Source of the DNA: Chitinophagaceae bacterium DXS
Lineage (GTDB): Bacteria; Bacteroidota; Bacteroidia; Chitinophagales; Chitinophagaceae
Assembly (NCBI GenBank): GCA_030345135.1
Contig: CP128386.1
Span: forward strand, 3,742,450-3,806,449
Reading direction: 5' to 3'
Length of the DNA stretch: 64,000 bases
A program made the position numbers and the translations under genes. Shown one piece after another: positions 1-64,000 of this stretch (positions within the stretch are counted from its first letter, which is position 1; each line of letters starts with the position of its first letter). The notes below the pieces were generated by a model that was not told the origin of the DNA, searched no databases, and was given only the letters and a program-made list of their open reading frames with translations.

Positions 1-2892
1 CGAGATCGTCGACTTGATATCCACTTTTGAAAGATCAGGATTGCTTAAACTATCCCTGTTCGTTTCCTTACTAACAGCGCTAAATAACTTAAGTCCTTTT
101 ACTTTTACTTTTTGCAAAGACAAGGTACCGCCGCCTTTTAATGAAGGATAAACCGGCATCATGTTTTCGTCCAACTTTCCGCTTAGCGTATAATTTAGAG
201 AAACAATTCCCTCTGCATTAGCCGCGGAGCTCGCCATATCATGAAACAATTGTATTTCATTATACGCTTTCTTAACATCAAAATTCTGCGCATCAATATG
301 GTAGTCGAACACTGCTTTTTTCGGAGACAACGTCTGGTACGTTGCATTCATCGAAACAGGAGCATCAATCAACGTAAAACCCGTTTTATTCAATTTCAGT
401 TTGCCACTATCGACCAGAACGCCACCTTTAAAATTCTTTAGCTCGATGCCACTATACATAACACGGTCCGCATTTGCTGTAAGCTGTAATGACAAGTTAG
501 CAGGAATAATAACAACGCCAGAAGGCTGCGTGGAAGTTTGTTTTGAAGTGGTTGTTGATGAATTATCCGCAAAAGCCATAAACTCATCCACCAAAAAGTA
601 TTTCGTATTAACATCAAAGGTACCTTTTAACGGCGCGTCTGTTTTCGTAGCGTAATTAAGAATATTTTCAAGATATCCTTGCAACACAACAGCTGTTTTG
701 CCGTAGCTGGCATTAAAATTATTCATCCATATTTTATCCTGGTCAAAACGGAAATTGCCGGACGAAATAACAAAAGGCATTGGGAACAAGTCAGATGTAA
801 ATGCAATCTTTCGCACATCGATTGTGCCATGATTATTCAACTGATCGTAACGTCCCGCAGTTGCGTCTGCCTGCGTACCTGCCAGGGAAACATTGGTTTT
901 AACATAGCCATCAACATTGTATCCATTTATAGCAAATACCTTGTATATCTTGCCGAGATCAATAATACCACGGGATGTTACAACATACCGCAGGTTATCA
1001 AAATTACTGAGGTCTGCTCTTAGCCTGAACGGCTGTCCTTCAAAAGAAAATGAGATGGGCTTAATGTTTACATTAAGATCCTGCATTGTACCTTTTGTTG
1101 TTTTCACCATCGCGTCTACCTGGATCTGATCTATTGGAGCTGGATAGTATTTCGTTTTCACAGCGCCATCATTTAAAACAATTTTTGCACTTGTGACAGG
1201 TAATAATTTTTTCGAAGGATTATAATATCCCTTCGTTACCAAGTCGATGTTCAGTGCACCTTTCAGATCAATACTGTCAACAGGATAAAACTGCTTAATA
1301 CTCGCAAGATCGATCACTGATTGCAGTTGGGCATTCACCGGGTAATCTTTCGCACCGCTCACATGCACAAAACCTTTTAAGAAATTATCAATAGCCTTTA
1401 CCTGGATATCGGCGATATCAACAGATGCATGATGAATGTTGTTGTCAGGACATGATGCATTAATATCAAAACTTATTTTATCTATGGCATGAGGAAGTGA
1501 TGCATATTTAAAGTAGCCGTCAGTTAGAGATGACGTCAATTTAAAAACGGGAACACTTGTAATAACGGTGTCCACTTGACGAAGACCGCTTTTTACCACA
1601 CCCCTGGCATATTTTCCGTCGGCAGTACAATTTAGCCTGTACTTTCCCTTTATTGCAAAGGACTTGACACCAAAGGCCCTGTTCCATTTTTCAAGATCCA
1701 TATCAGCCCTGATGGCGGCCTTTATGTAAGGTTCATTTAACCCTTTTAGTTGTATAATGGAACTGAAATAATCTTTATCAATATTAAAAAATATAGAATC
1801 AATATTTACCGATAAGCTATCGGGACTTAACGATGGCAGCTTTGTGTCGAAGTTCAGGAAAAGATTCGTGACAGGTGAAGGCGCATGATTGTTTGCGATA
1901 TAGCCGTCACGTATTTTAAGATTAAATCCAAGATCAGGCATTTTGTTTTCTTCAACAATATATTTCCCAGTCAGGTATGCATCCATTTCCGTTTTACCTC
2001 TTACATCAGTGCTATCCAGCCATCCGGCGTATTGGGGAGGCAATGCGGTAAATACATCATGAAGATTTGTTGTACGCGAGATCAACCTGAAATCCATATT
2101 ATATCCCTTCTCCAGGAAGTCGAACTGTCCTTTAAATGCAACCGGAAGCGTATTAATGAGCAAGTCATTTTTTTCAAAGCGAAGCTCTAGTGAATGTGTG
2201 TTAATTTTAGTGACCAGATCTGCGGATACTTTCTTCGAAATGATGTATGGAGTATAATCATACACCAGGTCAAATGATCCAATCTCCATTTTTGAATAAA
2301 GATCAAATACAGATTTTGACAGATCGCCTTTACCGGTGTAATTGAAATTGTCTGCGCTGATCAATATAGGTATCGACTGATCGTCGTAAAAAAGTTTACT
2401 TTTTTCTATCTGGATCTTTTCAATTTTCAAAGAAGCGCTGCTGCTGTCATTTGGATTGACAGATGCCGTTGTATCCGACTTATACACATTGTAATTTGCC
2501 TGTCCCTTATCATTCACTAAGATCCGAATAGCAGCATTTGAAAGATAAATTTCATTTATATTGATGCTGGACTTAAACACGGTAGAAAGATCTACGCCAA
2601 ACGCAACTTCTTTTGCTGCGATCAGTGTATCCTGGCTGTAAGGAGCAGATCCTTTCAGCGTAAAATCATACAAAGTGAGTGTAAGCGAAGGAAAGTGTTT
2701 AAAGAATGAAAGCCTCGCTTTTGAAAAATTGAGTTCACTTGTAATAGCATTGTTCGCCCACGATTTTATTTTTTTGGAAACAAAGCCCGGGAAGATCATG
2801 GGCAGAAGAAACATTAGCAACACAATACTGCCTATTACAATGCCTGAAGTCTTAAGTGTCTTTCGTAAAATTTTTCTACCTGAAATTTTCAT
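1..2892 (-). CDS. AsmA-like envelope protein, 3' end outside window
   Basis: An uninterrupted minus-strand frame of 964 codons runs from an ATG at 2892 to the window edge, so the C-terminus is missing. The start gives MKISGRKILRK followed by one hydrophobic segment at about residues 16-34 (GIVIGSIVLLMFLLPMIF). The next part, around ITSELNFSKARLSFFKHFPSL, resembles the start of AsmA/TamB-type proteins of Bacteroidota, which are anchored in the inner membrane and project a long repetitive beta structure into the periplasm. Family members are linked to outer-membrane assembly or lipid traffic; the exact role here is unknown. The rest is rich in beta-type alternating patterns and has no catalytic motif that I can see. 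The family call is by resemblance of the N-terminus and overall architecture; the frame itself is certain. Confidence 0.75.
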   Translation of the reverse strand, partial: MKISGRKILRKTLKTSGIVIGSIVLLMFLLPMIFPGFVSKKIKSWANNAITSELNFSKARLSFFKHFPSLTLTLYDFTLKGSAPYSQDTLIAAKEVAFGVDLSTVFKSSININEIYLSNAAIRILVNDKGQANYNVYKSDTTASVNPNDSSSASLKIEKIQIEKSKLFYDDQSIPILISADNFNYTGKGDLSKSVFDLYSKMEIGSFDLVYDYTPYIISKKVSADLVTKINTHSLELRFEKNDLLINTLPVAFKGQFDFLEKGYNMDFRLISRTTNLHDVFTALPPQYAGWLDSTDVRGKTEMDAYLTGKYIVEENKMPDLGFNLKIRDGYIANNHAPSPVTNLFLNFDTKLPSLSPDSLSVNIDSIFFNIDKDYFSSIIQLKGLNEPYIKAAIRADMDLEKWNRAFGVKSFAIKGKYRLNCTADGKYARGVVKSGLRQVDTVITSVPVFKLTSSLTDGYFKYASLPHAIDKISFDINASCPDNNIHHASVDIADIQVKAIDNFLKGFVHVSGAKDYPVNAQLQSVIDLASIKQFYPVDSIDLKGALNIDLVTKGYYNPSKKLLPVTSAKIVLNDGAVKTKYYPAPIDQIQVDAMVKTTKGTMQDLNVNIKPISFSFEGQPFRLRADLSNFDNLRYVVTSRGIIDLGKIYKVFAINGYNVDGYVKTNVSLAGTQADATAGRYDQLNNHGTIDVRKIAFTSDLFPMPFVISSGNFRFDQDKIWMNNFNASYGKTAVVLQGYLENILNYATKTDAPLKGTFDVNTKYFLVDEFMAFADNSSTTTSKQTSTQPSGVVIIPANLSLQLTANADRVMYSGIELKNFKGGVLVDSGKLKLNKTGFTLIDAPVSMNATYQTLSPKKAVFDYHIDAQNFDVKKAYNEIQLFHDMASSAANAEGIVSLNYTLSGKLDENMMPVYPSLKGGGTLSLQKVKVKGLKLFSAVSKETNRDSLSNPDLSKVDIKSTIS

Positions 2893-3046
2893 AACCTGTA
2901 AACTGCCTTGAAAAAACTGTATTGAACAATTTAAATGGACGGGTTATCATAGGGAAGATCAATCGTTTTTATGTGCTACGGATGATTGAATTTAAGTTTT
3001 TGCTTCCTTTTATGCAATAGCAAATTTAAAGACAACAACCGCTAGC

Positions 3047-3790
3047 TCATTTCTTTTCAAACAACCACCAAAAACGCCTGCGCTGCCCTACTTTAAAATT
3101 ACCGGAGATGTACTTGCTTATGTGGTTAATTGCATCATCCATATCATCCGTAATTAACACAAGTTTCATATCCTGAGCCGATATTGTTCCCTTTTCTATA
3201 AGGCTGTTCATGTACGCCACCAGCTCAGTATGGTATTCCGTTCCATAAACCACAATAGGAAAGTCTTGTATAACCTGCGTTTGCACGAGCGTTAATGTTT
3301 CAAAAAACTCATCCATCGTACCAAACCCGCCGGGCATAATAATAAAAGCATAAGAATATTTTACCAGCAACACTTTTCTTACAAAAAAGAAATCGATATT
3401 GAGCGATTTATGTAAATACGGGTTTGCATGCTGCTCGTGAGGCAACACTATATTAACACCGACAGACATACCATTGTTCTCGAAAGCACCTTTATTTGCC
3501 GCCTCCATTATTCCTGGTCCACCTCCTGTCATTGTTGTCATTCCCATCGCAGCTATGCGTTTTCCAAACTCGACCGCAGCTTCATAGTATTGATGTCCCG
3601 GCTTAAACCGTGCGGAACCAAATACGGTAATACATGGTCCTACAAAATGCAATGTTCTGAACCCCTTAACAAACTGTTTTACAACACGCCACATAAAAGT
3701 AAGCTCATACATCCTGGGTTTCGGCCCTTCGAGGGATACATCCGTTCTGGCAGGGATAATTCTGGTAGGAACACTTTTCACTTTTTCCAT
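3047..3790 (-). CDS. LOG family protein (TIGR00730-type, nucleoside monophosphate phosphoribohydrolase-like)
   Basis: A 247-residue protein with the two LOG-family signatures: GGGPGIMEAANKGA near residue 90 and PGGFGTMDEFFE near residue 153 (consensus PGGxGTxxE, which binds the nucleotide and carries the catalytic glutamate). Characterised relatives release the base from cytokinin-type or purine nucleoside 5'-monophosphates in the cytoplasm. I chose the ATG at 3790 (MEKVKSV); a longer reading from 3907 would run through an intergenic repeat and gives an implausible hydrophobic extension. The gene stands alone, convergent with nothing, about 150 bp from the AsmA-like start. Substrate cannot be told from sequence. 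Confidence 0.88.
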   Translation of the reverse strand: MEKVKSVPTRIIPARTDVSLEGPKPRMYELTFMWRVVKQFVKGFRTLHFVGPCITVFGSARFKPGHQYYEAAVEFGKRIAAMGMTTMTGGGPGIMEAANKGAFENNGMSVGVNIVLPHEQHANPYLHKSLNIDFFFVRKVLLVKYSYAFIIMPGGFGTMDEFFETLTLVQTQVIQDFPIVVYGTEYHTELVAYMNSLIEKGTISAQDMKLVLITDDMDDAINHISKYISGNFKVGQRRRFWWLFEKK

Positions 3791-3837
3791 ATCTGCAAAA
3801 TCAATACAAATTATGTTAATGATGAAATAATTTTTTT

Positions 3838-4062
3838 TGAAAACCACGGAGGCACGGGCGACACCGAGAAACACGGCGATCTTTTGCCACCAAGACAGAA
3901 AGAACACGAAGGGACACTAAGTAAGCTTCTTTGTGCTGCTTAGTGACCTTAGTGCCCTGAAGGTTGGCAATAATGTGGAAAACGTATAACGTATAACTTA
4001 CAACGTATGACCAGTTCTAAGCTTTACGCTTTAGGCTTTAAGCTAACTTACCACTTTGCCCT
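3838..4062. repeat. Intergenic repeat cluster (ACCACGGAGG-type, CGTATAACGTATAA-type and AAGCTTTA-type words)
   Basis: This gene-free stretch between two divergent genes contains three repeat types in a row: a patch built on ACCACGGAGGCACGG/GACACTAAG (about 3838-3960), CGTATAACGTATAACTTACA (about 3978-4005), and AAGCTTTA/GGCTTTAAGC words (about 4017-4060). The same words recur in many other gaps of this window, which argues that they are dispersed repeat families and not remnants of a gene. The promoter of the exonuclease gene must lie in or next to them. Confidence 0.7.
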
Positions 4063-4104
4063 TACTCCATTAAGCTTTATTTTGCACCCGCTAAAACATT
4101 AACC

Positions 4105-4875
4105 ATGCGTGTTATTTCATACAACGTAAACGGATTACGTGCTGCTATTACCAAGGGTTTTATTGATTGGCTGGCTACAGATCCGGCTGACGTGATATGT
4201 CTGCAGGAAACAAAAGCGCATAAAGACAATGTGGATTATGCAAGAATTGAGGCCCTTGGGTATGAGACTTACTGGTTCTCAGCTGAAAAAAAAGGATATA
4301 GTGGCGTAGCCATTTTCACAAAAATAAAGCCTGACAATGTGCAGTTTGGGAATGGCATTATGCAGAGCGATGCCGAAGGTCGTGTAATCAGGGCCGATTA
4401 TGGAGATATTACGCTTATTAATGCTTATTTCCCTTCCGGAACAAGCGGTGATGAAAGACAAACTTATAAATACCAATGGCTGGATGAATTCCTGGAATAT
4501 TTAAGTGTACTTAGAAAAACAAGGCCCAAACTGATCGTAACCGGTGATTACAACATTGCACACAAGGAAGTTGATATACATGATCCGAAAGGAAATAAAA
4601 AGTCATCAGGTTTCTTACCGGAAGAAAGAGAATGGCTGGACAAAATGCTGGCCAACGGATTTGTTGATACGTTCCGCTGTGTGAGGCCGGATGAGCTACA
4701 CCGCTACAGTTGGTGGAGCCAGCGTTTTCCGTCTGTTCGCCTGCAAAATAAAGGATGGCGTATTGATTATATAACCGTAACCGAAAATCTGAAAAAGCAG
4801 ATTGTTGACGCTGAGATCTATCCGGATATTAAGCACAGTGATCATTGCCCGGTATTTTTAGAGCTGAAAGCATAG
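4105..4875 (+). CDS. xth: Exodeoxyribonuclease III (AP endonuclease family)
   Basis: A 256-residue protein, full length for ExoIII. All family motifs are visible: MRVISYNVNGLRAA at the N-terminus, the metal-binding CLQETK, GYSGVAIFTK, NAYFPSG, the TGDYNIAHKEVDIHDP block with catalytic Asp and Asn, SWWSQR, GWRIDYI and the C-terminal HSDHCPV with the catalytic Asp-His pair. It cleaves DNA at abasic sites and acts as a 3'-5' exonuclease in base-excision repair in the cytoplasm. The ATG at 4105 is the only sensible start. Single gene, flanked by repeat words on both sides. Confidence 0.95.
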   Translation: MRVISYNVNGLRAAITKGFIDWLATDPADVICLQETKAHKDNVDYARIEALGYETYWFSAEKKGYSGVAIFTKIKPDNVQFGNGIMQSDAEGRVIRADYGDITLINAYFPSGTSGDERQTYKYQWLDEFLEYLSVLRKTRPKLIVTGDYNIAHKEVDIHDPKGNKKSSGFLPEEREWLDKMLANGFVDTFRCVRPDELHRYSWWSQRFPSVRLQNKGWRIDYITVTENLKKQIVDAEIYPDIKHSDHCPVFLELKA

Positions 4876-5045
4876 TTTTAAGCTTAAAGCCCAAAGCCTA
4901 AAGCTTAAAACCATGCGAAGAATTAAAGCAACCAGACTGTGCGCAAACTAAGAAGTAAGCTTTAGAATTACTTATATGGCTTTACATTTTGAACTGGAGA
5001 AGTGACTAGCTTTAGGCTTTAAGCTTTACGCTTTGAGCTTCTAAA
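4875..5045. repeat. AAGCTTTA-word repeats between xth and DUF4286 gene
   Basis: Degenerate words of the AAGCTTAAAGCC/GGCTTTAAGCTTTACG kind occur at about 4876-4912 and again at about 5010-5042. They are the same family as at 4017-4060, 59695-59730 and 60970-61070. The region has no reading frame of note. Confidence 0.65.
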
Positions 5046-5054
5046 ATTCATCTT

Positions 5055-5360
5055 ATGTTAATCTACAACGTTACCGTAAAGGTTGATTTATCTATACACG
5101 AACTGTGGCTACAATGGCTGCAGGATATTTATATTCCCGAAATATTGGGTACCGGCTGCTTTGTAAAGCATCAGTTATTGCACTTGCTGGAGTTGGATGA
5201 CCGGGAAGGAATTACCTATGCTATACAATATTATGCAGAAAGCAAGGCCAATTATAACCGGTATATAAGTCTGTACAACCAGGGGTTTTTACAGCAGGAA
5301 AAGGCCGCCTGGGGCAATAAAACCGTGCATTTTGCCACTATTATGGAGGTTGTGAATTGA
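5055..5360 (+). CDS. DUF4286 family protein
   Basis: A 101-residue protein beginning MLIYNVTVKVDLSIHELWLQWL, which I recognise as the start of DUF4286 proteins, a small cytoplasmic family found mainly in Bacteroidota. The conserved pattern continues with the I-P-E-(I/V)-L and A-I-Q-Y segments. No enzymatic motif is visible and the function is unknown; a ferredoxin-like alpha-beta fold would fit. The gene is followed by a strong hairpin terminator at 5451 and so is probably a single-gene unit. Confidence 0.85.
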   Translation: MLIYNVTVKVDLSIHELWLQWLQDIYIPEILGTGCFVKHQLLHLLELDDREGITYAIQYYAESKANYNRYISLYNQGFLQQEKAAWGNKTVHFATIMEVVN

Positions 5361-5450
5361 TTGTGGAAATCTATTTTTATTGTTGTTGGCCAATGCAAAA
5401 ACTGTTGTATATTTCTTTTAAACCCGCGACAGCACTGCATTTTAATATAT

Positions 5451-5502
5451 AATCTTCTGAAATCCTTTACAGCAAAGGGTTTCAGAAGATTTAAGATTTT
5501 TT
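5451..5502 (+). terminator. Long-stem intrinsic terminator after DUF4286 gene
   Basis: An 18-bp stem (AATCTTCTGAAATCCTTT paired with AAAGGGTTTCAGAAGATT, one G.U) closes a 5-nt loop and is followed by a T-rich tract. It separates the DUF4286 gene from the HU genes. Confidence 0.85.
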
Positions 5503-5594
5503 CTTGCAATTGCACAATATGTTCATTTACGCTGAATCCCTTGCACTGTGCGAGGTACAGCAAATGCCCAATATAAAAACTTAACAAAATTTAT

Positions 5595-5624
5595 TTTGTT
5601 GATATGTAAAACCTAATACATTTG
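5595..5624 (+). promoter_or_regulatory. Bacteroidota-type promoter for the HU pair
   Basis: TTTG at 5595-5598, an 18-bp spacer and TACATTTG at 5617-5624 match the -33 TTTG / -7 TAnnTTTG consensus of the primary sigma factor in Bacteroidota. The predicted start site lies around 5630, about 25 nt before the first HU start codon. Confidence 0.8.
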
Positions 5625-5656
5625 TTATGATTTACTAACAACAAAAAATCATAACT

Positions 5657-5932
5657 ATGAACAAAGCTGAATTGGTTGCCAAAATTGCAGAAGATGCAGG
5701 CATCACAAAAACCCAGGCCAACGCTACATTAGATTCTTTTACAACTGCTGTAGCAAAATCTTTGAAAAAAGGTGATTCTGTTACTTTAGTAGGTTTTGGT
5801 ACTTTTTCTGTTACCAAAAGAGCTGCACGTACAGGACGTAACCCACAAACAGGCGCAACTATTAAAATTGCGGCAAAAAAAGTAGCGAAATTTAAAGCTG
5901 GCGCAGATCTTGCAAAGACTGTAAACAAATAG
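5657..5932 (+). CDS. hup: HU family DNA-binding protein, copy 1
   Basis: A 91-residue HU protein. The N-terminal dimerisation helices (MNKAELVAKIAEDAGITKTQA), the FGTFSV strand and the DNA-wrapping arm with RTGRNPQTG are all present, followed by the KKVAKFKAG tail. HU dimers bend and compact DNA and are abundant nucleoid proteins. It is the first gene after a near-consensus promoter and is followed 27 bp later by a second, very similar HU gene, so the two are probably cotranscribed and may form heterodimers. Confidence 0.95.
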   Translation: MNKAELVAKIAEDAGITKTQANATLDSFTTAVAKSLKKGDSVTLVGFGTFSVTKRAARTGRNPQTGATIKIAAKKVAKFKAGADLAKTVNK

Positions 5933-5959
5933 TTTTTAATTATTTTAAATAGAACAATC

Positions 5960-6229
5960 ATGAACAAAGCTGAATTGGTAGCTAAACTTGCGGATGATGC
6001 TGGTGTAACTAAAACACAGGCTAACGCTGCATTAGATTCTTTTGTAGAAGCTGTTACTAAAACTTTAAAAGGTGGTGGTAAAGTAACGCTGGTAGGTTTC
6101 GGTACTTTCTCTGTATCTAAACGTGCTGCACGCACTGGCCGTAATCCTCAGACCGGCGAAACAATCAAAATTAAAGCGAAAAAAGTTGCTCGCTTTAAAG
6201 CTGGTAAAGAACTGTCTGAAAAAATCTAA
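5960..6229 (+). CDS. hup: HU family DNA-binding protein, copy 2
   Basis: An 89-residue HU protein nearly identical in layout to the preceding gene: MNKAELVAKLADDAGVTKTQA, FGTFSVSKRAARTGRNPQTG and KKVARFKAGKEL. The first 17 bases of the two coding regions are the same, which points to tandem duplication. It ends just before a strong terminator, so the pair makes a two-gene operon. Confidence 0.95.
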   Translation: MNKAELVAKLADDAGVTKTQANAALDSFVEAVTKTLKGGGKVTLVGFGTFSVSKRAARTGRNPQTGETIKIKAKKVARFKAGKELSEKI

Positions 6230-6250
6230 CTAGTTTGGATTATATCAAAA

Positions 6251-6286
6251 AAGCAGAAGTGTTGCATAACGCTTCTGCTTTTTTAT
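6251..6286 (+). terminator. Intrinsic terminator of the HU operon
   Basis: AAGCAGAAGTG pairs with CGCTTCTGCTT (one G.U) around an 8-nt loop, followed by six T residues. Confidence 0.9.
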
Positions 6287-6309
6287 TTCTCTCCCACTTA
6301 CATTATTTT

Positions 6310-6540
6310 TTTGGTTACACAGAGAAACAGCCGGAGAAGACACAGAGTGCCACAGAGCTTTTGCAAGTATGATCTATCATTTTCTTTGCGCTTGTCTACT
6401 TCACACGATTTAGTCGATATGGCGCTCAATACTCATCAGTTCTACTGAATATAATCAACCCACAGCACATCAATCTCTCTTACCTATCTTATAATCTTAC
6501 ACGTCTTACGGTCTTACTATCTTACTCTCTTACTGTCTTA
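6310..6540. repeat. Intergenic repeats (CACAGAG-type and TCTTACGGTCTTACTATCTTA-type)
   Basis: The gap between the HU terminator and the convergent SH3b gene holds a patch of ACACAGAG/CCACAGAG words (about 6314-6360) and a degenerate array of CTTAC words (about 6480-6540: TCTTACACGTCTTACGG and variants) that runs up to the 3' end of the neighbouring gene. No gene is seen. Confidence 0.55.
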
Positions 6541-7546
6541 ACTCAAGCTTCTCCCCCTCCGCATCATAATAAAACTCATCATCCGCCCCACAGTTATATG
6601 GCATTAAAAATTCCCTGTCAAGGTTATTATTCTCCACATCTTTTAGCGGAACAAGAAACAATGTCTCGGGATCAGAAGCTTTTCCACCCACACCTATAAC
6701 AAGATAGACAGGTTTATTTTCATCTTCAGCATATTGTTTATAATTGTTAAGCAGAGAAGATTCGAGTTCAATTTTATCGTTAAAAAAATAGTGCCGCCAC
6801 TTGCACTCAAGTCCGAACGCACGATTTATTTTTTCGCCATTTTTAGTGCCGCTAAACATGATCTCAAAATCTGGATGCTTGTTTGACTGAGCAAATATTC
6901 CTTCCACATACTTATCCGATCGCCAGCGTTTGATTGATAAAGATGGATTCTTACTTAATTTCTTAATGATAAATTGTTCAAACGCGTCGCCCTTGTCTTC
7001 ACCCTCTGCAAGAGGAATATAATCCGGCATATGTTCTTCGACAGCATTCACCACCGGTGGCACAGGGTCGTTCTCACTCACAATTGTCTCCGTTGGAATA
7101 CGCTCCGTTTGCATTGGAACAGTTGCTACCGTTTTTTTAACCGGTGGAGTTGGCTTATCGAGTTTTGCCCGGATCCATTTATACAGGAAGTAAAGAACAA
7201 TTATGATCAGCAACCATTTAAACAGCTTGCCAATAAAGCTCCAAAAACCGCCACTACCAGGTCTGTCCTTTACATCTATTTTCTCGATCATTTGTGCAGC
7301 CACAAAACCCCTTGTATTGTTTTTAATGGCTACCACTTCCATCCATCCTTTTAAATCATGAATGGCTTCAAGGGTATCTCCTTTTAGTGCAACTGTGATG
7401 GTATTGTAATTCTTGCCGGGACCACTCCTGATATTTAATCCATCTACTGTCACGCGGTAATACTGTTGTGCAATCGCAGAAGAACCGGTTGCGAAAACAA
7501 GACCGGTAATCAATAAAATGCTTAAATATTTTAAACAATGCTTCAT
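6530..7546 (-). CDS. Secreted/anchored SH3b protein with cytoplasmic PD-(D/E)XK nuclease-like domain
   Basis: A 338-residue protein with an unusual order of parts. A signal peptide (residues 1-26, ending SSAIAQ) leads into a bacterial SH3 domain (about 28-90, VDGLNIRSGPGKNYNTI...GWMEVV). A strongly hydrophobic helix follows at about 110-125 (WLLIIIVLYFLYKWI). The C-terminal half has a PD-(D/E)XK-like core: an early FEQFIIKKL glutamate, HPDFEIMF with the Asp, and GLECKWR with the Glu-x-Lys pair, then a Gln/Tyr-containing helix. SH3b domains usually bind cell wall peptides; the C-terminal domain looks like a Mrr/restriction-type nuclease fold. If the membrane helix is real, the two domains sit on opposite sides of the inner membrane. 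The function is unknown; a mismatch of a sensor with a degenerate nuclease is possible. Confidence 0.75.
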   Translation of the reverse strand: MKHCLKYLSILLITGLVFATGSSAIAQQYYRVTVDGLNIRSGPGKNYNTITVALKGDTLEAIHDLKGWMEVVAIKNNTRGFVAAQMIEKIDVKDRPGSGGFWSFIGKLFKWLLIIIVLYFLYKWIRAKLDKPTPPVKKTVATVPMQTERIPTETIVSENDPVPPVVNAVEEHMPDYIPLAEGEDKGDAFEQFIIKKLSKNPSLSIKRWRSDKYVEGIFAQSNKHPDFEIMFSGTKNGEKINRAFGLECKWRHYFFNDKIELESSLLNNYKQYAEDENKPVYLVIGVGGKASDPETLFLVPLKDVENNNLDREFLMPYNCGADDEFYYDAEGEKLELRQ

Positions 7547-7779
7547 AACACAGGTTAAGGACGATCATTTTTCGACGCCGTGCCTCAGCCATAACGAATA
7601 TATACCAAATTCATAAAATATTTAGAAACAAAGAAACCAGCCGATTTACTTTAAAAAGATGACAAAAAATGGCATTTATAATCATCGAAGTAGCCTAAAA
7701 ACCATTCTTACTTTTTTAAGTAAATAGTTTTTTGCATTTTTGCAGCTACCAAATTATTCATTTATTAAAAAAATACGTC

Positions 7780-7899
7780 ATGGGAAGAGGTGATAAAAAA
7801 ACCAAAAAAGGTAAAATATTTAAAGGTTCTTTTGGCAAAAGCCGTTTAGCAAGACCTTCAAAAGCTAAAAAAGCTGCTGCAGAAAAAAAAGAAGCTTAA
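7780..7899 (+). CDS. 30S ribosomal protein THX
   Basis: A 39-residue, very basic protein starting MGRGDKKTKKGKIFKGSFGKSR, the hallmark of THX, a small protein that sits in the head of the 30S subunit in Thermus and Bacteroidota. The C-terminus is an Ala/Lys/Glu-rich tail (KAKKAAAEKKEA) longer than in Thermus. ATG at 7780, stop TAA at 7897-7899; a hairpin terminator follows at once. Confidence 0.92.
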   Translation: MGRGDKKTKKGKIFKGSFGKSRLARPSKAKKAAAEKKEA

Positions 7900-7921
7900 T
7901 TAATTATACAAAAGCTTGACG

Positions 7922-7957
7922 TACGGATCAGTTCTTAGGAATGATCCGTATTTCTTT
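7922..7957 (+). terminator. Intrinsic terminator after the THX gene
   Basis: TACGGATCA pairs with TGATCCGTA around an 11-nt loop and is followed by TTTCTTTTT. Confidence 0.85.
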
Positions 7958-8134
7958 TTATAAAAGGATTATTTCTACTCAATCCTGATAACTATCTTCC
8001 GTACTCCTCCGTCATCTATAAAATATCTTCGTTTAGTATCAGGCATTACTTTTAATGCAACACAGTCTGCATTGGCCAAAGATTTGTATCTTATCCATAA
8101 GCTCCTTTTTGTCCAACACATAAAACGGATTAAC

Positions 8135-9859
8135 ATGAGGTTTCGTTCTATTCTGCTTGCAATGCTTTACTTCTCTTTTTTATCATGTCGCCAACAGTTG
8201 CAACCCAACCCGGTTTCGCAACAACATCTTGTAACCGTTGATTCAATGGCTGATATACCTCAACCATTAAAGATCATCGACTGGCATAGCATGGCAACAT
8301 CTTTTGACAGCATTGCGTATAACGTTAATGAAACAGGACAATACTGGCCGTTGATTTGGTGGGACAGCAGCCGCAAGAACTTTGATCAGCCGGTAATGGC
8401 ATTATATACAGCAATGGGTGATGCAAGGCAGGGCCCTAAAAATAACAAAGGCATGTTTCATGAATCCGTAGCGGCAATGGGTGGAGCACTTGGGGCTTCT
8501 TTGGTGGGTATTAACAAAACAGATCAACATGGTTTGAACTATGTCGCCATGCTGAAAAATTATTTTAACAGGGAAACGAAATGGAACATTATGATGAACA
8601 ATACCAACCCCCAGGTTGCCTTGCTTGGCGGCGGCTATGGAAGGGACTGGTGGTATGATGTTTATCCAAACGTATTGTTTTATGGCGTGTACAATCAATA
8701 TCCCAACGAAAAAGATTTTGATTACATCGCGAGAAGTATCGCCGACAAATTTTACCAGGCCGATTCAGTTTTAAACGGAAATTATGATTATACATTCTTC
8801 GACTATGATAGCCTGAAGCCGAAAGTTAACTGGATCTGCAAACAGCCGGATGCAGCAGCGGGTCATGCGTACGTGTTATATAATGCTTACAAAAAATGGG
8901 GCGACGAAAAATATCTGAAAGCAGCCAATAACGCACTTACTGCTTTGCTAAAAGAAAAGGACAATACTTTTTATGAAATACTGATGCCATTTGGCGCGTA
9001 TACTGCAGCAAGACTTAACGCAGAAAAAAATGACAGTCTTAATGTAAAAAAGTTGCTCGACTGGACATTTGATGGCACAGCAAAATGCAGGGAAGGATGG
9101 GGCGTACTCGTTGGCAGATGGAATGCAATGGATATTTCCGGCATTGTTGGCAGCACGGTAGATCATGGCGGTTATGGCTTTCTAATGAACACGTTTGATC
9201 TTGCGTGGCCGCTGGTTCCGCTGGTAAGGTATGATCAATCTTATGCCAACGCTATCGGAAAATGGATGTTAAATGCAGCCAATGCTGCAAAATTGTTTTA
9301 TCCGCAATACATGCCTGATGATCATCAAACGCTTCCACAACTAAAGTCGATCACTAAAGGAGTCATAGGATATGAAGGCATTGTGAAGCAATCAACATTT
9401 GACGAGTATAAAAATATCGCAGCGCCCGTAGCGCAAGGAGATGGCCCCAAATGGGTTCCGGGCAAAAATCCGGATGTTACGCAATTCAGTGTGTACGGCA
9501 GTGCGCATGCAGGCATATTTGGCGGAATTATCCGCAATACCAATGTTGAAGGCATCTTACAACTAAACTTACTTGCTACTGATTTTTTCAGGGATAAAGC
9601 TTACCCTACTTACCTTTATTACAATCCATATAATGAAGAAAAAACTATTGCGATTACAACCAGCAGCGACGATGCTGTTGATCTGTACAACACAATAACC
9701 CGCTCTTTTACTGTTACAAATGTAAAGGGTAGTGCAGAAATCAAACTGCCTGCAAAGGGATCAGCAGTAATTGTTATAGCGCCAGCTGGTGGCAAGGGAG
9801 CGTATAAGGATAAGAAATATTTGATTAATGATGTAGTGGTTGATTATCATGCGAGGTGA
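8135..9859 (+). CDS. Secreted lipoprotein-like protein of unknown function, possible alpha/alpha-barrel
   Basis: A 574-residue protein from the ATG at 8135. The first 20 residues form a signal peptide with a possible lipobox (YFSFLSC), so it is probably a surface or periplasmic lipoprotein. An in-frame earlier start at 8072 would bury the signal and is rejected. The body is rich in Trp/Tyr and in helical repeats ([32 protein letters not shown]), and ends with a beta-rich tail (AVIVIAPAGGKGAY). That pattern suggests an alpha/alpha toroid such as found in glycoside hydrolases and lyases with a C-terminal beta domain. I do not recognise the family and no catalytic residues can be assigned. It stands alone between a terminator and a repeat-bearing gap. 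Confidence 0.6.
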   Translation: MRFRSILLAMLYFSFLSCRQQLQPNPVSQQHLVTVDSMADIPQPLKIIDWHSMATSFDSIAYNVNETGQYWPLIWWDSSRKNFDQPVMALYTAMGDARQGPKNNKGMFHESVAAMGGALGASLVGINKTDQHGLNYVAMLKNYFNRETKWNIMMNNTNPQVALLGGGYGRDWWYDVYPNVLFYGVYNQYPNEKDFDYIARSIADKFYQADSVLNGNYDYTFFDYDSLKPKVNWICKQPDAAAGHAYVLYNAYKKWGDEKYLKAANNALTALLKEKDNTFYEILMPFGAYTAARLNAEKNDSLNVKKLLDWTFDGTAKCREGWGVLVGRWNAMDISGIVGSTVDHGGYGFLMNTFDLAWPLVPLVRYDQSYANAIGKWMLNAANAAKLFYPQYMPDDHQTLPQLKSITKGVIGYEGIVKQSTFDEYKNIAAPVAQGDGPKWVPGKNPDVTQFSVYGSAHAGIFGGIIRNTNVEGILQLNLLATDFFRDKAYPTYLYYNPYNEEKTIAITTSSDDAVDLYNTITRSFTVTNVKGSAEIKLPAKGSAVIVIAPAGGKGAYKDKKYLINDVVVDYHAR

Positions 9860-9879
9860 TACGTGCCTGTAACCACCTA

Positions 9880-10060
9880 AACGCCGTGTAAAGTCTCCAG
9901 TCTTCGTGGTTTTACTCTGTGGTTTCTAATGATGCTTATTCATAACAAATCGCCAGATGCGATAGAATAAGACTGCAGAGCCCGGAAGCTCAGTACAGCG
10001 GAATGCAGCCAGGTAATTAACCCTCCGCTAAGCCTCCTCGCTTCGCGGTCTTACTTTATC
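9880..10060. repeat. Short repeat remnants before the mut cluster
   Basis: The 290-bp gap contains a GTCTTCGTGGTTTTACTCTGTGGTTTC patch (the CACAGAG/CACGAAG repeat on the other strand, about 9895-9930) and a CCTCCGCTAAGCCTCCTCGC-like stretch (about 10021-10050). No gene is seen. Confidence 0.45.
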
Positions 10061-10101
10061 ATTTGCAGCAATGCATAAATTCACACTATTATTAAATTCA
10101 A

Positions 10102-10135
10102 CAAAAACAGCCGACACATCTACATGCCGGCTGCT
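10102..10135 (-). terminator. Probable terminator of the methylmalonyl-CoA cluster
   Basis: Reading leftwards after the mutB stop, CAGCCG pairs with CGGCTG and is followed by five T residues (the A run at 10103-10107 on the plus strand). Confidence 0.65.
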
Positions 10136-10152
10136 TCTTTAACTATGAACCT

Positions 10153-12291
10153 TTACGCTAACACCATTAATTTTTCAAGGATCGTTTTTGCGCAAACCGG
10201 AATTCTTGAGCCGGGTCCAAATACTGCTATAACTCCTTTTGAAAACAAATAGTCATAATCCTGTTGCGGAATTACGCCGCCGGCAAACACAATAATATCT
10301 CCGCGGCCAATCTTTTTAAGTTCCTTCACAAGCTGCGGAATCAACGTTTTATGACCGCCTGCAAGTGACGATGCGCCCACAAAGTCAACATCGTTCTCTG
10401 CGGCCTGCCTGGCAACTTCTTCCGGTGTCTGGAATAACGGCCCCATGTCCACATCAAAGCCCATATCTGCAAAAGATGTAGCAACTACTTTGGCACCTCT
10501 GTCATGTCCATCCTGCCCCATTTTAGCGATCATGATCCGGGGACGCCTGCCTATCTCTTCCGCAAACTTGTTGGTAAGTTTCAAAACATCGGCAAATTCT
10601 TTATTACCGGCCGTTTCAGATGAATATACGCCAGCTATTGTGCGAATGGCAGCTTTATGTCTGCCAAATACTTCTTCCATGGCATTTGATATTTCGCCCA
10701 GTGTTGCGCGCGCTCTCGCCGCGTTTACTGCAAGCTCCAGTAAATTTCCATCGCCTGACCTTGCACATTCGGTCAAAGCCGTTAGCGCATTGTTGGCTGC
10801 ATTACAATCACGCTCCGCCTTAAGTGTATTCAATCTGTCAATCTGTTCTTTACGTACCGCTGCATTGTCCACTTCCAATACCTCAATATCCGTCTTCTCA
10901 TCCACCTTATATTTGTTTACTCCAACCAGAACATCCTTGCCGGAATCTATCCGGCCCTGCTTTCTGGCCGCAGCTTCTTCAATACGCATTTTAGGAATGC
11001 CTGTTTCAATAGCTTTCGTCATACCTCCCAAATCTTCTACCTCTTCAATAAGTTTCCACGCTTTTTCAACAAGCTGTTGTGTCAGATACTCCACATAATA
11101 AGATCCTCCCCATGGATCAACCACTTTGCAAATATTGGTTTCGTGTTGCAGATACAATTGTGTATTACGCGCGATACGTGCAGAAAAATCAGTTGGCAGC
11201 GCAATGGCTTCATCCAACGCATTGGTGTGTAGCGACTGTGTATGACCACAAGCCGCAGCCATTGCTTCAATACAAGTACGGGCCACATTGTTATAAGGAT
11301 CCTGTTCGCTAAGACTCCAACCAGAGGTTTGCGAGTGCGTTCTCAGCGCCATTGATTTTGGATTCTTTGGATTGAACTGCTTCACCAGTTTGGCCCATAA
11401 AACTCTTCCGGCGCGCATCTTTGCAATCTCCATAAAATGATTCATGCCTACTGCCCAAAAGAATGACAGCCGTGGCGCAAATTCATCTATCGACAATCCC
11501 GCCTTAATTCCGGTTCTTAAATATTCCAGTCCGTCAGCCAATGTATATGCCAGTTCAATATCAGCAGTAGCTCCAGCTTCCTGCATGTGATAGCCGGATA
11601 TGGAGATAGAATTAAACTTCGGCATGTTCTTGCTTGTAAAACGGAATATATCACTGATGATCTTCATTGAAGGTGCCGGAGGATAGATATATGTGTTGCG
11701 CACCATAAATTCCTTCAATATATCATTCTGGATCGTTCCACTGAGCTTTTCCATTGACACGCCCTGCTCTTCTGCAGCAACAATATAAAATGCCATGATC
11801 GGAATAACAGCTCCATTCATCGTCATGGATACGGACATCTTATCCAACGGAATCTGGTCAAACAAGATCTTCATATCCAAAACAGAATCTATTGCAACAC
11901 CAGCTTTACCCACATCGCCCACAACGCGCGGATGATCTGAATCGTAACCTCTGTGTGTTGCAAGGTCGAACGCAACAGACAAGCCTTTTTGACCTGCAGC
12001 CAGGTTTCTCCGGTAAAATGCATTGGATTCTGTAGCTGTAGAAAATCCAGCGTACTGCCTGATCGTCCATGGCTGCATTACATACATGGTTGAGTATGGA
12101 CCACGCAGATAGGGCGGTATTCCGGCAGCGAAACCAATATGTTCCGCGTGGCACAGATCTGTTTTATTAAATGCCTGCTTCACTGCTATATGTTCAGCAG
12201 TCTGCCACTCTTCTTTCGAATTTTGATCTGCGTGCTTTGTCGATGCATAATGATGTAAATCTACTTTTGAAAAATCTGGCTTCATATACAT
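10153..12291 (-). CDS. mutB: Methylmalonyl-CoA mutase, large (catalytic) subunit
   Basis: A 712-residue protein, the usual length of the B12-dependent alpha subunit. The N-terminal TIM barrel carries the substrate region ([32 protein letters not shown] part [22 protein letters not shown]). The C-terminal cobalamin domain has [14 protein letters not shown] with the cobalt-ligand His, then SSLAGGH and the FAGG motif. It interconverts succinyl-CoA and (R)-methylmalonyl-CoA in the cytoplasm and pairs with MutA encoded 0.6 kb upstream. A second ATG two codons in (12285) is an equally likely start. This is the last gene of the minus-strand methylmalonyl-CoA cluster; the gap to mutA means it may have its own promoter. 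Confidence 0.96.
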
Positions 12292-12439
12292 TCTGTTTTA
12301 CTGAGAATTACTAATTATCACTTCGATGGCATTTAGCCAAGAGTTGTCAATATCAAATGCCCACAGAATATCACAATAAGACCAATATTCGGGAGACCTC
12401 TCCTGTCGTGCCAATGACAGAGTTTATAACAGTCACAAT

Positions 12440-12612
12440 TTTTCCCGTAGGGAATTAAGCTCAATAGAAATGATCGAATCGAGAACCTCATAGCCCGTTA
12501 GGGCTTTAACCAATTTTAACGGGGTTAATGTCCTACGGACAATAAGGACCTTGTATGTTAGGACTTCTATTAAGCTATAAGCCCTACGGGCTATCGACAC
12601 CGGGTATACTGT
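12440..12612. repeat. Palindromic CCTACGG/CCGTAGG repeat element
   Basis: The 615-bp gap between mutA and mutB holds a cluster of small palindromes sharing one core: TCCCGTAGGGA (about 12443), AGCCCGTTAGGGCT (about 12492), TGTCCTACGGACA (about 12529) and AAGCCCTACGGGCT (about 12579), linked by AT-rich ATTAAGCT-like spacers. This looks like a REP-like or miniature mobile element. An overlapping 60-codon frame on the minus strand is a by-product of the repeat. The remaining 300 bp up to 12906 show nothing recognisable. Confidence 0.6.
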
Positions 12613-12906
12613 CATTATTTTTTTGATTGTGGCAAACCAAATCTCCCAGTCGAGGTGACGATGCGGTTGCTGACTTGCACATTATTATGTACTTGCTATT
12701 AATACTCTTTCAATTACTGTTTCTGGCTGGCCAGGATCATCATGTTGACGAAAGGAGACATCTCCCAAAGTTGACGATGTCTGCTTAATTAAACGACACT
12801 GAATTGCCACTTATAGAATGCCCCTTATGGACACATCTTCATAAATGATTCAATACCTATATGGGCTACAGCAAACTCATTTAAAACAATAATCTGCAAT
12901 AGATTC

Positions 12907-14718
12907 TCACGTAATTCCCAATCTACATTGAAAGGCGCCAAGAACCTCAATGGCATTTGACCGCAGATGAATGAATTCATCAACCCCTGCATTTTTTAAC
13001 TGTTCTACAACCGTTTCCGGATAACCCGCCACAACAAGTAATTTATGTTTAGAGGCACTTCTAAATTTCTTTGCAAACCTTGTCCCTTCTGCAACATAAG
13101 CTTCATCTGAAGAACACATCACTACAATATCAGCTTCGCTTTTTGTGCTTTCTTCAACAGCTTTATCAATGCTGTCAAAGAAGACCTCATCAAGCACTTT
13201 AAACCCAGCCACGCCAAAGAATTCGCCGGCAAAAGTTGACCGTGTTTTTCGCATGGCAAGGTCACCGAAACAAGCCATATAAACTGCCGGAATAGATCCT
13301 GCCTTTTGCCAATGCATTAATGTTCTGTTTTTCAACTCTTCAAACTGATATGCTGCATGCTGCTGCGGCAATGTTAATTTCCCAGGTTTACTACTGTGTC
13401 TGCCGCGCAGGTTTAGCGGCGCTGTCTCCGCCGGATCAGGAAATTTATTGCTGCCTACATATACCCGCTTCCGGGAGCTTATATCTTTTTGCTTTTGATT
13501 TCTTATCTCACAAATTTTCTCTTGAATGATCCCACTATTGTAACAAGCAATAAACCCACCTTTGTCTTCAATTTTCTGCAAAAGATCAAGTGCACTTTCC
13601 GCCAACTGTGTCGTAAGATTTTCGATGTAATAAGAACCTGAAGTTGGATCTGTTACCTTATCGAAATAGGATTCTTCTTTTAACAGATTGGAGATATTTA
13701 ATGCGATCCGCTGACTGAATTTATTGCCGGTCCGGCAATGTTTGTCGTGAGGTTGAACCAACAATGCATCGCAACCGCCGAGTACAGCAGACATTGCCTC
13801 GGATGTATTCCTGAGCAAATTCACATTGGGATCGAGCGCAGATTTCGACCACATTGAATTTGAACTCATAATCCTCATGCAGGATGTATTACCAGCATAC
13901 AACGGCGCTATCCTGGCCAATAACAATTTCAGGGCACGAAGCTTTGCAATCTCAAAAAAGTAATCACCACCAATAGCCATGTGAAAAAGTATTTTATCAA
14001 GCAGTTCTTTTGGCACAAGCCATTTGTCTAACAAAAGATCTATATAGTCAATCAACTTGTTTAAAGTAAAGGCGATCTCCTGTGTGCTATTGCAACCTGC
14101 ATTTGCAAATGCATGCGATTTAATAACAACTGTCTTAAATCCGGGATATTTGAGGGAAAGCCGAACCACCTCCGCAAGCTCACAAATTTCTGCTCTTGTA
14201 TTATCCAACGATGCCCATCCGAGAATATCGGATTCAATAAATCCTTTGAGGGCTGACGCAGCAACTCCTTTTTTCCGTACATAATCGAAGTAAGCCTTTG
14301 TGAATGTAACAGAAGGAACGGGCAACGAAAAAGACACTTCGTTTTCTGCCAGATCAAGATTGTTTAACAACAGATCAAACTCAATATGCTCAGTGTCTTT
14401 CAGACGAAACAAGAAACCATTTGCACCAAATTCCAGCATTTCATGCGCTTCTTCATTCGCCTTTATCATGTCAGTTACGTTAACTTCTACGTACCTCGTC
14501 CATGCGCCGGCTGAAGCTTTACAGAAATCCTGCCGGCTAAGTATTTTTGTTTCATCTAAATCTTCCGGCGTGTAAAAAGGCTGAACGTCAAATCCTTCAT
14601 CTGTTTTCCAGACAAGTTTTTTATTAAAGTCACTACCTTTTAAATCCCCGGTAGCTTTAGCCTTCCATTCTTCTTTTGGTATTTTCGGAAAGTCCGAAAA
14701 TAGTTTATGCAGATTCAT
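12907..14718 (-). CDS. mutA: Methylmalonyl-CoA mutase, small subunit
   Basis: A 603-residue protein that aligns in layout with the beta subunit of methylmalonyl-CoA mutase: N-terminal FPKIPKEEWKAKATGDLKG, an inactive TIM barrel, and a C-terminal flavodoxin-like domain (ACFGDLAMRKTRSTFAGEFFGVAGF). The His of the DxHxxG cobalamin motif is absent (FGDLAMRK), as expected for the non-catalytic subunit. It forms the heterodimer with MutB. The gene follows the CoA-transferase by about 45 bp, in the same direction, and so is probably cotranscribed with it. Confidence 0.94.
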   Translation of the reverse strand: MNLHKLFSDFPKIPKEEWKAKATGDLKGSDFNKKLVWKTDEGFDVQPFYTPEDLDETKILSRQDFCKASAGAWTRYVEVNVTDMIKANEEAHEMLEFGANGFLFRLKDTEHIEFDLLLNNLDLAENEVSFSLPVPSVTFTKAYFDYVRKKGVAASALKGFIESDILGWASLDNTRAEICELAEVVRLSLKYPGFKTVVIKSHAFANAGCNSTQEIAFTLNKLIDYIDLLLDKWLVPKELLDKILFHMAIGGDYFFEIAKLRALKLLLARIAPLYAGNTSCMRIMSSNSMWSKSALDPNVNLLRNTSEAMSAVLGGCDALLVQPHDKHCRTGNKFSQRIALNISNLLKEESYFDKVTDPTSGSYYIENLTTQLAESALDLLQKIEDKGGFIACYNSGIIQEKICEIRNQKQKDISSRKRVYVGSNKFPDPAETAPLNLRGRHSSKPGKLTLPQQHAAYQFEELKNRTLMHWQKAGSIPAVYMACFGDLAMRKTRSTFAGEFFGVAGFKVLDEVFFDSIDKAVEESTKSEADIVVMCSSDEAYVAEGTRFAKKFRSASKHKLLVVAGYPETVVEQLKNAGVDEFIHLRSNAIEVLGAFQCRLGIT

Positions 14719-14763
14719 ATGCTGATGTGTTTCTCGGTGAAAAATATTTACTCTCGGTTTGGG

Positions 14764-16056
14764 TTAACAGTTGAAAGAAAAGTATCCGCTGCCAAACCTT
14801 TCAAACGCAGCTTTTTCCAATTCTTCACGAACAGAAGGATGAGCTACATTGATAATCGCCTTTGCTCTTTGTGCCAGGTTCTTACCTTTAAGCTCAGCCA
14901 CTCCATATTCTGTAACGATATACTGCGCATGTGCTCTTGTTGTAACTACGCCGGCTCCCGGCTTTAGCATCGGAACAATTTTGGAAACGCCTTTCTGTGT
15001 CATAGAGGACAATGCAGATATCGCCTTGCCACCGCAGGAGAGCGCTGCACCACGCATAAAGTCCATTTGACCACCAACACCTGAATACATTGCAATGCCA
15101 ATGCTATCTGCACAGATCTGGCCGGTTATATCAACTTCCAACGCCGAATTAATTCCAACTACTTTTGGATTTCTTCTGATGACGGATGTATCGTTCACGA
15201 ATGAGATATCCATCATTTGCACGTTGGCATTATCATCCAGAAAATCGTATAACTTTCTTGACCCCATAGCGAAGCCGGAGACGATCTTATTCGGACAAAC
15301 GATTTTTCTCGATCCGTTTACAACACCTTTTTCTATCAACGGCAATAAACCATCTGAGAACATTTCAGTATGAATACCCAGGTCTTTATGATTATCCAAA
15401 TAGGATAATACAGCATTGGGAATACCACCGATTCCCATCTGCAAAGTGGACCCATCTTCTATCATAGCCGCTATATGTTGTCCCATCATGCCTTCTTCCA
15501 TGCTCGGTGTGCTCATAGACATTTCGTGCAATGGAACGTTCACATCAACGCAGGCAGCAAACCGGCTGATATGTATAATGCCGTCTCCAAGTGTTCTTGG
15601 CATTTGCGGGTTTACCTGGGCAATGATCGTTTTTGCAGTTTCCACACCACCGGCAACAATATCGACCGATGTACCCAGGGTACAAAAGCCATGTTTATCA
15701 GGTGGTGATACATGTACCAATACTACATCCAATGGCAATGAACCGTTTCTGAAAAGCACTGGTATGTCACTTAAAAACACAGGCATATACTGCGCACTTC
15801 CTGCCTGAACATATTTTCTGATGTTTGCGCCGATAAAAAAACAATTGGTCTTGAAGCTTTCGCTATATTCAGGTTTTGCGTAATCACAATAGCCATCTGT
15901 ATGTAAATGGAAGATCTGCACATTCCTTAATTCAGACGCTCTTTCTACCATTGCCTTCAGCAATATTTCAGGCGTGGCGCATGCGGCCTGTACAAGCACC
16001 CTGTCATTTGACTTGATTAATTTAACAGCATCTGCTGCGGACATATACTTTGACAT
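14764..16056 (-). CDS. Acetyl-CoA hydrolase/CoA-transferase family protein (likely succinyl/propionyl/acetate CoA-transferase)
   Basis: A 430-residue protein of the family that includes 4-hydroxybutyrate and succinyl-CoA:acetate CoA-transferases. Visible signatures are GIGGIPNAVLSYL, the catalytic-glutamate segment HTEMFSDGLLPL (about residue 230), and a C-terminal TRAHAQYIVTEYGVAELKGK. Such enzymes swap CoA between carboxylic acids through a glutamyl-CoA intermediate. Its place inside the methylmalonyl-CoA cluster suggests that it moves CoA from propionyl-CoA to succinate or acetate, closing the pathway; the substrate is inference. Confidence 0.88.
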   Translation of the reverse strand: MSKYMSAADAVKLIKSNDRVLVQAACATPEILLKAMVERASELRNVQIFHLHTDGYCDYAKPEYSESFKTNCFFIGANIRKYVQAGSAQYMPVFLSDIPVLFRNGSLPLDVVLVHVSPPDKHGFCTLGTSVDIVAGGVETAKTIIAQVNPQMPRTLGDGIIHISRFAACVDVNVPLHEMSMSTPSMEEGMMGQHIAAMIEDGSTLQMGIGGIPNAVLSYLDNHKDLGIHTEMFSDGLLPLIEKGVVNGSRKIVCPNKIVSGFAMGSRKLYDFLDDNANVQMMDISFVNDTSVIRRNPKVVGINSALEVDITGQICADSIGIAMYSGVGGQMDFMRGAALSCGGKAISALSSMTQKGVSKIVPMLKPGAGVVTTRAHAQYIVTEYGVAELKGKNLAQRAKAIINVAHPSVREELEKAAFERFGSGYFSFNC

Positions 16057-16115
16057 AGCATAGATGTTTTAATTAATGAATCTTTACCTATTACTGTTAA
16101 GCGCCGCATTCTTAT

Positions 16116-17375
16116 TTAACCCAAAAAGCTTAATAAAATACCGGCCGCAACAGCGCTGCCTATAACACCGGCAACATTTGGCGCCATTGCGTGCATTAAA
16201 AGGTGATTGTTTTTATCGTACTGCAATCCGACCATTTGCGATACGCGGGCGCTGTCTGGCACTGCAGATACGCCTGCGGAGCCAATTAACGGATTGATCT
16301 TGTTGCCATCTTTCAAAAAGAGATTCATAAACTTCGCAAAGAGAACACCGCCTGCACTGGCAACTACAAAAGAAGCTGCACCCAGGATGAAGATCTTCAT
16401 GGAACCCCAGGTAAGAAATACATCGGCCTGCGTTGAAGCACCAACCGTTAGACCAATTAAAATAGTGACTACATCAATCAGCTTTGTTCTTGCCGTCTCT
16501 GCAAGTCGCTCAGTACGTCCTGATTCTTTAAGGATGTTGCCAAAGAATAACATTCCAAGCAGCGGTAATGCTGATGGAGAAATAAAACAGGTAAGTAATA
16601 AGCCAATAATCGGAAAAAGAATTTTCTGCTGTTTCGATACTGCGCGCGGAGGCTTCATTTTAATCCGTTTCTCTTTTGCAGTTGTTAGCGCTTTCATCAC
16701 AGGCGGCTGAATAATAGGCACCAGCGCCATATATGAGTAAGCAGCTATTGCAATTGGCCCAATGAATGAGGGCGCCAGTTTCGAAGAAAGAAAAATAGCG
16801 GTCGGGCCGTCTGCGCCGCCTATGATACCAATTGCACCGGATTCCTTTAGTGTAAACCCGAGCAAGATAGCACCGGCAAATGTTGCAAACACACCTAATT
16901 GTGCGGCGGCGCCTAATAAGATCAATTTAGGATTGGAGATGAGTGTGGAGAAATCTGTCATTGATCCTATTCCAAGAAAGATGAGCGGCGGATAAATACC
17001 CTTTATTACACCGAAGTACAGGTAGTTGAGTACAGAGCCTTGTTCATATACACCAACCTGGTAACCGGCAACAAATGGAATATTGCCGATAAGAATACCC
17101 ACTCCTATCGGGATCAGCAACAAAGGTTCATAATCATACTTTATGGCAAGCCAGATAAACACGAGTCCCACTATTATCATCACTACATGTCCTATTGTAA
17201 CATTTGCAAAACCGGTGAACTGCAAAAATTTGGTAAGTCCGCTCAATGTTTCCCTAAGCAACCCTTCATGACTATTTACCGATTCGGGCGTAGTACCAAT
17301 CACCTGGGCCATACAGTATCCGCCAACAACAAACAACAAAAGGATTATTGCAAAGTATTTAAAGATTGATTTCAT
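16116..17375 (-). CDS. oadB: Sodium-pumping decarboxylase beta subunit (OadB/MmdB type)
   Basis: A very hydrophobic protein of about 419 residues from the ATG at 17375 (MKSIFKYFAII). It has the OadB signatures: GVGILIGNIPF, the GAIGIIGGADGPTAIF loop that carries Na+ and carboxyl-biotin functions, and the C-terminal PLIGSAGVSAVPDSARV. The family decarboxylates biotin-bound carboxyl groups and exports Na+ across the inner membrane. A longer reading from 17393 would overlap the biotin-carrier gene by 8 bp; the shorter start leaves a 10-bp gap. An N-terminal stretch before the conserved core is itself hydrophobic and may be a signal anchor. Confidence 0.94.
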   Translation of the reverse strand: MKSIFKYFAIILLLFVVGGYCMAQVIGTTPESVNSHEGLLRETLSGLTKFLQFTGFANVTIGHVVMIIVGLVFIWLAIKYDYEPLLLIPIGVGILIGNIPFVAGYQVGVYEQGSVLNYLYFGVIKGIYPPLIFLGIGSMTDFSTLISNPKLILLGAAAQLGVFATFAGAILLGFTLKESGAIGIIGGADGPTAIFLSSKLAPSFIGPIAIAAYSYMALVPIIQPPVMKALTTAKEKRIKMKPPRAVSKQQKILFPIIGLLLTCFISPSALPLLGMLFFGNILKESGRTERLAETARTKLIDVVTILIGLTVGASTQADVFLTWGSMKIFILGAASFVVASAGGVLFAKFMNLFLKDGNKINPLIGSAGVSAVPDSARVSQMVGLQYDKNNHLLMHAMAPNVAGVIGSAVAAGILLSFLG

Positions 17376-17385
17376 AATTTGATAG

Positions 17386-17805
17386 TTATACAATTTCCAA
17401 CAACAAGTCGCCCTGCAATACGCTTGCGCCCTGTGTAACTTTAATAGAATGAACTGTACCTGATGATTCAGCCAGGATACTATTTTCCATTTTCATTGCC
17501 TCAAGAATCATTAGCGTGTCTCCACTTTTTACGGTATCACCCTCTTTCACTTTTATAGCGTGAATAAGCCCGGGAAGTGGTGACAATACTTTTTTTACAG
17601 AACTTCCGGCGCTTAGCGGCTCGATCTTTTGTGAGGGCCTGGGTTCGTAGCGAACAAGGGTCGGCGTTTTTGTTGTCTTGACCTCCGTTTCCATTTCCAC
17701 CTGGAACGGAGATCCATTTACTTCTAATTGAATTGTGCTACCTGAGGCTTCCTTTATATCTACCTCATAGCTATTGCCGTTTATTTTAAGCTTGTATTTT
17801 TTCAT
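17386..17805 (-). CDS. Biotin/lipoyl attachment carrier protein of the carboxylase/decarboxylase
   Basis: A 139-residue protein with a C-terminal biotinyl domain carrying the biotinylation motif EAMKMEN (Lys is the attachment site, about residue 105). An N-terminal beta-strand domain (MKKYKLKINGNSYEVDIKEASG) and a Pro/Ser-containing linker precede it. It carries CO2 on biotin between the carboxyltransferase encoded at 18250 and the membrane subunit OadB encoded just downstream. Order and tight spacing match the sodium-dependent methylmalonyl-CoA decarboxylase operons. Confidence 0.94.
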   Translation of the reverse strand: MKKYKLKINGNSYEVDIKEASGSTIQLEVNGSPFQVEMETEVKTTKTPTLVRYEPRPSQKIEPLSAGSSVKKVLSPLPGLIHAIKVKEGDTVKSGDTLMILEAMKMENSILAESSGTVHSIKVTQGASVLQGDLLLEIV

Positions 17806-17897
17806 GATACCATTGCGTTTGTTTTCAATGAACAGACCTCAAAATTTATGGCGACAGAAGAACCCTGATCTTTTCTTACTGTCACTTAAATGCTTAT

Positions 17898-18239
17898 TTA
17901 TCTCCTGATAAAATTGTGGCTGCCATAAATTTTGGAACTCCAGGGTGAATAGTTTTTAACTGATTGATTGATTGTGAGAATAGCATTTTCTTCATCGTGC
18001 ATTTCATCTAAAAACATATGGACCGCTGCAGATATGGCTGTTATTTCCTCTGCACTGTTATATTGTTGCTTAATACCAGCGCTTGTATTGTCGTTAGAGG
18101 CCGTTGTCCTGCTTATTTTTATTGAAAGGATCGCTGGCAGAATATTTTGAAACACCTGCTGCAGAACAATAAGTGCAAGGAACACAATGCCCATACCGAT
18201 GATCAGAATGATAATACCTTCTTGAATGTCGTTATTCAT
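17898..18239 (-). CDS. OadG-like gamma subunit of sodium-pump decarboxylase
   Basis: A 113-residue protein with a single N-terminal membrane helix (EGIIILIIGMGIVFLALIVLQQVF), the hallmark GMGIVF pattern of OadG/MmdD small subunits, and a soluble tail with an EITAISAAVHMFL helix. The gamma subunit holds the alpha and beta subunits together. It lies 10 bp after the carboxyltransferase gene. The C-terminus lacks the Pro/His-rich zinc tail of some OadG proteins. Confidence 0.85.
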   Translation of the reverse strand: MNNDIQEGIIILIIGMGIVFLALIVLQQVFQNILPAILSIKISRTTASNDNTSAGIKQQYNSAEEITAISAAVHMFLDEMHDEENAILTINQSVKNYSPWSSKIYGSHNFIRR

Positions 18240-18249
18240 TATACAATTG

Positions 18250-19812
18250 TTATAGGGGAAGATTACAATGTTTCTTTGGGGGATTTAATTGCTTTTTGTT
18301 GGCCAGGGCTTCGAGTGAACGGATTATCCTGAACCGGGTATTGCGTGGTTCAATAATGTCGTCGATAAATCCATACTTTGCAGCCTGGTAAGGGTTAGCA
18401 AATTTTTCCAGGTATTCTGTTTCTTTTTCCTGCAGATACTTTACGCGCTCCTCCTCGTTGGTAATCTTGGAAATGTTCCGGCTTTCCAATACTTCTATAG
18501 CGCCGCGTGCGCCCATAACAGCAATTTCTGCAGAAGGCCACGCGTAATTAACATCGCCGCGCAACTGTTTACAGCTCATTACATCATGCGCGCCACCATA
18601 AGACTTCCTTAGTGTGATCGTAATCTTAGGAACCGTTGCTTCTCCGAAAGCATACAATAATTTGGCGCCATGGATGATAATGCCGCCGTATTCCTGGGCA
18701 CTGCCGGGAAGGAAGCCAGGCACATCTACAAACGTTACTATAGGAATATTAAATGCATCGCAGAACCGGACGAAGCGCGCCGCCTTTCGTGAAGCATTTA
18801 TGTCTAACACACCTGCAAGAAACATCGGCTGATTGGCAACGACGCCAACGGGCCTGCCGTTGTATCTTGCAAAACCGATAACGATATTCTTGGCATAACT
18901 GGCCTGCACCTCAAGGAAGTCGGCACTATCCACGGTGTACCGGATGACATCCTTTACATCATAAGGTTTGTTAGGACTGTCCGGAATTATTTCGTTTAGT
19001 TTGTCTTCGAGTCTGTCAATCGGATCATCATTACGTATGATGGGAGGTTCTTCAAGGTTGTTTTGTGGAAGATAGTCAATCAGTTTGCGGATAAGCAAGA
19101 TACCTTCTTCTTCTGAGTCGGTAAGAAAATGCGATACACCTGATTTGGATGCATGAACTTCCGGACCACCAAGATCCTCCGTTGAAATTACTTCCCCCGT
19201 AACTGTTTGTACTACTTTCGGACCTGTAACAAACATGTAAGAGTTCTTCTGTGTCATCAAAATAAAATCAGTAAGTGCAGGAGAATAAACCGCACCACCT
19301 GCGCATGGTCCGAAAATGGCACTGATCTGTGGAACAACTCCGGAAGCCATAATATTACGCTGAAATATTTCTGCATAGCCGGCTAATGACCTAACGCCTT
19401 CCTGTATCCTTGCACCACCTGAGTCGTTGAGGCCGATCACAGGTGCGCCCACTTTAGTTGCTTCATCAATGATCTTACAGATCTTTTGCGCAAAGGTTTC
19501 CGAAAGCGAGCCGCCAAATACAGTAAAATCCTGCGAAAACACATATATCATTCGACCGTCAATAGTTCCACGGCCCGTTACCACACCATCCGAGTAATAC
19601 TTTTCATTTTCCAGGCCGAAGGATTTGGTACGGTGTGTAACAAACATGTCATATTCTTCAAAACTACCTTCATCCAAAAGCAGTTCTATACGTTCACGGG
19701 CTGTAAGTTTCCCTTTTTGATGCTGCGCTTCTATGCGCTTGATCCCACCGCCAAGCCGGGCCTCCTGGCGCTTCGCAATGAGTTCTTTAATCTTATCGAC
19801 ATTTGATGCCAT
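18250..19812 (-). CDS. mmdA: Acyl-CoA carboxyltransferase (methylmalonyl-CoA decarboxylase alpha / propionyl-CoA carboxylase beta)
   Basis: A 520-residue carboxyltransferase. Typical blocks are present: [45 protein letters not shown], the crotonase-like oxyanion regions and PGFLPG near residue 365, and [11 protein letters not shown]. It transfers a carboxyl group between biotin and methylmalonyl-CoA/propionyl-CoA. No biotin carboxylase gene (ATP-grasp) is present in the cluster, whereas OadB- and OadG-like subunits are, so a decarboxylase that pumps Na+ is more likely than an ATP-driven carboxylase. The last residues (KKHCNLPL) are unusual and may be poorly conserved. Confidence 0.93.
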
Positions 19813-19951
19813 AATCTATCGGGGTTTTAGTGACTATTGTTTGACTTAACAACGTTTCATGATCCTTGTAAGCCTGACCGAAATGTGTGTGTGTGTGAAG
19901 AAATGCGGGCAAGGAAATAAAACGTCATTTTGAAATGTTATTGCTCACTTG

Positions 19952-20365
19952 TCAATGCTGACGCTTGTTTTCGCAGAGCTCTGTTAATACGCCCATTGTG
20001 GACCTGGGGTGAAGAAAGGCAATATCCAGTCCTTCTGCTCCTTTACGAGGCTTGGTGTCAATTAGCTGAACGCCCTTCGAAGAAGCATCGGAAAGTTGAC
20101 CTTCAATATTTTTAACCGCAAAAGCAATGTGATGAATACCTTCTCCTTTCTTTTCAATGAATTTGCTGATTGGCCCATCCGGAGCAGTACTTTCCAGCAG
20201 CTCTATTTTAGTTTGGCCTATTCTGAAAAATGCGGTTTTAACTTTTTGATCTGTTACTTCTTCTATCGAATAACAGGTGAGACCAAGCACGTCTTCATAA
20301 TACCTGATTGCAGCGCAAAGATCCTGTACCGCTATGCCTATGTGTTCAATATATCGTAACTCCAT
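19952..20365 (-). CDS. mce: Methylmalonyl-CoA epimerase
   Basis: A 137-residue glyoxalase-fold protein. The metal ligands expected for the family are visible: His in RYIEHIGIAV near the start, the Glu in TKIELLE, His in GIHHIAFAV and Glu in GVLTELCE. It interconverts the (R) and (S) forms of methylmalonyl-CoA, linking MutAB with the carboxyltransferase. It is the first gene of the minus-strand cluster, about 140 bp ahead of mmdA. Confidence 0.95.
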   Translation of the reverse strand: MELRYIEHIGIAVQDLCAAIRYYEDVLGLTCYSIEEVTDQKVKTAFFRIGQTKIELLESTAPDGPISKFIEKKGEGIHHIAFAVKNIEGQLSDASSKGVQLIDTKPRKGAEGLDIAFLHPRSTMGVLTELCENKRQH

Positions 20366-20640
20366 CCTATAGTTTTTTAAGTTAGGAATATGATTATAGT
20401 GGAATGCCGTCTATTGTTTTTCCCGGACAGGGTACCTGGATTGATCTTTTCCGGCCAGGGCTCTTTTTTAACCTTTGTGCGGTTAAAAATTCATCTGATT
20501 AATGCAACACATGGAATTTGTTTAAGTACACGTCCGAAAGCTTTATTAAGAAGTGTGTAAAAGTATAGCCACTTGCTTGCGCAAACGCTGACTCTTATCA
20601 CATTTGCAAATAACTTTTATCAATTTCAGTTCGTGAATTG

Positions 20641-21921
20641 TCAGGCAAGAAATATAAAGTCCAGATACCATACTGCTACTGCGGCGAAAAAGCCTGACAA
20701 TGCCGGTAAAAAAGCAATTCTAAAATATCTGCCAAATGTTAACTCTTTTACCATGCCCATAGCTACAACCCCGGCAGCCGAACCCACTACCAGCAGAGAT
20801 CCTCCGGTTCCTACTGTGAGTGCAAGTAATATCCATATATTGCTATCGGTAGTCTGAGCCATTTTTATAGCAATATCCGTTAGTGGCACATTATCCAATA
20901 CAGAGGATATAATACCAAGCGCAACATTCCCAATGATCAACGCATTTTCATTTGGCTCATAGCCATAAATAAGATGAGCAAGTTTCTCCAAAAGCCCTCC
21001 CGCATGCAAAGCAGCAACAGCAATAAGAATACCTACAAAAAATTTAAGAGAAGCTATATCCGTTTTTCTAATCAGGTCCTCAATAGAAGCTGACAGGTGT
21101 GTGGCAGTACTACTAAAACGTTTCATCAGATCAATAGTGATCCATACAATACCTAACCCCAACAGCAAGCCGAAATATGGAGCAAGTCCGATAAGGTTAG
21201 CAAAAAGCGGCAGCAGGAACGACATAAATACGACTGTGACAACCGTCTTTTCCGACCTGTCTAATTGTGTTATAATTTCTTCTTCATCATCATCTTTAGG
21301 CACAGGTTTTAACTGTCTCACAAGTAGCGCTATCGCAACTGCACCCAGCACTACAGAAGGCAGGATTCCTTTTACAATAATTTCACCTGTTCCGAATTTT
21401 TTGGCAAACCATAACATAATGGTTGTAATATCACCAATAGGAGAAAAAGCTCCCCCTGCATTAGCGACAATCACAATGCCCGCGGCTACAACCAGCAAAT
21501 TTTTTCCCTTGAAAAACTTTCTCGAGATCTGTATCATGATGACTGTAGTGGTAAGATTATCAATAACCGCAGACAGAAAAAACGCAATAACGGCAACTAA
21601 AACAAACTGCTTTCGATCTGTAAAGTTTAAAGAATACAGCTTACCCCTGACCAGATCAAAAAAACGATAATGGACAAGTATCTCTACAAGGCTTAATGCA
21701 CAAAGAAGAAATATAATTATGCCAAATACGCCTGCTCCCGTTTCAGTTAAATGGTGTGCGATATCTTCCGAACCCAGTTGAGTGGCAATAAGAATCCAAA
21801 GTAATGCACCGGTAACCATTGCCGTGGCGGATTTGTTAATTCGTATCGTGTGTTCCAGAACAATCATTGCAAAACCGGTAATAAAGATCGCTGCGGCAAG
21901 AATTGAAATAACAGGGTTCAT
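20641..21921 (-). CDS. nhaD: NhaD-type Na+/H+ antiporter
   Basis: A 426-residue polytopic membrane protein. The IT-superfamily NhaD signatures are present: SAVIDNLTTTVIMIQI at about residue 115 and IVIVANAGGAFSPIGDITTIMLW at about 150, plus a second half with SSVLDNVPLTDIAIKM and TVGTGGSLLVVGSAAGVVAMG. NhaD exports Na+ in exchange for H+. It sits next to the sodium-pumping decarboxylase cluster in the same direction, though 275 bp away, so the pair may share a role in the sodium cycle. Confidence 0.92.
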   Translation of the reverse strand: MNPVISILAAAIFITGFAMIVLEHTIRINKSATAMVTGALLWILIATQLGSEDIAHHLTETGAGVFGIIIFLLCALSLVEILVHYRFFDLVRGKLYSLNFTDRKQFVLVAVIAFFLSAVIDNLTTTVIMIQISRKFFKGKNLLVVAAGIVIVANAGGAFSPIGDITTIMLWFAKKFGTGEIIVKGILPSVVLGAVAIALLVRQLKPVPKDDDEEEIITQLDRSEKTVVTVVFMSFLLPLFANLIGLAPYFGLLLGLGIVWITIDLMKRFSSTATHLSASIEDLIRKTDIASLKFFVGILIAVAALHAGGLLEKLAHLIYGYEPNENALIIGNVALGIISSVLDNVPLTDIAIKMAQTTDSNIWILLALTVGTGGSLLVVGSAAGVVAMGMVKELTFGRYFRIAFLPALSGFFAAVAVWYLDFIFLA

Positions 21922-22411
21922 ATGCTACATATTTAGTTAAATAGCGGGCTTGTCATTTTTTGAAAGGAATAAGATGTGTGCCGATGTGACTTCACTGAAT
22001 CTACACGATAAATTTATTATGGCGCTCCTTTTTTAAAAATGGATTGAGGCAAAATAGTCGCTGGTCATTGCTCAAAAAATGATAATTATCAAGACTACAA
22101 AAGCCAGCAGCTGACTTTAGCATCGCAAGTATCGTGAAATGCAATACAGGCAATAGTTTGGAAGTGTAGTCGCCCCGTTAATCTTTAATTGCAGGATAAT
22201 AATCAAGTGTAAATAGTGAAAGATGAATCATCCCAATTTCTTAAGAACATATATGTGTTGTTACAATAACAGCACTGCCTGCTCAACTTATTTAGTTAAA
22301 ACAACATCTGCATACCTGCTTCTTCAAAACATGCAACAAATCAGTTTTTATCTTTTACACCTATACTACTTTAGCCTCTTCTATTTTTATTCAATTTTCT
22401 ATTTAACTCCT
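21922..22411. other. Divergent promoter region between nhaD and meaB
   Basis: This 490-bp gap separates two divergent genes and must hold both promoters. It is AT-rich; I see no consensus TAnnTTTG pair, no repeat family and no credible gene. An in-frame upstream extension of meaB from 22223 is open but hydrophobic and unlike the family. Confidence 0.5.
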
Positions 22412-23440
22412 ATGAAGAAGCTTTTTAAGAAGAGAAAATATTCAGCTGATGAATATGCACAGGGTATTCTGCAAGGTGATCGCATAATATTGAGCAGGGC
22501 GATCACATTGATCGAAAGCAAATTACACTCCGATAACGAACTTGCAGAAACTGTTTTGCAAAAGATCCTGCCGTTCACAGGAAATACACTACGCATAGGA
22601 ATCACAGGTATTCCCGGGGCGGGCAAAAGCACTTTTATTGAAGCTTTTGGAAAATATCTTACTTCTATTGGGAAGCAGGTAGCGGTGCTGACTATTGACC
22701 CTACCAGCCGGAAAACGAAGGGTAGTATTTTGGGTGATAAAACGCGGATGGAGGAATTGGCGAATGATGTGAATGCATATGTCCGCCCTTCTGCGTCGGG
22801 CGATACATTGGGCGGTGTTCATTCTAAAACCAGGGAGACAATGCTGTTGTGTGAGGCCGCCGGATTTGATGTCATTATAATTGAAACAGTAGGTGTAGGA
22901 CAGAGCGAAGTGAGTGTTAAAGGCATCGTTGATTTCTTTCTTTTGATTATGCTGGCGGGTGCCGGTGATGAATTACAGGGCATTAAGCGTGGCATTATGG
23001 AAATGGCTGATGCCATTCTTATCAATAAAGCTGATGGAGATAATATCACTGCTTGCAAACGTGCAAAGCAGGAGTATGCAAATGCATTACACATGTTTGC
23101 TCCGCAGGAAAATAGATGGAACCCCCAGGTACTGTTGTGCTCTGCTATACAGAAAATGGGTATCGCTGAAACCTGGCAGCTGATCAGGCAGTTTGAAATA
23201 CATGCAAAAGAAAACGGATCATTTAACCGGAACAGACAAACCCAAAACAGGCAATGGATGCATGATGTCATCAGCTATTATCTTCAACACAATTTTTATA
23301 ATAATGGCAGCATAAAAGATGTGCTGCCGAACCAGGAACAACGGGTTGAAACCGGCAAAACACCAGCAGTAGTGGCCGCAAAAAAATTATTGAAAATGGC
23401 AGAGGTTGCAGGTGATAAAAAAACGTGTGAAATTTATTAA
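22412..23440 (+). CDS. meaB: Methylmalonyl-CoA mutase-associated GTPase MeaB
   Basis: A 342-residue G3E-family GTPase. It shows the P-loop GITGIPGAGKST (about residue 62), VLTIDPTSRKTKGSILGDKTRM, the RPSASGDTLGGVHSKTRE switch region, ETVGVGQSE, and the base-recognition segment INKADGDN. MeaB guards methylmalonyl-CoA mutase, gating cofactor B12 loading and release of inactivated cofactor. I chose ATG 22412 (MKKLFKKRKYSADEY); the upstream extension is not conserved-looking. Separated from the mut cluster by nhaD and divergently oriented, yet functionally part of it. Confidence 0.95.
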   Translation: MKKLFKKRKYSADEYAQGILQGDRIILSRAITLIESKLHSDNELAETVLQKILPFTGNTLRIGITGIPGAGKSTFIEAFGKYLTSIGKQVAVLTIDPTSRKTKGSILGDKTRMEELANDVNAYVRPSASGDTLGGVHSKTRETMLLCEAAGFDVIIIETVGVGQSEVSVKGIVDFFLLIMLAGAGDELQGIKRGIMEMADAILINKADGDNITACKRAKQEYANALHMFAPQENRWNPQVLLCSAIQKMGIAETWQLIRQFEIHAKENGSFNRNRQTQNRQWMHDVISYYLQHNFYNNGSIKDVLPNQEQRVETGKTPAVVAAKKLLKMAEVAGDKKTCEIY

Positions 23441-23443
23441 TGG

Positions 23444-23625
23444 TAGAGGCGGGAGGCATCGCGCCTCTTTAAATTAGATACCGACATTATTCTTCAACCC
23501 AGGCGCCATATGTGGCGGGTTATTAATAAAACGACGATTATTATCATCAAGAGGCGCGATGCCTCCCGCCTCTTGATAATTAAATGCCGACAATCATGAT
23601 CGAGGCGCGATGCCTCGCGCCTCTA
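23444..23625. repeat. GAGGCGGGAGGCATCGCGCCTC inverted-repeat element
   Basis: Three copies of a GC-rich motif centred on GAGGC-GCGAT-GCCTC lie between convergent meaB and pdxH. The copies at about 23444-23470 and 23549-23576 are inverted relative to each other over about 25 bp; a third at about 23601-23624 is itself a near-perfect palindrome. In an AT-rich gap this stands out. It may be a miniature mobile element, and could act as a bidirectional terminator. Confidence 0.7.
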
Positions 23626-23630
23626 CCCGA

Positions 23631-24272
23631 TTACGGCGCTAATCGTTCAATGCGCCAATCGTTGCTGTTTACGCGAGTGTACAAAAATCTGTCGTGCATG
23701 CGGCTGCTTCTGCCCTGCCAGAATTCAATGCAACGCGGAATTAAACAATAACCACCCCAATGTGCGGGACGTGGAATGTTGTCGCCAAATTCATCAAGGT
23801 ATTTCTGGGTATTTTTATCCAGCACATCCCTGGACTGTATGATGCTGCTTTGTGGACTTGCCCAGGCACTAATACGGCTGCCTGCTGGTCTTGAATGGAA
23901 ATATTCTTCACTTTCGCTTTCTGCTATTTTTTCTATCAGGCCTTCTATGCGTACCTGTCTTTCCAGCTCTTTCCAGAAAAACAATATGGCGGCTTTATGG
24001 TTTTCAGCTATCTCAATTGCTTTGTGAGAATTATAGTTGGAGAAAAACACAAATCCGTTCTCATCAAAATCCTTCAGTAAAACGATGCGCGCATGTGGAG
24101 TTAAATTTTTGTCGCAGGTTGCCAGTGTCATGGCATTCACCTCATCTATATCGCATTTTACTGCTTCGTTCCACCATTTGTTAAATTGATCGATTGCATC
24201 CGGCGCCAGGTCCGCTTTGCTGAGTGACTGAAGTTTGTAGTCTTTACGTATATCCGCTATTTTTTTGTTCAT
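23631..24272 (-). CDS. pdxH: Pyridoxamine 5'-phosphate oxidase
   Basis: A 213-residue protein, full length for PdxH. Conserved parts: MTLATCDKNLTPHARIVLLKDFDENGFVFFSNYNS (FMN binding), KAAILFFWKELERQVRIEG, the SRPAGSRISAWAS block and the C-terminal EFWQGRSSRMHDRF...WRIERLAP. It oxidises pyridoxamine/pyridoxine 5'-phosphate to pyridoxal 5'-phosphate using FMN. ATG at 24272 starts MNKKIADIRKDY, typical of Bacteroidota homologues; the frame stays open to 24458 but that part is not conserved. Confidence 0.95.
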   Translation of the reverse strand: MNKKIADIRKDYKLQSLSKADLAPDAIDQFNKWWNEAVKCDIDEVNAMTLATCDKNLTPHARIVLLKDFDENGFVFFSNYNSHKAIEIAENHKAAILFFWKELERQVRIEGLIEKIAESESEEYFHSRPAGSRISAWASPQSSIIQSRDVLDKNTQKYLDEFGDNIPRPAHWGGYCLIPRCIEFWQGRSSRMHDRFLYTRVNSNDWRIERLAP

Positions 24273-24414
24273 AATCACGAAGGTTAGTTTTAACAAATTT
24301 AATATACCTGCCAGGACCAATAAATGATGAATATCATTTTGGATAATGATTAAAACAAAGATAAAACGTAAATAGTTGAAAAAAATACAGCGTCCGGGGG
24401 ACGCTGCAGCGATA

Positions 24415-24608
24415 GTTTTTAACCACAGAGTGAATAGAGTTGATTCACTGAGCTGCAAGGAATAAAGAGCCTGATTGTCTGCAGAGTCAGTGAAACTCTG
24501 TGCCTTAACCCTTTTACCTCTGTGGTTAGGCTTTTTTATTAGACTACCTGCAGATACAGGAATCTCTGTGCCTTAACTCATTTACCTCTGTGGTTAATTT
24601 CTTACCAG
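24415..24608. repeat. CACAGAG / CCTCTGTGGTTA repeat patches
   Basis: The 338-bp gap before the GH92 gene contains TTAACCACAGAGTGAATAGA (about 24419) and two inverted partner patches, CTCTGTGCCTTAACCC...CCTCTGTGGTTAGG (about 24498-24532) and a near copy CTCTGTGCCTTAACTC...CCTCTGTGGTTAAT (about 24566-24600). The patches could fold on each other. No gene is seen. Confidence 0.6.
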
Positions 24609-24610
24609 GA

Positions 24611-26938
24611 TCACTTTTTCTTCTTCGGTCTTGCAGACATTGAAGGCGGCGCATCTTCATCCTTGCTTCCCCATTGCATATTGGGCTCGGGGCCCATTTC
24701 AAGAACCAGGCTTCCTCCTTTCACCAGGTCAGCATGATAAAACCATGGTTTTGTTAACGGCTGACCGTTCAGCGTTGCAGACTGGATATACCTGTTCACG
24801 TCTGAAGTATTGTGCGCCTCAATGGTGAACGTTTGTCCGGGATAATATTCCGGATCAAGATTGATGGTGACTTTCTCAAACAACGGACTTCCTATTTCGT
24901 AAAAAGGTTTTGTTGAAGCGCCGCCATCAGTCTGGAACAATCCCATCGCGGCCATTACATACCATGCGCCCATTTGTCCCTCGTCCTCGTCACCCAGCCA
25001 ACCGTGATAAGCGGTAGCCCCATAATATTTGCTCATGATCTCCCTTGTCCATTTTTGAGTCAACCATGGCTTGCCGGAATAGTTGAACAACCAGGAAGCC
25101 TGCATGTTTGGCTGGTTACCATGGTTGATCGGAACACGGTCGTACAGATCACCTTCAGCATTGAAATTAAAGCGTGCTGACTTTTCAAAACCTTCATCAA
25201 GACGATTGTTGAATTCATCTTTTCCCATCAGGTTCAGAATGCCTTGCACATCATGCGGGTTAAAGAAACTATATTGCCATGCATTGCCTTCAAGGTAACC
25301 CGGTCCGCTAAACGACGTGCAGCAGTATGGGTTCCATTCTTTAACCCATGTACTGTCCTTGTGCTTCATGCGGATATATTTCACAGATGTATCAAACACA
25401 TTTTTATAGTTACCTGCGCGCTTAATAAACATGTCATACTCTTTCTTTTTACCCAACGCTTTTGCCATCTGCGAAACGCACCAGTCGTCATACGCATATT
25501 CCAGTGTATTAGAAACCTGCCCCTCTTCTGTTGGCACGAAACCCAACTTCATGTACGACTCAAAGAATTTATTACCCGCATATCCACCTTCCGGCGTTAC
25601 TACTCCTGGTGTGGTTTGTTGATGAAGCATAGCTTCAAATGCCTTATTTACATCAAAGTCACGAATGCCTTTTTGGTAAGCACCAACTATTAAAGGAATT
25701 TCATGCGAAGCTTCCATAATGCCCGAATATTCAATACCAGCGGGTCCTTTAGGAAGCCATCCGCCTGTCTTGTAAATTTCCAGTAGCGACCTCACCCAAT
25801 TACTTGTGAGATCCGGATTAACAAGCGCCCACAACTGGTTAAGGTTCCAGAATGTATTCCAAAGCGCGTCACTTCCGTAAACTGGCGAATTTTTATCGAC
25901 CTGCCGTACTATTTCATTCACATCTACATACTTGCCGTTTACATCGCTCCATGTTGTGCGGGCAACGTATGATCTGTAGAGATTTGTATAAAATTTCTTT
26001 CTGTCAACATCAGATCCGCCCTCAATTTGAATTTTGCCAAGCAGGGCGTTCCATGTGTTTTTTGCATTGTCCCTTACGCCGTCAAAATTCCAGTTGAAAG
26101 GATTCATCTCTGTTTCAAGGTTCAACCTCGCCTGTTCTATGCTTACAAGCGATATTGCTGTTTGCATTAAAATAACATCGCCCTTTTTGGTTTTGAAGTC
26201 GGCATACGCCCCCATCTTTCCTTTACCTGCAATTGCAGTTGTATCTTTGGTCACTTTATTCCCTACCCAACCGCCAAAACTTTCAATGGGTCTGTTGAAG
26301 CGAACTACAAAATGCACCGTGTAATCATTCCAGCTCCACTTTTGTTTGGAGTAACCTTCAATTTCCTTGTCGCTTACTTTTGTAATTTTTGCGTCCAGTA
26401 TTTCCGCAGTATTTTCAAACGGAATATCAAGATCTAACAATATATGCGCATCCTCTTCATCTGAATAAGAAAAGCGGAAGAAGCCTGCGCGCGTGGTGCT
26501 TGTAAGTTCGGTGGTGATGTCGCCATTCATGAGTTTTACCGCGTAGTAGCCCGGGCTTGCCTGTTCTGTTTCTTTATAAATCCTTGAACGGTAACCGGTC
26601 GTCCAGCCTGTAGTTGGTCCATCTGCCGGTCCACGACGGGTGTTCAGCGCACCTACAGTCGGCATTACAGAAAGACCCGCCATCGTCCATGAATGAATAT
26701 GACTAAAGCCGCCAATATTATTAAGAGAATATTCGTAGCCTGATTTCCATACGCCTCCCTGGTTGTCAGGACTCAACTGCACCATTCCAAATGGCATAGT
26801 CGCACCCGGATTTAACATCCAGCGGGACTCGGATGTGCCGAGTAAAGGATCGGCGTAATCAACGGGTTGCTTTTGAGCAGTAGCACTCACTAAAGCAACA
26901 AAAAAAAGTGCAAAGAAGAATATCTTTTTCATGGTCAT
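24611..26938 (-). CDS. GH92 family alpha-mannosidase (copy A)
   Basis: A 775-residue secreted protein. A signal peptide (MKKIFFFALFFVALVSATAQ) precedes the GH92 core: VDYADPLLGTSESRWMLNPGATMPFGMVQLSPD at the start of the mature part, LEGNAWQYSFFNPHD, and the conserved GDEDEGQMGAWYVMAAMGLF. GH92 enzymes are Ca2+-dependent exo-alpha-mannosidases that trim mannose from glycans, usually in the periplasm. Its start could be at 26938 or two codons later. A palindrome matching the GntR operator lies about 75 bp upstream, so it probably belongs to the mannoside regulon although it is separated from the rest by a convergent/divergent small gene. The C-terminus ends in a Lys-rich tail (RPKKKK). Confidence 0.94.
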   Translation of the reverse strand: MTMKKIFFFALFFVALVSATAQKQPVDYADPLLGTSESRWMLNPGATMPFGMVQLSPDNQGGVWKSGYEYSLNNIGGFSHIHSWTMAGLSVMPTVGALNTRRGPADGPTTGWTTGYRSRIYKETEQASPGYYAVKLMNGDITTELTSTTRAGFFRFSYSDEEDAHILLDLDIPFENTAEILDAKITKVSDKEIEGYSKQKWSWNDYTVHFVVRFNRPIESFGGWVGNKVTKDTTAIAGKGKMGAYADFKTKKGDVILMQTAISLVSIEQARLNLETEMNPFNWNFDGVRDNAKNTWNALLGKIQIEGGSDVDRKKFYTNLYRSYVARTTWSDVNGKYVDVNEIVRQVDKNSPVYGSDALWNTFWNLNQLWALVNPDLTSNWVRSLLEIYKTGGWLPKGPAGIEYSGIMEASHEIPLIVGAYQKGIRDFDVNKAFEAMLHQQTTPGVVTPEGGYAGNKFFESYMKLGFVPTEEGQVSNTLEYAYDDWCVSQMAKALGKKKEYDMFIKRAGNYKNVFDTSVKYIRMKHKDSTWVKEWNPYCCTSFSGPGYLEGNAWQYSFFNPHDVQGILNLMGKDEFNNRLDEGFEKSARFNFNAEGDLYDRVPINHGNQPNMQASWLFNYSGKPWLTQKWTREIMSKYYGATAYHGWLGDEDEGQMGAWYVMAAMGLFQTDGGASTKPFYEIGSPLFEKVTINLDPEYYPGQTFTIEAHNTSDVNRYIQSATLNGQPLTKPWFYHADLVKGGSLVLEMGPEPNMQWGSKDEDAPPSMSARPKKKK

Positions 26939-27010
26939 GTTAAGGTTTGAGATAAACAGAAGGTCTTTTTATTTTGAAATGTTTTAGGATACAAGTTACA
27001 GAATGTTCTA

Positions 27011-27030
27011 ATGTCCATACATATGAATCT
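27011..27030. promoter_or_regulatory. Predicted GntR operator upstream of GH92 A
   Basis: ATGTCCATACATATGAATCT matches the perfect palindrome at 45086-45105 at 17 of 20 positions, with the same CA centre. It lies about 73 bp before the GH92 start codon. A further half site ATGTTC starts at 27003. Confidence 0.6.
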
Positions 27031-27186
27031 CCTTTTTTCATTCATCCGAAAGACTTTAATAAATTTCGTCTTTGTATTATCTTCACCTACGAATAAAAAA
27101 GCGACAGCAGCCAGCAAGGCAGAATGCTGTTTTCCTGCCTGCATAAGCCCAACCTTGTTAGCAGCTACATTATTAAAAATTCAGCA

Positions 27187-27660
27187 ATGAAAAAGCTTTT
27201 GAATTTTGTGACACTTATGCTTCTGCTTTTAGTTACCGGAGTCTTTTGGGGAACATGGTTCACTTTAACAAGATCCATTGAGGAATTTTCCATTTCGGAA
27301 TTCATCCACATTGGCAAAGTGATAATAGCAAATGTGGCGTGGCCCATGAGAATTTTAATGCCTTCGTGTATCCTGTTCCTATTCCTGGCCACAATGTCTC
27401 ATCACCAAAAGAAAAGCCCCGGATTCTATCTGTCACTTTTTTCCTTATTATTGATGATTGCTACTCTACTGATCACTTTGATCGTTTTAGTTCCCATTGA
27501 CAATCAAATAAAGAGCTGGATAGCAGACAATCCACCGGCTGATTGGCAAAACATAAGAAATCGCTGGCAATTCTATCATCAGGTAAGAACTATAACTTCT
27601 GTTGCAAGCTTTGGATTTTTCACGGTCTCTTTTCTAAGTGCTTCAAAAAAAAGCATTTAA
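27187..27660 (+). CDS. DUF1772-type membrane protein
   Basis: A 157-residue protein with four predicted membrane helices: residues 5-25, 45-65, 78-103 and 130-152. The loop VPIDNQIKSW...WQNIRNRWQFYHQVRT before the last helix matches the conserved N...W...R..W...H..R pattern of DUF1772 (anthrone-oxygenase-like) proteins. Function in bacteria is unknown. I chose the ATG at 27187, which opens with MKKLLNFVTLMLLLL. It lies divergently from GH92 A, and its position inside the mannoside locus looks incidental. Confidence 0.75.
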   Translation: MKKLLNFVTLMLLLLVTGVFWGTWFTLTRSIEEFSISEFIHIGKVIIANVAWPMRILMPSCILFLFLATMSHHQKKSPGFYLSLFSLLLMIATLLITLIVLVPIDNQIKSWIADNPPADWQNIRNRWQFYHQVRTITSVASFGFFTVSFLSASKKSI

Positions 27661-27882
27661 AAGTTTAGACTTTCCCCCACTGTTTGTTTTGAAAGTGATC
27701 GAAGGAACATATTCTCCGCTCCATTTTCAGATGCAGATAGAATTCGAATATTAAATTGATACAGAATAACAGATGCCTCCAGCAGCAAAACAGCATGGAT
27801 CGTATTCCGAAAAAAGGGGAAAATTACGTGCATATATTGACTCCCTTTTTTTAAAAAAAATTTGAACATTCTTTAAAGTAAA

Positions 27883-27913
27883 AAATCCCTTCTTCGTACT
27901 GAAGAAAGGATTT
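27883..27913 (-). terminator. Intrinsic terminator downstream of the GH92 remnant
   Basis: A 13-bp stem with one mismatch (AAATCCTTTCTTC/GAAGAAGGGATTT on the minus strand), loop AGTAC, followed by a T run. An almost identical hairpin ends the intact GH92 gene at 37404-37434. Confidence 0.85.
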
Positions 27914-27939
27914 AAAATTTATCTGAACAGATGGATTAT

Positions 27940-28023
27940 CTATTTCCCAGGAGAAGATGCCAACTCGTACTCCAGCTTGCCGCCCTTTACAATATCTTTA
28001 AACAAAACAGATGACTTTGACAT
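27940..28023 (-). pseudogene. 3' remnant of a GH92 gene
   Basis: The last 27 codons and stop of a GH92 gene survive here. The minus strand encodes SVLFKDIVKGGKLEYEL followed by ASSPGK and stop, against SVLFEDIVKGGKLEYEL then TSSPEK at the end of GH92 B (stop at 37461). DNA similarity runs from about 27851 to 28021, including the terminator, and then stops abruptly just before the 3' end of the GH38 gene. This is best explained by duplication or recombination that replaced the body of a GH92 gene with the GH38 gene and left the old tail behind. Confidence 0.85.
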
Positions 28024-28042
28024 CGCGGGTGGACAAACTTTG

Positions 28043-31000
28043 TTACTTCTCCACTCTTAACATAACCACTTCCAGTGCATCAATTGTTATTTCATCAGCA
28101 ACCTTGTTCAGGATATGTTCCCCCGTATTACTATATACGATGCTTTTAACCGGATATTTCCACTTCAATGCTGTTTGTTGTTTCATATCGGTTGGGTTAA
28201 ACAACGTCACTATAAATGCATTTCCCTCATCAGCAGGTTTTAACGCTGTTACAATAATATTTGGCGAGCTTAATTGTAATAAAGATTCCGCCTGCTCATT
28301 ACCGGTTGCATCAGCAACAACCAACGGCTGCAATAATGCTGTAGCAAACCTTGTCGCCTCCGCAGGATCATATTGTGAATGCGGCCGCATAGCATACCGG
28401 AATGTTATGATGCCATCCTGATAAGCTCTGTAATTTGTTTCCCAATGATTATTTAACGCCCATGAATAGAGTGTTTGTGTCTGATCAATTTTCTTTCGCC
28501 ACACATCAGGATTTGTCTGTCCACCTAATAAATTTGCAGTAACGCCCCCAACCTGAATAAGTGGTGCATCCAGGCTAGACCATGTGATACCGAAGTTATC
28601 GTTACTTACATCAACCCACCGGTTTGTTTCCAGCCAGTTTTTACACGAGCCGGGTATCTGATCTTTTTCCGGTTGCATAACACCAAAAGGTATGTCGATA
28701 TTCATTACACCGCGGGATACATTAAACGGAAATCCAAAATTTAAACTCTCTTTTCCACCCACATTTGCCCAGGCATAATCACCGGGTACGGGATTGAGCT
28801 CCGCCGGTTTTTTGTCTACAATATTTGCCACTTCAACATAATCAGCACCTGCTACCAGCCTTATTTCACGCGTTAATTTGTTAGCACCGGGAGCTTCGCT
28901 TTGCACAGATAACACAGCCATTACCGGCCCGGATTCTTTGACTTTTATTGTTACAGGTCCGTTGCGTTTAATAGTTGCTACATCATTACCGCGTAGAAAC
29001 AGGAAATCGTTTAAATAATTGCCATTTGCAGAATCAGCAAAATTATTATCAATGGCCATACATCTAAGGCTTGTTATAGCGCCGCTTGTTTTATCTACCA
29101 CTACACGTATTAAGCCGTTATCTAAAATATTATCAGTGGCAAGCACCTTCGTTGCGTCAAAGCCTACTCCGTTATTTATGGTAAAACGCTTAGCTGCAAA
29201 CGGCGCTATATCTTTTGCTACAAAAGCCAGTTCGCCGGTTGACAAACGTTGTGAAGGAAATACATTTCCAGCTGCATCTTTAACAACATCTCCATTTGCT
29301 GACTGTTGTGCAGATACAATTACCAGCCCGGTTTTCGCCCATGAGTTGGTATTCAATACATCAATGGTATTTTGTGCGCCTCTGCCGCTATAGGCCCTGT
29401 GCAAAAGAACTTTAGAAATACTATCGGCTGCCGTTGCGTAAGATTTTTTTATCTCCCACTGTTCTATTGTTTTCTGGCTCAACGGTGTGCTTACGCTTAT
29501 ATCAGCTCCCCATGTATGTTCAGAATATAGTGATACATGTTTCCATCCATTTTCAAAATCTGCTGTTGGATATTTACTACTGTTAGCCATCGACCAGACA
29601 GTTTCAGCCTGTGTTAACCTTTCGGAACTTGCCCTGTTTTGTGCAGTTTCAAAAGAAGAAGATCCTGCACCGTCCTCCCAGTAACCTGTCCAGTCACCTT
29701 TTTCAACAGGTAATGTACTTCCGTATTTATCTTCAAAGGTTTTAAATGCTTTGCTGGTAGATGTGATAATAAATTTTGGCCAGGTATATTTACTGCTCCA
29801 GTCTTTTACAAAATCGCTTATTTCTATATCCGGCACAGCATTGTCACCATGGCCTGCCCAGCGTATATAGCTTATATCGTAAGGAAAATTAATTTCTTTA
29901 AGCTTGCCTACATAGTTGGAAACAAAGTCGGCATTAAGTGCACTTACACCATGTGATAACGCATACCCACGATAAGGAATCCATACAAGCACTTTTTCTT
30001 TGCCCGAAGGAGATACCCAGTAGAAAGGTTTATTCTCCCACTTTACGAGGATATCGCCAATGCGGTCAAAGTTATTGGGCGCATTGGAAAAATATTTTAT
30101 ACCCGCGCGGGCCATGGCAGCCACGGTTCCCCATGTATTACCCGGCACATCGCTTAGCATGGCGGCATCAATTGTAACATTGCATTTATTGCCTAACTCT
30201 GTTGAATACTTAAACAGGTTTATTAATTCTTCTGGTCTGCATAAGCCTGTTAGTGTATTTACATACATGCCGTTCAACGCAACACTTCCATTTTTAACTG
30301 CATTGTAAAACGCTGCTTTCTTATCCTCACTCATGCGTTGCAGGAACAAGTCCGCAACATACGTGCCTTCTACATTCCAGACAAACCTGGCTCCCTCAGG
30401 ATAGTTTTTTGTTTTTTCTGCATACTCAATTCCTGTCAATAAATTGTTGATTTGCTTTTCTTCAACGGCTGATTGAATTTCCGTATAACCAATATCTGTA
30501 TGAGAATGTGGCAATACATAAATCGTCATTTTGGTAACAGGCTTTACGGTAACCTTTTGCGTTAACAATACCTTACCGCCTTTTTTTAGTGTTATACTTA
30601 TAACCGAGTCTTTGGTAACTTCCGGAGCTAAAATATCCGCTTGCTGATACCCTGTTGGCACAACAATATTTTGCGATAATCTCCTGCTCAGTTTTGCAGT
30701 AAGATTAGCCTGATCGCCGGTATTGGTCAGCATTAATTTTACCGGCTGGTAACTGCGGTTATTCTTTGTCTGTATAAAAGGCAGGCCTGTTGCTTCTGCC
30801 ACCGTTATATTTGGAGTAACAGCCTGTGCAGTAATTTCTGCCGGCGCCGTAAGTCTTAAATTATCATATACCATCCAGCTTCCGCTTTCTGTTGTAAGCG
30901 AAATAATATTGTTGCCCGCAATAAATTCTGTTGAAGGTATTGTTACTGTGAAAGTATATTTTTTACCACCTGTTGTATCGCCACTAATTGCTTTAGATGC

Positions 31001-31414
31001 GCCCCGCGGTACTGTTACCGTATGCTTGTTATTATTGACTGTTACGAGTAATTTTATTGAACGGCGACCAACATCTGCCAGTTGAACCGTAAAAACTGCA
31101 TCACTTTTACTACTTGCATTTTTTAAACCAAACACCACAGTAAATGTATGTTTGCGGTTACCTGCCCATCCGTCATCCGGACCGGGATGACAATAAGGCC
31201 AGTCCATTTGTTCCGATGATTTGCCTACAATAAAAAATCCGTCCTTAGAAAATTTACTGTATTGATCCGGTGCCAGTGCAAACTTGTTTTGCTTTCCACC
31301 TATCTGCCACAACAGGTTTTGTTGAGCACTTGCAGTGCCGCTATATGATCCTATTGCAACTATTACTATCAGTACAATAGTTTTTAATGTTGCAGTGGCC
31401 TTTTGTTTAAACAT
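28043..31414 (-). CDS. GH38 family alpha-mannosidase
   Basis: A 1123-residue secreted protein with signal peptide (residues 1-30, ending GTASA). After a beta-sandwich region of about 280 residues comes the GH38 catalytic domain: YVLPHSHTDIGYTEIQ (metal-binding His-x-His and Asp), FVWNVEGTYV, and AMLSDVPGNTWGT with the probable nucleophile Asp. The beta-rich C-terminal half follows the retaining alpha-mannosidase pattern. It probably removes alpha-mannose from glycans in the periplasm together with the GH92 enzymes. It is longer than typical bacterial GH38 because of the N-terminal carbohydrate-binding-like region. The gene is preceded by a 364-bp gap after susD. Confidence 0.92.
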   Translation of the reverse strand: MFKQKATATLKTIVLIVIVAIGSYSGTASAQQNLLWQIGGKQNKFALAPDQYSKFSKDGFFIVGKSSEQMDWPYCHPGPDDGWAGNRKHTFTVVFGLKNASSKSDAVFTVQLADVGRRSIKLLVTVNNNKHTVTVPRGASKAISGDTTGGKKYTFTVTIPSTEFIAGNNIISLTTESGSWMVYDNLRLTAPAEITAQAVTPNITVAEATGLPFIQTKNNRSYQPVKLMLTNTGDQANLTAKLSRRLSQNIVVPTGYQQADILAPEVTKDSVISITLKKGGKVLLTQKVTVKPVTKMTIYVLPHSHTDIGYTEIQSAVEEKQINNLLTGIEYAEKTKNYPEGARFVWNVEGTYVADLFLQRMSEDKKAAFYNAVKNGSVALNGMYVNTLTGLCRPEELINLFKYSTELGNKCNVTIDAAMLSDVPGNTWGTVAAMARAGIKYFSNAPNNFDRIGDILVKWENKPFYWVSPSGKEKVLVWIPYRGYALSHGVSALNADFVSNYVGKLKEINFPYDISYIRWAGHGDNAVPDIEISDFVKDWSSKYTWPKFIITSTSKAFKTFEDKYGSTLPVEKGDWTGYWEDGAGSSSFETAQNRASSERLTQAETVWSMANSSKYPTADFENGWKHVSLYSEHTWGADISVSTPLSQKTIEQWEIKKSYATAADSISKVLLHRAYSGRGAQNTIDVLNTNSWAKTGLVIVSAQQSANGDVVKDAAGNVFPSQRLSTGELAFVAKDIAPFAAKRFTINNGVGFDATKVLATDNILDNGLIRVVVDKTSGAITSLRCMAIDNNFADSANGNYLNDFLFLRGNDVATIKRNGPVTIKVKESGPVMAVLSVQSEAPGANKLTREIRLVAGADYVEVANIVDKKPAELNPVPGDYAWANVGGKESLNFGFPFNVSRGVMNIDIPFGVMQPEKDQIPGSCKNWLETNRWVDVSNDNFGITWSSLDAPLIQVGGVTANLLGGQTNPDVWRKKIDQTQTLYSWALNNHWETNYRAYQDGIITFRYAMRPHSQYDPAEATRFATALLQPLVVADATGNEQAESLLQLSSPNIIVTALKPADEGNAFIVTLFNPTDMKQQTALKWKYPVKSIVYSNTGEHILNKVADEITIDALEVVMLRVEK

Positions 31415-31778
31415 AATATATTGTTGCTTTTATTAGTTAGTATAATAACGCAAAGTGTTGAAGCTTTTCTCTTTTTGGCCGATATTAATAATTCCGTTTT
31501 TTTGTTATGACCCGGGCAACAGAACTTCTATGAATCGTTCCTTGCGTCGCACACTTGCACTTTTGTTCTTTATTGAGCTATGCGAAGAAATGGAACACGA
31601 ATTTGAAAGGTCAAGAACGAATTTATTATAAATCGTTCAAACCGGTCCAATTCGTTTCAAATCCGTGTTCCGAAAAGTTTCGCAAAAAATTTTACTCCCC
31701 TATGCCTCGACCGTCTTTACCCGGTTGTAAAAAACATTCCGTACTTCGTCAATTTTTCTGTAGCAAAATAACTCATCC
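31415..31778. other. Gap between susD and the GH38 gene, with a dispersed-repeat copy
   Basis: The region must hold the GH38 promoter. On the minus strand it carries a copy of AGTGTGCGACGCAAGGAACG (about 31535-31556 complement), which recurs at 33544-33565. The interval 31590-31700 has AT-rich ACGAATTTG/CAAATCCGTG words that could pair. No gene is seen. Confidence 0.45.
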
Positions 31779-33374
31779 TTATTCATACATTGGATTTTGC
31801 GGTTGTAGATTCGGATTACGCTGCATTTCTGTTGGCGGTAACGGCAACAATAAATCTTTTGTCGTATAAAACTGCCCCCTGCCGTTTGAATGGCCTATCA
31901 ACGCAGAAAATGTTGGATTAGTACCTGACACGTCCGGGTAAAGCCTTGTACGTAACATATCAAACCAGAAATGCCCTTCCATAGCAAGCTCCCTGCAACG
32001 TTCGGCTAAAATAAAATTTTTTCGGCCTGCCGCATCACCGGGTATAGCTGGCATATTTATGTATGCCCTGTGTATAATCGGTTGCAGGTACGGTGTTGGA
32101 TCTTCACCTAATTCGTTGGCTGCTTCTGCTGCTATTAAATATGCATCTGCCATCCGGTAAATGGCAGTGTATTTACCTGAAGCTCCCGTCATAAATAATG
32201 CTGCACTATCATACCACCTGTAAGGCATGGCGGAAAAACTTATAGCAGTATCGTCACTACTGGCTGTGCTTTTATATACAAACGAGGTGCTATAGAACTG
32301 CTTTTCATGCCTGCGGATATCATTGGCGCTGTCATACATTTTTAATAACTGGGTAGAAGGTGTCCATGTTGATAGAACCAGCGAGTATTGTATTTTTAAA
32401 TTAGTGGAAGGTATCGGACTTGGAAATGTATTAGGGAATGAATATTGGGGGAAAGGTGATTGTTGTATAGAAGGATCGTATTCTATAAAGAAAAGATATT
32501 CACTACCCTTATCATAGTCTGACAGACGAAGTTTGTCAAAAGGTGTTAATCTACCAGAACTTGTAAAGAGTGCATAGCCACCGCCACTGTTCAATAGCTC
32601 CTTAGCAGTGTTTAACGCTTTCTTGTAATATTCTACGCCTTTTTGCAATGGATAACCCGCCATTGTTAAGTATACTTCTGACAACATTACCTGCACCGTT
32701 CCTCTTGATATATTATTACCGTTGAAGCCCATTGGCACATCTGCCAGCATTCCGTTTGTAAGAGCCCAGTTTAAATCCTCCGTAATGGAATTGTATACAG
32801 AATCAACTGATGTGCGTGGCATATAAATATTGTCCAGCGACGTGTACGGTTTTAATATAAGCGGCACTGCGCCAAACAACCTTATGAGATAATAGTAATT
32901 TGCGGCGCGAAAAAATTTCGCTGTTGCCAGTATTTTCTTCTGGGCCTCAGCATTAATATTCCCATTATTCTCCACGTTAGCTATAATTGAATTCGCATCT
33001 GCTATAGAGCTATAGAAATTCCTCCAAATACCGCCGAGGTAGTTCGCGCAATTATCCGGCCCTTGTGTTAGAGAAGCAAAGTTTCTTATGCTGGTATTTT
33101 GTGCCACTACATTATTTGCAAGACCCGACATGTTATCAAATGTAAAACTGTTTGATGCATCGTACAAGCCTCCTCTTACACTATAAAAGGATGGTATACC
33201 CGTACCTTTATCATATAAATAATTTAGCGCGCTTAATGCCTGTTCGGTTGTTTGATAATATTCTGATGCCGGCATGTTGCTTTTGGGTGTTTCCTGCAAA
33301 AACTTGGTACAGGAAGTTGAGGTAAATATTGCAGCAACAATGAATACCTGTATTATTATTATTGAGTGTTTCAT
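31779..33374 (-). CDS. susD: SusD/RagB family outer-membrane lipoprotein
   Basis: A 531-residue lipoprotein. The signal peptide ends in a lipobox (TSTSC, Cys about residue 22). The SusD body is recognisable from KFLQETPKSNMPASEYYQT, YYYLIRLFGAVPLIL, the tetratricopeptide-like helices and the C-terminal RELAMEGHFWFDMLRTRLYP. SusD proteins cap the SusC barrel and bind the glycan at the cell surface. It follows susC in the same direction but with a 265-bp gap, wider than the usual few bases. Confidence 0.94.
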   Translation of the reverse strand: MKHSIIIIQVFIVAAIFTSTSCTKFLQETPKSNMPASEYYQTTEQALSALNYLYDKGTGIPSFYSVRGGLYDASNSFTFDNMSGLANNVVAQNTSIRNFASLTQGPDNCANYLGGIWRNFYSSIADANSIIANVENNGNINAEAQKKILATAKFFRAANYYYLIRLFGAVPLILKPYTSLDNIYMPRTSVDSVYNSITEDLNWALTNGMLADVPMGFNGNNISRGTVQVMLSEVYLTMAGYPLQKGVEYYKKALNTAKELLNSGGGYALFTSSGRLTPFDKLRLSDYDKGSEYLFFIEYDPSIQQSPFPQYSFPNTFPSPIPSTNLKIQYSLVLSTWTPSTQLLKMYDSANDIRRHEKQFYSTSFVYKSTASSDDTAISFSAMPYRWYDSAALFMTGASGKYTAIYRMADAYLIAAEAANELGEDPTPYLQPIIHRAYINMPAIPGDAAGRKNFILAERCRELAMEGHFWFDMLRTRLYPDVSGTNPTFSALIGHSNGRGQFYTTKDLLLPLPPTEMQRNPNLQPQNPMYE

Positions 33375-33639
33375 TTTAAAATCTTTACTATTTTATAAAA
33401 TCGATCTTAAGTACGAAGTGCTTTAATTCGGGCATTGCTTATTACTCATGCACAACGCTCCGGAATCCATTACTTGCTAATTAATGTTGTTGTTGTAGAT
33501 TGTTGTATTTTATCTTTTTCATTAGTAATGCTATAGTTGAAGAGTGCGACGCAAGAAATGCTTAATAGCATTCCTTTGGTGGGTTCATAATAAAATTCTC
33601 GCACCATATCCATATCCTATCTCTATTAAAATATAACAT
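33375..33639. repeat. susC-susD gap with dispersed repeat
   Basis: The 265-bp gap contains GAGTGCGACGCAAGAAATGC at about 33545-33564, related over about 28 bp to the copy at 31535-31556 in opposite orientation. The two copies bracket susD. Nothing else is recognised apart from a TTGTTGTTGTAG stretch near 33486. Confidence 0.4.
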
Positions 33640-36600
33640 TTAAAGACTTACGTTCAAACCAGCTGTAAATGTGCGTGCTTTGGGATATTGATAAAACTCA
33701 ATATTCTGTCCAAATGGTGGTGCTCCTGCAGTGCTCCATGAAATACTTTGAGGATCATAGCCCTTATAGTCACCGGATTTAATGAGGAACAGGTTTTGAG
33801 CACTTATATACAATTTGGCCCGTTTTATTTTTAATAACTCCGTAAAATGCGTGCTGAAATTATAACTGATTGCAACGTTTCTTCCTCTTATGAAAGATCC
33901 GTTTGACACCCAATGACTATCGAAGCAGGCTGTTTGTCCCGCATCCGGTGCAAAACGCAATTGCTGTATGTTAGTATTCTGATTTGCCGGAGTCCATCCG
34001 TTTAACACTGTAGATAAAGAATTGCTATAGCCAGTTCTGTCTTCTGATGAAAACAGGAACGCCTGGGCCAGACTGGCACCCTGCGAAAATTGAAGATCAA
34101 TTAACAGATCAAAATTCTTATAGCCAAATGTGTTTACAAAACTGCCTGTCCAGGTGGGCGCACCTTTACCTAAAATTGTTTTATTGGCAGATTCTTTTTC
34201 TTCGCCTGCATGATAAGGATAGTTGGGATCCTTTGCTTTGCCTTCAGCAACTTCTTCGATGCTGTATGTACCTAACCTTTGATAGCCCCAGAAAGAACCT
34301 GCGGCTTCACCTACCCGCAAAATGGTAAAACCATCTGAAACCGGTCCCCAATATGGACCGGGAAATATATCTTCATTATTGTTACCCAATTTTTCTATGC
34401 GGTTTTTATTATAGTTGGCCACAATACCCATTTTCCAGTAAGAGTTCTTTTGCTGAATATTCATAGTGTTTAATGCTATATCCAGCCCTTGATTACTCAT
34501 GGATCCTATGTTGGATAAAACACCGTCAAAACCTGTACTGTTTGGTATGGGTTTGTTTAACAGCAAATCGGTAGTTAATTTGTAATAATAATCGGCTTCT
34601 AAAGAAATCCGGGTTCTAAACAGCTGCAATTCAAAACCTACATCCGTTTGTGCTGTTTTCTCCCAGCGCAAATCAGGATTGGCCAGGTTTCTTACGTAAG
34701 ATGAGCCTACCCTACTACCATTAATTAAACTTGTCTGACTGTTAATGGTGGCAATACTTTGATAAGAACCTATTTCGGTATTGCCGGTAAGGCCATAACT
34801 TGCCCTTACTTTTAAATAATTTATCGCAGGTATTTTTTCCATAAACTTTTCTTTACTTACTATATAACCTGCGCCGGCTGATGGAAAGAATGCATACTTA
34901 TTGGATGATCCAAAACGTGATGAGCCGTCATCGCGGCCGGTTAATGTAAGCAAAAACCTGTCGGCAAAAGTGTAACCTATTCTCGCAAAAAAAGAATTGA
35001 TACTCCACTGATCATAACCGCTTCCCGGTGCGTTGGGCTTGCCGCCTGCGCCCAGGTTATACATCTGAAAATAATCGTCCGAGAAATATTGTGTTGAGCC
35101 GTTTAATGTTCTGTCTATCCTTTGCTGCCAGCTTGCACCAGCCATAGCATTAATGCTGTGTTTTTTATACTTTTTTCTATACGTTAAAAAGTTTTCCCAT
35201 TGCCAGTAATTATACCTTTCACTTTGCACGCTGGCCACTCCTTTTTGGTCAGCAGACCAGTTCATTATTGTTGACGGTGAATAAGAATCGTATAACATAC
35301 TCTGCATATCAACTCCTAACTGCGTTTTAAATTCAAGATCCTTTGCCAGCTTAAAATTGAAGAATAGATTGCCAAACAATTGGGTGCGTGTATTCCGGTT
35401 GACTTGTTCCTCCAAAAACTTTACGGGATTTTCTGCGGGATCTAAAAACGAAAACGTTGATGACATCATATTATTCGCCCATTCACCATCCGGTAATTTT
35501 ACAGGGAATATGGACGGCATTTCTATCATAGTTCTTGTTGGGTTATTACCGCCGGTACTTGGATATACAACATTCTCCACAGTGTTGTTAATCATGAGGT
35601 TGGCGCCGAAATCCAACCAGTTATTTATTTTGTTATCATGTGCCAGTCTTGCATTTAACCTGCGCAAATCTGAATTAAGCATAATGCCCTGGTTGTAGCT
35701 ATAATTCAGGAAAACACCTGTTGAGGAGTTTTCCCCACGTTGCTGGATAGATATTTGATGATTGTTAGATACTGCAGTCCTTGTTACTTCATCCTGCCAG
35801 TCTGTATTATAAATGGGTGTTCCGTCAGTTTTAAACAAGCGCGTATCAGATAAGTCCAGTGTACGGGGTCCTGCTCCCCATAGTGGATTGTTAGCCATGC
35901 CTTGTTTTAATACATCCAAAAACTGTCGGGAGTTTAATACAGAGATTTTATTGGCCATTTTACCTATACTTAAAGAAGCATCATATGTTATAATGGTACC
36001 TTTAGCTGAGTTGCCTCTCTTGGTTGTTATTAGTATTACTCCATTTGATCCTCTGGCTCCATAAATACTTGTTGCCGATCCATCTTTTAATACTTCTACA
36101 TTTTGTATATCATAAGGTTCAAGTATTGTATGTTTGTCATTGCTACCCCATCTACTACATATAACGGGTCTGTTGAGGAATTGATGGAACCTATACCTCG
36201 AATAATAACAGAGGGAGAACCGGTAGGTGACCCAGAGTTTAAAGCTATGTCCACGCCGGCAACGCGGCCCTGTAAACCCTCGAGCGCATTAGTTACAGGT
36301 CGTGCCAGCAAATCAGTGGCTTTAACTGAACTTACGGAACCGGTAACATCTTTCTTACGCATAGATCCATAGCCAACAACCACAACAGAATCAAGGTTAT
36401 TTTTAATGGCTGGTAGTATTACATCCTTTGCCATGTCAGCAGGCTTTTCAACTTCCGCATAGCCTACCAAAGTAAAAATAAGCTTGCTGCCTGCGGCCTC
36501 GATGGCAAGCGTATAATTACCATTGTCATCAGTAATGGTTCCGGCAGTAGTTCCTTTAACCAATACTGATACATTTGACAGCGGCTTACCAGTTTCATCC

Positions 36601-36719
36601 GCAACACGTCCTTTAATTATAGTACTTTGAGCAGTTGCTGACATCGTGCATATTAAGAGTAAATATGTTGCACGTAAAAGGCTTAAGAATCTCTTATACG
36701 AAGATTTGTTCTTTTTCAT
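33640..36719 (-). pseudogene. susC: SusC/RagA TonB-dependent transporter, interrupted by a frameshift
   Basis: Two frames together make one SusC protein of about 1026 residues. The first (36719-36096, 207 residues) has a signal peptide, the carboxypeptidase-D-like domain (IKGRVADETGKPLSNVSVLVKG) and the TonB plug start ending DPLYVVDGVAMTNIQYLN. It then stops after six residues out of frame. The normal sequence continues in another frame from about 36116: PYDIQNVEVLKDGSATSIYGARG and on through the barrel to 33640. Adding one C at the GGTT (minus AACC) at 36116-36119 restores N-P-Y-D-I, the family consensus. It is either a true one-base deletion that kills the transporter or a sequencing error. 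SusC imports glycans through the outer membrane with SusD. Confidence 0.9.
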
Positions 36720-37319
36720 ATTTGAATGGAGTTAAGGTTTTACTTTGATTAATTTTTCAAACAATCGTATTCCCTGACTATATAAGGTGGATTTTCAACA
36801 TTATCCTTAAAACACAAATTGGCATGACTTCATAAAAAACAAAACAATTTCCGGAACCATTGATTACCAAAAGACTGTTATATAGAATTGGACACAGCAG
36901 TATCCACAAATATTTATATAGTTATTACATTGTCACGGTGGTAATTCTGATAGTATAGCATGACAAGCTGATTGTGTATTTTTTTTCATGCCAGGTTATA
37001 TTAAAAGTGAAAAAATTGCTTGCACAGGGCTTCGTGAAAGCCGTAATAGAAATCTAATTATTGGTAATGTTTGTACTAAAAGCTTATCAATTGCATAACA
37101 CGCTGATTAGTTCCATTGATTTATCCTGTTGCTAATATTGTTATACTTCGGTGGAGCGGCCAAACAAGAATAGCTACAACATAAATTTGCATCATCAAAA
37201 AAGGATATGCAAGCATCGGCTTTGGCGCCCTAACTCATCTCACATTCAGACAGCTCATGTCATAAACAGCAAAAAAGAAACTGCTGACTGATTCACGGGT
37301 TTAAGTAATAATTAAAAAC
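36720..37319. other. Long leader/intergenic region upstream of susC
   Basis: A 600-bp AT-rich stretch with no credible gene. It lies between susC and the palindrome at 37320. A plus-strand TAAATTTG at 37182-37189 has no gene to serve and no -33 partner. If the promoter is at the operator, susC mRNA has an unusually long leader. Confidence 0.4.
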
Positions 37320-37339
37320 ATGTTCAAATGTATGAACAT
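37320..37339 (-). promoter_or_regulatory. Predicted GntR operator overlapping a -7 element upstream of susC
   Basis: ATGTTCAAATGTATGAACAT is a near-perfect palindrome, one mismatch between arms, and matches the site at 45086-45105 except at the centre and one arm base. On the minus strand it contains TACATTTG (37332-37325), a -7 consensus, so a bound regulator would block the polymerase. It sits 600 bp before the susC start and just after the GH92 B terminator. Confidence 0.65.
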
Positions 37340-37403
37340 ATAAATACACATTTATTGAGATAAATCATGTTTTGAAAAAAATTTAAACATTTTTTAAAGC
37401 AAA

Positions 37404-37434
37404 AAATCCCTTCTTCGTACTGAAGAAAGGATTT
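37404..37434 (-). terminator. Intrinsic terminator of GH92 B
   Basis: Hairpin AAATCCTTTCTTC-AGTAC-GAAGAAGGGATTT on the minus strand with one mismatch, followed by a run of T. Confidence 0.88.
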
Positions 37435-37460
37435 AAAATTTATCTGAACAGATTGATTAT

Positions 37461-39788
37461 CTATTTCTCTGGAGAAGATGTCAACTCGTACTCCAGCTTA
37501 CCACCTTTTACAATATCCTCGAACAATACTGAAGGCTTTGACAATGAAACACCATTAAGCTTAGGTTGTTTTATATAAATGTTTGAGGCGCTGTTGTTGC
37601 GCGTTATGATTTCAAACTTATTTCCACTATAATATTTCTTGTTTAGTTGTATTGTCACTTTATCAAATAAAGATGACGACACCTGCATTTCGGGTTTGCT
37701 TAAGCCACCGCCCTGCACATCAAACAATCCGATTGCGCCAAGTACATACCAGGCACCCAGTTGCCCCTGATCCTCATCCTGCCCGTAACCATAACCGTGT
37801 ATTCCGTCTGTTCCATAGAACTCGTTACAAATAGCGCGCACCCATTTTTGTGTGAGCCATGGCATACCGGAATAGTTAAACAACCACGGCATATGTAAAC
37901 AAGGTTGATTTCCCTGGTTGTAAAATCCTTCCAAACCGGAAAAAGCATCGATCGTTTTACCACCACTGAAAATATCTTTTTGTGACATTAAGAAGATACT
38001 ATCCAGCCGTGAATTGAATTCTTCGCGTCCCATTTTATTGATCAATGAAGCAGGATCGTGCGGCACATAGAAAGAGTATTGCCAGGCATTCCCTTCCTGG
38101 AAACCTCTCCAGGGTTGTCTTGGATTGAACTTATCAATAAATTTTCCATCAGCATAACGTGGGCGGACAAACTTTGTGGTAGTATCAAATATTTTCTCCC
38201 AGCCTTTTGACAGACGCATCAGCTCATTATAGTCATCTTGTTTATTTAATGCTTTAGCCCATTGTGCTACAGCAAAACCACTGAAAGAATATTCAAGTGT
38301 ATGTGACGCAGAAAAACAGGATTCTTCAAAGCAGGAATCCAGGTGATCAACATATCCGTATTTGCGAAAGCGTTCAACATCTGCCTTACCAGAACCCTTT
38401 GGCCGATCGGTATAACCGAGCTCATTTTTTAAGGCTGCAGCATATCCTTCCTTTACGTCAAAATCACGAATGCCGTACATGTAAGCACCGGCCAATACCA
38501 GGCTCACAAAATTGGTTCCTACACCGGAGACATACTTGCTTGTTGCAATGCCATCACCCAGCCAACCAGCATCTTTATATACCAACAATTGGCTCTTTAC
38601 AAAATCGGAATAATACTCAGGATAAGCCATGGCCCATAATGGGGTTAAATTCCAGAATGCCCCCCATATAGCATCTGTATTGTAATGCTGATGCAATGGT
38701 TTGCCGTTCGCATTCAGAGCGATTTGACCAACAGTTCCATCATTTTTAGGATAGGCTCCGTTAACATCACTTGCCAGGCCACGACCCAGCAGTGCATGAT
38801 ACAGGCCGGTATAAAACTTCTCTCTGTCTTGTGCTGCACCTCCTTCCACTTTAATTCTTCCGAGATAATTATTCCAGCTCGTCAAAGCATTGGTCTTAGC
38901 CTGGTCAAATGTTAAGGTAGCTGCTTCTTCTTTTAAATTCAGTCGTGCATTTTCAACTGATGTGTAAGACAATCCGGCTTTTACCGTTATCTTTTCATTT
39001 TCCTTGGTTGAGAAAGTAAGATACAATCCCGAACCTGCACCCTGCATCTCTTTTACGCCTGCAGTTTGTGCATCACCTTTAAATACACCAAAGGAGGTTG
39101 GCTTTTTATCGACAACAGCAGAAAAGTACATAGCAACTTCAGCCCCGTGCTGGTATTTCTGCACATAAACCGGCAACGTGATTACATACCCTTCTATACG
39201 GCCATCATCTGTCATATACACTTTTGCATCTTTTACTTCGCCGCTTTCACCTTGCTTGTTTCCTATATCGAACAAAATGTGCGCATCCTCACTTGCCGGA
39301 AATGTGTACCGCTGAAATGCCACACGTGGTGTGGATGTAAGTTCAGCTTTAATACCATAGTCTTTTAACAACACGGAGTAATAGCCAGCTGTTGCTTTTT
39401 CATCTTTATGATCAAAGCGTGAACGATAGCCTTTTTTTCCGGCATCTTCCATCAATCCCGGTGTTGTTCTCAGTTCTCCTGTGGTTGGCATAAATACCAC
39501 GCCACCTACCTGGAACTCATGAAAATTGGGAAAGCCTTCTATTGATTCATGCCTGTAGTCATAACCAACCGCTTCCCATCCGCTTTTGTTACCATAATGC
39601 CCGTTTGTTGACGGTGCAGGCTTAGCCATCGCAAATGGAACTGCGCCAGGCGTAAAGTGAAACCAGCGGCAATGCGCTGTGCCTATGTAAGGATTTACGT
39701 AGTCTGATATTTTTTTTGATGATTGAGCCTGTGCTTTCGCAATTAATAGAAGCACAAGAAACGAGACTATAAATTTACGGCTTGTCAT
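37461..39788 (-). CDS. GH92 family alpha-mannosidase (copy B)
   Basis: A 775-residue secreted enzyme. Signal peptide MTSRKFIVSFLVLLLIAKAQAQ, then SDYVNPYIGTAHCRWFHFTPGAVPFAMAKPAPS, EGNAWQYSFYVPHD, and the conserved GYGQDEDQGQLGAWYVLGAIGLF. It is clearly of the same family as copy A but diverged, so the two likely act on different linkages. It is the last gene of a minus-strand run that starts with the MFS transporter gene (gaps of 19, 53 and 81 bp), and is followed by a strong terminator. Confidence 0.94.
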   Translation of the reverse strand: MTSRKFIVSFLVLLLIAKAQAQSSKKISDYVNPYIGTAHCRWFHFTPGAVPFAMAKPAPSTNGHYGNKSGWEAVGYDYRHESIEGFPNFHEFQVGGVVFMPTTGELRTTPGLMEDAGKKGYRSRFDHKDEKATAGYYSVLLKDYGIKAELTSTPRVAFQRYTFPASEDAHILFDIGNKQGESGEVKDAKVYMTDDGRIEGYVITLPVYVQKYQHGAEVAMYFSAVVDKKPTSFGVFKGDAQTAGVKEMQGAGSGLYLTFSTKENEKITVKAGLSYTSVENARLNLKEEAATLTFDQAKTNALTSWNNYLGRIKVEGGAAQDREKFYTGLYHALLGRGLASDVNGAYPKNDGTVGQIALNANGKPLHQHYNTDAIWGAFWNLTPLWAMAYPEYYSDFVKSQLLVYKDAGWLGDGIATSKYVSGVGTNFVSLVLAGAYMYGIRDFDVKEGYAAALKNELGYTDRPKGSGKADVERFRKYGYVDHLDSCFEESCFSASHTLEYSFSGFAVAQWAKALNKQDDYNELMRLSKGWEKIFDTTTKFVRPRYADGKFIDKFNPRQPWRGFQEGNAWQYSFYVPHDPASLINKMGREEFNSRLDSIFLMSQKDIFSGGKTIDAFSGLEGFYNQGNQPCLHMPWLFNYSGMPWLTQKWVRAICNEFYGTDGIHGYGYGQDEDQGQLGAWYVLGAIGLFDVQGGGLSKPEMQVSSSLFDKVTIQLNKKYYSGNKFEIITRNNSASNIYIKQPKLNGVSLSKPSVLFEDIVKGGKLEYELTSSPEK

Positions 39789-39869
39789 AAACCTTTTTTT
39801 AGGAGTTATTTATGAGATACTCATCCGGTGCAATTGTGCCAGTTGAGCGACTAATTCGTTGAGATGATT

Positions 39870-41087
39870 CTATTCAACCTTAACCCGAATAAATCTTGGC
39901 CGGTAAAGATCCGGGTACTTTTGTATGTCATTAAAAAAGTCGAAAGAATTTACATTATAGCTTATCAGCAATTCATTAGGGGTTGAAAAGTTGGAATGCG
40001 CCTTGGCATTATAAGTAAAAATATTTTTACCCAATTTTATTTCTGGACATTCCCAAATTTTTATCACGGGACCAAATGGCCCTACGGGAGACGAACCAAG
40101 TCGTAAGCCAACTGCAGAGCCTATTCCGTCAACCTGAAACACCAATGCATAGCGGCCGTCTTGCAACCTTGTTACACTTAGCTCGTTAGACAGATGATCT
40201 GTAATGTTTGCGATCGTGTGCATATCGGCGTTCCATTTTCTTCCATCCCAATATCGCCATTCTGCTACATTCCCAATGTCTTTCGGCTTTACCCTGGCCG
40301 CCACCAAATGTTTTGCTTTCCCGCGCACGCCATACACATACACAAAGCCATCTCCGTTAGCTATGCCGGTCTTTTTTGTGTTCACGAAAACACCTGCACC
40401 AAATGAAGCAAATTGTTCTTCATCACCGTCATTCAAAAATGGTAAATCTATCTGCTGTAAATTCTTAAAAGGTGGCCGGCTGTAAGCAGGAATGGTAATT
40501 AAAGTAGTACCGACTTCTTTGAACCCAAATACACTGTCTTTGGTATTGCGGATAGTGTGGCCAAAAAGATTTATTTCGTTATTTCTTTCGGTATTCACAA
40601 ATCCATCACCCAGCCAGTAATAATCGCCTTCTTTTGTTGCCGGAGTACGAGGCTCAAACACAGACAGCGGCTGACCAATTGATGTACTATCCCATTTGAA
40701 TTGAATCTTGTCCTTTTCAGAAATTGTACCCTTTACGTAAGCTACACTGTTATGGATCATTACATAACCCGGCTGCAGCTTGCCATTGATGATGTCGCCG
40801 ATCATGCTGTCACTAAACACAAGCATTGTCGTATCATCATCAGCACTTTTTGTATCCTTACCGTTTAGCGGAATGGCATAAATACCATCTGCTCCAAACC
40901 AGCCATGTTGCCTGTTGAAAAGCGCTGTCCATTGCGAATCCGGTTTTGCAGTAAACTTAATTGTAGTATTGTCTGTGCTTTTTGCGACAGCCATTTTATT
41001 GCTGCTTTTACAAGCAACCAATGACACAGACAGCATTAGTATGCATGCCGCAGTATGTTTTATACTTCTGCAAGCCTGGCTATTCAT
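39870..41087 (-). CDS. Lipoprotein with predicted beta-propeller fold (DUF4185/DUF5005-like)
   Basis: A 405-residue protein with a lipoprotein signal (ILMLSVSLVAC, Cys about residue 26). The rest is beta-rich with repeated blade-like segments: FNRQHGWFGADGIYAIPLNG, LVFSDSMIGDI, YYWLGDGFVN, GDGFVYVYGVRGK, GRYALVFQVDG and NELLISYNVNSFDFFND. This pattern is that of five-bladed propellers related to GH43/GH130-like proteins and DUF4185/DUF5005. It lies inside the mannoside operon, so it probably binds or processes a mannose-containing glycan at the cell surface. Family call is moderate; no catalytic triad can be assigned with confidence. Confidence 0.65.
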   Translation of the reverse strand: MNSQACRSIKHTAACILMLSVSLVACKSSNKMAVAKSTDNTTIKFTAKPDSQWTALFNRQHGWFGADGIYAIPLNGKDTKSADDDTTMLVFSDSMIGDIINGKLQPGYVMIHNSVAYVKGTISEKDKIQFKWDSTSIGQPLSVFEPRTPATKEGDYYWLGDGFVNTERNNEINLFGHTIRNTKDSVFGFKEVGTTLITIPAYSRPPFKNLQQIDLPFLNDGDEEQFASFGAGVFVNTKKTGIANGDGFVYVYGVRGKAKHLVAARVKPKDIGNVAEWRYWDGRKWNADMHTIANITDHLSNELSVTRLQDGRYALVFQVDGIGSAVGLRLGSSPVGPFGPVIKIWECPEIKLGKNIFTYNAKAHSNFSTPNELLISYNVNSFDFFNDIQKYPDLYRPRFIRVKVE

Positions 41088-41140
41088 GAACTAAGTTTAA
41101 TAAGTTATCCGGTAAACAACTTTCAGTAGTTTTTTTACTA

Positions 41141-43834
41141 CTATTTCACAAAGGCTTTTACAATTTTAATTATTCCGGAAGATCCGTTTGTCAACTTGTA
41201 TGATCCTGCAGCAGCGGGTATAACAAAGGTTTCGGCATAACTGAATTCCTGTTTCTCACCACCTGCAGTTTCTACAATTACAGATGCTCCTTCTACAACC
41301 ATCAGCACATGCGCTTTATTTTCTGTTTGTACCTCAATAGAGCCATCAAACTCCATCCTGTGAACATCATAAAAATGTTCGGGATGCGTAGGTACATGAA
41401 CCAATGTATAGGCATCTTTCTTTTCAAGGATTTCAGGCTTTGAGATCAATTCTTTGCAAACCTTGTCACCGTTTCTTTCAAAGTTCAAATTATTAAATGC
41501 ATGTTCAATGTTGATTGGTCTCGGTTTGCCGTCAAGTCCCGGCCTTACCCAATCATACATTTTAAAAGTAAAGATGTACGGCGTGGCACTAATTTCCAGT
41601 ACCATATTGTTCGCGCCTGAGCTATGTATGGTACCGTTCGGGATAAGGAAAAGATCGTGTTTTTTTGCGGGAAATTTCTGAACGTACTGCTCTATTTCGA
41701 TTGCCTCGCCGCTGGCTACACTGTTATTAAGCGCTTCACGGAATTCTTCTTTATTAATATTTTCCTGAAAACCAAGATATACTTGCGCATCATCTTTACA
41801 GTCGAGGATATAATAAGTTTCATCCTGCGTTATGGTCTCGCCGAAATTTTCCTGTATGTACTTTAGGGAAGGATGGCATTGTATTGAAAGATTACCTCCG
41901 TCAAATGTGTCCAGAAAATCAAAGCGGATGGGGAACTCTGTTCCAAATCTTTCAGCATCTGCACCCAGGATAGATTTATTCTCCAGTAACATCAGCCAGT
42001 CAAAAGCAATCTCCAGTAACCATCCATCACTCTTGAAAACAAGGCCATTTTCCGGAACGATCAATTCAAATGACCATGCATAGTTGATCTCATCTTTATT
42101 GAGTCCTTTTATCTTTTCTTTCATCCACTGACCGCCCCATGCACCTGCTGCGAACCATGGCCTTGCACGCAACACATTTTTCGCCAGGTGATGAACGCCA
42201 TCCCTGATATCCTGCGCCAGTGACCAGTTAATCGTAGAAACCTGCTGACCATCAGCTATGATTGCAATTTTATCAAGTATTGATTGTTTGTGATTAAACA
42301 ATACCACCCAGTCAACAAAATAAAACCGTTTATACATCTCTTCATTTGTATCAGTAGTAGATGCACCAAGGTTGCGGATGCTTTTTGCCTGCATCCTGTA
42401 CTGGATCTCATCTTTGGGAAGATCGATGTATATCACAGGTGCGTTCCAGTTACTCAGCGCAGCACCTTCTCCTATCAGTATCACAATATCAAATTTATCA
42501 GAAACAGACAGGGATTGTAGTTTCTCAATATCATAATAATCAGCAAGCTGAATGGTTGCACGTTTGCCCCAAACGGTACCGGGCGTGCCAATAAAAGGCT
42601 GTACCAGCTGAGTTATTTTTTCCTCGCTTTGCCTGAATGCCGACATTTCATACCAGAGCACACGCTTACCAATTAACTGCAACTGACTGCTTAATGCATT
42701 GCGAATTGAGTTCCAGTCATTGCCACCAAAACCATCTATCAGCACTGTCTTATGGGTAGCAATCCATGTAGCCAATGTGTCATATCCCGATTTAATTTTG
42801 CCGGCTCCTAGGGTTGCAGCAGGGTAAATATCATAATCAGCGTGTCCTAATCCATTCGTATTATGTTTAACCGGTAACAGTGGCTGCGTGGTTTTTCTCA
42901 AGCTCATTATATCATTATTTTTTAAAGAGTTATTGCGCTTTACAACAAGTGCAGCGCCGGCAATAGCCTGTTGTTCAGTATTGTTTGATAAGGTGCAGGG
43001 AATGGAAATATTTAAACGATCTAAAACATGTTGAAAATGCGGCATAAAACTGCCCGCAGCCTGTGTGATATTGCCTCCGATCACCACGCAGTCTGCTTTA
43101 AAAGACTGGATCCATGGAGCGATGCATTCCGCAAGGGTTTCACCGAATTCTTTAAACACGGCTATTGCATGCGCATCTTTTTCTTCTACTTTTTGCTGAA
43201 TTTCCCGCGCATCTTTTGCATCATTGCCAGAGCGGCTGTTGTATTCTTTTACTAACCAGCGGGTGGAAATATAATCCTCTGCCATACCCTCTCTAAATGG
43301 CCAATTGTACAAATATCCGCCATCAGGCACACCCGAACCGTTATGTATTACCTTTCCGTCCGTCATGAAAGTGGAGCCGAAGCCGGTGCCAAGCGTTAAA
43401 GCAATTACATTGCTGTATGCAGAAGCGCTCCCACTCCATGCTTCGCCAAGCGCAAAGCAGGAGGCATCGTTTTCAAAACATACTGAGAGCTCTCCATTAA
43501 CACCAAATGCATCCACAAAACATTGTCTGACGTTAACACCATACAGGGAATGATATTTACAAACACCTTCAATCAGTGAAATGCCATTTGTGTAATCAAA
43601 GGGACCGGGCATAGCAAAGCCTATACCTCCCAATTTGACATTATCAACGGAAGCCTGTACCTTTTTCAATGCATCTATCCATTGCTTTAATATTACATGG
43701 GCCTGTGCCTGTGCATCTACGCGCGCTCTGACCATTGATTCTTTAATAAGAGAGCCGTTTTCTGCATCAACCAACGCGGCCGTAATGTGCGATCCGCCAA
43801 TATCCGCCGCCAAAAAACATTTTCTGTTCATCAT
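41141..43834 (-). CDS. Fusion: ROK family sugar kinase + type I mannose-6-phosphate isomerase
   Basis: An 897-residue cytoplasmic protein in three parts. Residues 1 to about 310 are a ROK kinase: AADIGGSHITAALVD (phosphate loop), FAMPGPFDYTNGI, ENDASCFALGEAW, LTLGTGFGSTF, VIGGNIT. Residues about 325-560 resemble the N-terminal part of long Bacteroidota phosphomannose isomerases, kinase-like but with a degenerate P-loop (DGFGGNDW). Residues about 560-897 are the cupin isomerase: SIQCHPSL with metal-binding Gln/His, LDCKDDAQVYLGF, FLIPNGTIHSSGANNMVLEIS. Together it would phosphorylate mannose to mannose-6-phosphate and isomerise it to fructose-6-phosphate. The context of two GH92 and one GH38 supports mannose as substrate. 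Usually these are separate genes. Confidence 0.87.
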   Translation of the reverse strand: MMNRKCFLAADIGGSHITAALVDAENGSLIKESMVRARVDAQAQAHVILKQWIDALKKVQASVDNVKLGGIGFAMPGPFDYTNGISLIEGVCKYHSLYGVNVRQCFVDAFGVNGELSVCFENDASCFALGEAWSGSASAYSNVIALTLGTGFGSTFMTDGKVIHNGSGVPDGGYLYNWPFREGMAEDYISTRWLVKEYNSRSGNDAKDAREIQQKVEEKDAHAIAVFKEFGETLAECIAPWIQSFKADCVVIGGNITQAAGSFMPHFQHVLDRLNISIPCTLSNNTEQQAIAGAALVVKRNNSLKNNDIMSLRKTTQPLLPVKHNTNGLGHADYDIYPAATLGAGKIKSGYDTLATWIATHKTVLIDGFGGNDWNSIRNALSSQLQLIGKRVLWYEMSAFRQSEEKITQLVQPFIGTPGTVWGKRATIQLADYYDIEKLQSLSVSDKFDIVILIGEGAALSNWNAPVIYIDLPKDEIQYRMQAKSIRNLGASTTDTNEEMYKRFYFVDWVVLFNHKQSILDKIAIIADGQQVSTINWSLAQDIRDGVHHLAKNVLRARPWFAAGAWGGQWMKEKIKGLNKDEINYAWSFELIVPENGLVFKSDGWLLEIAFDWLMLLENKSILGADAERFGTEFPIRFDFLDTFDGGNLSIQCHPSLKYIQENFGETITQDETYYILDCKDDAQVYLGFQENINKEEFREALNNSVASGEAIEIEQYVQKFPAKKHDLFLIPNGTIHSSGANNMVLEISATPYIFTFKMYDWVRPGLDGKPRPINIEHAFNNLNFERNGDKVCKELISKPEILEKKDAYTLVHVPTHPEHFYDVHRMEFDGSIEVQTENKAHVLMVVEGASVIVETAGGEKQEFSYAETFVIPAAAGSYKLTNGSSGIIKIVKAFVK

Positions 43835-43853
43835 AATTTTCCGGATAAATATT

Positions 43854-45041
43854 CTATTGGGATGATTTCAATTCAAGTTCTGGCTGTGTTTCTTCCTTCA
43901 TACTAATTCCACAAACAAGCATATATAATATTCCTGCAATTAATACTGCGATGGCACCATTCTGTCCGCCAACTACATCTGCCACATAACCCGCAATAAA
44001 GGGCAACAATGCACCACCTGCCACACCCATGATCAGCAATCCGGAAACCTCGTTCGTTTTTTCCGGTTCCCTTTGCAATGCCTGGGCAAAGATGATGGAA
44101 AAGACATTGGCGATGCAAAGACCAATAGTAAAAATCAATACATGCAACACCTGGATTTGTGAAACAAACATCAATGCCAGTGTACATATAATTGCGAGCA
44201 CCATAGTAATGATCATAAATCTCCTGCCTGATATCCTTGCAAGCAAAAAGCTGCCACACAAAGAGCCGACGGTACGGGCAGCAAAATAAGTACTCGTTGC
44301 GAGGCCTGCTTCTGCAAGTTCTACGCCACATCTTTCCATAAGAATTTTCGGCAAAGTGATGTTTAGCCCCACATCAACCCCAACCAGAAAAAGTATACCA
44401 AGGAATAACATGAGAATTTGTTTGTTGGCCAGCAATCTAAAACAACTGTTGAATGTAGTTGTTGCAACGGGCGCCGATTCTCTTTTAACAGAAGTAGCAA
44501 ACAGCCAGATTGCGGACAACAATGTCACTGACCCAAATAATGGAAAGATCAGCTTCCAGTTACCCCATTTACTTACTGCAAAAGCGGTGATAATCGGACC
44601 CAGAAAAGATGCTATCGCTTTGATAAACTGACCAAGCGTTAACGAGCTTGCCAGACGGCTGCCGTCCACCATACCTGCCAACAATGGATTCAATGACACC
44701 TGCAGTACGGTATTACCAATACCCAGCAGGCAAAATGCAAACAGAATGACCGGGAAAGAATAGCTTAAAAGGGGAAGAATGAGTGATACTGCACTGATAA
44801 CAAAGCTTAACAAGACAGTGTTCTTTCTACCGATCTTGTTCATTAGCATGCTGGTAGGAATGGAAAAAACAGCAAACCAAAGAAACACCATGAACGGCAG
44901 GGTGTTGGTAACGGTATCGGAAAGCGAAAAGTCCCGTTTTATATAATTTGCGGAAATGCCAACCACATCCGCAAACCCCATTATGAAAAATCCAAAGAAA
45001 ACAGGCAGCAATTGTATCAAAAATGGCAAGCGCTTTGACAT
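43854..45041 (-). CDS. MFS sugar transporter (FucP/GlcP-like)
   Basis: A 395-residue protein with about 12 membrane helices. The start (LIQLLPVFFGFFIMGFADVVGISANYIKRDFSLSDTVTN) and the NKIGRKNTVLLSF loop between helices 2 and 3 are those of the FHS/FucP branch of the major facilitator superfamily, which imports sugars with protons. As first gene of the operon with the mannokinase-isomerase fusion 19 bp downstream, it is probably the inner-membrane importer of mannose. A perfect GntR-type palindrome lies 45 bp upstream of its start. Confidence 0.88.
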   Translation of the reverse strand: MSKRLPFLIQLLPVFFGFFIMGFADVVGISANYIKRDFSLSDTVTNTLPFMVFLWFAVFSIPTSMLMNKIGRKNTVLLSFVISAVSLILPLLSYSFPVILFAFCLLGIGNTVLQVSLNPLLAGMVDGSRLASSLTLGQFIKAIASFLGPIITAFAVSKWGNWKLIFPLFGSVTLLSAIWLFATSVKRESAPVATTTFNSCFRLLANKQILMLFLGILFLVGVDVGLNITLPKILMERCGVELAEAGLATSTYFAARTVGSLCGSFLLARISGRRFMIITMVLAIICTLALMFVSQIQVLHVLIFTIGLCIANVFSIIFAQALQREPEKTNEVSGLLIMGVAGGALLPFIAGYVADVVGGQNGAIAVLIAGILYMLVCGISMKEETQPELELKSSQ

Positions 45042-45085
45042 ATTTTAAGTATCTTTTGGAAATGAAAGGTACGTATTAGTTTAAT

Positions 45086-45105
45086 ATGTTCATACATATG
45101 AACAT
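45086..45105. promoter_or_regulatory. Perfect palindromic operator upstream of the mannose operon
   Basis: ATGTTCATA-CA-TATGAACAT has two perfect 9-bp arms around CA. It lies between the MFS gene and the GntR regulator gene, 45 bp before the MFS start. Its form fits GntR/HutC operators, and similar sites occur at 37320 and 27011. Confidence 0.75.
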
Positions 45106-45134
45106 AGTTTTTATTGACAACTGATAAGAATCAT

Positions 45135-45410
45135 GTTTTTGGGAACCACGGAGACGTTGAACCACGGAGACAGGGCGGCACGGAGAAACACATCGTTTTT
45201 TGCCACGAAGAAGCAAAGACAGGAAGAAGCACAAAGATTGAACCACGAAGACACGATGGGCGCAAAGGAGCACAATGAAAAAAAGCAATATTGTTTAACG
45301 TTGATGCTGAATTTGCTAAACACGAAAAATACAAATCAGTGCTTCAGTGCCTCAATGGCAAACGCTTCGCTTCGATAAACGTATAACGTATAACTTACAA
45401 CTCAACTACT
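45135..45410. repeat. ACCACGGAGAC/CACGAAG repeat patches and CGTATAACGTATAACTTAC words
   Basis: The 360-bp gap carries repeated ACCACGGAGAC words at about 45144, 45160 and related GCCACGAAG/ACCACGAAGAC words at about 45209 and 45241, ending with CGTATAACGTATAACTTAC (about 45380-45400). The same families occur at 3838-4005. Frames of 67-81 codons in this stretch are composed of repeats and are rejected. Confidence 0.65.
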
Positions 45411-46134
45411 TCTTAATATCTATCGAGTAGGTAAATCTTTCAGAATGATAATAGCCCAGATTGTATTCGATGGGGCGATCGCCGAGGTCGTAGACAAATC
45501 TTTCCCTGAAAAGGATTGGCGCCTGGGATTCTACCTGCAGTCTTTTGGCGATCTTGCCGGCGGCACGGGCACTGATGTTTTCGCTGGAGCGTTCAGCAAC
45601 GATGCCGAATTTCTCTTCCAGTAAAGTGTACAGCGGTTTATTCAGGTCGTCTTTTTTGTCGATAACAATTCGTGGATGAAAGTAGCTTTCAAAATAAACG
45701 ATCGGCTTGTCTCCTACACCTTTAAGCTTGGACAGCTTGATAACAGGTGTTCCCGGTTTTATATTAAAGAAAGTAGCCATTTTTTCATTGGCTTTCACGG
45801 TTTCCAATTTCAGCAGCAGGTTGGAAACGTCGATGCCACGGCTTTGCATCTCCTTGGTGAAACTATACCAGTTGTTAAGTCCCGTAGATAATTTTTCCTG
45901 CGGGGCTACCTTGGTACCCACGCCTTTTTTACGGGTAAGCAGGCCTTCATATTCCAGCTTGTTGGTTGCCTGGCGAATGGTATTGCGGGACACACCAAGG
46001 CGGTTGGCCAATTCAACTTCCTTTGGTAAAAAAGCACCGTTTTGGTATTCTTTTAGTGCAATAAGCTTTCTTAATAACTCCTCAACCTGAATGTGTAAAG
46101 GCAGTTTGCTTTTATGACTTATTTTAAGATCCAC
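45406..46134 (-). CDS. GntR family regulator (HutC/UTRA type), likely controlling the mannoside locus
   Basis: A protein of 242 residues from the GTG at 46134 (DLKISHKSKLPLHIQVEELLRKLI). It has a winged helix with LPKEVELANRLGVSRNTIRQATNKLEYEGLL (about residues 35-66) and the GVGTKV wing, then a C-terminal UTRA ligand-binding domain (VIKLSKLKGVGDKPIVYFESYF, APILFRERFVYDLGDRPIEYNLGYYHSERF). UTRA domains bind sugars or sugar phosphates; here mannose-6-phosphate or mannose would fit. An alternative TTG start at 46161 adds nine residues; I prefer GTG because relatives begin at about this point. The nearby palindromes are probably its binding sites. Confidence 0.88.
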   Translation of the reverse strand: MDLKISHKSKLPLHIQVEELLRKLIALKEYQNGAFLPKEVELANRLGVSRNTIRQATNKLEYEGLLTRKKGVGTKVAPQEKLSTGLNNWYSFTKEMQSRGIDVSNLLLKLETVKANEKMATFFNIKPGTPVIKLSKLKGVGDKPIVYFESYFHPRIVIDKKDDLNKPLYTLLEEKFGIVAERSSENISARAAGKIAKRLQVESQAPILFRERFVYDLGDRPIEYNLGYYHSERFTYSIDIKK

Positions 46135-46153
46135 TTGGTATAATTTAATCGGA

Positions 46154-46173
46154 ATGTTCAAACATACATAATA
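46154..46173. promoter_or_regulatory. Possible GntR half-operator at its own gene
   Basis: ATGTTCAAACATACATAATA keeps the left arm and CA centre of the operator (8 of 9 arm bases) but not the right arm. Its position just upstream of the regulator start suggests weak autoregulation. Confidence 0.35.
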
Positions 46174-46199
46174 ATTGCGATGTAGAGAACATAATCCTG

Positions 46200-46240
46200 C
46201 AGAGATAATTGATAGTTGAAAGTTGAAAATTGAAAAGGTG
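46200..46240. repeat. GATAGTTGAAAGTTGAAAATTG word repeat
   Basis: A short array of TTGA words (ATTGATAGTTGAAAGTTGAA and on to AATTGAAAAGG) between the GntR gene and the pyrH terminator. Related arrays are at 59785-59820. Confidence 0.45.
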
Positions 46241-46327
46241 GAATAGCTTTCGCTTACCTTTTTAAAGCAAGGTTCGTTAAGCGGTTCCTTTTCACAATTT
46301 ATCTAAATTCTTTGTGTGACGCAAACT

Positions 46328-46353
46328 AAAAAAGCAGCTGTTACGCTGCTTTT
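46328..46353 (-). terminator. Intrinsic terminator of pyrH
   Basis: AAAGCAGC pairs with GCTGCTTT around a 6-nt loop; on the minus strand TTTTTT follows. It lies directly after the pyrH stop codon. Confidence 0.88.
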
Positions 46354-46354
46354 G

Positions 46355-47074
46355 TTAACTTACTAATGTTCCCACTTTTTCTCCTTTTACTACTTTCATC
46401 AGGTTGCCGGGCTTGTTCATGTCGAACACAATAATTGGCAACTTGTTTTCCATGCAAAGTGTAAAGGCCGTCATGTCCATTACTTTAAGGCCTTTCAATA
46501 TGCACTCCTGGAAAGTAATGTTTTCATATTTGGTAGCGGTAGGATCTTTTTCGGGATCTGCCGTGTAAATGCCATCGACCCTAGTTCCTTTCAGTATCAC
46601 ATCAGCTTGAATTTCAATCGCGCGTAAAGAGCCAGCAGTATCGGTGGTAAAATAAGGATTACCTGTGCCGGCCCCGAAAATCACCACGCGGCCTTTCTCA
46701 AGGTGGCGCATTGCTCTTCTGCGGATATAGGGCTCAGCTATCTGCTCCATTTTAATGGCGCTCTGCAACCGGGTGTACACGCCGATCTTTTCCAGCATTG
46801 CCTGCATGGCCATACCATTGATCATTGTCGCCAGCATGCCCATATAATCCCCATGAGCTCTTTCTATGCCACTTTCTTTTTCATTCAAACCGCGATAGAT
46901 GTTTCCGCCGCCGATAACTATTGCAACCTGCGCTCCCGTATTCACAATTTCTTTAATATCATTTGCATACTGTTCAATGATCGCCGCGTTAAAAGGATCA
47001 AATCCGTGGGACTGGTTACCCATCAATGCCTCTCCGGAAAGTTTTAAAAGAATACGCTTGTATTTAGGCTGCAT
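46355..47074 (-). CDS. pyrH: UMP kinase
   Basis: A 239-residue amino-acid-kinase fold protein: [15 protein letters not shown] (phosphate loop), [47 protein letters not shown] and [16 protein letters not shown]. It phosphorylates UMP to UDP in pyrimidine synthesis. It follows tsf in the same orientation, a common order (rpsB-tsf-pyrH), but with a 540-bp repeat-filled gap and a terminator between them. Confidence 0.96.
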
Positions 47075-47144
47075 ATGGTTGTAGATTACAGTTTACTTAA
47101 ATAAGTGGTTGCAAAGAACCTGAATTTTATTGAGAATGGGAAAT

Positions 47145-47502
47145 TTTAGCAGCTATCAGCTTTCAGCTTTCAGCTATCAGCCCTGCTGTCACTCAATTGA
47201 AACACTTTCTCTTATTATGTTCAGATAAAATATGCTGCACCGGAACCAGCCGATCAGAACACATTCTTTGGATTTAGCTGTTAGCTTTCAGCTTTTTACC
47301 AGCACACAATGGAATTAGTTGCCGTAATTGCGATTGAAAAAGACTGTTCCAATATCATGAGAGTACACTAAAGCTGTTCACAAGCTCGCGGAATAACTAC
47401 TACACGCGAATTATCCTGTAGACTGATAACTCTATTATACGGGAGTAACTCCCAAGTATCGTGGCCAGGCTCACAGCTGATAGCTGATAGCTCACAGCTA
47501 CA
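47145..47502. repeat. CAGCTATCAGCTTTCAGC word arrays between tsf and pyrH
   Basis: Three patches of one repeat family: CAGCTATCAGCTTTCAGCTT (about 47150-47182), TAGCTGTTAGCTTTCAGCTT (about 47276-47297) and the inverted form CACAGCTGATAGCTGATAGC (about 47471-47500). The last patch is next to the tsf terminator. The pieces can base-pair with one another. No gene is seen in this 540-bp gap. Confidence 0.65.
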
Positions 47503-47531
47503 AAAAAACCCGGCACTTTCGCACCGGGCTC
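47503..47531 (-). terminator. Intrinsic terminator of the rplM-rpsI-rpsB-tsf operon
   Basis: On the minus strand GCCCGGTGC-GAAA-GTGCCGGGT forms a stem (CCCGG/CCGGG with inner wobble pairs) closed by GAAA, followed by seven T. Confidence 0.85.
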
Positions 47532-47572
47532 GTATCTTAAACGTGTACGTCTCCTAACTACTAATCTTCGCT

Positions 47573-47615
47573 ACAATAAACGTACAACGTATAACTTAAA
47601 ACGTACAACTTAAAA
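47573..47615. repeat. CGTACAACGTATAACTTA word repeat
   Basis: ACGTACAACGTATAACTTAA and a further ACGTACAACTTAAAAC abut the 3' end of tsf. Same family as at 3978, 45380 and 62466. Confidence 0.6.
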
Positions 47616-48455
47616 CTAGCCTAAAGCTACGCGTTTGAATTCGATCACTTTCAGATCGCTGTCAACGCTCTTCAGGTAGTCAGCAACGCTCTTGCTTCCG
47701 TCTTTAACGAAAGGCTGAGCCAATAAAGTCTGTTCTTTGAAGAAGGCGTTCAGTTTACCTTCAGCGATCTTAGCGATCATTTCGTCAGGTTTACCAGCCA
47801 TTTTAGGATCAGCTTTCATAGTTTCTACTACGATAGCTCTTTCTCTTTCTACTGTTTCAGCAGGAACGCTGTCAGCATCTACCGCAACAGGGTTCATAGC
47901 AGCAATCTGCATAGCTACGTCTTTACCTGCTTCAGCAGCTTCTTTGGTAAGAGCAACCAATACACCCATTCTGTTAGCGCCATGGATATAAGAAGCAACA
48001 TAAGGTGCATCCACTCTTTCAAATCTGGCAACACCGATTTTTTCACCGATAGAAGCTAATTTATCATTGATAAGATCTGCAACTTTAGCACCGTTGATAG
48101 AAACTTCATTCAGTTCTTCAGCAGTTTTTACGTTGTTTTCAACAGCAGCATCAGCAATGCTCTGAGCGAAAGCAACGAAATCAGCATTCTTACTTACGAA
48201 GTCAGTCTCACAGCTGATCAACACTACGAAACCGGTTTTGTTATCTGCAGTTGTTTTAGCAATAACAACACCTTCTTTAGCTTCACGGTCGCTACGTTTA
48301 GCAGCAACTTTTTGTCCTTGTTTACGCAACCAGTCAATAGCAGCTTCAAAATCACCGTTTGTTTCAGTTAAAGCTTTACGGCAATCCATCATACCGGCGC
48401 CTGTTGCCTGGCGCAACTTGTTAATATCAGCGGCTGTAATTGTTACAGTTGACAT
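47616..48455 (-). CDS. tsf: Elongation factor Ts
   Basis: A 279-residue EF-Ts. The N-terminal UBA-like domain (DINKLRQATGAGMMDCRKALTETNGDFEAAIDWLRKQG) and the ISCETDFVSKN motif that pries Mg2+ from EF-Tu are present, and the C-terminal part ends FVKDGSKSVADYL. It recycles EF-Tu by releasing GDP. Downstream of rpsB with a 150-bp gap, in the standard order. Confidence 0.96.
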   Translation of the reverse strand: MSTVTITAADINKLRQATGAGMMDCRKALTETNGDFEAAIDWLRKQGQKVAAKRSDREAKEGVVIAKTTADNKTGFVVLISCETDFVSKNADFVAFAQSIADAAVENNVKTAEELNEVSINGAKVADLINDKLASIGEKIGVARFERVDAPYVASYIHGANRMGVLVALTKEAAEAGKDVAMQIAAMNPVAVDADSVPAETVERERAIVVETMKADPKMAGKPDEMIAKIAEGKLNAFFKEQTLLAQPFVKDGSKSVADYLKSVDSDLKVIEFKRVALG

Positions 48456-48609
48456 ATTATATAATTTGAATGTTGAATGAATAAATGTCGGTGAAATATT
48501 GAAGTATTTGTTGACTTCATGTTTATTTAACCGATAGGCAGATTATATATAAAAGTTGGGTCAATAATCACTGAAGGATTAATGACCCAATTATCATTTA
48601 TACAAGTGA

Positions 48610-49524
48610 TTATCTTCTTGGACCACCACCCTGACCGCCACCACCAGTTCTGCGGCTAGCGCCACCTGGTACACGACGTTTAGGTTGTCCTGCACCAGCT
48701 CCGCCGGGTGCGTTGTTGCCGCCACGGGAGCGACCACCACGTCCACCTTCAGCTTCTGCCTCAGCAAGTAAACGAGCAGCTTTCTTTTCAGCTTCGTTGT
48801 CAACTTCTTCTACGTCATCTTCTTTAGCAGCCTGGCGTTCAGCCAAACCTTCAGCTATAGCAGCAGTGATGTAGTTGGTAACGATAGCGATAGATTTAGT
48901 AGCATCGTCGTTTGAAGGAATAGCGAAATCAACTTTGTTAGGATCACAGTTGGTATCAACCATACCAAAAGTAGTGATGCCTAAACGTTTAGCTTCAGCC
49001 AAAGCGATGTGCTCGTGCCCGATGTCAATCAGGAACAATGCTGCTGGTAAACGGCCAAGCTGAGCGATACCGCCCAATACTTTTTCCATTTTTTCTCTGT
49101 CGCGGCTCAGCATCAAACGCTCTTTCTTTGTGATGTTCTCAGCGCTACCGTCAGCAAGCATTTTTTCGATGCTCTGCATTTTCTTAACGCTTTTACGAAC
49201 AGTGTTGAAGTTAGTTAACATACCACCCAACCAACGTTCAGTGGCGAAAGGCATATTTACTTTTTTAGCGCACTCGCTAACGATTTCTTTTGCTTGTTTT
49301 TTAGTGGCAACAAACATGATCTTTTTGCCACTTTTAGCTATCTGTTTCAAAGCAGCAGCAGCTTCCTGCAGGCCATCAACAGTTTTATTTAAATCTATGA
49401 TGTGAATACCTTTCTTTTCAGCAAAGATGTAAGGTAACATCTTAGGATTCCACTTCTTACGCAAGTGACCAAAATGCACACCTGCTTCGAGCAATTGTTG
49501 TTGTAATGAAGTGTTATTTTCCAT
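48610..49524 (-). CDS. rpsB: 30S ribosomal protein S2 with Gly/Arg-rich C-terminal tail
   Basis: A 304-residue protein from ATG 49524 (MENNTSLQQQLLEAGVHFGH). The S2 core is complete: RKKWNPKMLPYIFAEKKGIHIIDLNKT, RWLGGMLTNFNTV, ALFLIDIGHEHIALAEA and PSNDDATKSI. The last 60-70 residues extend beyond a normal S2: an acidic-basic segment (EDDVEEVDNEAEKKAARLLAEAEAEG) and then an RG/RGG-type tail (GGRGGRSRGG, GASRRTGGGGQGGGPRR). Such a tail is uncommon in S2 and might contact RNA. A longer open frame from 49626 crosses an intergenic repeat and is rejected. Confidence 0.95.
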   Translation of the reverse strand: MENNTSLQQQLLEAGVHFGHLRKKWNPKMLPYIFAEKKGIHIIDLNKTVDGLQEAAAALKQIAKSGKKIMFVATKKQAKEIVSECAKKVNMPFATERWLGGMLTNFNTVRKSVKKMQSIEKMLADGSAENITKKERLMLSRDREKMEKVLGGIAQLGRLPAALFLIDIGHEHIALAEAKRLGITTFGMVDTNCDPNKVDFAIPSNDDATKSIAIVTNYITAAIAEGLAERQAAKEDDVEEVDNEAEKKAARLLAEAEAEGGRGGRSRGGNNAPGGAGAGQPKRRVPGGASRRTGGGGQGGGPRR

Positions 49525-49539
49525 TGTTATAGTTTGAAT

Positions 49540-49655
49540 AATTTGAAATTTGAGATTTGAGATTTGAAATTCGAGATTGATTGATTTAGCAACTTGATCT
49601 CTCTTATCAGATTTAAAATTGAACATTTCAAATTTTCAATCTCAAATCTCAAATA
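49540..49655. repeat. Inverted arrays of ATTTGAGATTTGAAAT words between rpsI and rpsB
   Basis: The 138-bp gap consists mostly of one array, TTTGAAATTTGAGATTTGAG and on to about 49580, and its inverted partner TTTCAAATTTTCAATCTCAA near 49626-49655. The two arms can form a long imperfect hairpin in the mRNA of the ribosomal operon. It may modulate read-through or mRNA stability, or simply be a repeat. Confidence 0.6.
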
Positions 49656-49662
49656 AATAATA

Positions 49663-50052
49663 TTAACGTTTACTGAACTGGTAGCTTCTACGAGCTTTCT
49701 TGTGACCGAATTTCTTACGTTCAACACCACGAGGGTCACGAGTTAAGCAACCAGCAGCTTTTAACGTAGGACGGTATTCAGGATTAATTTCAAGCAAAGC
49801 ACGGGAGATACCCAGTTTAGCTGCTTCTGCCTGACCTTTTAAACCACCACCTGTTGCATTGATCTTAACATCAAATTTGTCAGCAGATTCGATAGCTTTC
49901 AAAGGAACTTCCACCTGGTTCTGTAAGTAAACCAGCGGAAAATATTCTGTATAGTTTTTGCCGTTAACAGTAATGTTACCTTCACCCTTGCTGATGAAAA
50001 CGCGGGTTACGGCTTCTTTACGACGACCAACTGCATTTTTTTGCTTTTCCAT
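49663..50052 (-). CDS. rpsI: 30S ribosomal protein S9
   Basis: A 129-residue S9: GRRKEAVTRVFISKGEGNITVNGK at the N-terminus, GGGLKGQAEAAKLGISRALLE in the middle, and the C-terminal RDPRGVERKKFGHKKARRSYQFSKR whose tail reaches the P-site tRNA. It lies 24 bp after rplM, the universal order. Confidence 0.97.
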   Translation of the reverse strand: MEKQKNAVGRRKEAVTRVFISKGEGNITVNGKNYTEYFPLVYLQNQVEVPLKAIESADKFDVKINATGGGLKGQAEAAKLGISRALLEINPEYRPTLKAAGCLTRDPRGVERKKFGHKKARRSYQFSKR

Positions 50053-50076
50053 TTATGATAATTAGGAATGAGTTAA

Positions 50077-50520
50077 TTAGAATTTTAATTCTTTAGGTTG
50101 CTGTGCGAAGTGAGGATGCTGAGCACCTGCATACACAAATAATTTTTTGATCATTTTGCGGCCCAGACGGTTTTTAGGTAACATACCTTTTACTGCTCTT
50201 TCCATCACAACTTCAGGGCGACGCTTCAACAGATCTTTTGCAACCTCTTCTTTTTTACCACCTGGGTAACCAGAGAAGTTAATATAAGTTTTGTCATCCA
50301 GTTTGCTGCCTGTGAAAGTAACTTTGTCAGCATTAATTACAATTACGAAATCGCCACAATCAACATGAGGTGTGTAATAAGCCTTATTCTTACCACGTAA
50401 AATAGCGGCAATTTTAGAGCTTATGCGACCTACGGTTTGATTGGTACCGTCTACAACGTACCAGGTACGCTGTACTGTAGCCTCGTTCGCATGTTTGGTA
50501 GTGAAATGAAGATTACTCAT
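50077..50520 (-). CDS. rplM: 50S ribosomal protein L13
   Basis: A 147-residue L13: WYVVDGTNQTVGRISSKIAAILRGKNKAYYTPHVDCGDFVIVINADKV, the GYPGG loop, and VKGMLPKNRLGRKMIKKLFVY. First gene of the rplM-rpsI-rpsB-tsf unit. Confidence 0.97.
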   Translation of the reverse strand: MSNLHFTTKHANEATVQRTWYVVDGTNQTVGRISSKIAAILRGKNKAYYTPHVDCGDFVIVINADKVTFTGSKLDDKTYINFSGYPGGKKEEVAKDLLKRRPEVVMERAVKGMLPKNRLGRKMIKKLFVYAGAQHPHFAQQPKELKF

Positions 50521-51030
50521 AGTTTTTAATTTGTGTCATTGCCATCCCAATGACTTTTTTAATGGAGCGCAAAGTTGCGTTTAGTAATTGGATTTACCAA
50601 CGAATTGGAAATTTATTTTGATACACACTTCTGCAACACATTGATTTACAATAAAAAAAATGATTGCCTTTTTAAATTACAGGTGCAAATGTGCGGTAAT
50701 TAAGGATTTTTTAGGAGAAATGAAGCTGGGACCGCGATTTAAAAGATTGAGGAGATTTTTTGGATTGAGCGATAATTAATTTAAAAGTTCTTCTATTTGG
50801 AGTCATCGATTTGCAGATATGAAGGTGCTGTTTCGTCCGGGCATTTGTATGGGAGCAGCAAATTGCCGTTAAAAATTGCAGTATATTTTTCTTTTTCCGG
50901 GAAAAGGGAAAACAGATAATCGATAAAAGCCACAAGCCCCATCATACTTTACCTTTTTGCACTCTTTAAGTGAAAATTTCAATTCAAATATTTTCCTTAA
51001 AAATAATATCATAAAAAAATGTGAAAAAAA
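50521..51030. other. Divergent region upstream of rplM; possible promoter
   Basis: The region separates rplM from the tRNA-array leader. On the minus strand, TTGG at 50601-50598, a 20-bp spacer and CAACTTTG at 50577-50570 make a one-mismatch -33/-7 pair for rplM. The rest (50640-51030) is AT-rich and shows no gene that I would defend. Confidence 0.4.
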
Positions 51031-51063
51031 TTTGGAGGATTGAAAAATTAATCCAAATCTTTG
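51031..51063 (+). promoter_or_regulatory. Probable promoter of the tRNA-array transcription unit
   Basis: TTTG at 51031-51034 and AATCTTTG at 51056-51063, spaced by 21 bp, match the Bacteroidota promoter with one mismatch in the -7 box. The predicted start near 51070 lies about 20 nt before the first leader ORF. Confidence 0.55.
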
Positions 51064-51088
51064 CAACGTAAAAAATTATTAACCATAT

Positions 51089-51184
51089 ATGCCACGCATA
51101 CAATTACATATAAAATCAAATAATGAGTTTAGCCAGGAATTCGGCTATATCATTTTTGAGGCATATACTGCTGTTGATGAGTGA
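51089..51184 (+). CDS. Leader peptide 1 of the tRNA array (31 aa)
   Basis: A 31-codon ORF (ATG 51089, TGA 51182-51184) behind an A-rich leader and a plausible promoter. Of residues 4-26, 20 of 23 are amino acids whose tRNAs are encoded downstream (Ile, Gln, His, Lys, Ser, Asn, Glu, Phe, Tyr). The first eleven codons of that stretch include AUA twice, CAA, CAU, AAA, UCA, AAU twice, GAG and UUU, ten of which can be read by the array anticodons; AUA and UCA are the very codons matched by the unusual Ile-UAU and Ser-UGA genes. Codons 24-26 (GAG GCA TAT) double as the antiterminator arm. I interpret it as an attenuator leader peptide in which ribosomes stall when these tRNAs are scarce. The ORF is short, so proof of translation is needed. 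Confidence 0.7.
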   Translation: MPRIQLHIKSNNEFSQEFGYIIFEAYTAVDE

Positions 51185-51236
51185 ACCCCACAAAATCACT
51201 GAAGGATATGCCTCGCAAAAAGCGGGGCTTTTTTAT
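51130..51236 (+). promoter_or_regulatory. Transcription attenuator 1 (antiterminator/terminator pair)
   Basis: Terminator: GCCTCGC (51210-51216) pairs with GCGGGGC (51222-51228) around AAAAA, followed by T6. Competing antiterminator: GAGGCATAT (51158-51166, inside the end of leader ORF 1) is exactly complementary to ATATGCCTC (51206-51214), which overlaps the 5' arm of the terminator. A further hairpin TAGCC/GGCTA (51130-51147) could serve as pause structure. A ribosome that finishes the leader covers the 51158 arm and allows termination; one stalled at codons 4-20 leaves it free. This is the trp-type arrangement. Confidence 0.75.
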
Positions 51237-51296
51237 GTCCACAATGTCAGGCTCACAAAAAATGCGTTTCCTGGATCTGGCTAAATAATGATCAAA

Positions 51297-51458
51297 ATGA
51301 ACAAAGAATTACAACATACCCGATTTAACAAATACCGCATGAATCTCATGTTCTTATATACTGTGTGCTATAAGCTTAATCAGCCTGTGCAACATATACA
51401 GCATACAGGCAATGAGAGTAAAAGCGAATTTCCAGGACCGGCTAACGTCCATACATAA
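51297..51458 (+). CDS. Leader peptide 2 of the tRNA array (53 aa)
   Basis: A 53-codon ORF (ATG 51297, TAA 51456-51458) with an A-rich upstream region. Thirty of its 53 residues are amino acids carried by the downstream tRNAs. The opening codons AAC AAA GAA, CAA CAU, UUU AAC AAA UAC and a later run CAA CAU AUA CAG CAU are all typical of the array. It is followed by a second perfect terminator. With ORF 1 it makes two attenuators in series. It shows no similarity to a protein family that I know. Confidence 0.62.
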   Translation: MNKELQHTRFNKYRMNLMFLYTVCYKLNQPVQHIQHTGNESKSEFPGPANVHT

Positions 51459-51510
51459 GTTAATACATACTTATTTAGGGCCCGGTCACAAAATGACCGG
51501 GCTTTTTTAT
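51436..51510 (+). promoter_or_regulatory. Transcription attenuator 2
   Basis: A perfect terminator, GCCCGGTCA (51480-51488) with TGACCGGGC (51494-51502) and six T, lies 21 nt after leader ORF 2. GACCGG at 51436-51441, within codons 46-48 of the leader, is complementary to CCGGTC in the 5' arm (51482-51487), so an alternative pairing is possible, though shorter than in attenuator 1. Confidence 0.6.
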
Positions 51511-51565
51511 TGGCCCAAACGAAAGCAGCAACAAAGATGTTAAACGCTGATCCTTTTTAAACTGG

Positions 51566-51638
51566 GGCCTGTTCGTCTAACGGTTCAGGATATCACACTT
51601 TCGATGTGATGATATGGGTTCAACTCCCATACAGGCTA
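51566..51638 (+). tRNA. tRNA-Glu (UUC)
   Basis: A full cloverleaf: acceptor GGCCTGT/ACAGGCT with a G.U closing pair, D arm GTCT, anticodon arm TCACA-CTTTCGA-TGTGA with TTC, T arm ATGGG-TTCAACT-CCCAT. No CCA is encoded. The next tRNA begins one base after its discriminator. Confidence 0.9.
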
Positions 51639-51639
51639 C

Positions 51640-51712
51640 TATTGGGTGGTGCAAATGGTTAGCATTTCAGATTTTGACTCTGAAGATGCGGGTTCAAATC
51701 CGGCCCCAATAA
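51640..51712 (+). tRNA. tRNA-Gln (UUG)
   Basis: Acceptor TATTGGG/CCCAATA is perfect; D arm GTGC/GCAT; anticodon arm TCAGA-TTTTGAC-TCTGA with TTG; T arm GCGGG/CCGGC has one G-G mismatch. No CCA. Confidence 0.88.
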
Positions 51713-51719
51713 CAAACAT

Positions 51720-51792
51720 GTTGGCTTTAGCTTAACTGGCAAAGCGCCACACTGTGGATGTGGAGAACAGGGTTCGAGTCCCGGAGTCAACC
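51720..51792 (+). tRNA. tRNA-His (GUG)
   Basis: Acceptor GTTGGCT/AGTCAAC with one G.U, D arm GCTT/AAGC, anticodon arm CCACA-CTGTGGA-TGTGG with GTG, T arm CAGGG/CCCGG with one A-G mismatch. The 5' G pairs with a C near the 3' end; three bases instead of two separate acceptor and D stem, so the G-1 register is uncertain. Confidence 0.85.
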
Positions 51793-51797
51793 AAAAC

Positions 51798-51870
51798 TGA
51801 CCTGTAGCTCAATGGTAAGAGCGGTTGCCTTATACGCAAAAGGTTACCGGTTCAAGTCCGGTCAGGTCAA
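51798..51870 (+). tRNA. tRNA-Ile (UAU)
   Basis: Acceptor TGACCTG/CAGGTCA, D arm GCTC/GAGC and T arm ACCGG/CCGGT are perfect; the anticodon stem has a G-A mismatch at its base; loop CTTATAC gives TAT. Bacteria normally read AUA with a lysidine-modified CAU tRNA, so a UAU tRNA-Ile is unusual. Confidence 0.88.
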
Positions 51871-51890
51871 CAGTATACAAATACACATAA

Positions 51891-51963
51891 GATCTCGTGG
51901 CTCAACTGGCAGAGTAATCGGCTTTTAACCGATAGGTTCCGGGTTCAAATCCCGGCGGGATCA
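51891..51963 (+). tRNA. tRNA-Lys (UUU)
   Basis: Acceptor GATCTCG/CGGGATC, D arm GCTC/GAGT, anticodon arm ATCGG-CTTTTAA-CCGAT with TTT, T arm CCGGG/CCCGG: a regular cloverleaf. No CCA. Confidence 0.93.
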
Positions 51964-51967
51964 CGAA

Positions 51968-52039
51968 GGATGAATAGCTCAATGGCAGAGCTGCGGCTTG
52001 TTAAGCCGATGGTTGAAAGTTCGAATCTTTCTTCATCCG
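51968..52039 (+). tRNA. tRNA-Asn (GUU)
   Basis: Acceptor GGATGAA/TTCATCC, D arm GCTC/GAGC, loop TTGTTAA with GTT, T arm GAAAG/CTTTC. The basal anticodon-stem pair is a G-A mismatch, as in the neighbouring tRNA-Ile. Confidence 0.9.
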
Positions 52040-52045
52040 CAATGA

Positions 52046-52130
52046 GTGAGTGCGACGAAGCTGGAGAGCCGTGGCGGTCTGTAAAACCGTTGCCTTCGGG
52101 ATAAATAAGTTCGAATCTTATCACTCACAC
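52046..52130 (+). tRNA. tRNA-Tyr (GUA)
   Basis: A type II tRNA: acceptor GTGAGTG/CACTCAC, anticodon arm with CTGTAAA loop (GTA), a long variable arm containing a TTCG loop, and T arm ATAAG/CTTAT. Confidence 0.9.
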
Positions 52131-52133
52131 TTG

Positions 52134-52215
52134 GAGAGCGTCCGGTTGGTCGAGGACACTGTCTTGAAAACAGTCAGCCTTTTAGGGTCCGGGGGTTCGA
52201 ATCCCTCTCTCTCCG
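52134..52215 (+). tRNA. tRNA-Ser (UGA)
   Basis: A type II tRNA: acceptor GGAGAG/CTCTCC, anticodon arm ACTGT-CTTGAAA-ACAGT with TGA, long variable arm, T arm GGGGG/CCCTC. It starts three bases after tRNA-Tyr. Confidence 0.9.
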
Positions 52216-52237
52216 CCTTTAAATATAAGAAGCAACA

Positions 52238-52310
52238 GGTGTCTTGGCAGAGTTGGTCTATGCACCGGACTGAAAATCCGGCTAAGAAGGTTCGATTCCT
52301 TTGGACACCA
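52238..52310 (+). tRNA. tRNA-Phe (GAA)
   Basis: Acceptor GGTGTCT/GGACACC with one U.G, D arm GCA/TGC, anticodon arm CCGGA-CTGAAAA-TCCGG with GAA, regular T loop TTCGATT. It ends 29 bp before the ykuK start codon, so RNA processing must separate tRNA and mRNA. Confidence 0.92.
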
Positions 52311-52339
52311 CTTATGAAGAAAATGTAAAAAAGCATGCT

Positions 52340-52825
52340 ATGGAACAGAATCAACGATGGCGGAAACTGAGTGGGCAAAGGGTTTACATTCCTATTACTG
52401 AAGAAGTAGCAAACACTTTGTCAAAGGAAATATCCGCAGGCAATGAAATGAAAGTTTGTATTGGCACAGACAGCCAGGTGAAGGGCGATGAAACAGAATT
52501 TGCTACGGTAATTGTTTTCATTCGTAAAGGCAAAGGAGGTTTTATGTACTTACGCAATGAGATTACCAGTCAGAAAATGCATATCAAACAAAGGATGTTA
52601 ACAGAAGCCAGCAAAAGCATTGAAGTTGCCTACGCACTATGCGGCATTTTTTCAAAATATGGCGTGGATCTGGAAGTTCATGCTGATATCAATACCAACC
52701 CTACATTCAAAAGCAATGGTGCATTGAAAGATGCTATGAGCTTCATTACAGGAATGGGATTTGTTTTTAAAGCAAAACCTGAAGCGTTTGCAAGTTCAAG
52801 CTGCGCGAATAAAGTTGTTCAATAA
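52340..52825 (+). CDS. ykuK: YkuK/DUF458 family RNase-H-fold protein
   Basis: A 161-residue protein from ATG 52340 (MEQNQRWRKLSG). It matches YkuK-type DUF458 proteins: CIGTDSQVKGDETEFATVIVFIRKGKGGFMYLRNE, the HIKQRMLTEASKSIEVAY helix, VHADINTNPTFKSNGALKDA and the C-terminal KAKPEAFASSSCANKVV. The Asp residues in GTDSQ and HADIN fit an RNase-H-like catalytic core; family members are predicted nucleases, none well characterised to my knowledge. It follows tRNA-Phe without a visible promoter and was probably transcribed with the array, so an RNA substrate, perhaps tRNA, is a natural inference. The 34-residue helix-rich N-terminus is ordinary. Confidence 0.88.
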   Translation: MEQNQRWRKLSGQRVYIPITEEVANTLSKEISAGNEMKVCIGTDSQVKGDETEFATVIVFIRKGKGGFMYLRNEITSQKMHIKQRMLTEASKSIEVAYALCGIFSKYGVDLEVHADINTNPTFKSNGALKDAMSFITGMGFVFKAKPEAFASSSCANKVVQ

Positions 52826-52933
52826 GATTTTTAAAATAATTGTTCATCAACTCTACATTGGGTAATGAACATAAAGGCTTGCTTAACGGCAAGAAGGGAA
52901 TTGGCATGTTTCAGCAAACCGGATGTGTGTTTT

Positions 52934-53038
52934 ATTACACCATAGTGCAGCGGTAGTAACCTGCTGTATGCTGTTGCGTTAATATGCAATTTCCTCCAAT
53001 AACACTGTGTGTCCGGGGTTCAAGTCCCCGCGGGGCAA
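52934..53038 (+). ncRNA. tRNA-like segment 1 (degenerate)
   Basis: A perfect T arm (CGGGG-TTCAAGT-CCCCG) at about 53014-53030, followed by GGGGCAAT that can pair with ATTACACC at 52935 (two mismatches), frames about 105 nt. A D-loop-like AGCGGTAGT lies near 52949. The anticodon region is replaced by a longer stretch with a TTGC/GCAA hairpin. It is not a standard tRNA. It could be a decayed tRNA or a tRNA-like RNA partner of the slipin encoded downstream. Confidence 0.5.
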
Positions 53039-53039
53039 T

Positions 53040-53098
53040 TGCCTTGTAGCTCAGTTGGTAGAGCAACAGCTTCCATGCAGGTTCGAATCCTGCTCCGC
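53040..53098 (+). ncRNA. tRNA-like segment 2 (lacks 3' half of anticodon arm)
   Basis: GCCTTGTAGCTCAGTTGGTAGAGC is a normal tRNA 5' end with a perfect D arm, and GCAGG-TTCGAAT-CCTGC is a perfect T arm, but only about 11 nt lie between them. The 3' side of the anticodon stem and the variable loop are missing (ACAGC then TTCCATG), and the acceptor 3' strand does not pair. The surviving half loop would hold TCC (Gly-like). It keeps the elbow of a tRNA without an anticodon arm. Confidence 0.6.
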
Positions 53099-53103
53099 TG
53101 AAA

Positions 53104-53150
53104 ACGGGTAGCCTAATGGCAGGTAAAGCAGGGAAGTCCGCTGCTTCCAA
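53104..53150 (+). ncRNA. tRNA-like segment 3 (5'-half fragment)
   Basis: CGGGTAGCCTAATGGCAGG resembles the 5' end and D arm of a tRNA, and GGAAG-TCCGCTG-CTTCC is a 5-bp stem with a 7-nt loop like an anticodon arm. No T arm follows. Weak on its own, but it lies directly after segment 2 and before the slipin gene. Confidence 0.35.
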
Positions 53151-53425
53151 AAAAATGGCGATTTACTTAAAGTATGGACCGTTCTGTGTCGTTTGCTTTA
53201 ACGCGTGTGTGCACGCAAAGCAATGGCAACAGGTGTCTGGCCAGCGTATCAGGCTAAAGTATTAAGCAGCAAAGCTCTTTTATCTTGCTCAAATGGAATT
53301 GACAAGAGACTCGGAAAACTGCTTTGATCAATCATACGGCAGCTGATATCCGCCATGTACAGGTTAAGAACGGTCGTGCTTTAATATCAGGAAAAATTAT
53401 TCAGAAGATATATAAAAACACAGAC

Positions 53426-54526
53426 ATGAAAAATGTAAGAGTGAATGCCTACCAGGTTGGTTTGGTATTCAAACGTGGCGTATATCAACGCCTGTTGAAA
53501 GAAGGGAGCTACTGGTTTTGGGGTTTGGAAAATATCGTATTGTTTGATTTAACAAAACCATTTATCGCTCCTGTTGAGTTAAATATTCTGTTACAAGATG
53601 CTTATATCGCAGAGATGCTGGAGATTGTAATCGTCGGTGATAATGAAATCGCGTTGCAGTATGAAGATGGATTGCTGAAACAAGTGCTGACCACTGGTAG
53701 ATATGCTTATTGGAAAAATGCTATTCAACGCACTTTTGTTCGCGCTGATATTAGCAAGGTAGAAATAACCGAACCAATTGAAAGATCGGTTCTGCAAAAT
53801 AAATTGCTGGCTAACTATGTACGCAGCTTAACTGTAGAAGGTTATGAGCAGGCAATTCTTTTCGTTGACGGAAAATATGTACAAACCATTTCTGGTGGCG
53901 TATATTATTGGTGGAAGAATGCAATCTCTGTATCTATTGGTAAAGTGGATAAGCGTCAGGCACAATTGGAAATAAACGGCCAGGAAATAATAACCAGGGA
54001 TAAGGCAACATTGCGAATCAACGCATGGGCGCAGTACAAAGTTATCGACATAGAAAAAGCTCTTCTGCAAAATAAGGAGTACGATAAGCAATTGTACATT
54101 TCTTTCCAGTTGGCATTGCGGGAATACATTGCAGGCTATGGATTTGACGAACTGCTTGAAAAGAAAGAAAGCATTGCTCCTTTTGTATTGGAACGTGTAA
54201 AAGAAAACGCGATAGTGCTGGGAGTAGAAGTTACAGGCTTTGGCATCAGGGATATTATATTGCCCGGCGATATAAAAGAGATAATGAACCATGTGCTGGT
54301 TGCAGAGAAAAAAGCACAGGCAAATACCATTATGCGAAGAGAAGAAACAGCGAGCACAAGAAGCCTGTTGAATACTGCTAAACTAATGGAAGAAAATAAA
54401 ATGTTATGGAAGCTGAAAGAAATGGAGTATGTTGAAAAAATTTCAGAAAAAATCAATAACATCAGCGTAAATGGTAACGGCGCTTTAATAGAACAATTGA
54501 AATCCATCTTTATAGCTAAGAATTAA
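53426..54526 (+). CDS. Slipin/SPFH (band-7) domain protein without membrane anchor
   Basis: A 366-residue protein from ATG 53426 (MKNVRVNAYQVGLVFKRG). It shows slipin features: the N-terminal YQVGLVFKRGVYQRLLKEGSYWF, the SPFH core with VDGKYVQTISGGVYYWW and NGQEIITRDKATLRINAWAQYKV, then FVLERVKENAIVLGVEVTGFGIRDIILPGDIKEIMN and a helical C-terminus (AEKKAQANTIMRREETASTRSLLNTAKLMEEN). Classical slipins have an N-terminal hydrophobic hairpin; none is seen here, so it is probably a soluble ring- or cage-forming scaffold. Comparative genomics has linked SPFH proteins in RNA-repair loci with a tRNA-like RNA; the tRNA-like segments just upstream fit that. No RtcB ligase gene is in the window. A TTG-started extension to 53324 is not conserved-looking. 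Confidence 0.85.
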   Translation: MKNVRVNAYQVGLVFKRGVYQRLLKEGSYWFWGLENIVLFDLTKPFIAPVELNILLQDAYIAEMLEIVIVGDNEIALQYEDGLLKQVLTTGRYAYWKNAIQRTFVRADISKVEITEPIERSVLQNKLLANYVRSLTVEGYEQAILFVDGKYVQTISGGVYYWWKNAISVSIGKVDKRQAQLEINGQEIITRDKATLRINAWAQYKVIDIEKALLQNKEYDKQLYISFQLALREYIAGYGFDELLEKKESIAPFVLERVKENAIVLGVEVTGFGIRDIILPGDIKEIMNHVLVAEKKAQANTIMRREETASTRSLLNTAKLMEENKMLWKLKEMEYVEKISEKINNISVNGNGALIEQLKSIFIAKN

Positions 54527-54530
54527 AAAT

Positions 54531-54560
54531 AACATCCGGCTCTGGCCGGATGTTTGAGTT
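54531..54560 (+). terminator. Terminator after the slipin gene
   Basis: AACATCCGGC pairs with GCCGGATGTT around a 4-nt loop; a short T-rich tail (TTGAGTTT) follows. Confidence 0.75.
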
Positions 54561-54601
54561 TCTCCGCAAGGTTTCACAGCTGACCAAAGCGGTATGCCGG
54601 A

Positions 54602-55618
54602 TCAGCCTGATTTTTGTTCCCTTTTTTTCAGCTCATGTAACTGCCGGTCGTTTTCTATCAGCTTTTTGAGTTCCGCCTCTTCCGGCAAATACAACAGGTA
54701 TTTACTGGCAAAGAGCTGCCGGTTTTCAGCTAACATAGAATACTTAACGATAGTTTCATCTTTTTCAGAACATAGCAAAAGTCCAATTGTGGGATTGTCT
54801 CCGTCAGTCGTTTTCAGGTCATCATACATACGTCTGTACATGTCCATCTGGCCAATGTCCTGGTGACTCAGTTTACCTCTTTTTAAATCAATCAAAACAA
54901 AGCATTTCAGATAATAATTATAAAATACCAGGTCAATAAAATAATCCGAACTGTCGGTCACGATATGCTGTTGACGAGCCACAAAAGCAAATCCTTTACC
55001 CAGCTCCATCAAAAATTGCTGCAAATGAGTTGTCACAGCATCTTCTAAATCTTTCTCTAAAGGCAGATTTTGACCCGAGAGTCCCGCAAACTCAAGTATA
55101 TATGGATCTTTGATCAGGTCATTGACTGAAAAGGACTCTGCTAAAGACTGTTTTTGGGCTTGTTTTACATTTCGCTCAAAATATAAGCTTTGAATATTCC
55201 GGTCTAGTGTACGGCTGTTCCAATTACCTTGAATAGCTTCGTTTATATAATATGATCTTTTTTCGGACGTTTCCTGCCTGCTTATAATACGATAATGAGT
55301 CCAACTCAATTCGGTACGCACTGCGTTCCAAATTGGAAACGAGCTGTAAAAAGCCCGCATATTATTCAAATTACGTTCATCAAATCCTTTTCCAAATTCC
55401 AGTGTAAGCTGTACGCTCAGATTTTTCAGAATAGCCTTGCCATATTCCGCACGGGCATTGCCATTTTGTTCGTCCTGAACAATCAGTTTCCCAATCTGCC
55501 AATATGTGCTTAACAGTACGCTGTTAATTGATTTGAGTGTTTGTCTGCGGGATTCAACAATAATGCTCTTAATCTCATCGAATAAAGACTGTGACATTTT
55601 TAAGGTTTTGGGGTTCAT
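54602..55618 (-). CDS. yhcG: YhcG family (DUF1016) PD-(D/E)XK nuclease-like protein
   Basis: A 338-residue protein. The N-terminal helical DUF1016 domain (SIIVESRRQTLKSINSVLLSTYWQIGKLIV, GFDERNLNNMRAFY, LSWTHYRIISR) precedes a C-terminal nuclease-like domain with YFIDLVFYNYYLKCFVLIDLKRGKLSHQDIGQMDMYRRMYDD, where the Asp and Asp-x-Lys residues match the PD-(D/E)XK core. The biological role is not settled; such genes are often found near mobile and defence loci. An alternative start is at 55597 (MSQSLFDEI). It converges on the slipin gene with the terminator between them. Confidence 0.9.
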   Translation of the reverse strand: MNPKTLKMSQSLFDEIKSIIVESRRQTLKSINSVLLSTYWQIGKLIVQDEQNGNARAEYGKAILKNLSVQLTLEFGKGFDERNLNNMRAFYSSFPIWNAVRTELSWTHYRIISRQETSEKRSYYINEAIQGNWNSRTLDRNIQSLYFERNVKQAQKQSLAESFSVNDLIKDPYILEFAGLSGQNLPLEKDLEDAVTTHLQQFLMELGKGFAFVARQQHIVTDSSDYFIDLVFYNYYLKCFVLIDLKRGKLSHQDIGQMDMYRRMYDDLKTTDGDNPTIGLLLCSEKDETIVKYSMLAENRQLFASKYLLYLPEEAELKKLIENDRQLHELKKREQKSG

Positions 55619-55824
55619 TAATAATCATGCGTTGAGCATTCAGGCAAATATATTATCAATTTTTATCATGATGAGGATTATTTAATTCTTCAAATTCGCC
55701 GTTCATCAAATTTTATCACCGTTCATCCTAAGTGAAAAAATTTCAAACAAATTTAATTACTTCAAAATCAAATAGTTATTACATTATAGAATACTGCCTC
55801 ATACCCATTACTGAAAAAAAACTG
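55619..55824. other. AT-rich divergent region between yhcG and padR
   Basis: No gene or repeat family is seen. It contains a GTTCATCAAATTTTATCACC/GTTCATCC pair of short direct words (about 55703 and 55732). Confidence 0.35.
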
Positions 55825-55845
55825 GTACTATGTGTTGCATAGTAC
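55825..55845. promoter_or_regulatory. Predicted PadR operator
   Basis: GTACTATG-TGTTG-CATAGTAC is a perfect 8-bp inverted repeat 84 bp upstream of padR. PadR regulators commonly bind ATAC/GTAT-type palindromes, so autoregulation of the padR-pspC pair is likely. CATCTTTG at 55859-55866 is a possible -7 element (one mismatch). Confidence 0.65.
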
Positions 55846-55928
55846 TAAAATTTACCCCATCTTTGTGTTGTCAATGAAACAAAACACCGCGAAAGCGGAG
55901 AAACAATAAAAAAATAAAAACCCCGGAT

Positions 55929-56294
55929 ATGGATATTCAAAACACACAAAGCCAAATGAGGAAAGGGGTATTGGAGTTTTGCATTCTATCAATTATTAGA
56001 AAAGGAGAAGTTTATCCGAGTGATATTGTTGATAGCATGAAAGCGGCCAACCTTCAAATCCTGGAAGGAACCCTCTATCCGCTCTTAACCAGGTTAAAAA
56101 ATGCGGGGCTTCTCACCTACAGATGGGTTGAAAGCAGCTCCGGACCCCCACGCAAATATTTCAGCATGACTGACAAAGGACTTGAGTTTTACAATGAACT
56201 GGAAAGAACCTGGCAGGAACTGGCTGACGCGGTAGATGCAATCACAACCCAAACCAACGGACAACTAACAGAAACTCCCAACACTAACCAATAA
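55929..56294 (+). CDS. PadR family transcriptional regulator
   Basis: A 121-residue winged-helix protein: RKGVLEFCILSIIRKGEVYPSDIVDSMKAANLQILEGTLYPLLTRLKNAGLLTYRWVESSSGPPRKYFSMTDKG follows the PadR pattern, including the GPPRKYY-type wing. The C-terminal helix for dimerisation is short, as in the PadR-s2 group. It lies 10 bp before the PspC gene; this pair is common in Bacteroidota and probably senses envelope stress. Confidence 0.94.
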   Translation: MDIQNTQSQMRKGVLEFCILSIIRKGEVYPSDIVDSMKAANLQILEGTLYPLLTRLKNAGLLTYRWVESSSGPPRKYFSMTDKGLEFYNELERTWQELADAVDAITTQTNGQLTETPNTNQ

Positions 56295-56304
56295 CTTTTA
56301 TACC

Positions 56305-58506
56305 ATGAAAAAGGTAATCAATATAAACTTTCAAGGCCGGGTGATTCCGATAGAAGAGGCCGCCTACGACATATTGAAACAGTATGTTGAAAGCCTTCGG
56401 AATTTCTTTGCCAACGAGGAAGGACGTGACGAAATAATCAATGACATTGAGGGTCGTATAGCCGAACTGTTTAGCGAATCCTTAAAAAAAGGTAGTACAT
56501 GCATTACTGAGGATGATGTAAACGCCATAATCGCCAGCATGGGCCGCCCTGAAGATTTTGATGATGATGAAACCAAAGTGAAATCTCAGCTTGGCAGCGA
56601 GGCAAACAGTCATTCTGCTAACAGTGGCTCATACAGTGGCAGCAAACAACAATCTGAAACTTATACATCTACAGGGCGTGGACGCTTGTATCGTGACGAA
56701 GATGATAAAATTTTAGGTGGTGTTTGTGCCGGCCTGGCAAACTACCTTAGAATTGATCCGGCTATTGTCCGTATTCTTTTCGCGGTAATAACCATCGGCG
56801 GGTTTGGAGCAGGCTTCCTTATCTATATATTAATGTGGATCATCCTCCCAAAGCGTACGCTGCAAAGGGAGGAAATAAGAAAGCGTCTTTTTCGTAACCC
56901 GGAGGATAAGGTAATTGCGGGTGTTGCGAGCGGTATCGCTGCTTATTTTGACATTGCCGTTTGGATCCCCCGGTTAATATTCGCTTTCCCGCTGTTGTTG
57001 GGTATTATCACCTCTATTTTCAGAAATATCTTCTGGCATTTTGATCCTTTCCCCGGTGTGATATTCGGATCATTCGGAAGTACGCTGTTTATTATATATG
57101 TAATTCTATGGGCTTTAATTCCTGAAGCAAATACAGCTTCTGAAAAACTGGAAATGCGTGGCGAAAAAGTAGACCTTAATACCATAAAAAACACCATCCA
57201 GGAAGACCTTTCAGGTTTTAAGACCCGCGCTGAAAAATGGGGAACTGAATTTAAGGATAAAGCCCAGCAAATGGGTTCTGAAATAGGCGCGACAGCAAAA
57301 AAAAATGGCAGCAGAATTGGGCACGTAATAGGCATCATTTTTAAAGCTTTCTTTCTCTTCATCGCTGGTGTTATTGCCTTCGCGTTACTCGTGGCTTTAA
57401 TTGGTATGATCATAGGTGGTGTAAGTGTAATGCCTCTGAAAACCTTCTTCCTTGATGGTTTTAATCAAACCTCACTTGCCTGGGCCACTGTACTGCTGTT
57501 CTTAGGTGTACCTATCTTAGGCTTCTTCACCTGGCTGGTAAGAAGAATTCTGAGAGTGAGATCTAAAAACCCTTACCTGGGTTATATATTCAGCGGTTTG
57601 TGGGTGATTGGTTTGATCTGCGCTATTTGTCTTGCTGCTTCTATAGCCCGCAGCTACAGAACAAAGAGTGGAGTTGAAGAAAAAGTAAGTCTTGTGCAGC
57701 CCACCAGCAACAAACTGTTCGTGACCACTCCAAGGATCTCTTACAACTTTGAAGGTAGCGACTGGTACGGCATTCACTGGGATGATGATGGTCTCTTTTA
57801 CGGAATTAATGAAGACAGCCTGATCATGCGCACCGTTAGAGTGAGTGTTGTAAAAAGCAACGATAAAGACTATCACCTGCAAATGGTAAAATTCAGTCAC
57901 GGTATCAATCCTGCAATCGCCAGAAACAATGCACAAAAAATAGATTTCAGGATAAACCAGGCAGACAGCATACTTACCTTACCCAATGGATTTGCTATCA
58001 CAAAAAATAACAAATTTCACAACCAACAGGTATTGGTGATCATAGAAGTACCGGTAGGAAAGAAAATAGAACTGGACGAAAGTATCAATGGCTATAAATG
58101 GTTCAATGTAAACTTTAACTACAATCGCAGAAGAGGCTGGAATGTTGAATGGGAAGACAATTGGAACGAAGGCTATAGCTGGCGCGAAAACACAGAATAT
58201 GTGATGACTGCTGAAGGACTAAAAAGTACCAAACCTTCTAAGGATGAATTGGATGAAAAGCAACGTGACAGCGAAATTCACAAGGACGAACTGGACGAAA
58301 TTCAACGCCAACGCAAAGAGCTGGATGAAAAACAAAAAGAGCTGGAAAACAAATTAAAAGATGATAGCACACGCTACCATTATCAACCCGAAAAACCTGC
58401 AGCTCCACAAGAACAGCCAGCTGCACCAAAAGCAAAAGCAGTAAAAACAGCTTCAATATTTTGGGGAAATCCCTCACAGTATTTAATAGCAAGATTCGCT
58501 ATATAA
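56305..58506 (+). CDS. Membrane protein with two PspC domains
   Basis: A 733-residue protein. The N-terminal ~100 residues form a cytoplasmic helical domain (IEEAAYDILKQYVESLRNFFANEEG...). Two PspC domains follow: LYRDEDDKILGGVCAGLANYLRIDPAIVRILF near residue 130 and LFRNPEDKVIAGVASGIAAYFDIAVWIPRLIF near 195, each with a membrane segment. More membrane helices lie at about 345-375, 395-420 and 435-455. The rest is a beta-rich outer part and a charged coiled coil (DELDEKQRDSEIHKDELDEIQ). PspC proteins modulate the phage-shock envelope response; here it is probably controlled by the PadR protein encoded just upstream. The final residues (FWGNPSQYLIARFAI) look atypical. Confidence 0.9.
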   Translation: MKKVININFQGRVIPIEEAAYDILKQYVESLRNFFANEEGRDEIINDIEGRIAELFSESLKKGSTCITEDDVNAIIASMGRPEDFDDDETKVKSQLGSEANSHSANSGSYSGSKQQSETYTSTGRGRLYRDEDDKILGGVCAGLANYLRIDPAIVRILFAVITIGGFGAGFLIYILMWIILPKRTLQREEIRKRLFRNPEDKVIAGVASGIAAYFDIAVWIPRLIFAFPLLLGIITSIFRNIFWHFDPFPGVIFGSFGSTLFIIYVILWALIPEANTASEKLEMRGEKVDLNTIKNTIQEDLSGFKTRAEKWGTEFKDKAQQMGSEIGATAKKNGSRIGHVIGIIFKAFFLFIAGVIAFALLVALIGMIIGGVSVMPLKTFFLDGFNQTSLAWATVLLFLGVPILGFFTWLVRRILRVRSKNPYLGYIFSGLWVIGLICAICLAASIARSYRTKSGVEEKVSLVQPTSNKLFVTTPRISYNFEGSDWYGIHWDDDGLFYGINEDSLIMRTVRVSVVKSNDKDYHLQMVKFSHGINPAIARNNAQKIDFRINQADSILTLPNGFAITKNNKFHNQQVLVIIEVPVGKKIELDESINGYKWFNVNFNYNRRRGWNVEWEDNWNEGYSWRENTEYVMTAEGLKSTKPSKDELDEKQRDSEIHKDELDEIQRQRKELDEKQKELENKLKDDSTRYHYQPEKPAAPQEQPAAPKAKAVKTASIFWGNPSQYLIARFAI

Positions 58507-58564
58507 GTCGGTTAAAGTTGGGACAACCAGAAGGACCTTGTTCTCGTTTGAGGGCAGGGTCTTT

Positions 58565-58920
58565 TCTTTTGGCTGTGAGCTGTCAGCTATTAGCTCTGAG
58601 CTTGGGTATCAGGTTTCAGGCGTCAGGTATCAGGCATAAGATATGAGCTATAAGGCTTGAGGTATAAGAACGATAGGATGTCTATCAGGTTTAAACTAAC
58701 ATCAGACATTTCCACTACATCGTACACCGTACCCGCCCGAACGTGCCGTCGGTATGGGCGGGCATCTAACCTCCTACATCAAAAGCCGCCTGCTGCGCCT
58801 AAGTACTTCGTAACTCGTACTTCGTACTTAAAATCCCACGCTGTCGCATTTAATCACATCAGACATCTAACATCGTACACCGTACATCCAACACCGAACA
58901 TCGTACATATGCCTTACTTT
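58565..58920. repeat. Mixed word arrays (CAGCTATTAGCTCTGAGC, GGCATAAGATATGAGC, CGTACTTCGTACTT, CATCGTACACCGTACAT)
   Basis: The 420-bp gap between pspC and ksgA is almost all repeats: GAGCTGTCAGCTATTAGCTC (about 58577), TCAGGCGTCAGGTATCAGGC (about 58615), ACTTCGTAACTCGTACTTCG (about 58804) and ACATCGTACACCGTACATCC (about 58871). An 85-codon in-frame extension of ksgA crosses this region and is rejected. Confidence 0.65.
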
Positions 58921-58926
58921 TGTACG

Positions 58927-59694
58927 ATGCAGTACACACTAAAAAAATCACTTGGACAGCACTTTTTGAGAGATGAGAACATTTGCCGTAAGATTGTTGC
59001 TGCGCTGGAGAAGAGTTTAGAAGATACTGCAATTACGCAATTATTGGAAGTTGGCCCCGGTGGAGGTGCGCTTACCAAACACCTTATTCAGCTTGCTAAT
59101 ATTGACTTCAAAGCGGTTGAGCTGGATGACGAGAAAGTAACTTACCTGGAACACACTTACCCCGGATTAAAAGATAAGATCATCCATAAAAGCTTCCTGG
59201 ATATTGATGCCCCTTTTGACAACAATTTTATAGTCGTAGGCAACTTTCCTTATAACATTTCTTCACAAATACTTTTTAAAGTTCTTGATTGGAAAGATCA
59301 GGTGCCTGTGTGTATCGGTATGTTCCAGAAAGAAGTAGCCCAGCGTGTTGCTGCTAAACCCAACAGCAAGGTGTACGGCATTATTAGTGTGTTAATACAA
59401 GCGTTTTATGATGTGGAATACCTGTTTGATGTGCCGCAGGGCTGCTTTAATCCTCCACCCAAAGTAATGAGCGGCGTTATAAGACTTGTAAGAAAAACGA
59501 ATGCTTACGAAATGAGGTCTGTAAAAGATTTTTTCACAGTAGTAAAAACCTCTTTTAACCAACGCAGAAAAACGTTGCGAAATGCATCCCGCAGCCTGTT
59601 CTCAGAAGATGTATTAAAAGATGAAATCTTTAATAAACGCGCCGAACAACTTTCAATAGACGATTTTGCCGCACTAACGTTTAGAATGAAATAA
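58927..59694 (+). CDS. ksgA: 16S rRNA (adenine1518-N6/adenine1519-N6)-dimethyltransferase
   Basis: A 255-residue protein from ATG 58927 (MQYTLKKSLGQHFLRDENI). Conserved KsgA motifs are present: SLGQHFL, LEVGPGGGALTKHLI (SAM binding), VGNFPYNISSQILF (catalytic NxPY) and FNPPPKVMSGVIRL, with the C-terminal SFNQRRKTLRNA. It dimethylates two adenosines near the 3' end of 16S rRNA. Confidence 0.97.
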   Translation: MQYTLKKSLGQHFLRDENICRKIVAALEKSLEDTAITQLLEVGPGGGALTKHLIQLANIDFKAVELDDEKVTYLEHTYPGLKDKIIHKSFLDIDAPFDNNFIVVGNFPYNISSQILFKVLDWKDQVPVCIGMFQKEVAQRVAAKPNSKVYGIISVLIQAFYDVEYLFDVPQGCFNPPPKVMSGVIRLVRKTNAYEMRSVKDFFTVVKTSFNQRRKTLRNASRSLFSEDVLKDEIFNKRAEQLSIDDFAALTFRMK

Positions 59695-59870
59695 AAGAAA
59701 GCTTAAAGCGCAAAGCTTAAAGCTCAAAACCATTTCCTGAGCGAATATTGTCTCCTGAAAGATGGGAATTCTCCGTGTCTCAGCTATTGTCAATTGTCAA
59801 CTGTCAATTTTCAATTAAATAAATTTTAGTGTTTCGCCCGTGGCGCCATGTCTCTGTGGTTCAAAAATTG
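59695..59870. repeat. AAGCTTAAAGCGC words, TCAATTGTCAACTGTCAA words and a CTCTGTGGTTC patch
   Basis: Right after ksgA come AAAGCTTAAAGCGCAAAGCT (about 59698) and then ATTGTCAATTGTCAACTGTC (about 59786), followed by CATGTCTCTGTGGTTCAA (about 59848). All three belong to families seen elsewhere in the window. Confidence 0.6.
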
Positions 59871-59899
59871 TTACTTTGCTGCTCAAAAAAATTTCAGCA

Positions 59900-60829
59900 G
59901 TGCAACCGAAAGTTTTAATTACCGCCAAAACACACGAGTATTTAAGGACAAGATTAGAGAGCAGTGGTTACGAGATCATTTATCTTCCGGCTATTACTTA
60001 CGATGAGCTGAAGAATGGCGCGCTTGCTGAAGTGTCTGGTTTGATCGTTACTACCAGGTTAAAAATTGACAAAGACATTCTCGATAGCGCTCCCATGCTG
60101 AAATGGATCGGCAGACTCGGCAGCGGAATGGAACTGATCGACGTTCCTTATGCAGAGAGCAAAGGCATACTTTGTGTAAGCAGTCCTGAAGGGAACCGTA
60201 ATGCTGTTGCTGAACATTCAATGGGTTTCATTCTAAACATGATGAACAAGATCGGCAGCAGCTTCAATGAAGTAAAAGAAGGCAAATGGATCCGCGACGC
60301 GAACAGAGGAACCGAACTATTCGGCAAAACTGTCGGCATCATAGGCTTTGGTAATACCGGCGGCGCTCTTGCAAAATTGCTTGGCTCTTTTGGAGTAACT
60401 GTGCTTGCTCACGATAAATATAAATTTGATTTCGCCAAAGATCATGTGCACGAAGCCAATGTGGAGCAGATAGCCAGGTATGCAGATGTGATCAGCCTAA
60501 ATCTCCCCTTAACGGACGAAACCTTTCACTACGCAAATGATGCATTTTTCAATAGCCTTGAAAAAAAGCCTTATTTCATTACCGCTTGCCGTGGTAAGGT
60601 AACAGATGCTTCGGCGATTATCCGTGCATTAGATAATGGGAAAATTGCAGGCGCCGCACTGGATGTTTTAGAAAACGAAAAGCTGGAAACTTACACAGAA
60701 GAACAAAAATTACAGCTGGAAAATCTTTGCAATCGCCCCAATGTTATTATAACTCCGCATATTGCAGGTTACAGTCATGAAGCATATTATTTGATGGCGA
60801 AAATTGTGTTGGATAAGATAGGGATATAG
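59900..60829 (+). CDS. D-2-hydroxyacid dehydrogenase (phosphoglycerate dehydrogenase-like)
   Basis: A protein of 309 residues from the GTG at 59900 ([15 protein letters not shown]). The fold is clear: [32 protein letters not shown], the NAD-binding [20 protein letters not shown], then [29 protein letters not shown] with the catalytic Arg, Glu in ENEKLE and His in [11 protein letters not shown]. It lacks the C-terminal ACT domain of SerA. Substrate is probably a 2-hydroxyacid such as 3-phosphoglycerate or hydroxypyruvate; unproved. A start at 59840 would fall in repeat sequence. Confidence 0.88.
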
Positions 60830-61070
60830 CTGTCAGCTTTGAGCTATCAGCTTTCAGCAACCGATGCGAATGCAAGATATTTTGTTTTATTGGCGAGGAC
60901 CTGAGAGGTAAGTAACCCCTCGGCATTAGTTATAGATAAAATTATCTCACCATTTTCTTTCACCCGGTTTTAAGCTTTAGGCTTTTAGCTTTAAGCCTGG
61001 ATACATCTTTACCATGCCGCATCATCTCCAGCCAGGTTTTAAGCTTTGGGCTTTAGGCTTTCAGCTTTTA
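60828..61070. repeat. CAGCTTTGAGCTATCAGC and AGCTTTAGGCTTTTAGC word arrays
   Basis: CTGTCAGCTTTGAGCTATCA begins at the stop codon of the preceding gene; two AAGCTTTAGGCTTTTAGCTT-type arrays follow at about 60972-61000 and 61037-61068, the last one ending inside the 3' end of the convergent gene. No gene is seen. Confidence 0.65.
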
Positions 61071-61592
61071 CCTCCCCTCTATCGTTGCCAGGAAAGTAAG
61101 ATCATGGTTACGGTAAAATGAACCGGAGGCATTTTCTGAAGAACCCGTCCATTCCTCGCCGTCCGGGTAAGGGTCTTTTTCCGTCCAGCTGCCTTCCCCA
61201 ATGGCAATCATTCCGCCGTTATTACAACTAATTTTAAAGCCATACTGCCTGTGAGCATCCAACACAATTCCATCCATATTAAACTCGAGCCATTGGCCAT
61301 CAGTTGAGTGATCTACTTTCACATGTTTTTCGAGCAACGGCTTCTGCCACACGTGATTTCTTTCATCAAACTCAAACAGCGTAATGCTTGCATCAGTATG
61401 TGCAGTCACCATTTCGGAAAACAATTTGATCGCCCGTAAACGCCCCGGCTGTTTAATATTGAACGTTTGTCCGGCTGAATAATGAATGCCGTTTGAACAA
61501 TGGCCAACCCAATAAAAATGACCATTTATTTCATTGCCAACATCATAATGATGTAAGGAAGTTGTGGAAGAAACGTTTTTTTTCATCGCCAT
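61068..61592 (-). CDS. Unknown beta-rich protein
   Basis: A 174-residue protein that I do not recognise. It has no signal peptide or membrane segment. Alternating hydrophobic strands (NGHFYWVGHCSNGIHYSAGQTFNI, RLRAIKLFSEMV, ASITLFEFDE, QWLEFNMDGIVL, YGFKISCNNGGMIAIGEG) suggest a jelly-roll or carbohydrate-binding-like fold, as in DUF4082-type domains. The composition (many His, Trp, Gly and Asn) also fits such a role. Expressed alone, convergent with the upstream dehydrogenase. Confidence 0.6.
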   Translation of the reverse strand: MAMKKNVSSTTSLHHYDVGNEINGHFYWVGHCSNGIHYSAGQTFNIKQPGRLRAIKLFSEMVTAHTDASITLFEFDERNHVWQKPLLEKHVKVDHSTDGQWLEFNMDGIVLDAHRQYGFKISCNNGGMIAIGEGSWTEKDPYPDGEEWTGSSENASGSFYRNHDLTFLATIEGR

Positions 61593-61878
61593 TCTATTTA
61601 AGGTTCCTATCGGGGGAATGAGTTGAGAGAATGCAGCGAGTATTTAAATTTCCTGAAGTCTACCAGTCGTTTTAATAACTAATTAATATCCGGCCCCATA
61701 TTATCACAAACGGAAAAAAAACAGGTTTAGTATGCCGTTTTTTGTTAAAATTCTCTGATAGAATAGCGGGTAAGAATTTGTTTGTTTTGAAAAAGGTTTT
61801 TTAAATTTGTATTTACTGCAACGCTACGCATTGGATGTGGCGTTGTATTTTTTTTACCCCCTTCAAAACCAGAAGACT

Positions 61879-62352
61879 ATGAGTGATGTAATGTACGTGT
61901 CTAAAGAAGCATTTGAAAAAATGAGGGAAGAGCTTCATCATATGAAAACCGTGGAGCGTCCTGCCGCATCAAGAGCCATTGCTGAAGCGAGGGAAAAGGG
62001 TGATCTGCGTGAAAACGCCGAATATGATGCTGCCAAAGAGGCTCAGGGAATATTGGAAGCTAAAATGGCGCTGTTGGAATCGCAGATTGCAAGCTCCAGG
62101 ATTGTTGAAGCAAGTGAAATTGATACCAGCAAAGTTTCAATATTAACGAAGGTCACAATAACGAATGTTGCCACTAAAAAGACTTTTACCTATCAGATTG
62201 TCGGTGAAAAAGAAGCTGATCTGAAAAGCGGGAAAGTTTCGGTTTCATCTCCTATTGGCCAGGGCTTGCTTGGCAAAACCATCGGCGACATTGCGGAGGT
62301 TAAAGCGCCCACCGGTGTATTGAAATTTAAGGTGGACAATATAACGATCTAA
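61879..62352 (+). CDS. greA: Transcription elongation factor GreA
   Basis: A 157-residue protein from ATG 61879 (MSDVMYVSKEAFEKM). The N-terminal coiled coil contains ARAIAEAREKGDLRENAEYDAAKEAQ, including the Asp-Leu-x-Glu-Asn tip that enters the secondary channel of RNA polymerase; the C-terminal FKBP-like domain ends IGDIAEVKAPTGVLKFKV. It stimulates cleavage of backtracked transcripts. An in-frame extension to 61807 is not conserved-looking. Confidence 0.95.
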   Translation: MSDVMYVSKEAFEKMREELHHMKTVERPAASRAIAEAREKGDLRENAEYDAAKEAQGILEAKMALLESQIASSRIVEASEIDTSKVSILTKVTITNVATKKTFTYQIVGEKEADLKSGKVSVSSPIGQGLLGKTIGDIAEVKAPTGVLKFKVDNITI

Positions 62353-62372
62353 GGCCTTATCATGATATTTGA

Positions 62373-62404
62373 AAGAGGCGCAGCAATTACTGCGCCTCTT
62401 TTAT
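62373..62404 (+). terminator. Intrinsic terminator of greA
   Basis: AAGAGGCGCAG pairs perfectly with CTGCGCCTCTT around a 6-nt loop, followed by TTTAT. Confidence 0.9.
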
Positions 62405-62454
62405 GTCTGAAGAAGACGTGCGACAATGCCGAAGCGTTAAGGGCTGCAAATACT

Positions 62455-62500
62455 AAAACCTGCCGCATATAACGTACAACTTAAAAATATTGCTTACAAT
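62455..62500. repeat. CGCATATAACGTACAACTTAAA word repeat
   Basis: ATAACGTACAACTTAAAAAT lies between the greA terminator and the HIT gene, the same family as at 47573-47615. Confidence 0.45.
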
Positions 62501-62519
62501 TGCCGTATAAAACAACTGT

Positions 62520-62915
62520 ATGACAATCTTCTCAAAAATTATAGCAGGCGAAATCCCTTCTTATAAAGTTGCAGAGAACGATCAATTCATCGCGTTTCTG
62601 GATATTTTTCCGCTTGTTCGCGGTCATGTTTTGGTGGTTCCGAAAATTGAAGTGGACAATTTCTTTGATCTGCCGCAGGAGTACATCAGCCAGTTGTTCA
62701 TATTTGCACAACCAATTGCCAAAGCCATCGAAAAATCTTTTCATTGTAACCGTTGCGGCGTCGAAGTAATTGGCCTTGATGTGCCTCATGCACATGTGCA
62801 CCTGATTCCTATTAATTCTGCCGATGATCTCAACTTCACCCGTCATAAATTAAAGCTCAGTCCGGATGAGTTTAAAGATGTGCAACAAAAAATACTGACT
62901 GCACTAAACAATTAA
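62520..62915 (+). CDS. HIT family protein (histidine triad)
   Basis: A 131-residue HIT protein: TIFSKIIAGEIPSYKVAENDQFIAFLDIFPLVRGHVLVVPK and the catalytic histidine triad HAHVHLIP near residue 94. HIT proteins hydrolyse or transfer nucleotidyl groups from AMP-linked substrates. ATG 62520 fits family starts. Confidence 0.94.
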   Translation: MTIFSKIIAGEIPSYKVAENDQFIAFLDIFPLVRGHVLVVPKIEVDNFFDLPQEYISQLFIFAQPIAKAIEKSFHCNRCGVEVIGLDVPHAHVHLIPINSADDLNFTRHKLKLSPDEFKDVQQKILTALNN

Positions 62916-62997
62916 CCGGTTGATGGGGTTGTAAGTTAATGGACTTTAACATTGCGTTTAAAGCACCGTTTGCTAGTTTTAACAATCAACCATCAGC

Positions 62998-63537
62998 ATG
63001 ATCAAAATTCTGGTACTGGCTACAATCCTGTTTTCGGCATTCCACGTTCAGGCACAAGAAGATTATGTAGTATTAAGGAAAGGAAACAAAACAATACAGC
63101 GTTTTACAAGCGGATCGTATATAGACTGCAGGTTAGATAACTATCAATGGATGTCGGGCTATATAACAGCCATAAGACACGATTCATTATTTATCCGCCA
63201 GTTCCAGGTAAGAACTATAGGGAGCATATCAGACACTAGCACATTCGGAATTTTTCCCATCCATATTAATGATATTAAGGCCTTTCCCAAACAACCCGAA
63301 TCTTTTGAATTTATCAAGAATGGCACCTTGTTTATGATTGGCGGAGGTGGTTATGCCGTGTTGAACATCGCGAACGGACTTATCAATAATGAAGAAGTGT
63401 TCAGCGGTGATAATCTTACCAAGCTGGGCATCGCGTTAGGTGTTGCCGGAATCGGGGTAATAATGAATGTAACACACTCCGACGTAATCAAGGTTGGAAA
63501 GAAATACAGGCTGCAGTATGTGAAGCTGAATCCGTAG
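62998..63537 (+). CDS. Secreted conserved hypothetical protein
   Basis: A 179-residue protein with a signal peptide (MIKILVLATILFSAFHVQAQ). The mature part (YVVLRKGNKTIQRFTSGSYIDCRLDNYQWMSGYITAIRHDSLFIRQF) is a beta-rich segment common in small Bacteroidota periplasmic proteins; two weakly hydrophobic Gly-rich helices follow (LFMIGGGGYAVLNIANGLI, LGIALGVAGIGVIM). I do not know a function. It sits 82 bp after the HIT gene and may be cotranscribed. Confidence 0.65.
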   Translation: MIKILVLATILFSAFHVQAQEDYVVLRKGNKTIQRFTSGSYIDCRLDNYQWMSGYITAIRHDSLFIRQFQVRTIGSISDTSTFGIFPIHINDIKAFPKQPESFEFIKNGTLFMIGGGGYAVLNIANGLINNEEVFSGDNLTKLGIALGVAGIGVIMNVTHSDVIKVGKKYRLQYVKLNP

Positions 63538-63559
63538 AGCTGTCAGCTAACTGCTCAGT

Positions 63560-64000
63560 TTGCAGCTCTTCGCAAATTGATGAACCTGTTTCAACTGAGT
63601 GCTTCGTACTTCGTACTTTCTCCTTCATCAACATCGTACACCTAACATCCTACATCTAATCATCGTTACATTTAAATGAACCTGTTTCACTTATGTACTT
63701 CGTACTTCGTAACTCATACTTTCTCCATCTTCCACATCGTACACCGTACATCTTACATCTATTACCGCACATTTAAATGAACCTGTTTCACCTACGTACT
63801 TCGTACTTCGTAATTCGTACTTTCTCCTTCTTTCACATTGTACATCGTACCCTTAACATCCTACATCTATCGTCATACATTTAAATGAACCTGTTTCACC
63901 CACGTACTTCGTACTTCGTAATTCGTACTTTCTCCTTCTTTCACATTGTACATCGTACCCTTAACATCCTACATCTATCGTCATACATTTAAATGAACCT
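63560..64000. repeat. Tandem repeat of 101-108 bp units built on TTCGTACTTCGTA words, open at window edge
   Basis: The marker ACATTTAAATGAACCTGTTT recurs at 63668, 63769, 63877 and 63985, giving units of 101, 108 and 108 bp; a diverged first unit starts near 63580. The last two complete units are nearly identical. Each unit contains ACTTCGTACTTCGTAATTCG and ACATTGTACATCGTACCC-type words. No coding frame is present. Confidence 0.85.

Follow-up and report, generated by a model that had tools for sequence, protein, structure and literature searches.

Attenuators are the textbook sensors of a single amino acid: in the known trp, his and ilv leaders, codons for one amino acid, or for a few, of the controlled pathway recur. 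Extra arrays of many tRNA genes reportedly occur in mycobacteria, as tRNA array units. The uORF of ilvB-II is an example of ribosome-mediated transcription attenuation, and whiB7/wblC of actinobacteria works by a Rho-independent terminator and an antiterminator, according to the part of the source available (PMC11550727). In whiB7/wblC and in toiL of E. coli, one uORF senses several translation stresses, as described in the available portions of two accounts (PMC11550727, PMC12121999). The Salmonella mgtCBR leader contains two short ORFs that answer to different signals, ATP and proline (PMC3641672, accessible text). In Anabaena, TrcR represses a trn array together with rtcB, the repression is relieved with translation stress, and a slipin gene is up 42-fold without TrcR (PMC10272220, as far as the accessible text goes).

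The locus described here lies in a stretch of 64,000 nucleotides (the window, to which all positions refer) from the 7.29 Mb genome of Chitinophagaceae bacterium DXS. As in trp, his and ilv, a short leader ORF stands close to where the transcript begins, its control codons lie 5' of an antiterminator strand, and an antiterminator and a terminator that exclude each other precede the regulated genes. Unlike those leaders, the ones described here hold a broad set of amino acids, mostly once or twice each, match a tRNA array and occur in tandem, and the operon consists of tRNAs, YkuK and slipin rather than of genes for synthesis or import of the sensed amino acid, as in classical biosynthetic attenuators. 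Two short ORFs per leader, each with an attenuation-like mechanism, are also found in mgtCBR, but both leaders here are of the same broad composition. In the available parts of the sources, whiB7/wblC and toiL are without a codon set matched to downstream tRNA genes, and their output is a transcription factor or a toxin-antitoxin pair, unlike the tRNA array here. An extra array of many tRNA genes is common to this locus and the Anabaena trn operon, whereas control in Anabaena is by a DNA-binding repressor and here appears to lie in the leader RNA. We consider it quite likely from sequence comparison that the two leader-terminator units are tandem trp-type attenuators, in which a stall at almost any codon would let transcription through to the array and to the YkuK and slipin genes. 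In components and pairings the locus is of the known attenuator type; as judged from the sequences, the new element is on the input side, where a broad set of codons tracks the tRNA genes under its control. No comparable leader was found in the literature (open papers, and titles as listed), which is not proof of novelty.

Two tandem units, each a leader followed by a terminator, precede the array, at 51089-51228 and 51297-51504. Upstream of the first, on the + strand, are TTTG (51031-51034) and TTTGC (the -7 box, 51060-51064), a pair that we take to be a promoter of the Bacteroidota type; a sigma-70 promoter scan stayed at chance level (8 found, 9.7 expected). The leader 1 ORF (51089-51184, + strand; MPRIQLHIKSNNEFSQEFGYIIFEAYTAVDE) has 31 codons and a stop, as claimed in a preliminary description made from the letters of the window. 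The counts given there also held: 20 of the 23 residues of codons 4-26 have a tRNA downstream, and 10 of the 11 codons 4-14 are readable by the array tRNAs, two AUA and one UCA among them. Each of the nine amino acids that the array serves (E, Q, H, I, K, N, Y, S and F) occurs in codons 2-22, together with P, R, L and G. Four segments on the + strand are able to form alternative pairs. Segment 1 (51086-51096), the start-codon region, can pair with the antiterminator segment (TATATGCCACG with TGAGGCATATA). Segment 2 (51158-51166), the antiterminator strand GAGGCATAT, corresponds to codons 24-26 and is, as first described, perfectly complementary to ATATGCCTC (51206-51214), a stretch overlapping the 5' arm of terminator 1 (51210-51228, then T6); segments 3 and 4 together occupy 51206-51228. 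The single-strand fold of 51068-51187 has a z-score of -3.15. The preliminary description of a single unit was right for the first and missed the second. The leader 2 ORF (51297-51458, + strand) has 53 codons and a stop, with a possible alternative in-frame ATG at 51288, and uses 18 kinds of amino acid, all nine array ones included. Its antiterminator strand, GACCGG (51436-51441, + strand), has the partner CCGGTC (51482-51487) within terminator 2 (51478-51504, + strand; GGGCCCGGTCACAAAATGACCGGGCTT followed by T), and the region 51461-51507 folds at -20 kcal/mol (z -5.4).

The array itself, additional to the housekeeping tRNAs, is a dense run of nine tRNAs in 746 bases (51566-52311, + strand), in the order Glu UUC, Gln UUG, His GUG, Ile UAU, Lys UUU, Asn GUU, Tyr GUA, Ser UGA and Phe GAA. 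ARAGORN recovered all nine that had been read from the sequence, eight at default and tRNA-Ser(UGA) (52132-52214) at a slightly relaxed threshold, and further tRNA matches lie elsewhere in the genome. As read, tRNA-Ile(UAU) (51798-51871) is without a counterpart among the housekeeping tRNAs of this genome. Compared by eye, the anticodon loops of Glu, Gln and His, and of Asn at base 32, differ from those of housekeeping tRNAs; those of Lys, Tyr, Ser and Phe look like the housekeeping loops, and we rejected the idea that the array tRNAs are cleavage-resistant versions with changed anticodon loops. The array is followed on the + strand by a YkuK-type protein of the RNase H-like family PF04308 (52340-52825; E 2.5e-35) and a slipin-type Band 7/SPFH protein (53426-54526; PF01145, E 6.1e-27), neither of which matched known defence models. 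Between these two genes, at 52935-53150, broken tRNA-like T-arm and acceptor fragments can be discerned by eye, which suggests decay of a formerly longer array. A DUF1016/YhcG nuclease gene (54605-55618, - strand) adjoins slipin, and its best matches are the PADLOC candidate-defence models PDC-S02.

Relatives of the slipin include records from Chitinophagaceae, among them Pinibacter and Niastella. Homologues were found in 87 of 394 genomes of the family and in 20 of 395 genomes drawn from the phylum, 16 of these outside the family. Eighty of the 87 were taken (the window's own genome and G109, G225, G345, G382, G426 and G427 being omitted), and these 80 loci, 22 named loci and the window made 103 entries, or 93 non-duplicate loci. 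An array in recurring order, then YkuK and slipin, is seen in many of them. Leaders were called from an ORF length of 28-32 codons and the distance to a terminator, a rule that is blind to composition. It called leader 1 in 61 loci on the forward strand, against one call in 757,573 bases of the opposite strand; 59 were kept after removal of two false calls in slipin ends (L079 and L081), and leader 2 was present in 50 of the 59. The preliminary description held that related loci should possess a leader ORF, and by this rule 59 of the 93 have the conserved unit upstream of the array, YkuK and slipin genes: a TTTGC box, an ORF of about 30 codons and a terminator with a 5' arm that pairs with codons of about 21-28. 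TTTGC stands 21-35 nt upstream of the leader 1 ATG in 59 of 59 loci, compared with 9% of random 60-nt windows, and TTTG stands 26-32 nt upstream of TTTGC in 49 of 59 by plain count. No leader was called in 34 of the 93 loci, 13 of which have at least one tRNA; some of the uncalled loci are truncated by contig ends, and some leaders fall outside the length or start rule (e.g. L105). Twelve of the 59 loci with a leader showed no tRNA at the detection threshold used there.

Several relatives carry, between terminator 2 and the array, a small protein of about 46 residues (L104:2723-2863 and others) that was not found in the window; it has the common end HPA(A/G/E)(F/Y)(Q/N)(I/L/V)R and no Pfam match. 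Beside YkuK, relatives also have an AAA ATPase, an unknown protein of about 260 residues and a PcfJ-domain protein (L104:3957-5030 and 5649-6431; L257:5010-6260).

The leaders are unusually rich in kinds of amino acid. Leader 1 averages 18.0 kinds in about 30 codons (a mean that still contains the two false calls), compared with 14.1 in protein windows, 15.4 for pooled composition and 15.1 for random codons. In codons 2-22 of the 29 leaders that are mutually less than 50% identical, the mean is 15.4 kinds against a null mean of 12.0, and the nulls were never as diverse: the maximum of 20,000 protein-window draws was 13.0, and 5,000 pooled-composition draws never exceeded 13.5. Over the 59 loci codons 2-22 average 15.8 kinds, the leader of the window being narrow with 13. 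Windows of ten codons that end by codon 21 contain 8.3-9.2 kinds, and codons 21-30 contain 7.1, compared with 7.6 in the null; the peak thus coincides with the codons at which stalling is predicted to free the antiterminator. In 39 of 50 loci, none of the 20 amino acids is missing when the two leaders are taken together. His occurs in 56 of 59 copies of leader 1 (expected 0.31) and Cys in 46 of 50 copies of leader 2 (expected 0.29), whereas Ala, Lys, Leu and Val are rarer in leaders than in proteins. Coverage of synonymous codons is slightly above that of shuffles (17.6 versus 16.9).

The composition of leader 1 also follows the array of its own locus. In the 34 loci whose array serves four or more amino acids, codons 2-22 contain an array-served amino acid in 293 of 310 cells and a non-served one in 250 of 370 (CMH p 2.8e-8, a statistic that ignores kinship and is not tree-corrected). 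The difference between served and non-served is seen for Trp (11/11 versus 7/23), Asp (18/18 versus 9/16) and Tyr (9/9 versus 14/25); Met breaks the pattern, a served Met being present in the leader in 4 of 11 loci. An AUA codon for Ile is found in 14 of 14 loci with tRNA-Ile(UAU) and in 14 of 20 without it, and other isoacceptors are flat or few. Within 17 disjoint pairs of nearest relatives, codon and tRNA changes were concordant 22 times and discordant 4 times (p 5e-4); stricter tRNA thresholds gave 14 to 2 and 17 to 3, and counting by pair, by hand, gave 11 for, 2 against and 1 tie. In the clearest pair, L104, for which no His tRNA was found, has Asn in place of His 7, and L114, whose Asp tRNA is poor and was found only at the loosest threshold, has Gly in place of Asp 18. 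The match for leader 2 is saturated (5 to 1). The outcome of a chimera test was modest (18 to 6, p 0.02), and a tilt to the same side was seen in slipin windows (56 to 33). The codon content of related leaders, which the preliminary description expected to be other than random, is far from random and follows the local array.

Ten leaders, at loci where no tRNA was detected downstream (L085, L093, L115, L122, L128, L129, L132, L138, L143 and L144), are nevertheless diverse, with 16.1 kinds in codons 2-22. Breadth is thus not solely a shadow of the array, and the safer input is a shortage of any tRNA or general translation stress. The nine array tRNAs had been proposed as the input; all nine do occur in the leader of the window, but with array-less leaders equally diverse the sensing looks broader than that. 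The same loci also speak for a different reading, in which the operon is opened by anything that slows leader translation, above all ribosome-targeting antibiotics, and codon identity matters little. The whiB7/wblC and toiL leaders answer many inhibitors in the available portions of their descriptions (PMC11550727, PMC12121999), and antibiotics against translation switch on the trn array of Anabaena in the accessible part of its own (PMC10272220). A general translation-stress attenuator would nevertheless not account for the joint gain and loss of codons and tRNA genes (the 22 to 4 above), or for a diversity that is high in the stall-sensitive codons and drops beyond them. We regard it as unlikely.

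We also consider it improbable that the switch is real and the match between leader and array is inherited rather than selected, because relatives share both and AT-rich codons suit the array. Permutation within leader clusters reached the observed match in 0 of 5,000 trials; one cluster holds 26 of the 34 loci, so that this permutation removes little ancestry, and the CMH statistic ignores the tree. Permutation among 13 dissimilar leaders, and among the 12 that remain without the window, also gave 0 of 5,000, and these results, with the sister pairs at all three thresholds, speak against inheritance alone. The hold-out set, mostly closely similar leaders from a single genus, speaks for it. 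Announced beforehand, this set comprised loci from 20 genomes of a single further genus and from two of g115, of which 10 of 22 were called. The rule departed somewhat from the one announced: it was relaxed to take ORFs of 28-45 codons, terminators of lower strength and a gap slightly longer, and it required at least three tRNAs within 3.5 kb; the segment scored ran from codon 2 to eight before the end, compared with the announced codons 2-22. Enrichment was again found (served 76/81, other 82/119, Fisher 1.4e-5), and the 90% mark was reached, but the locus-specific match was not significant in this set (CMH p 0.16, permutation 0.11, sister test 4 to 2). Without L308 and L309, calls that look wrong, the counts were 66/70 and 62/90, the permutation 0.56 and the sister test 3 to 1. 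Ten earlier loci of other families taken alone gave 75/78 and 96/122, with a permutation value of 0.0055 and a sister test of 5 to 0. For the two sets combined, minus L308, L309 and L311 (17 loci), the figures were 135/142 and 148/198, 0.0175 and 7 to 1. In other families of the Bacteroidota, candidate leaders were found in 11 of 16 loci, with different sequences and terminators and with 16-20 kinds of amino acid (excluding L202, with 24 codons, and a short alternative in L199). Fourteen such ORFs had a mean antiterminator score of 17.4 versus 14.5 shuffled, some of the best matches being away from the ORF end.

The pairing on which the preferred reading, a pair of tandem attenuators, depends is conserved in the relatives. 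Leader 1 pairs best with the terminator arm at codons 20.7-27.7 in 58 of the 59 loci and at 19.3-24.0 in L139. The mean score of this duplex over the 59 loci is 23.2, whereas codon-shuffled leaders give 15.3 and a reversed arm gives 18.3; the duplexes of L136, L143 and L144 are not above the shuffled mean. The corresponding scores for leader 2, with the same controls, are 18.2 versus 14.9 and 14.1. Two core positions compensate: where the arm has T, the ORF has A in 5 of 7 cells, and where the arm has another base, the ORF has A in 0 of 111 (p 1.2e-7, again by a statistic that ignores kinship and is not tree-corrected). Antiterminator covariation, for which the preliminary description had suggested looking, exceeded 500 of 500 shuffles for the six-pair core and 499 of 500 for the leader 2 helix. 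For the longer helix of 13 pairs the percentage paired (75.1) was not above chance (74.4 shuffled; 85/500), and its covariation was mildly above shuffles (25/500). The terminator covaries well, none of 500 shuffles being as good. The duplex of the start-codon region with the antiterminator strand (1:2) scores 19.7 versus 14.8 shuffled, and this start-region helix could complete a trp-type logic. The comparison with 93 related loci thus supports, at the level of sequence, the trp-type attenuation that was first proposed from the window.

The short ORFs could instead encode small functional proteins, the hairpins simply ending messages. ORF length is indeed steady, mostly 29-31 codons among the first leaders of a listing that allowed 20-75 codons and took ORFs of 16 or more kinds of amino acid, the counting rule itself admitting 28-32. 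The residues, however, are not conserved: 29 of the 59 leaders are mutually less than 50% identical in codons 2-22, with diversity kept. Leader 1 of the window has no Pfam match, and the ORF end is complementary to the terminator arm, with a covarying core; we judge this explanation very improbable. A T-box-like riboswitch, which would bind uncharged tRNA directly without translation, would likewise be a terminator/antiterminator switch upstream of tRNA-related genes, but its probability is close to nil, since matches in the window at gathering score are tRNA only, the three matches in 51000-51570 at E up to 1 are all far below gathering scores and none is a T-box, and the antiterminator strand lies inside a conserved ORF.

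Computed folds relate the tandem-attenuator reading to ribosome position. For RNA extending to the terminator loop, with a ribosome stalled at codons 2-19, the antiterminator (2:3) formed in 55-58 of 59 loci; with the stall at codon 20 it formed in 41, at codon 21 in 8 and at codons 22-29 in 0-2. A footprint at codon 30 gave 2:3 in 8 of 58 loci, and an A-site at codon 31 (about the stop) in 40 of 49, a result near the stop that does not fit a simple switch. Naked RNA formed 1:2 in 57 of 59 loci before segment 3 exists, and the complete naked RNA, with segment 4 made, formed the terminator in 58 of 59. Of the foldings with and without a ribosome that were originally suggested, that of naked RNA ending in the terminator loop also departs from a simple switch: at equilibrium 2:3 is preferred to 1:2 in 57 of 59 loci. 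A ribosome-free off state would thus depend on persistence of 1:2. When the leader of the window is folded with the RNA upstream masked, the terminator comes out as the best structure (-21.2 kcal/mol) and the antiterminator as the centroid (-20.6 kcal/mol), so that kinetics would decide.

The tandem layout, the pairing with its compensated core, the codon diversity and the match of leader 1 to the array emerge directly from the comparison of loci. The leaders are presumably translated; near leaders differ weakly more at third codon positions (48, 52 and 68), an excess too weak to prove coding by that route. During undelayed reading, the ribosome would cover the antiterminator strand while the terminator forms, and transcription would stop. 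A stall anywhere from codon 2 to about codon 19 would leave the antiterminator strand free to capture the terminator arm as transcription proceeds, and readthrough would follow. The likely cause of a stall, and the presumed natural trigger, is that the matching tRNA is scarce or has been cut. With no ribosome, the start region could pair first with the antiterminator strand, giving an off state only if this early helix persists, which is the least certain step. Since most amino acids occur once or twice per leader, each leader would act as an OR gate over tRNAs, and two such gates in series would require a lasting shortage. The products would presumably replace or repair tRNAs, and a role for YkuK and slipin is likewise presumed.

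A covariance model of the leader end, run on 99 relatives with hits weaker than about E 1e-7 accepted only after reading, also gave strong hits away from slipin; 70 of the 99 genomes had some hit at E 0.01, mostly weak. Similar leaders lie upstream of the RNA ligase RtcB in three genomes (L250, where RtcB is identified by Pfam, L251 and L252). A scan about 0.2-1.2 kb upstream of 30 RtcB loci showed none; it was partly too short and missed L251 (there L285), the only one of the three that it covered. RtcB stands directly behind slipin in 6 of 13 slipin genomes compared (G003, G023, G029, G035, G036 and G051), and of these six loci a leader was called in L150, L142, L118 and L143 and not in L155 and L162. 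Further hits of the model, in the window's own genome (L259, G000:C1:7003128-7003223) and in two relatives (L254 and L255), precede an ORF that we take to be DinB-like, and the next gene in L259 looks like gatB.

On balance we lean towards a wider reading, a supply-matched alarm with a codon for each array tRNA, in which codons and tRNA genes would co-evolve one for one and the same sensor would also run RtcB, forming a replacement-and-repair regulon across the Bacteroidota. The joint loss of codons and tRNA genes makes the idea testable by single-codon changes. If true, such leaders, which sample almost the entire codon set and are rewritten along with their arrays, would be general sensors of tRNA integrity that ribosomes read directly. 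It would give a regulatory logic, linked to RNA repair through RtcB, to the extra tRNA arrays of many bacteria, and the leaders would predict which tRNAs the cell expects to lose, for example to tRNA-cutting toxins or phage defence.
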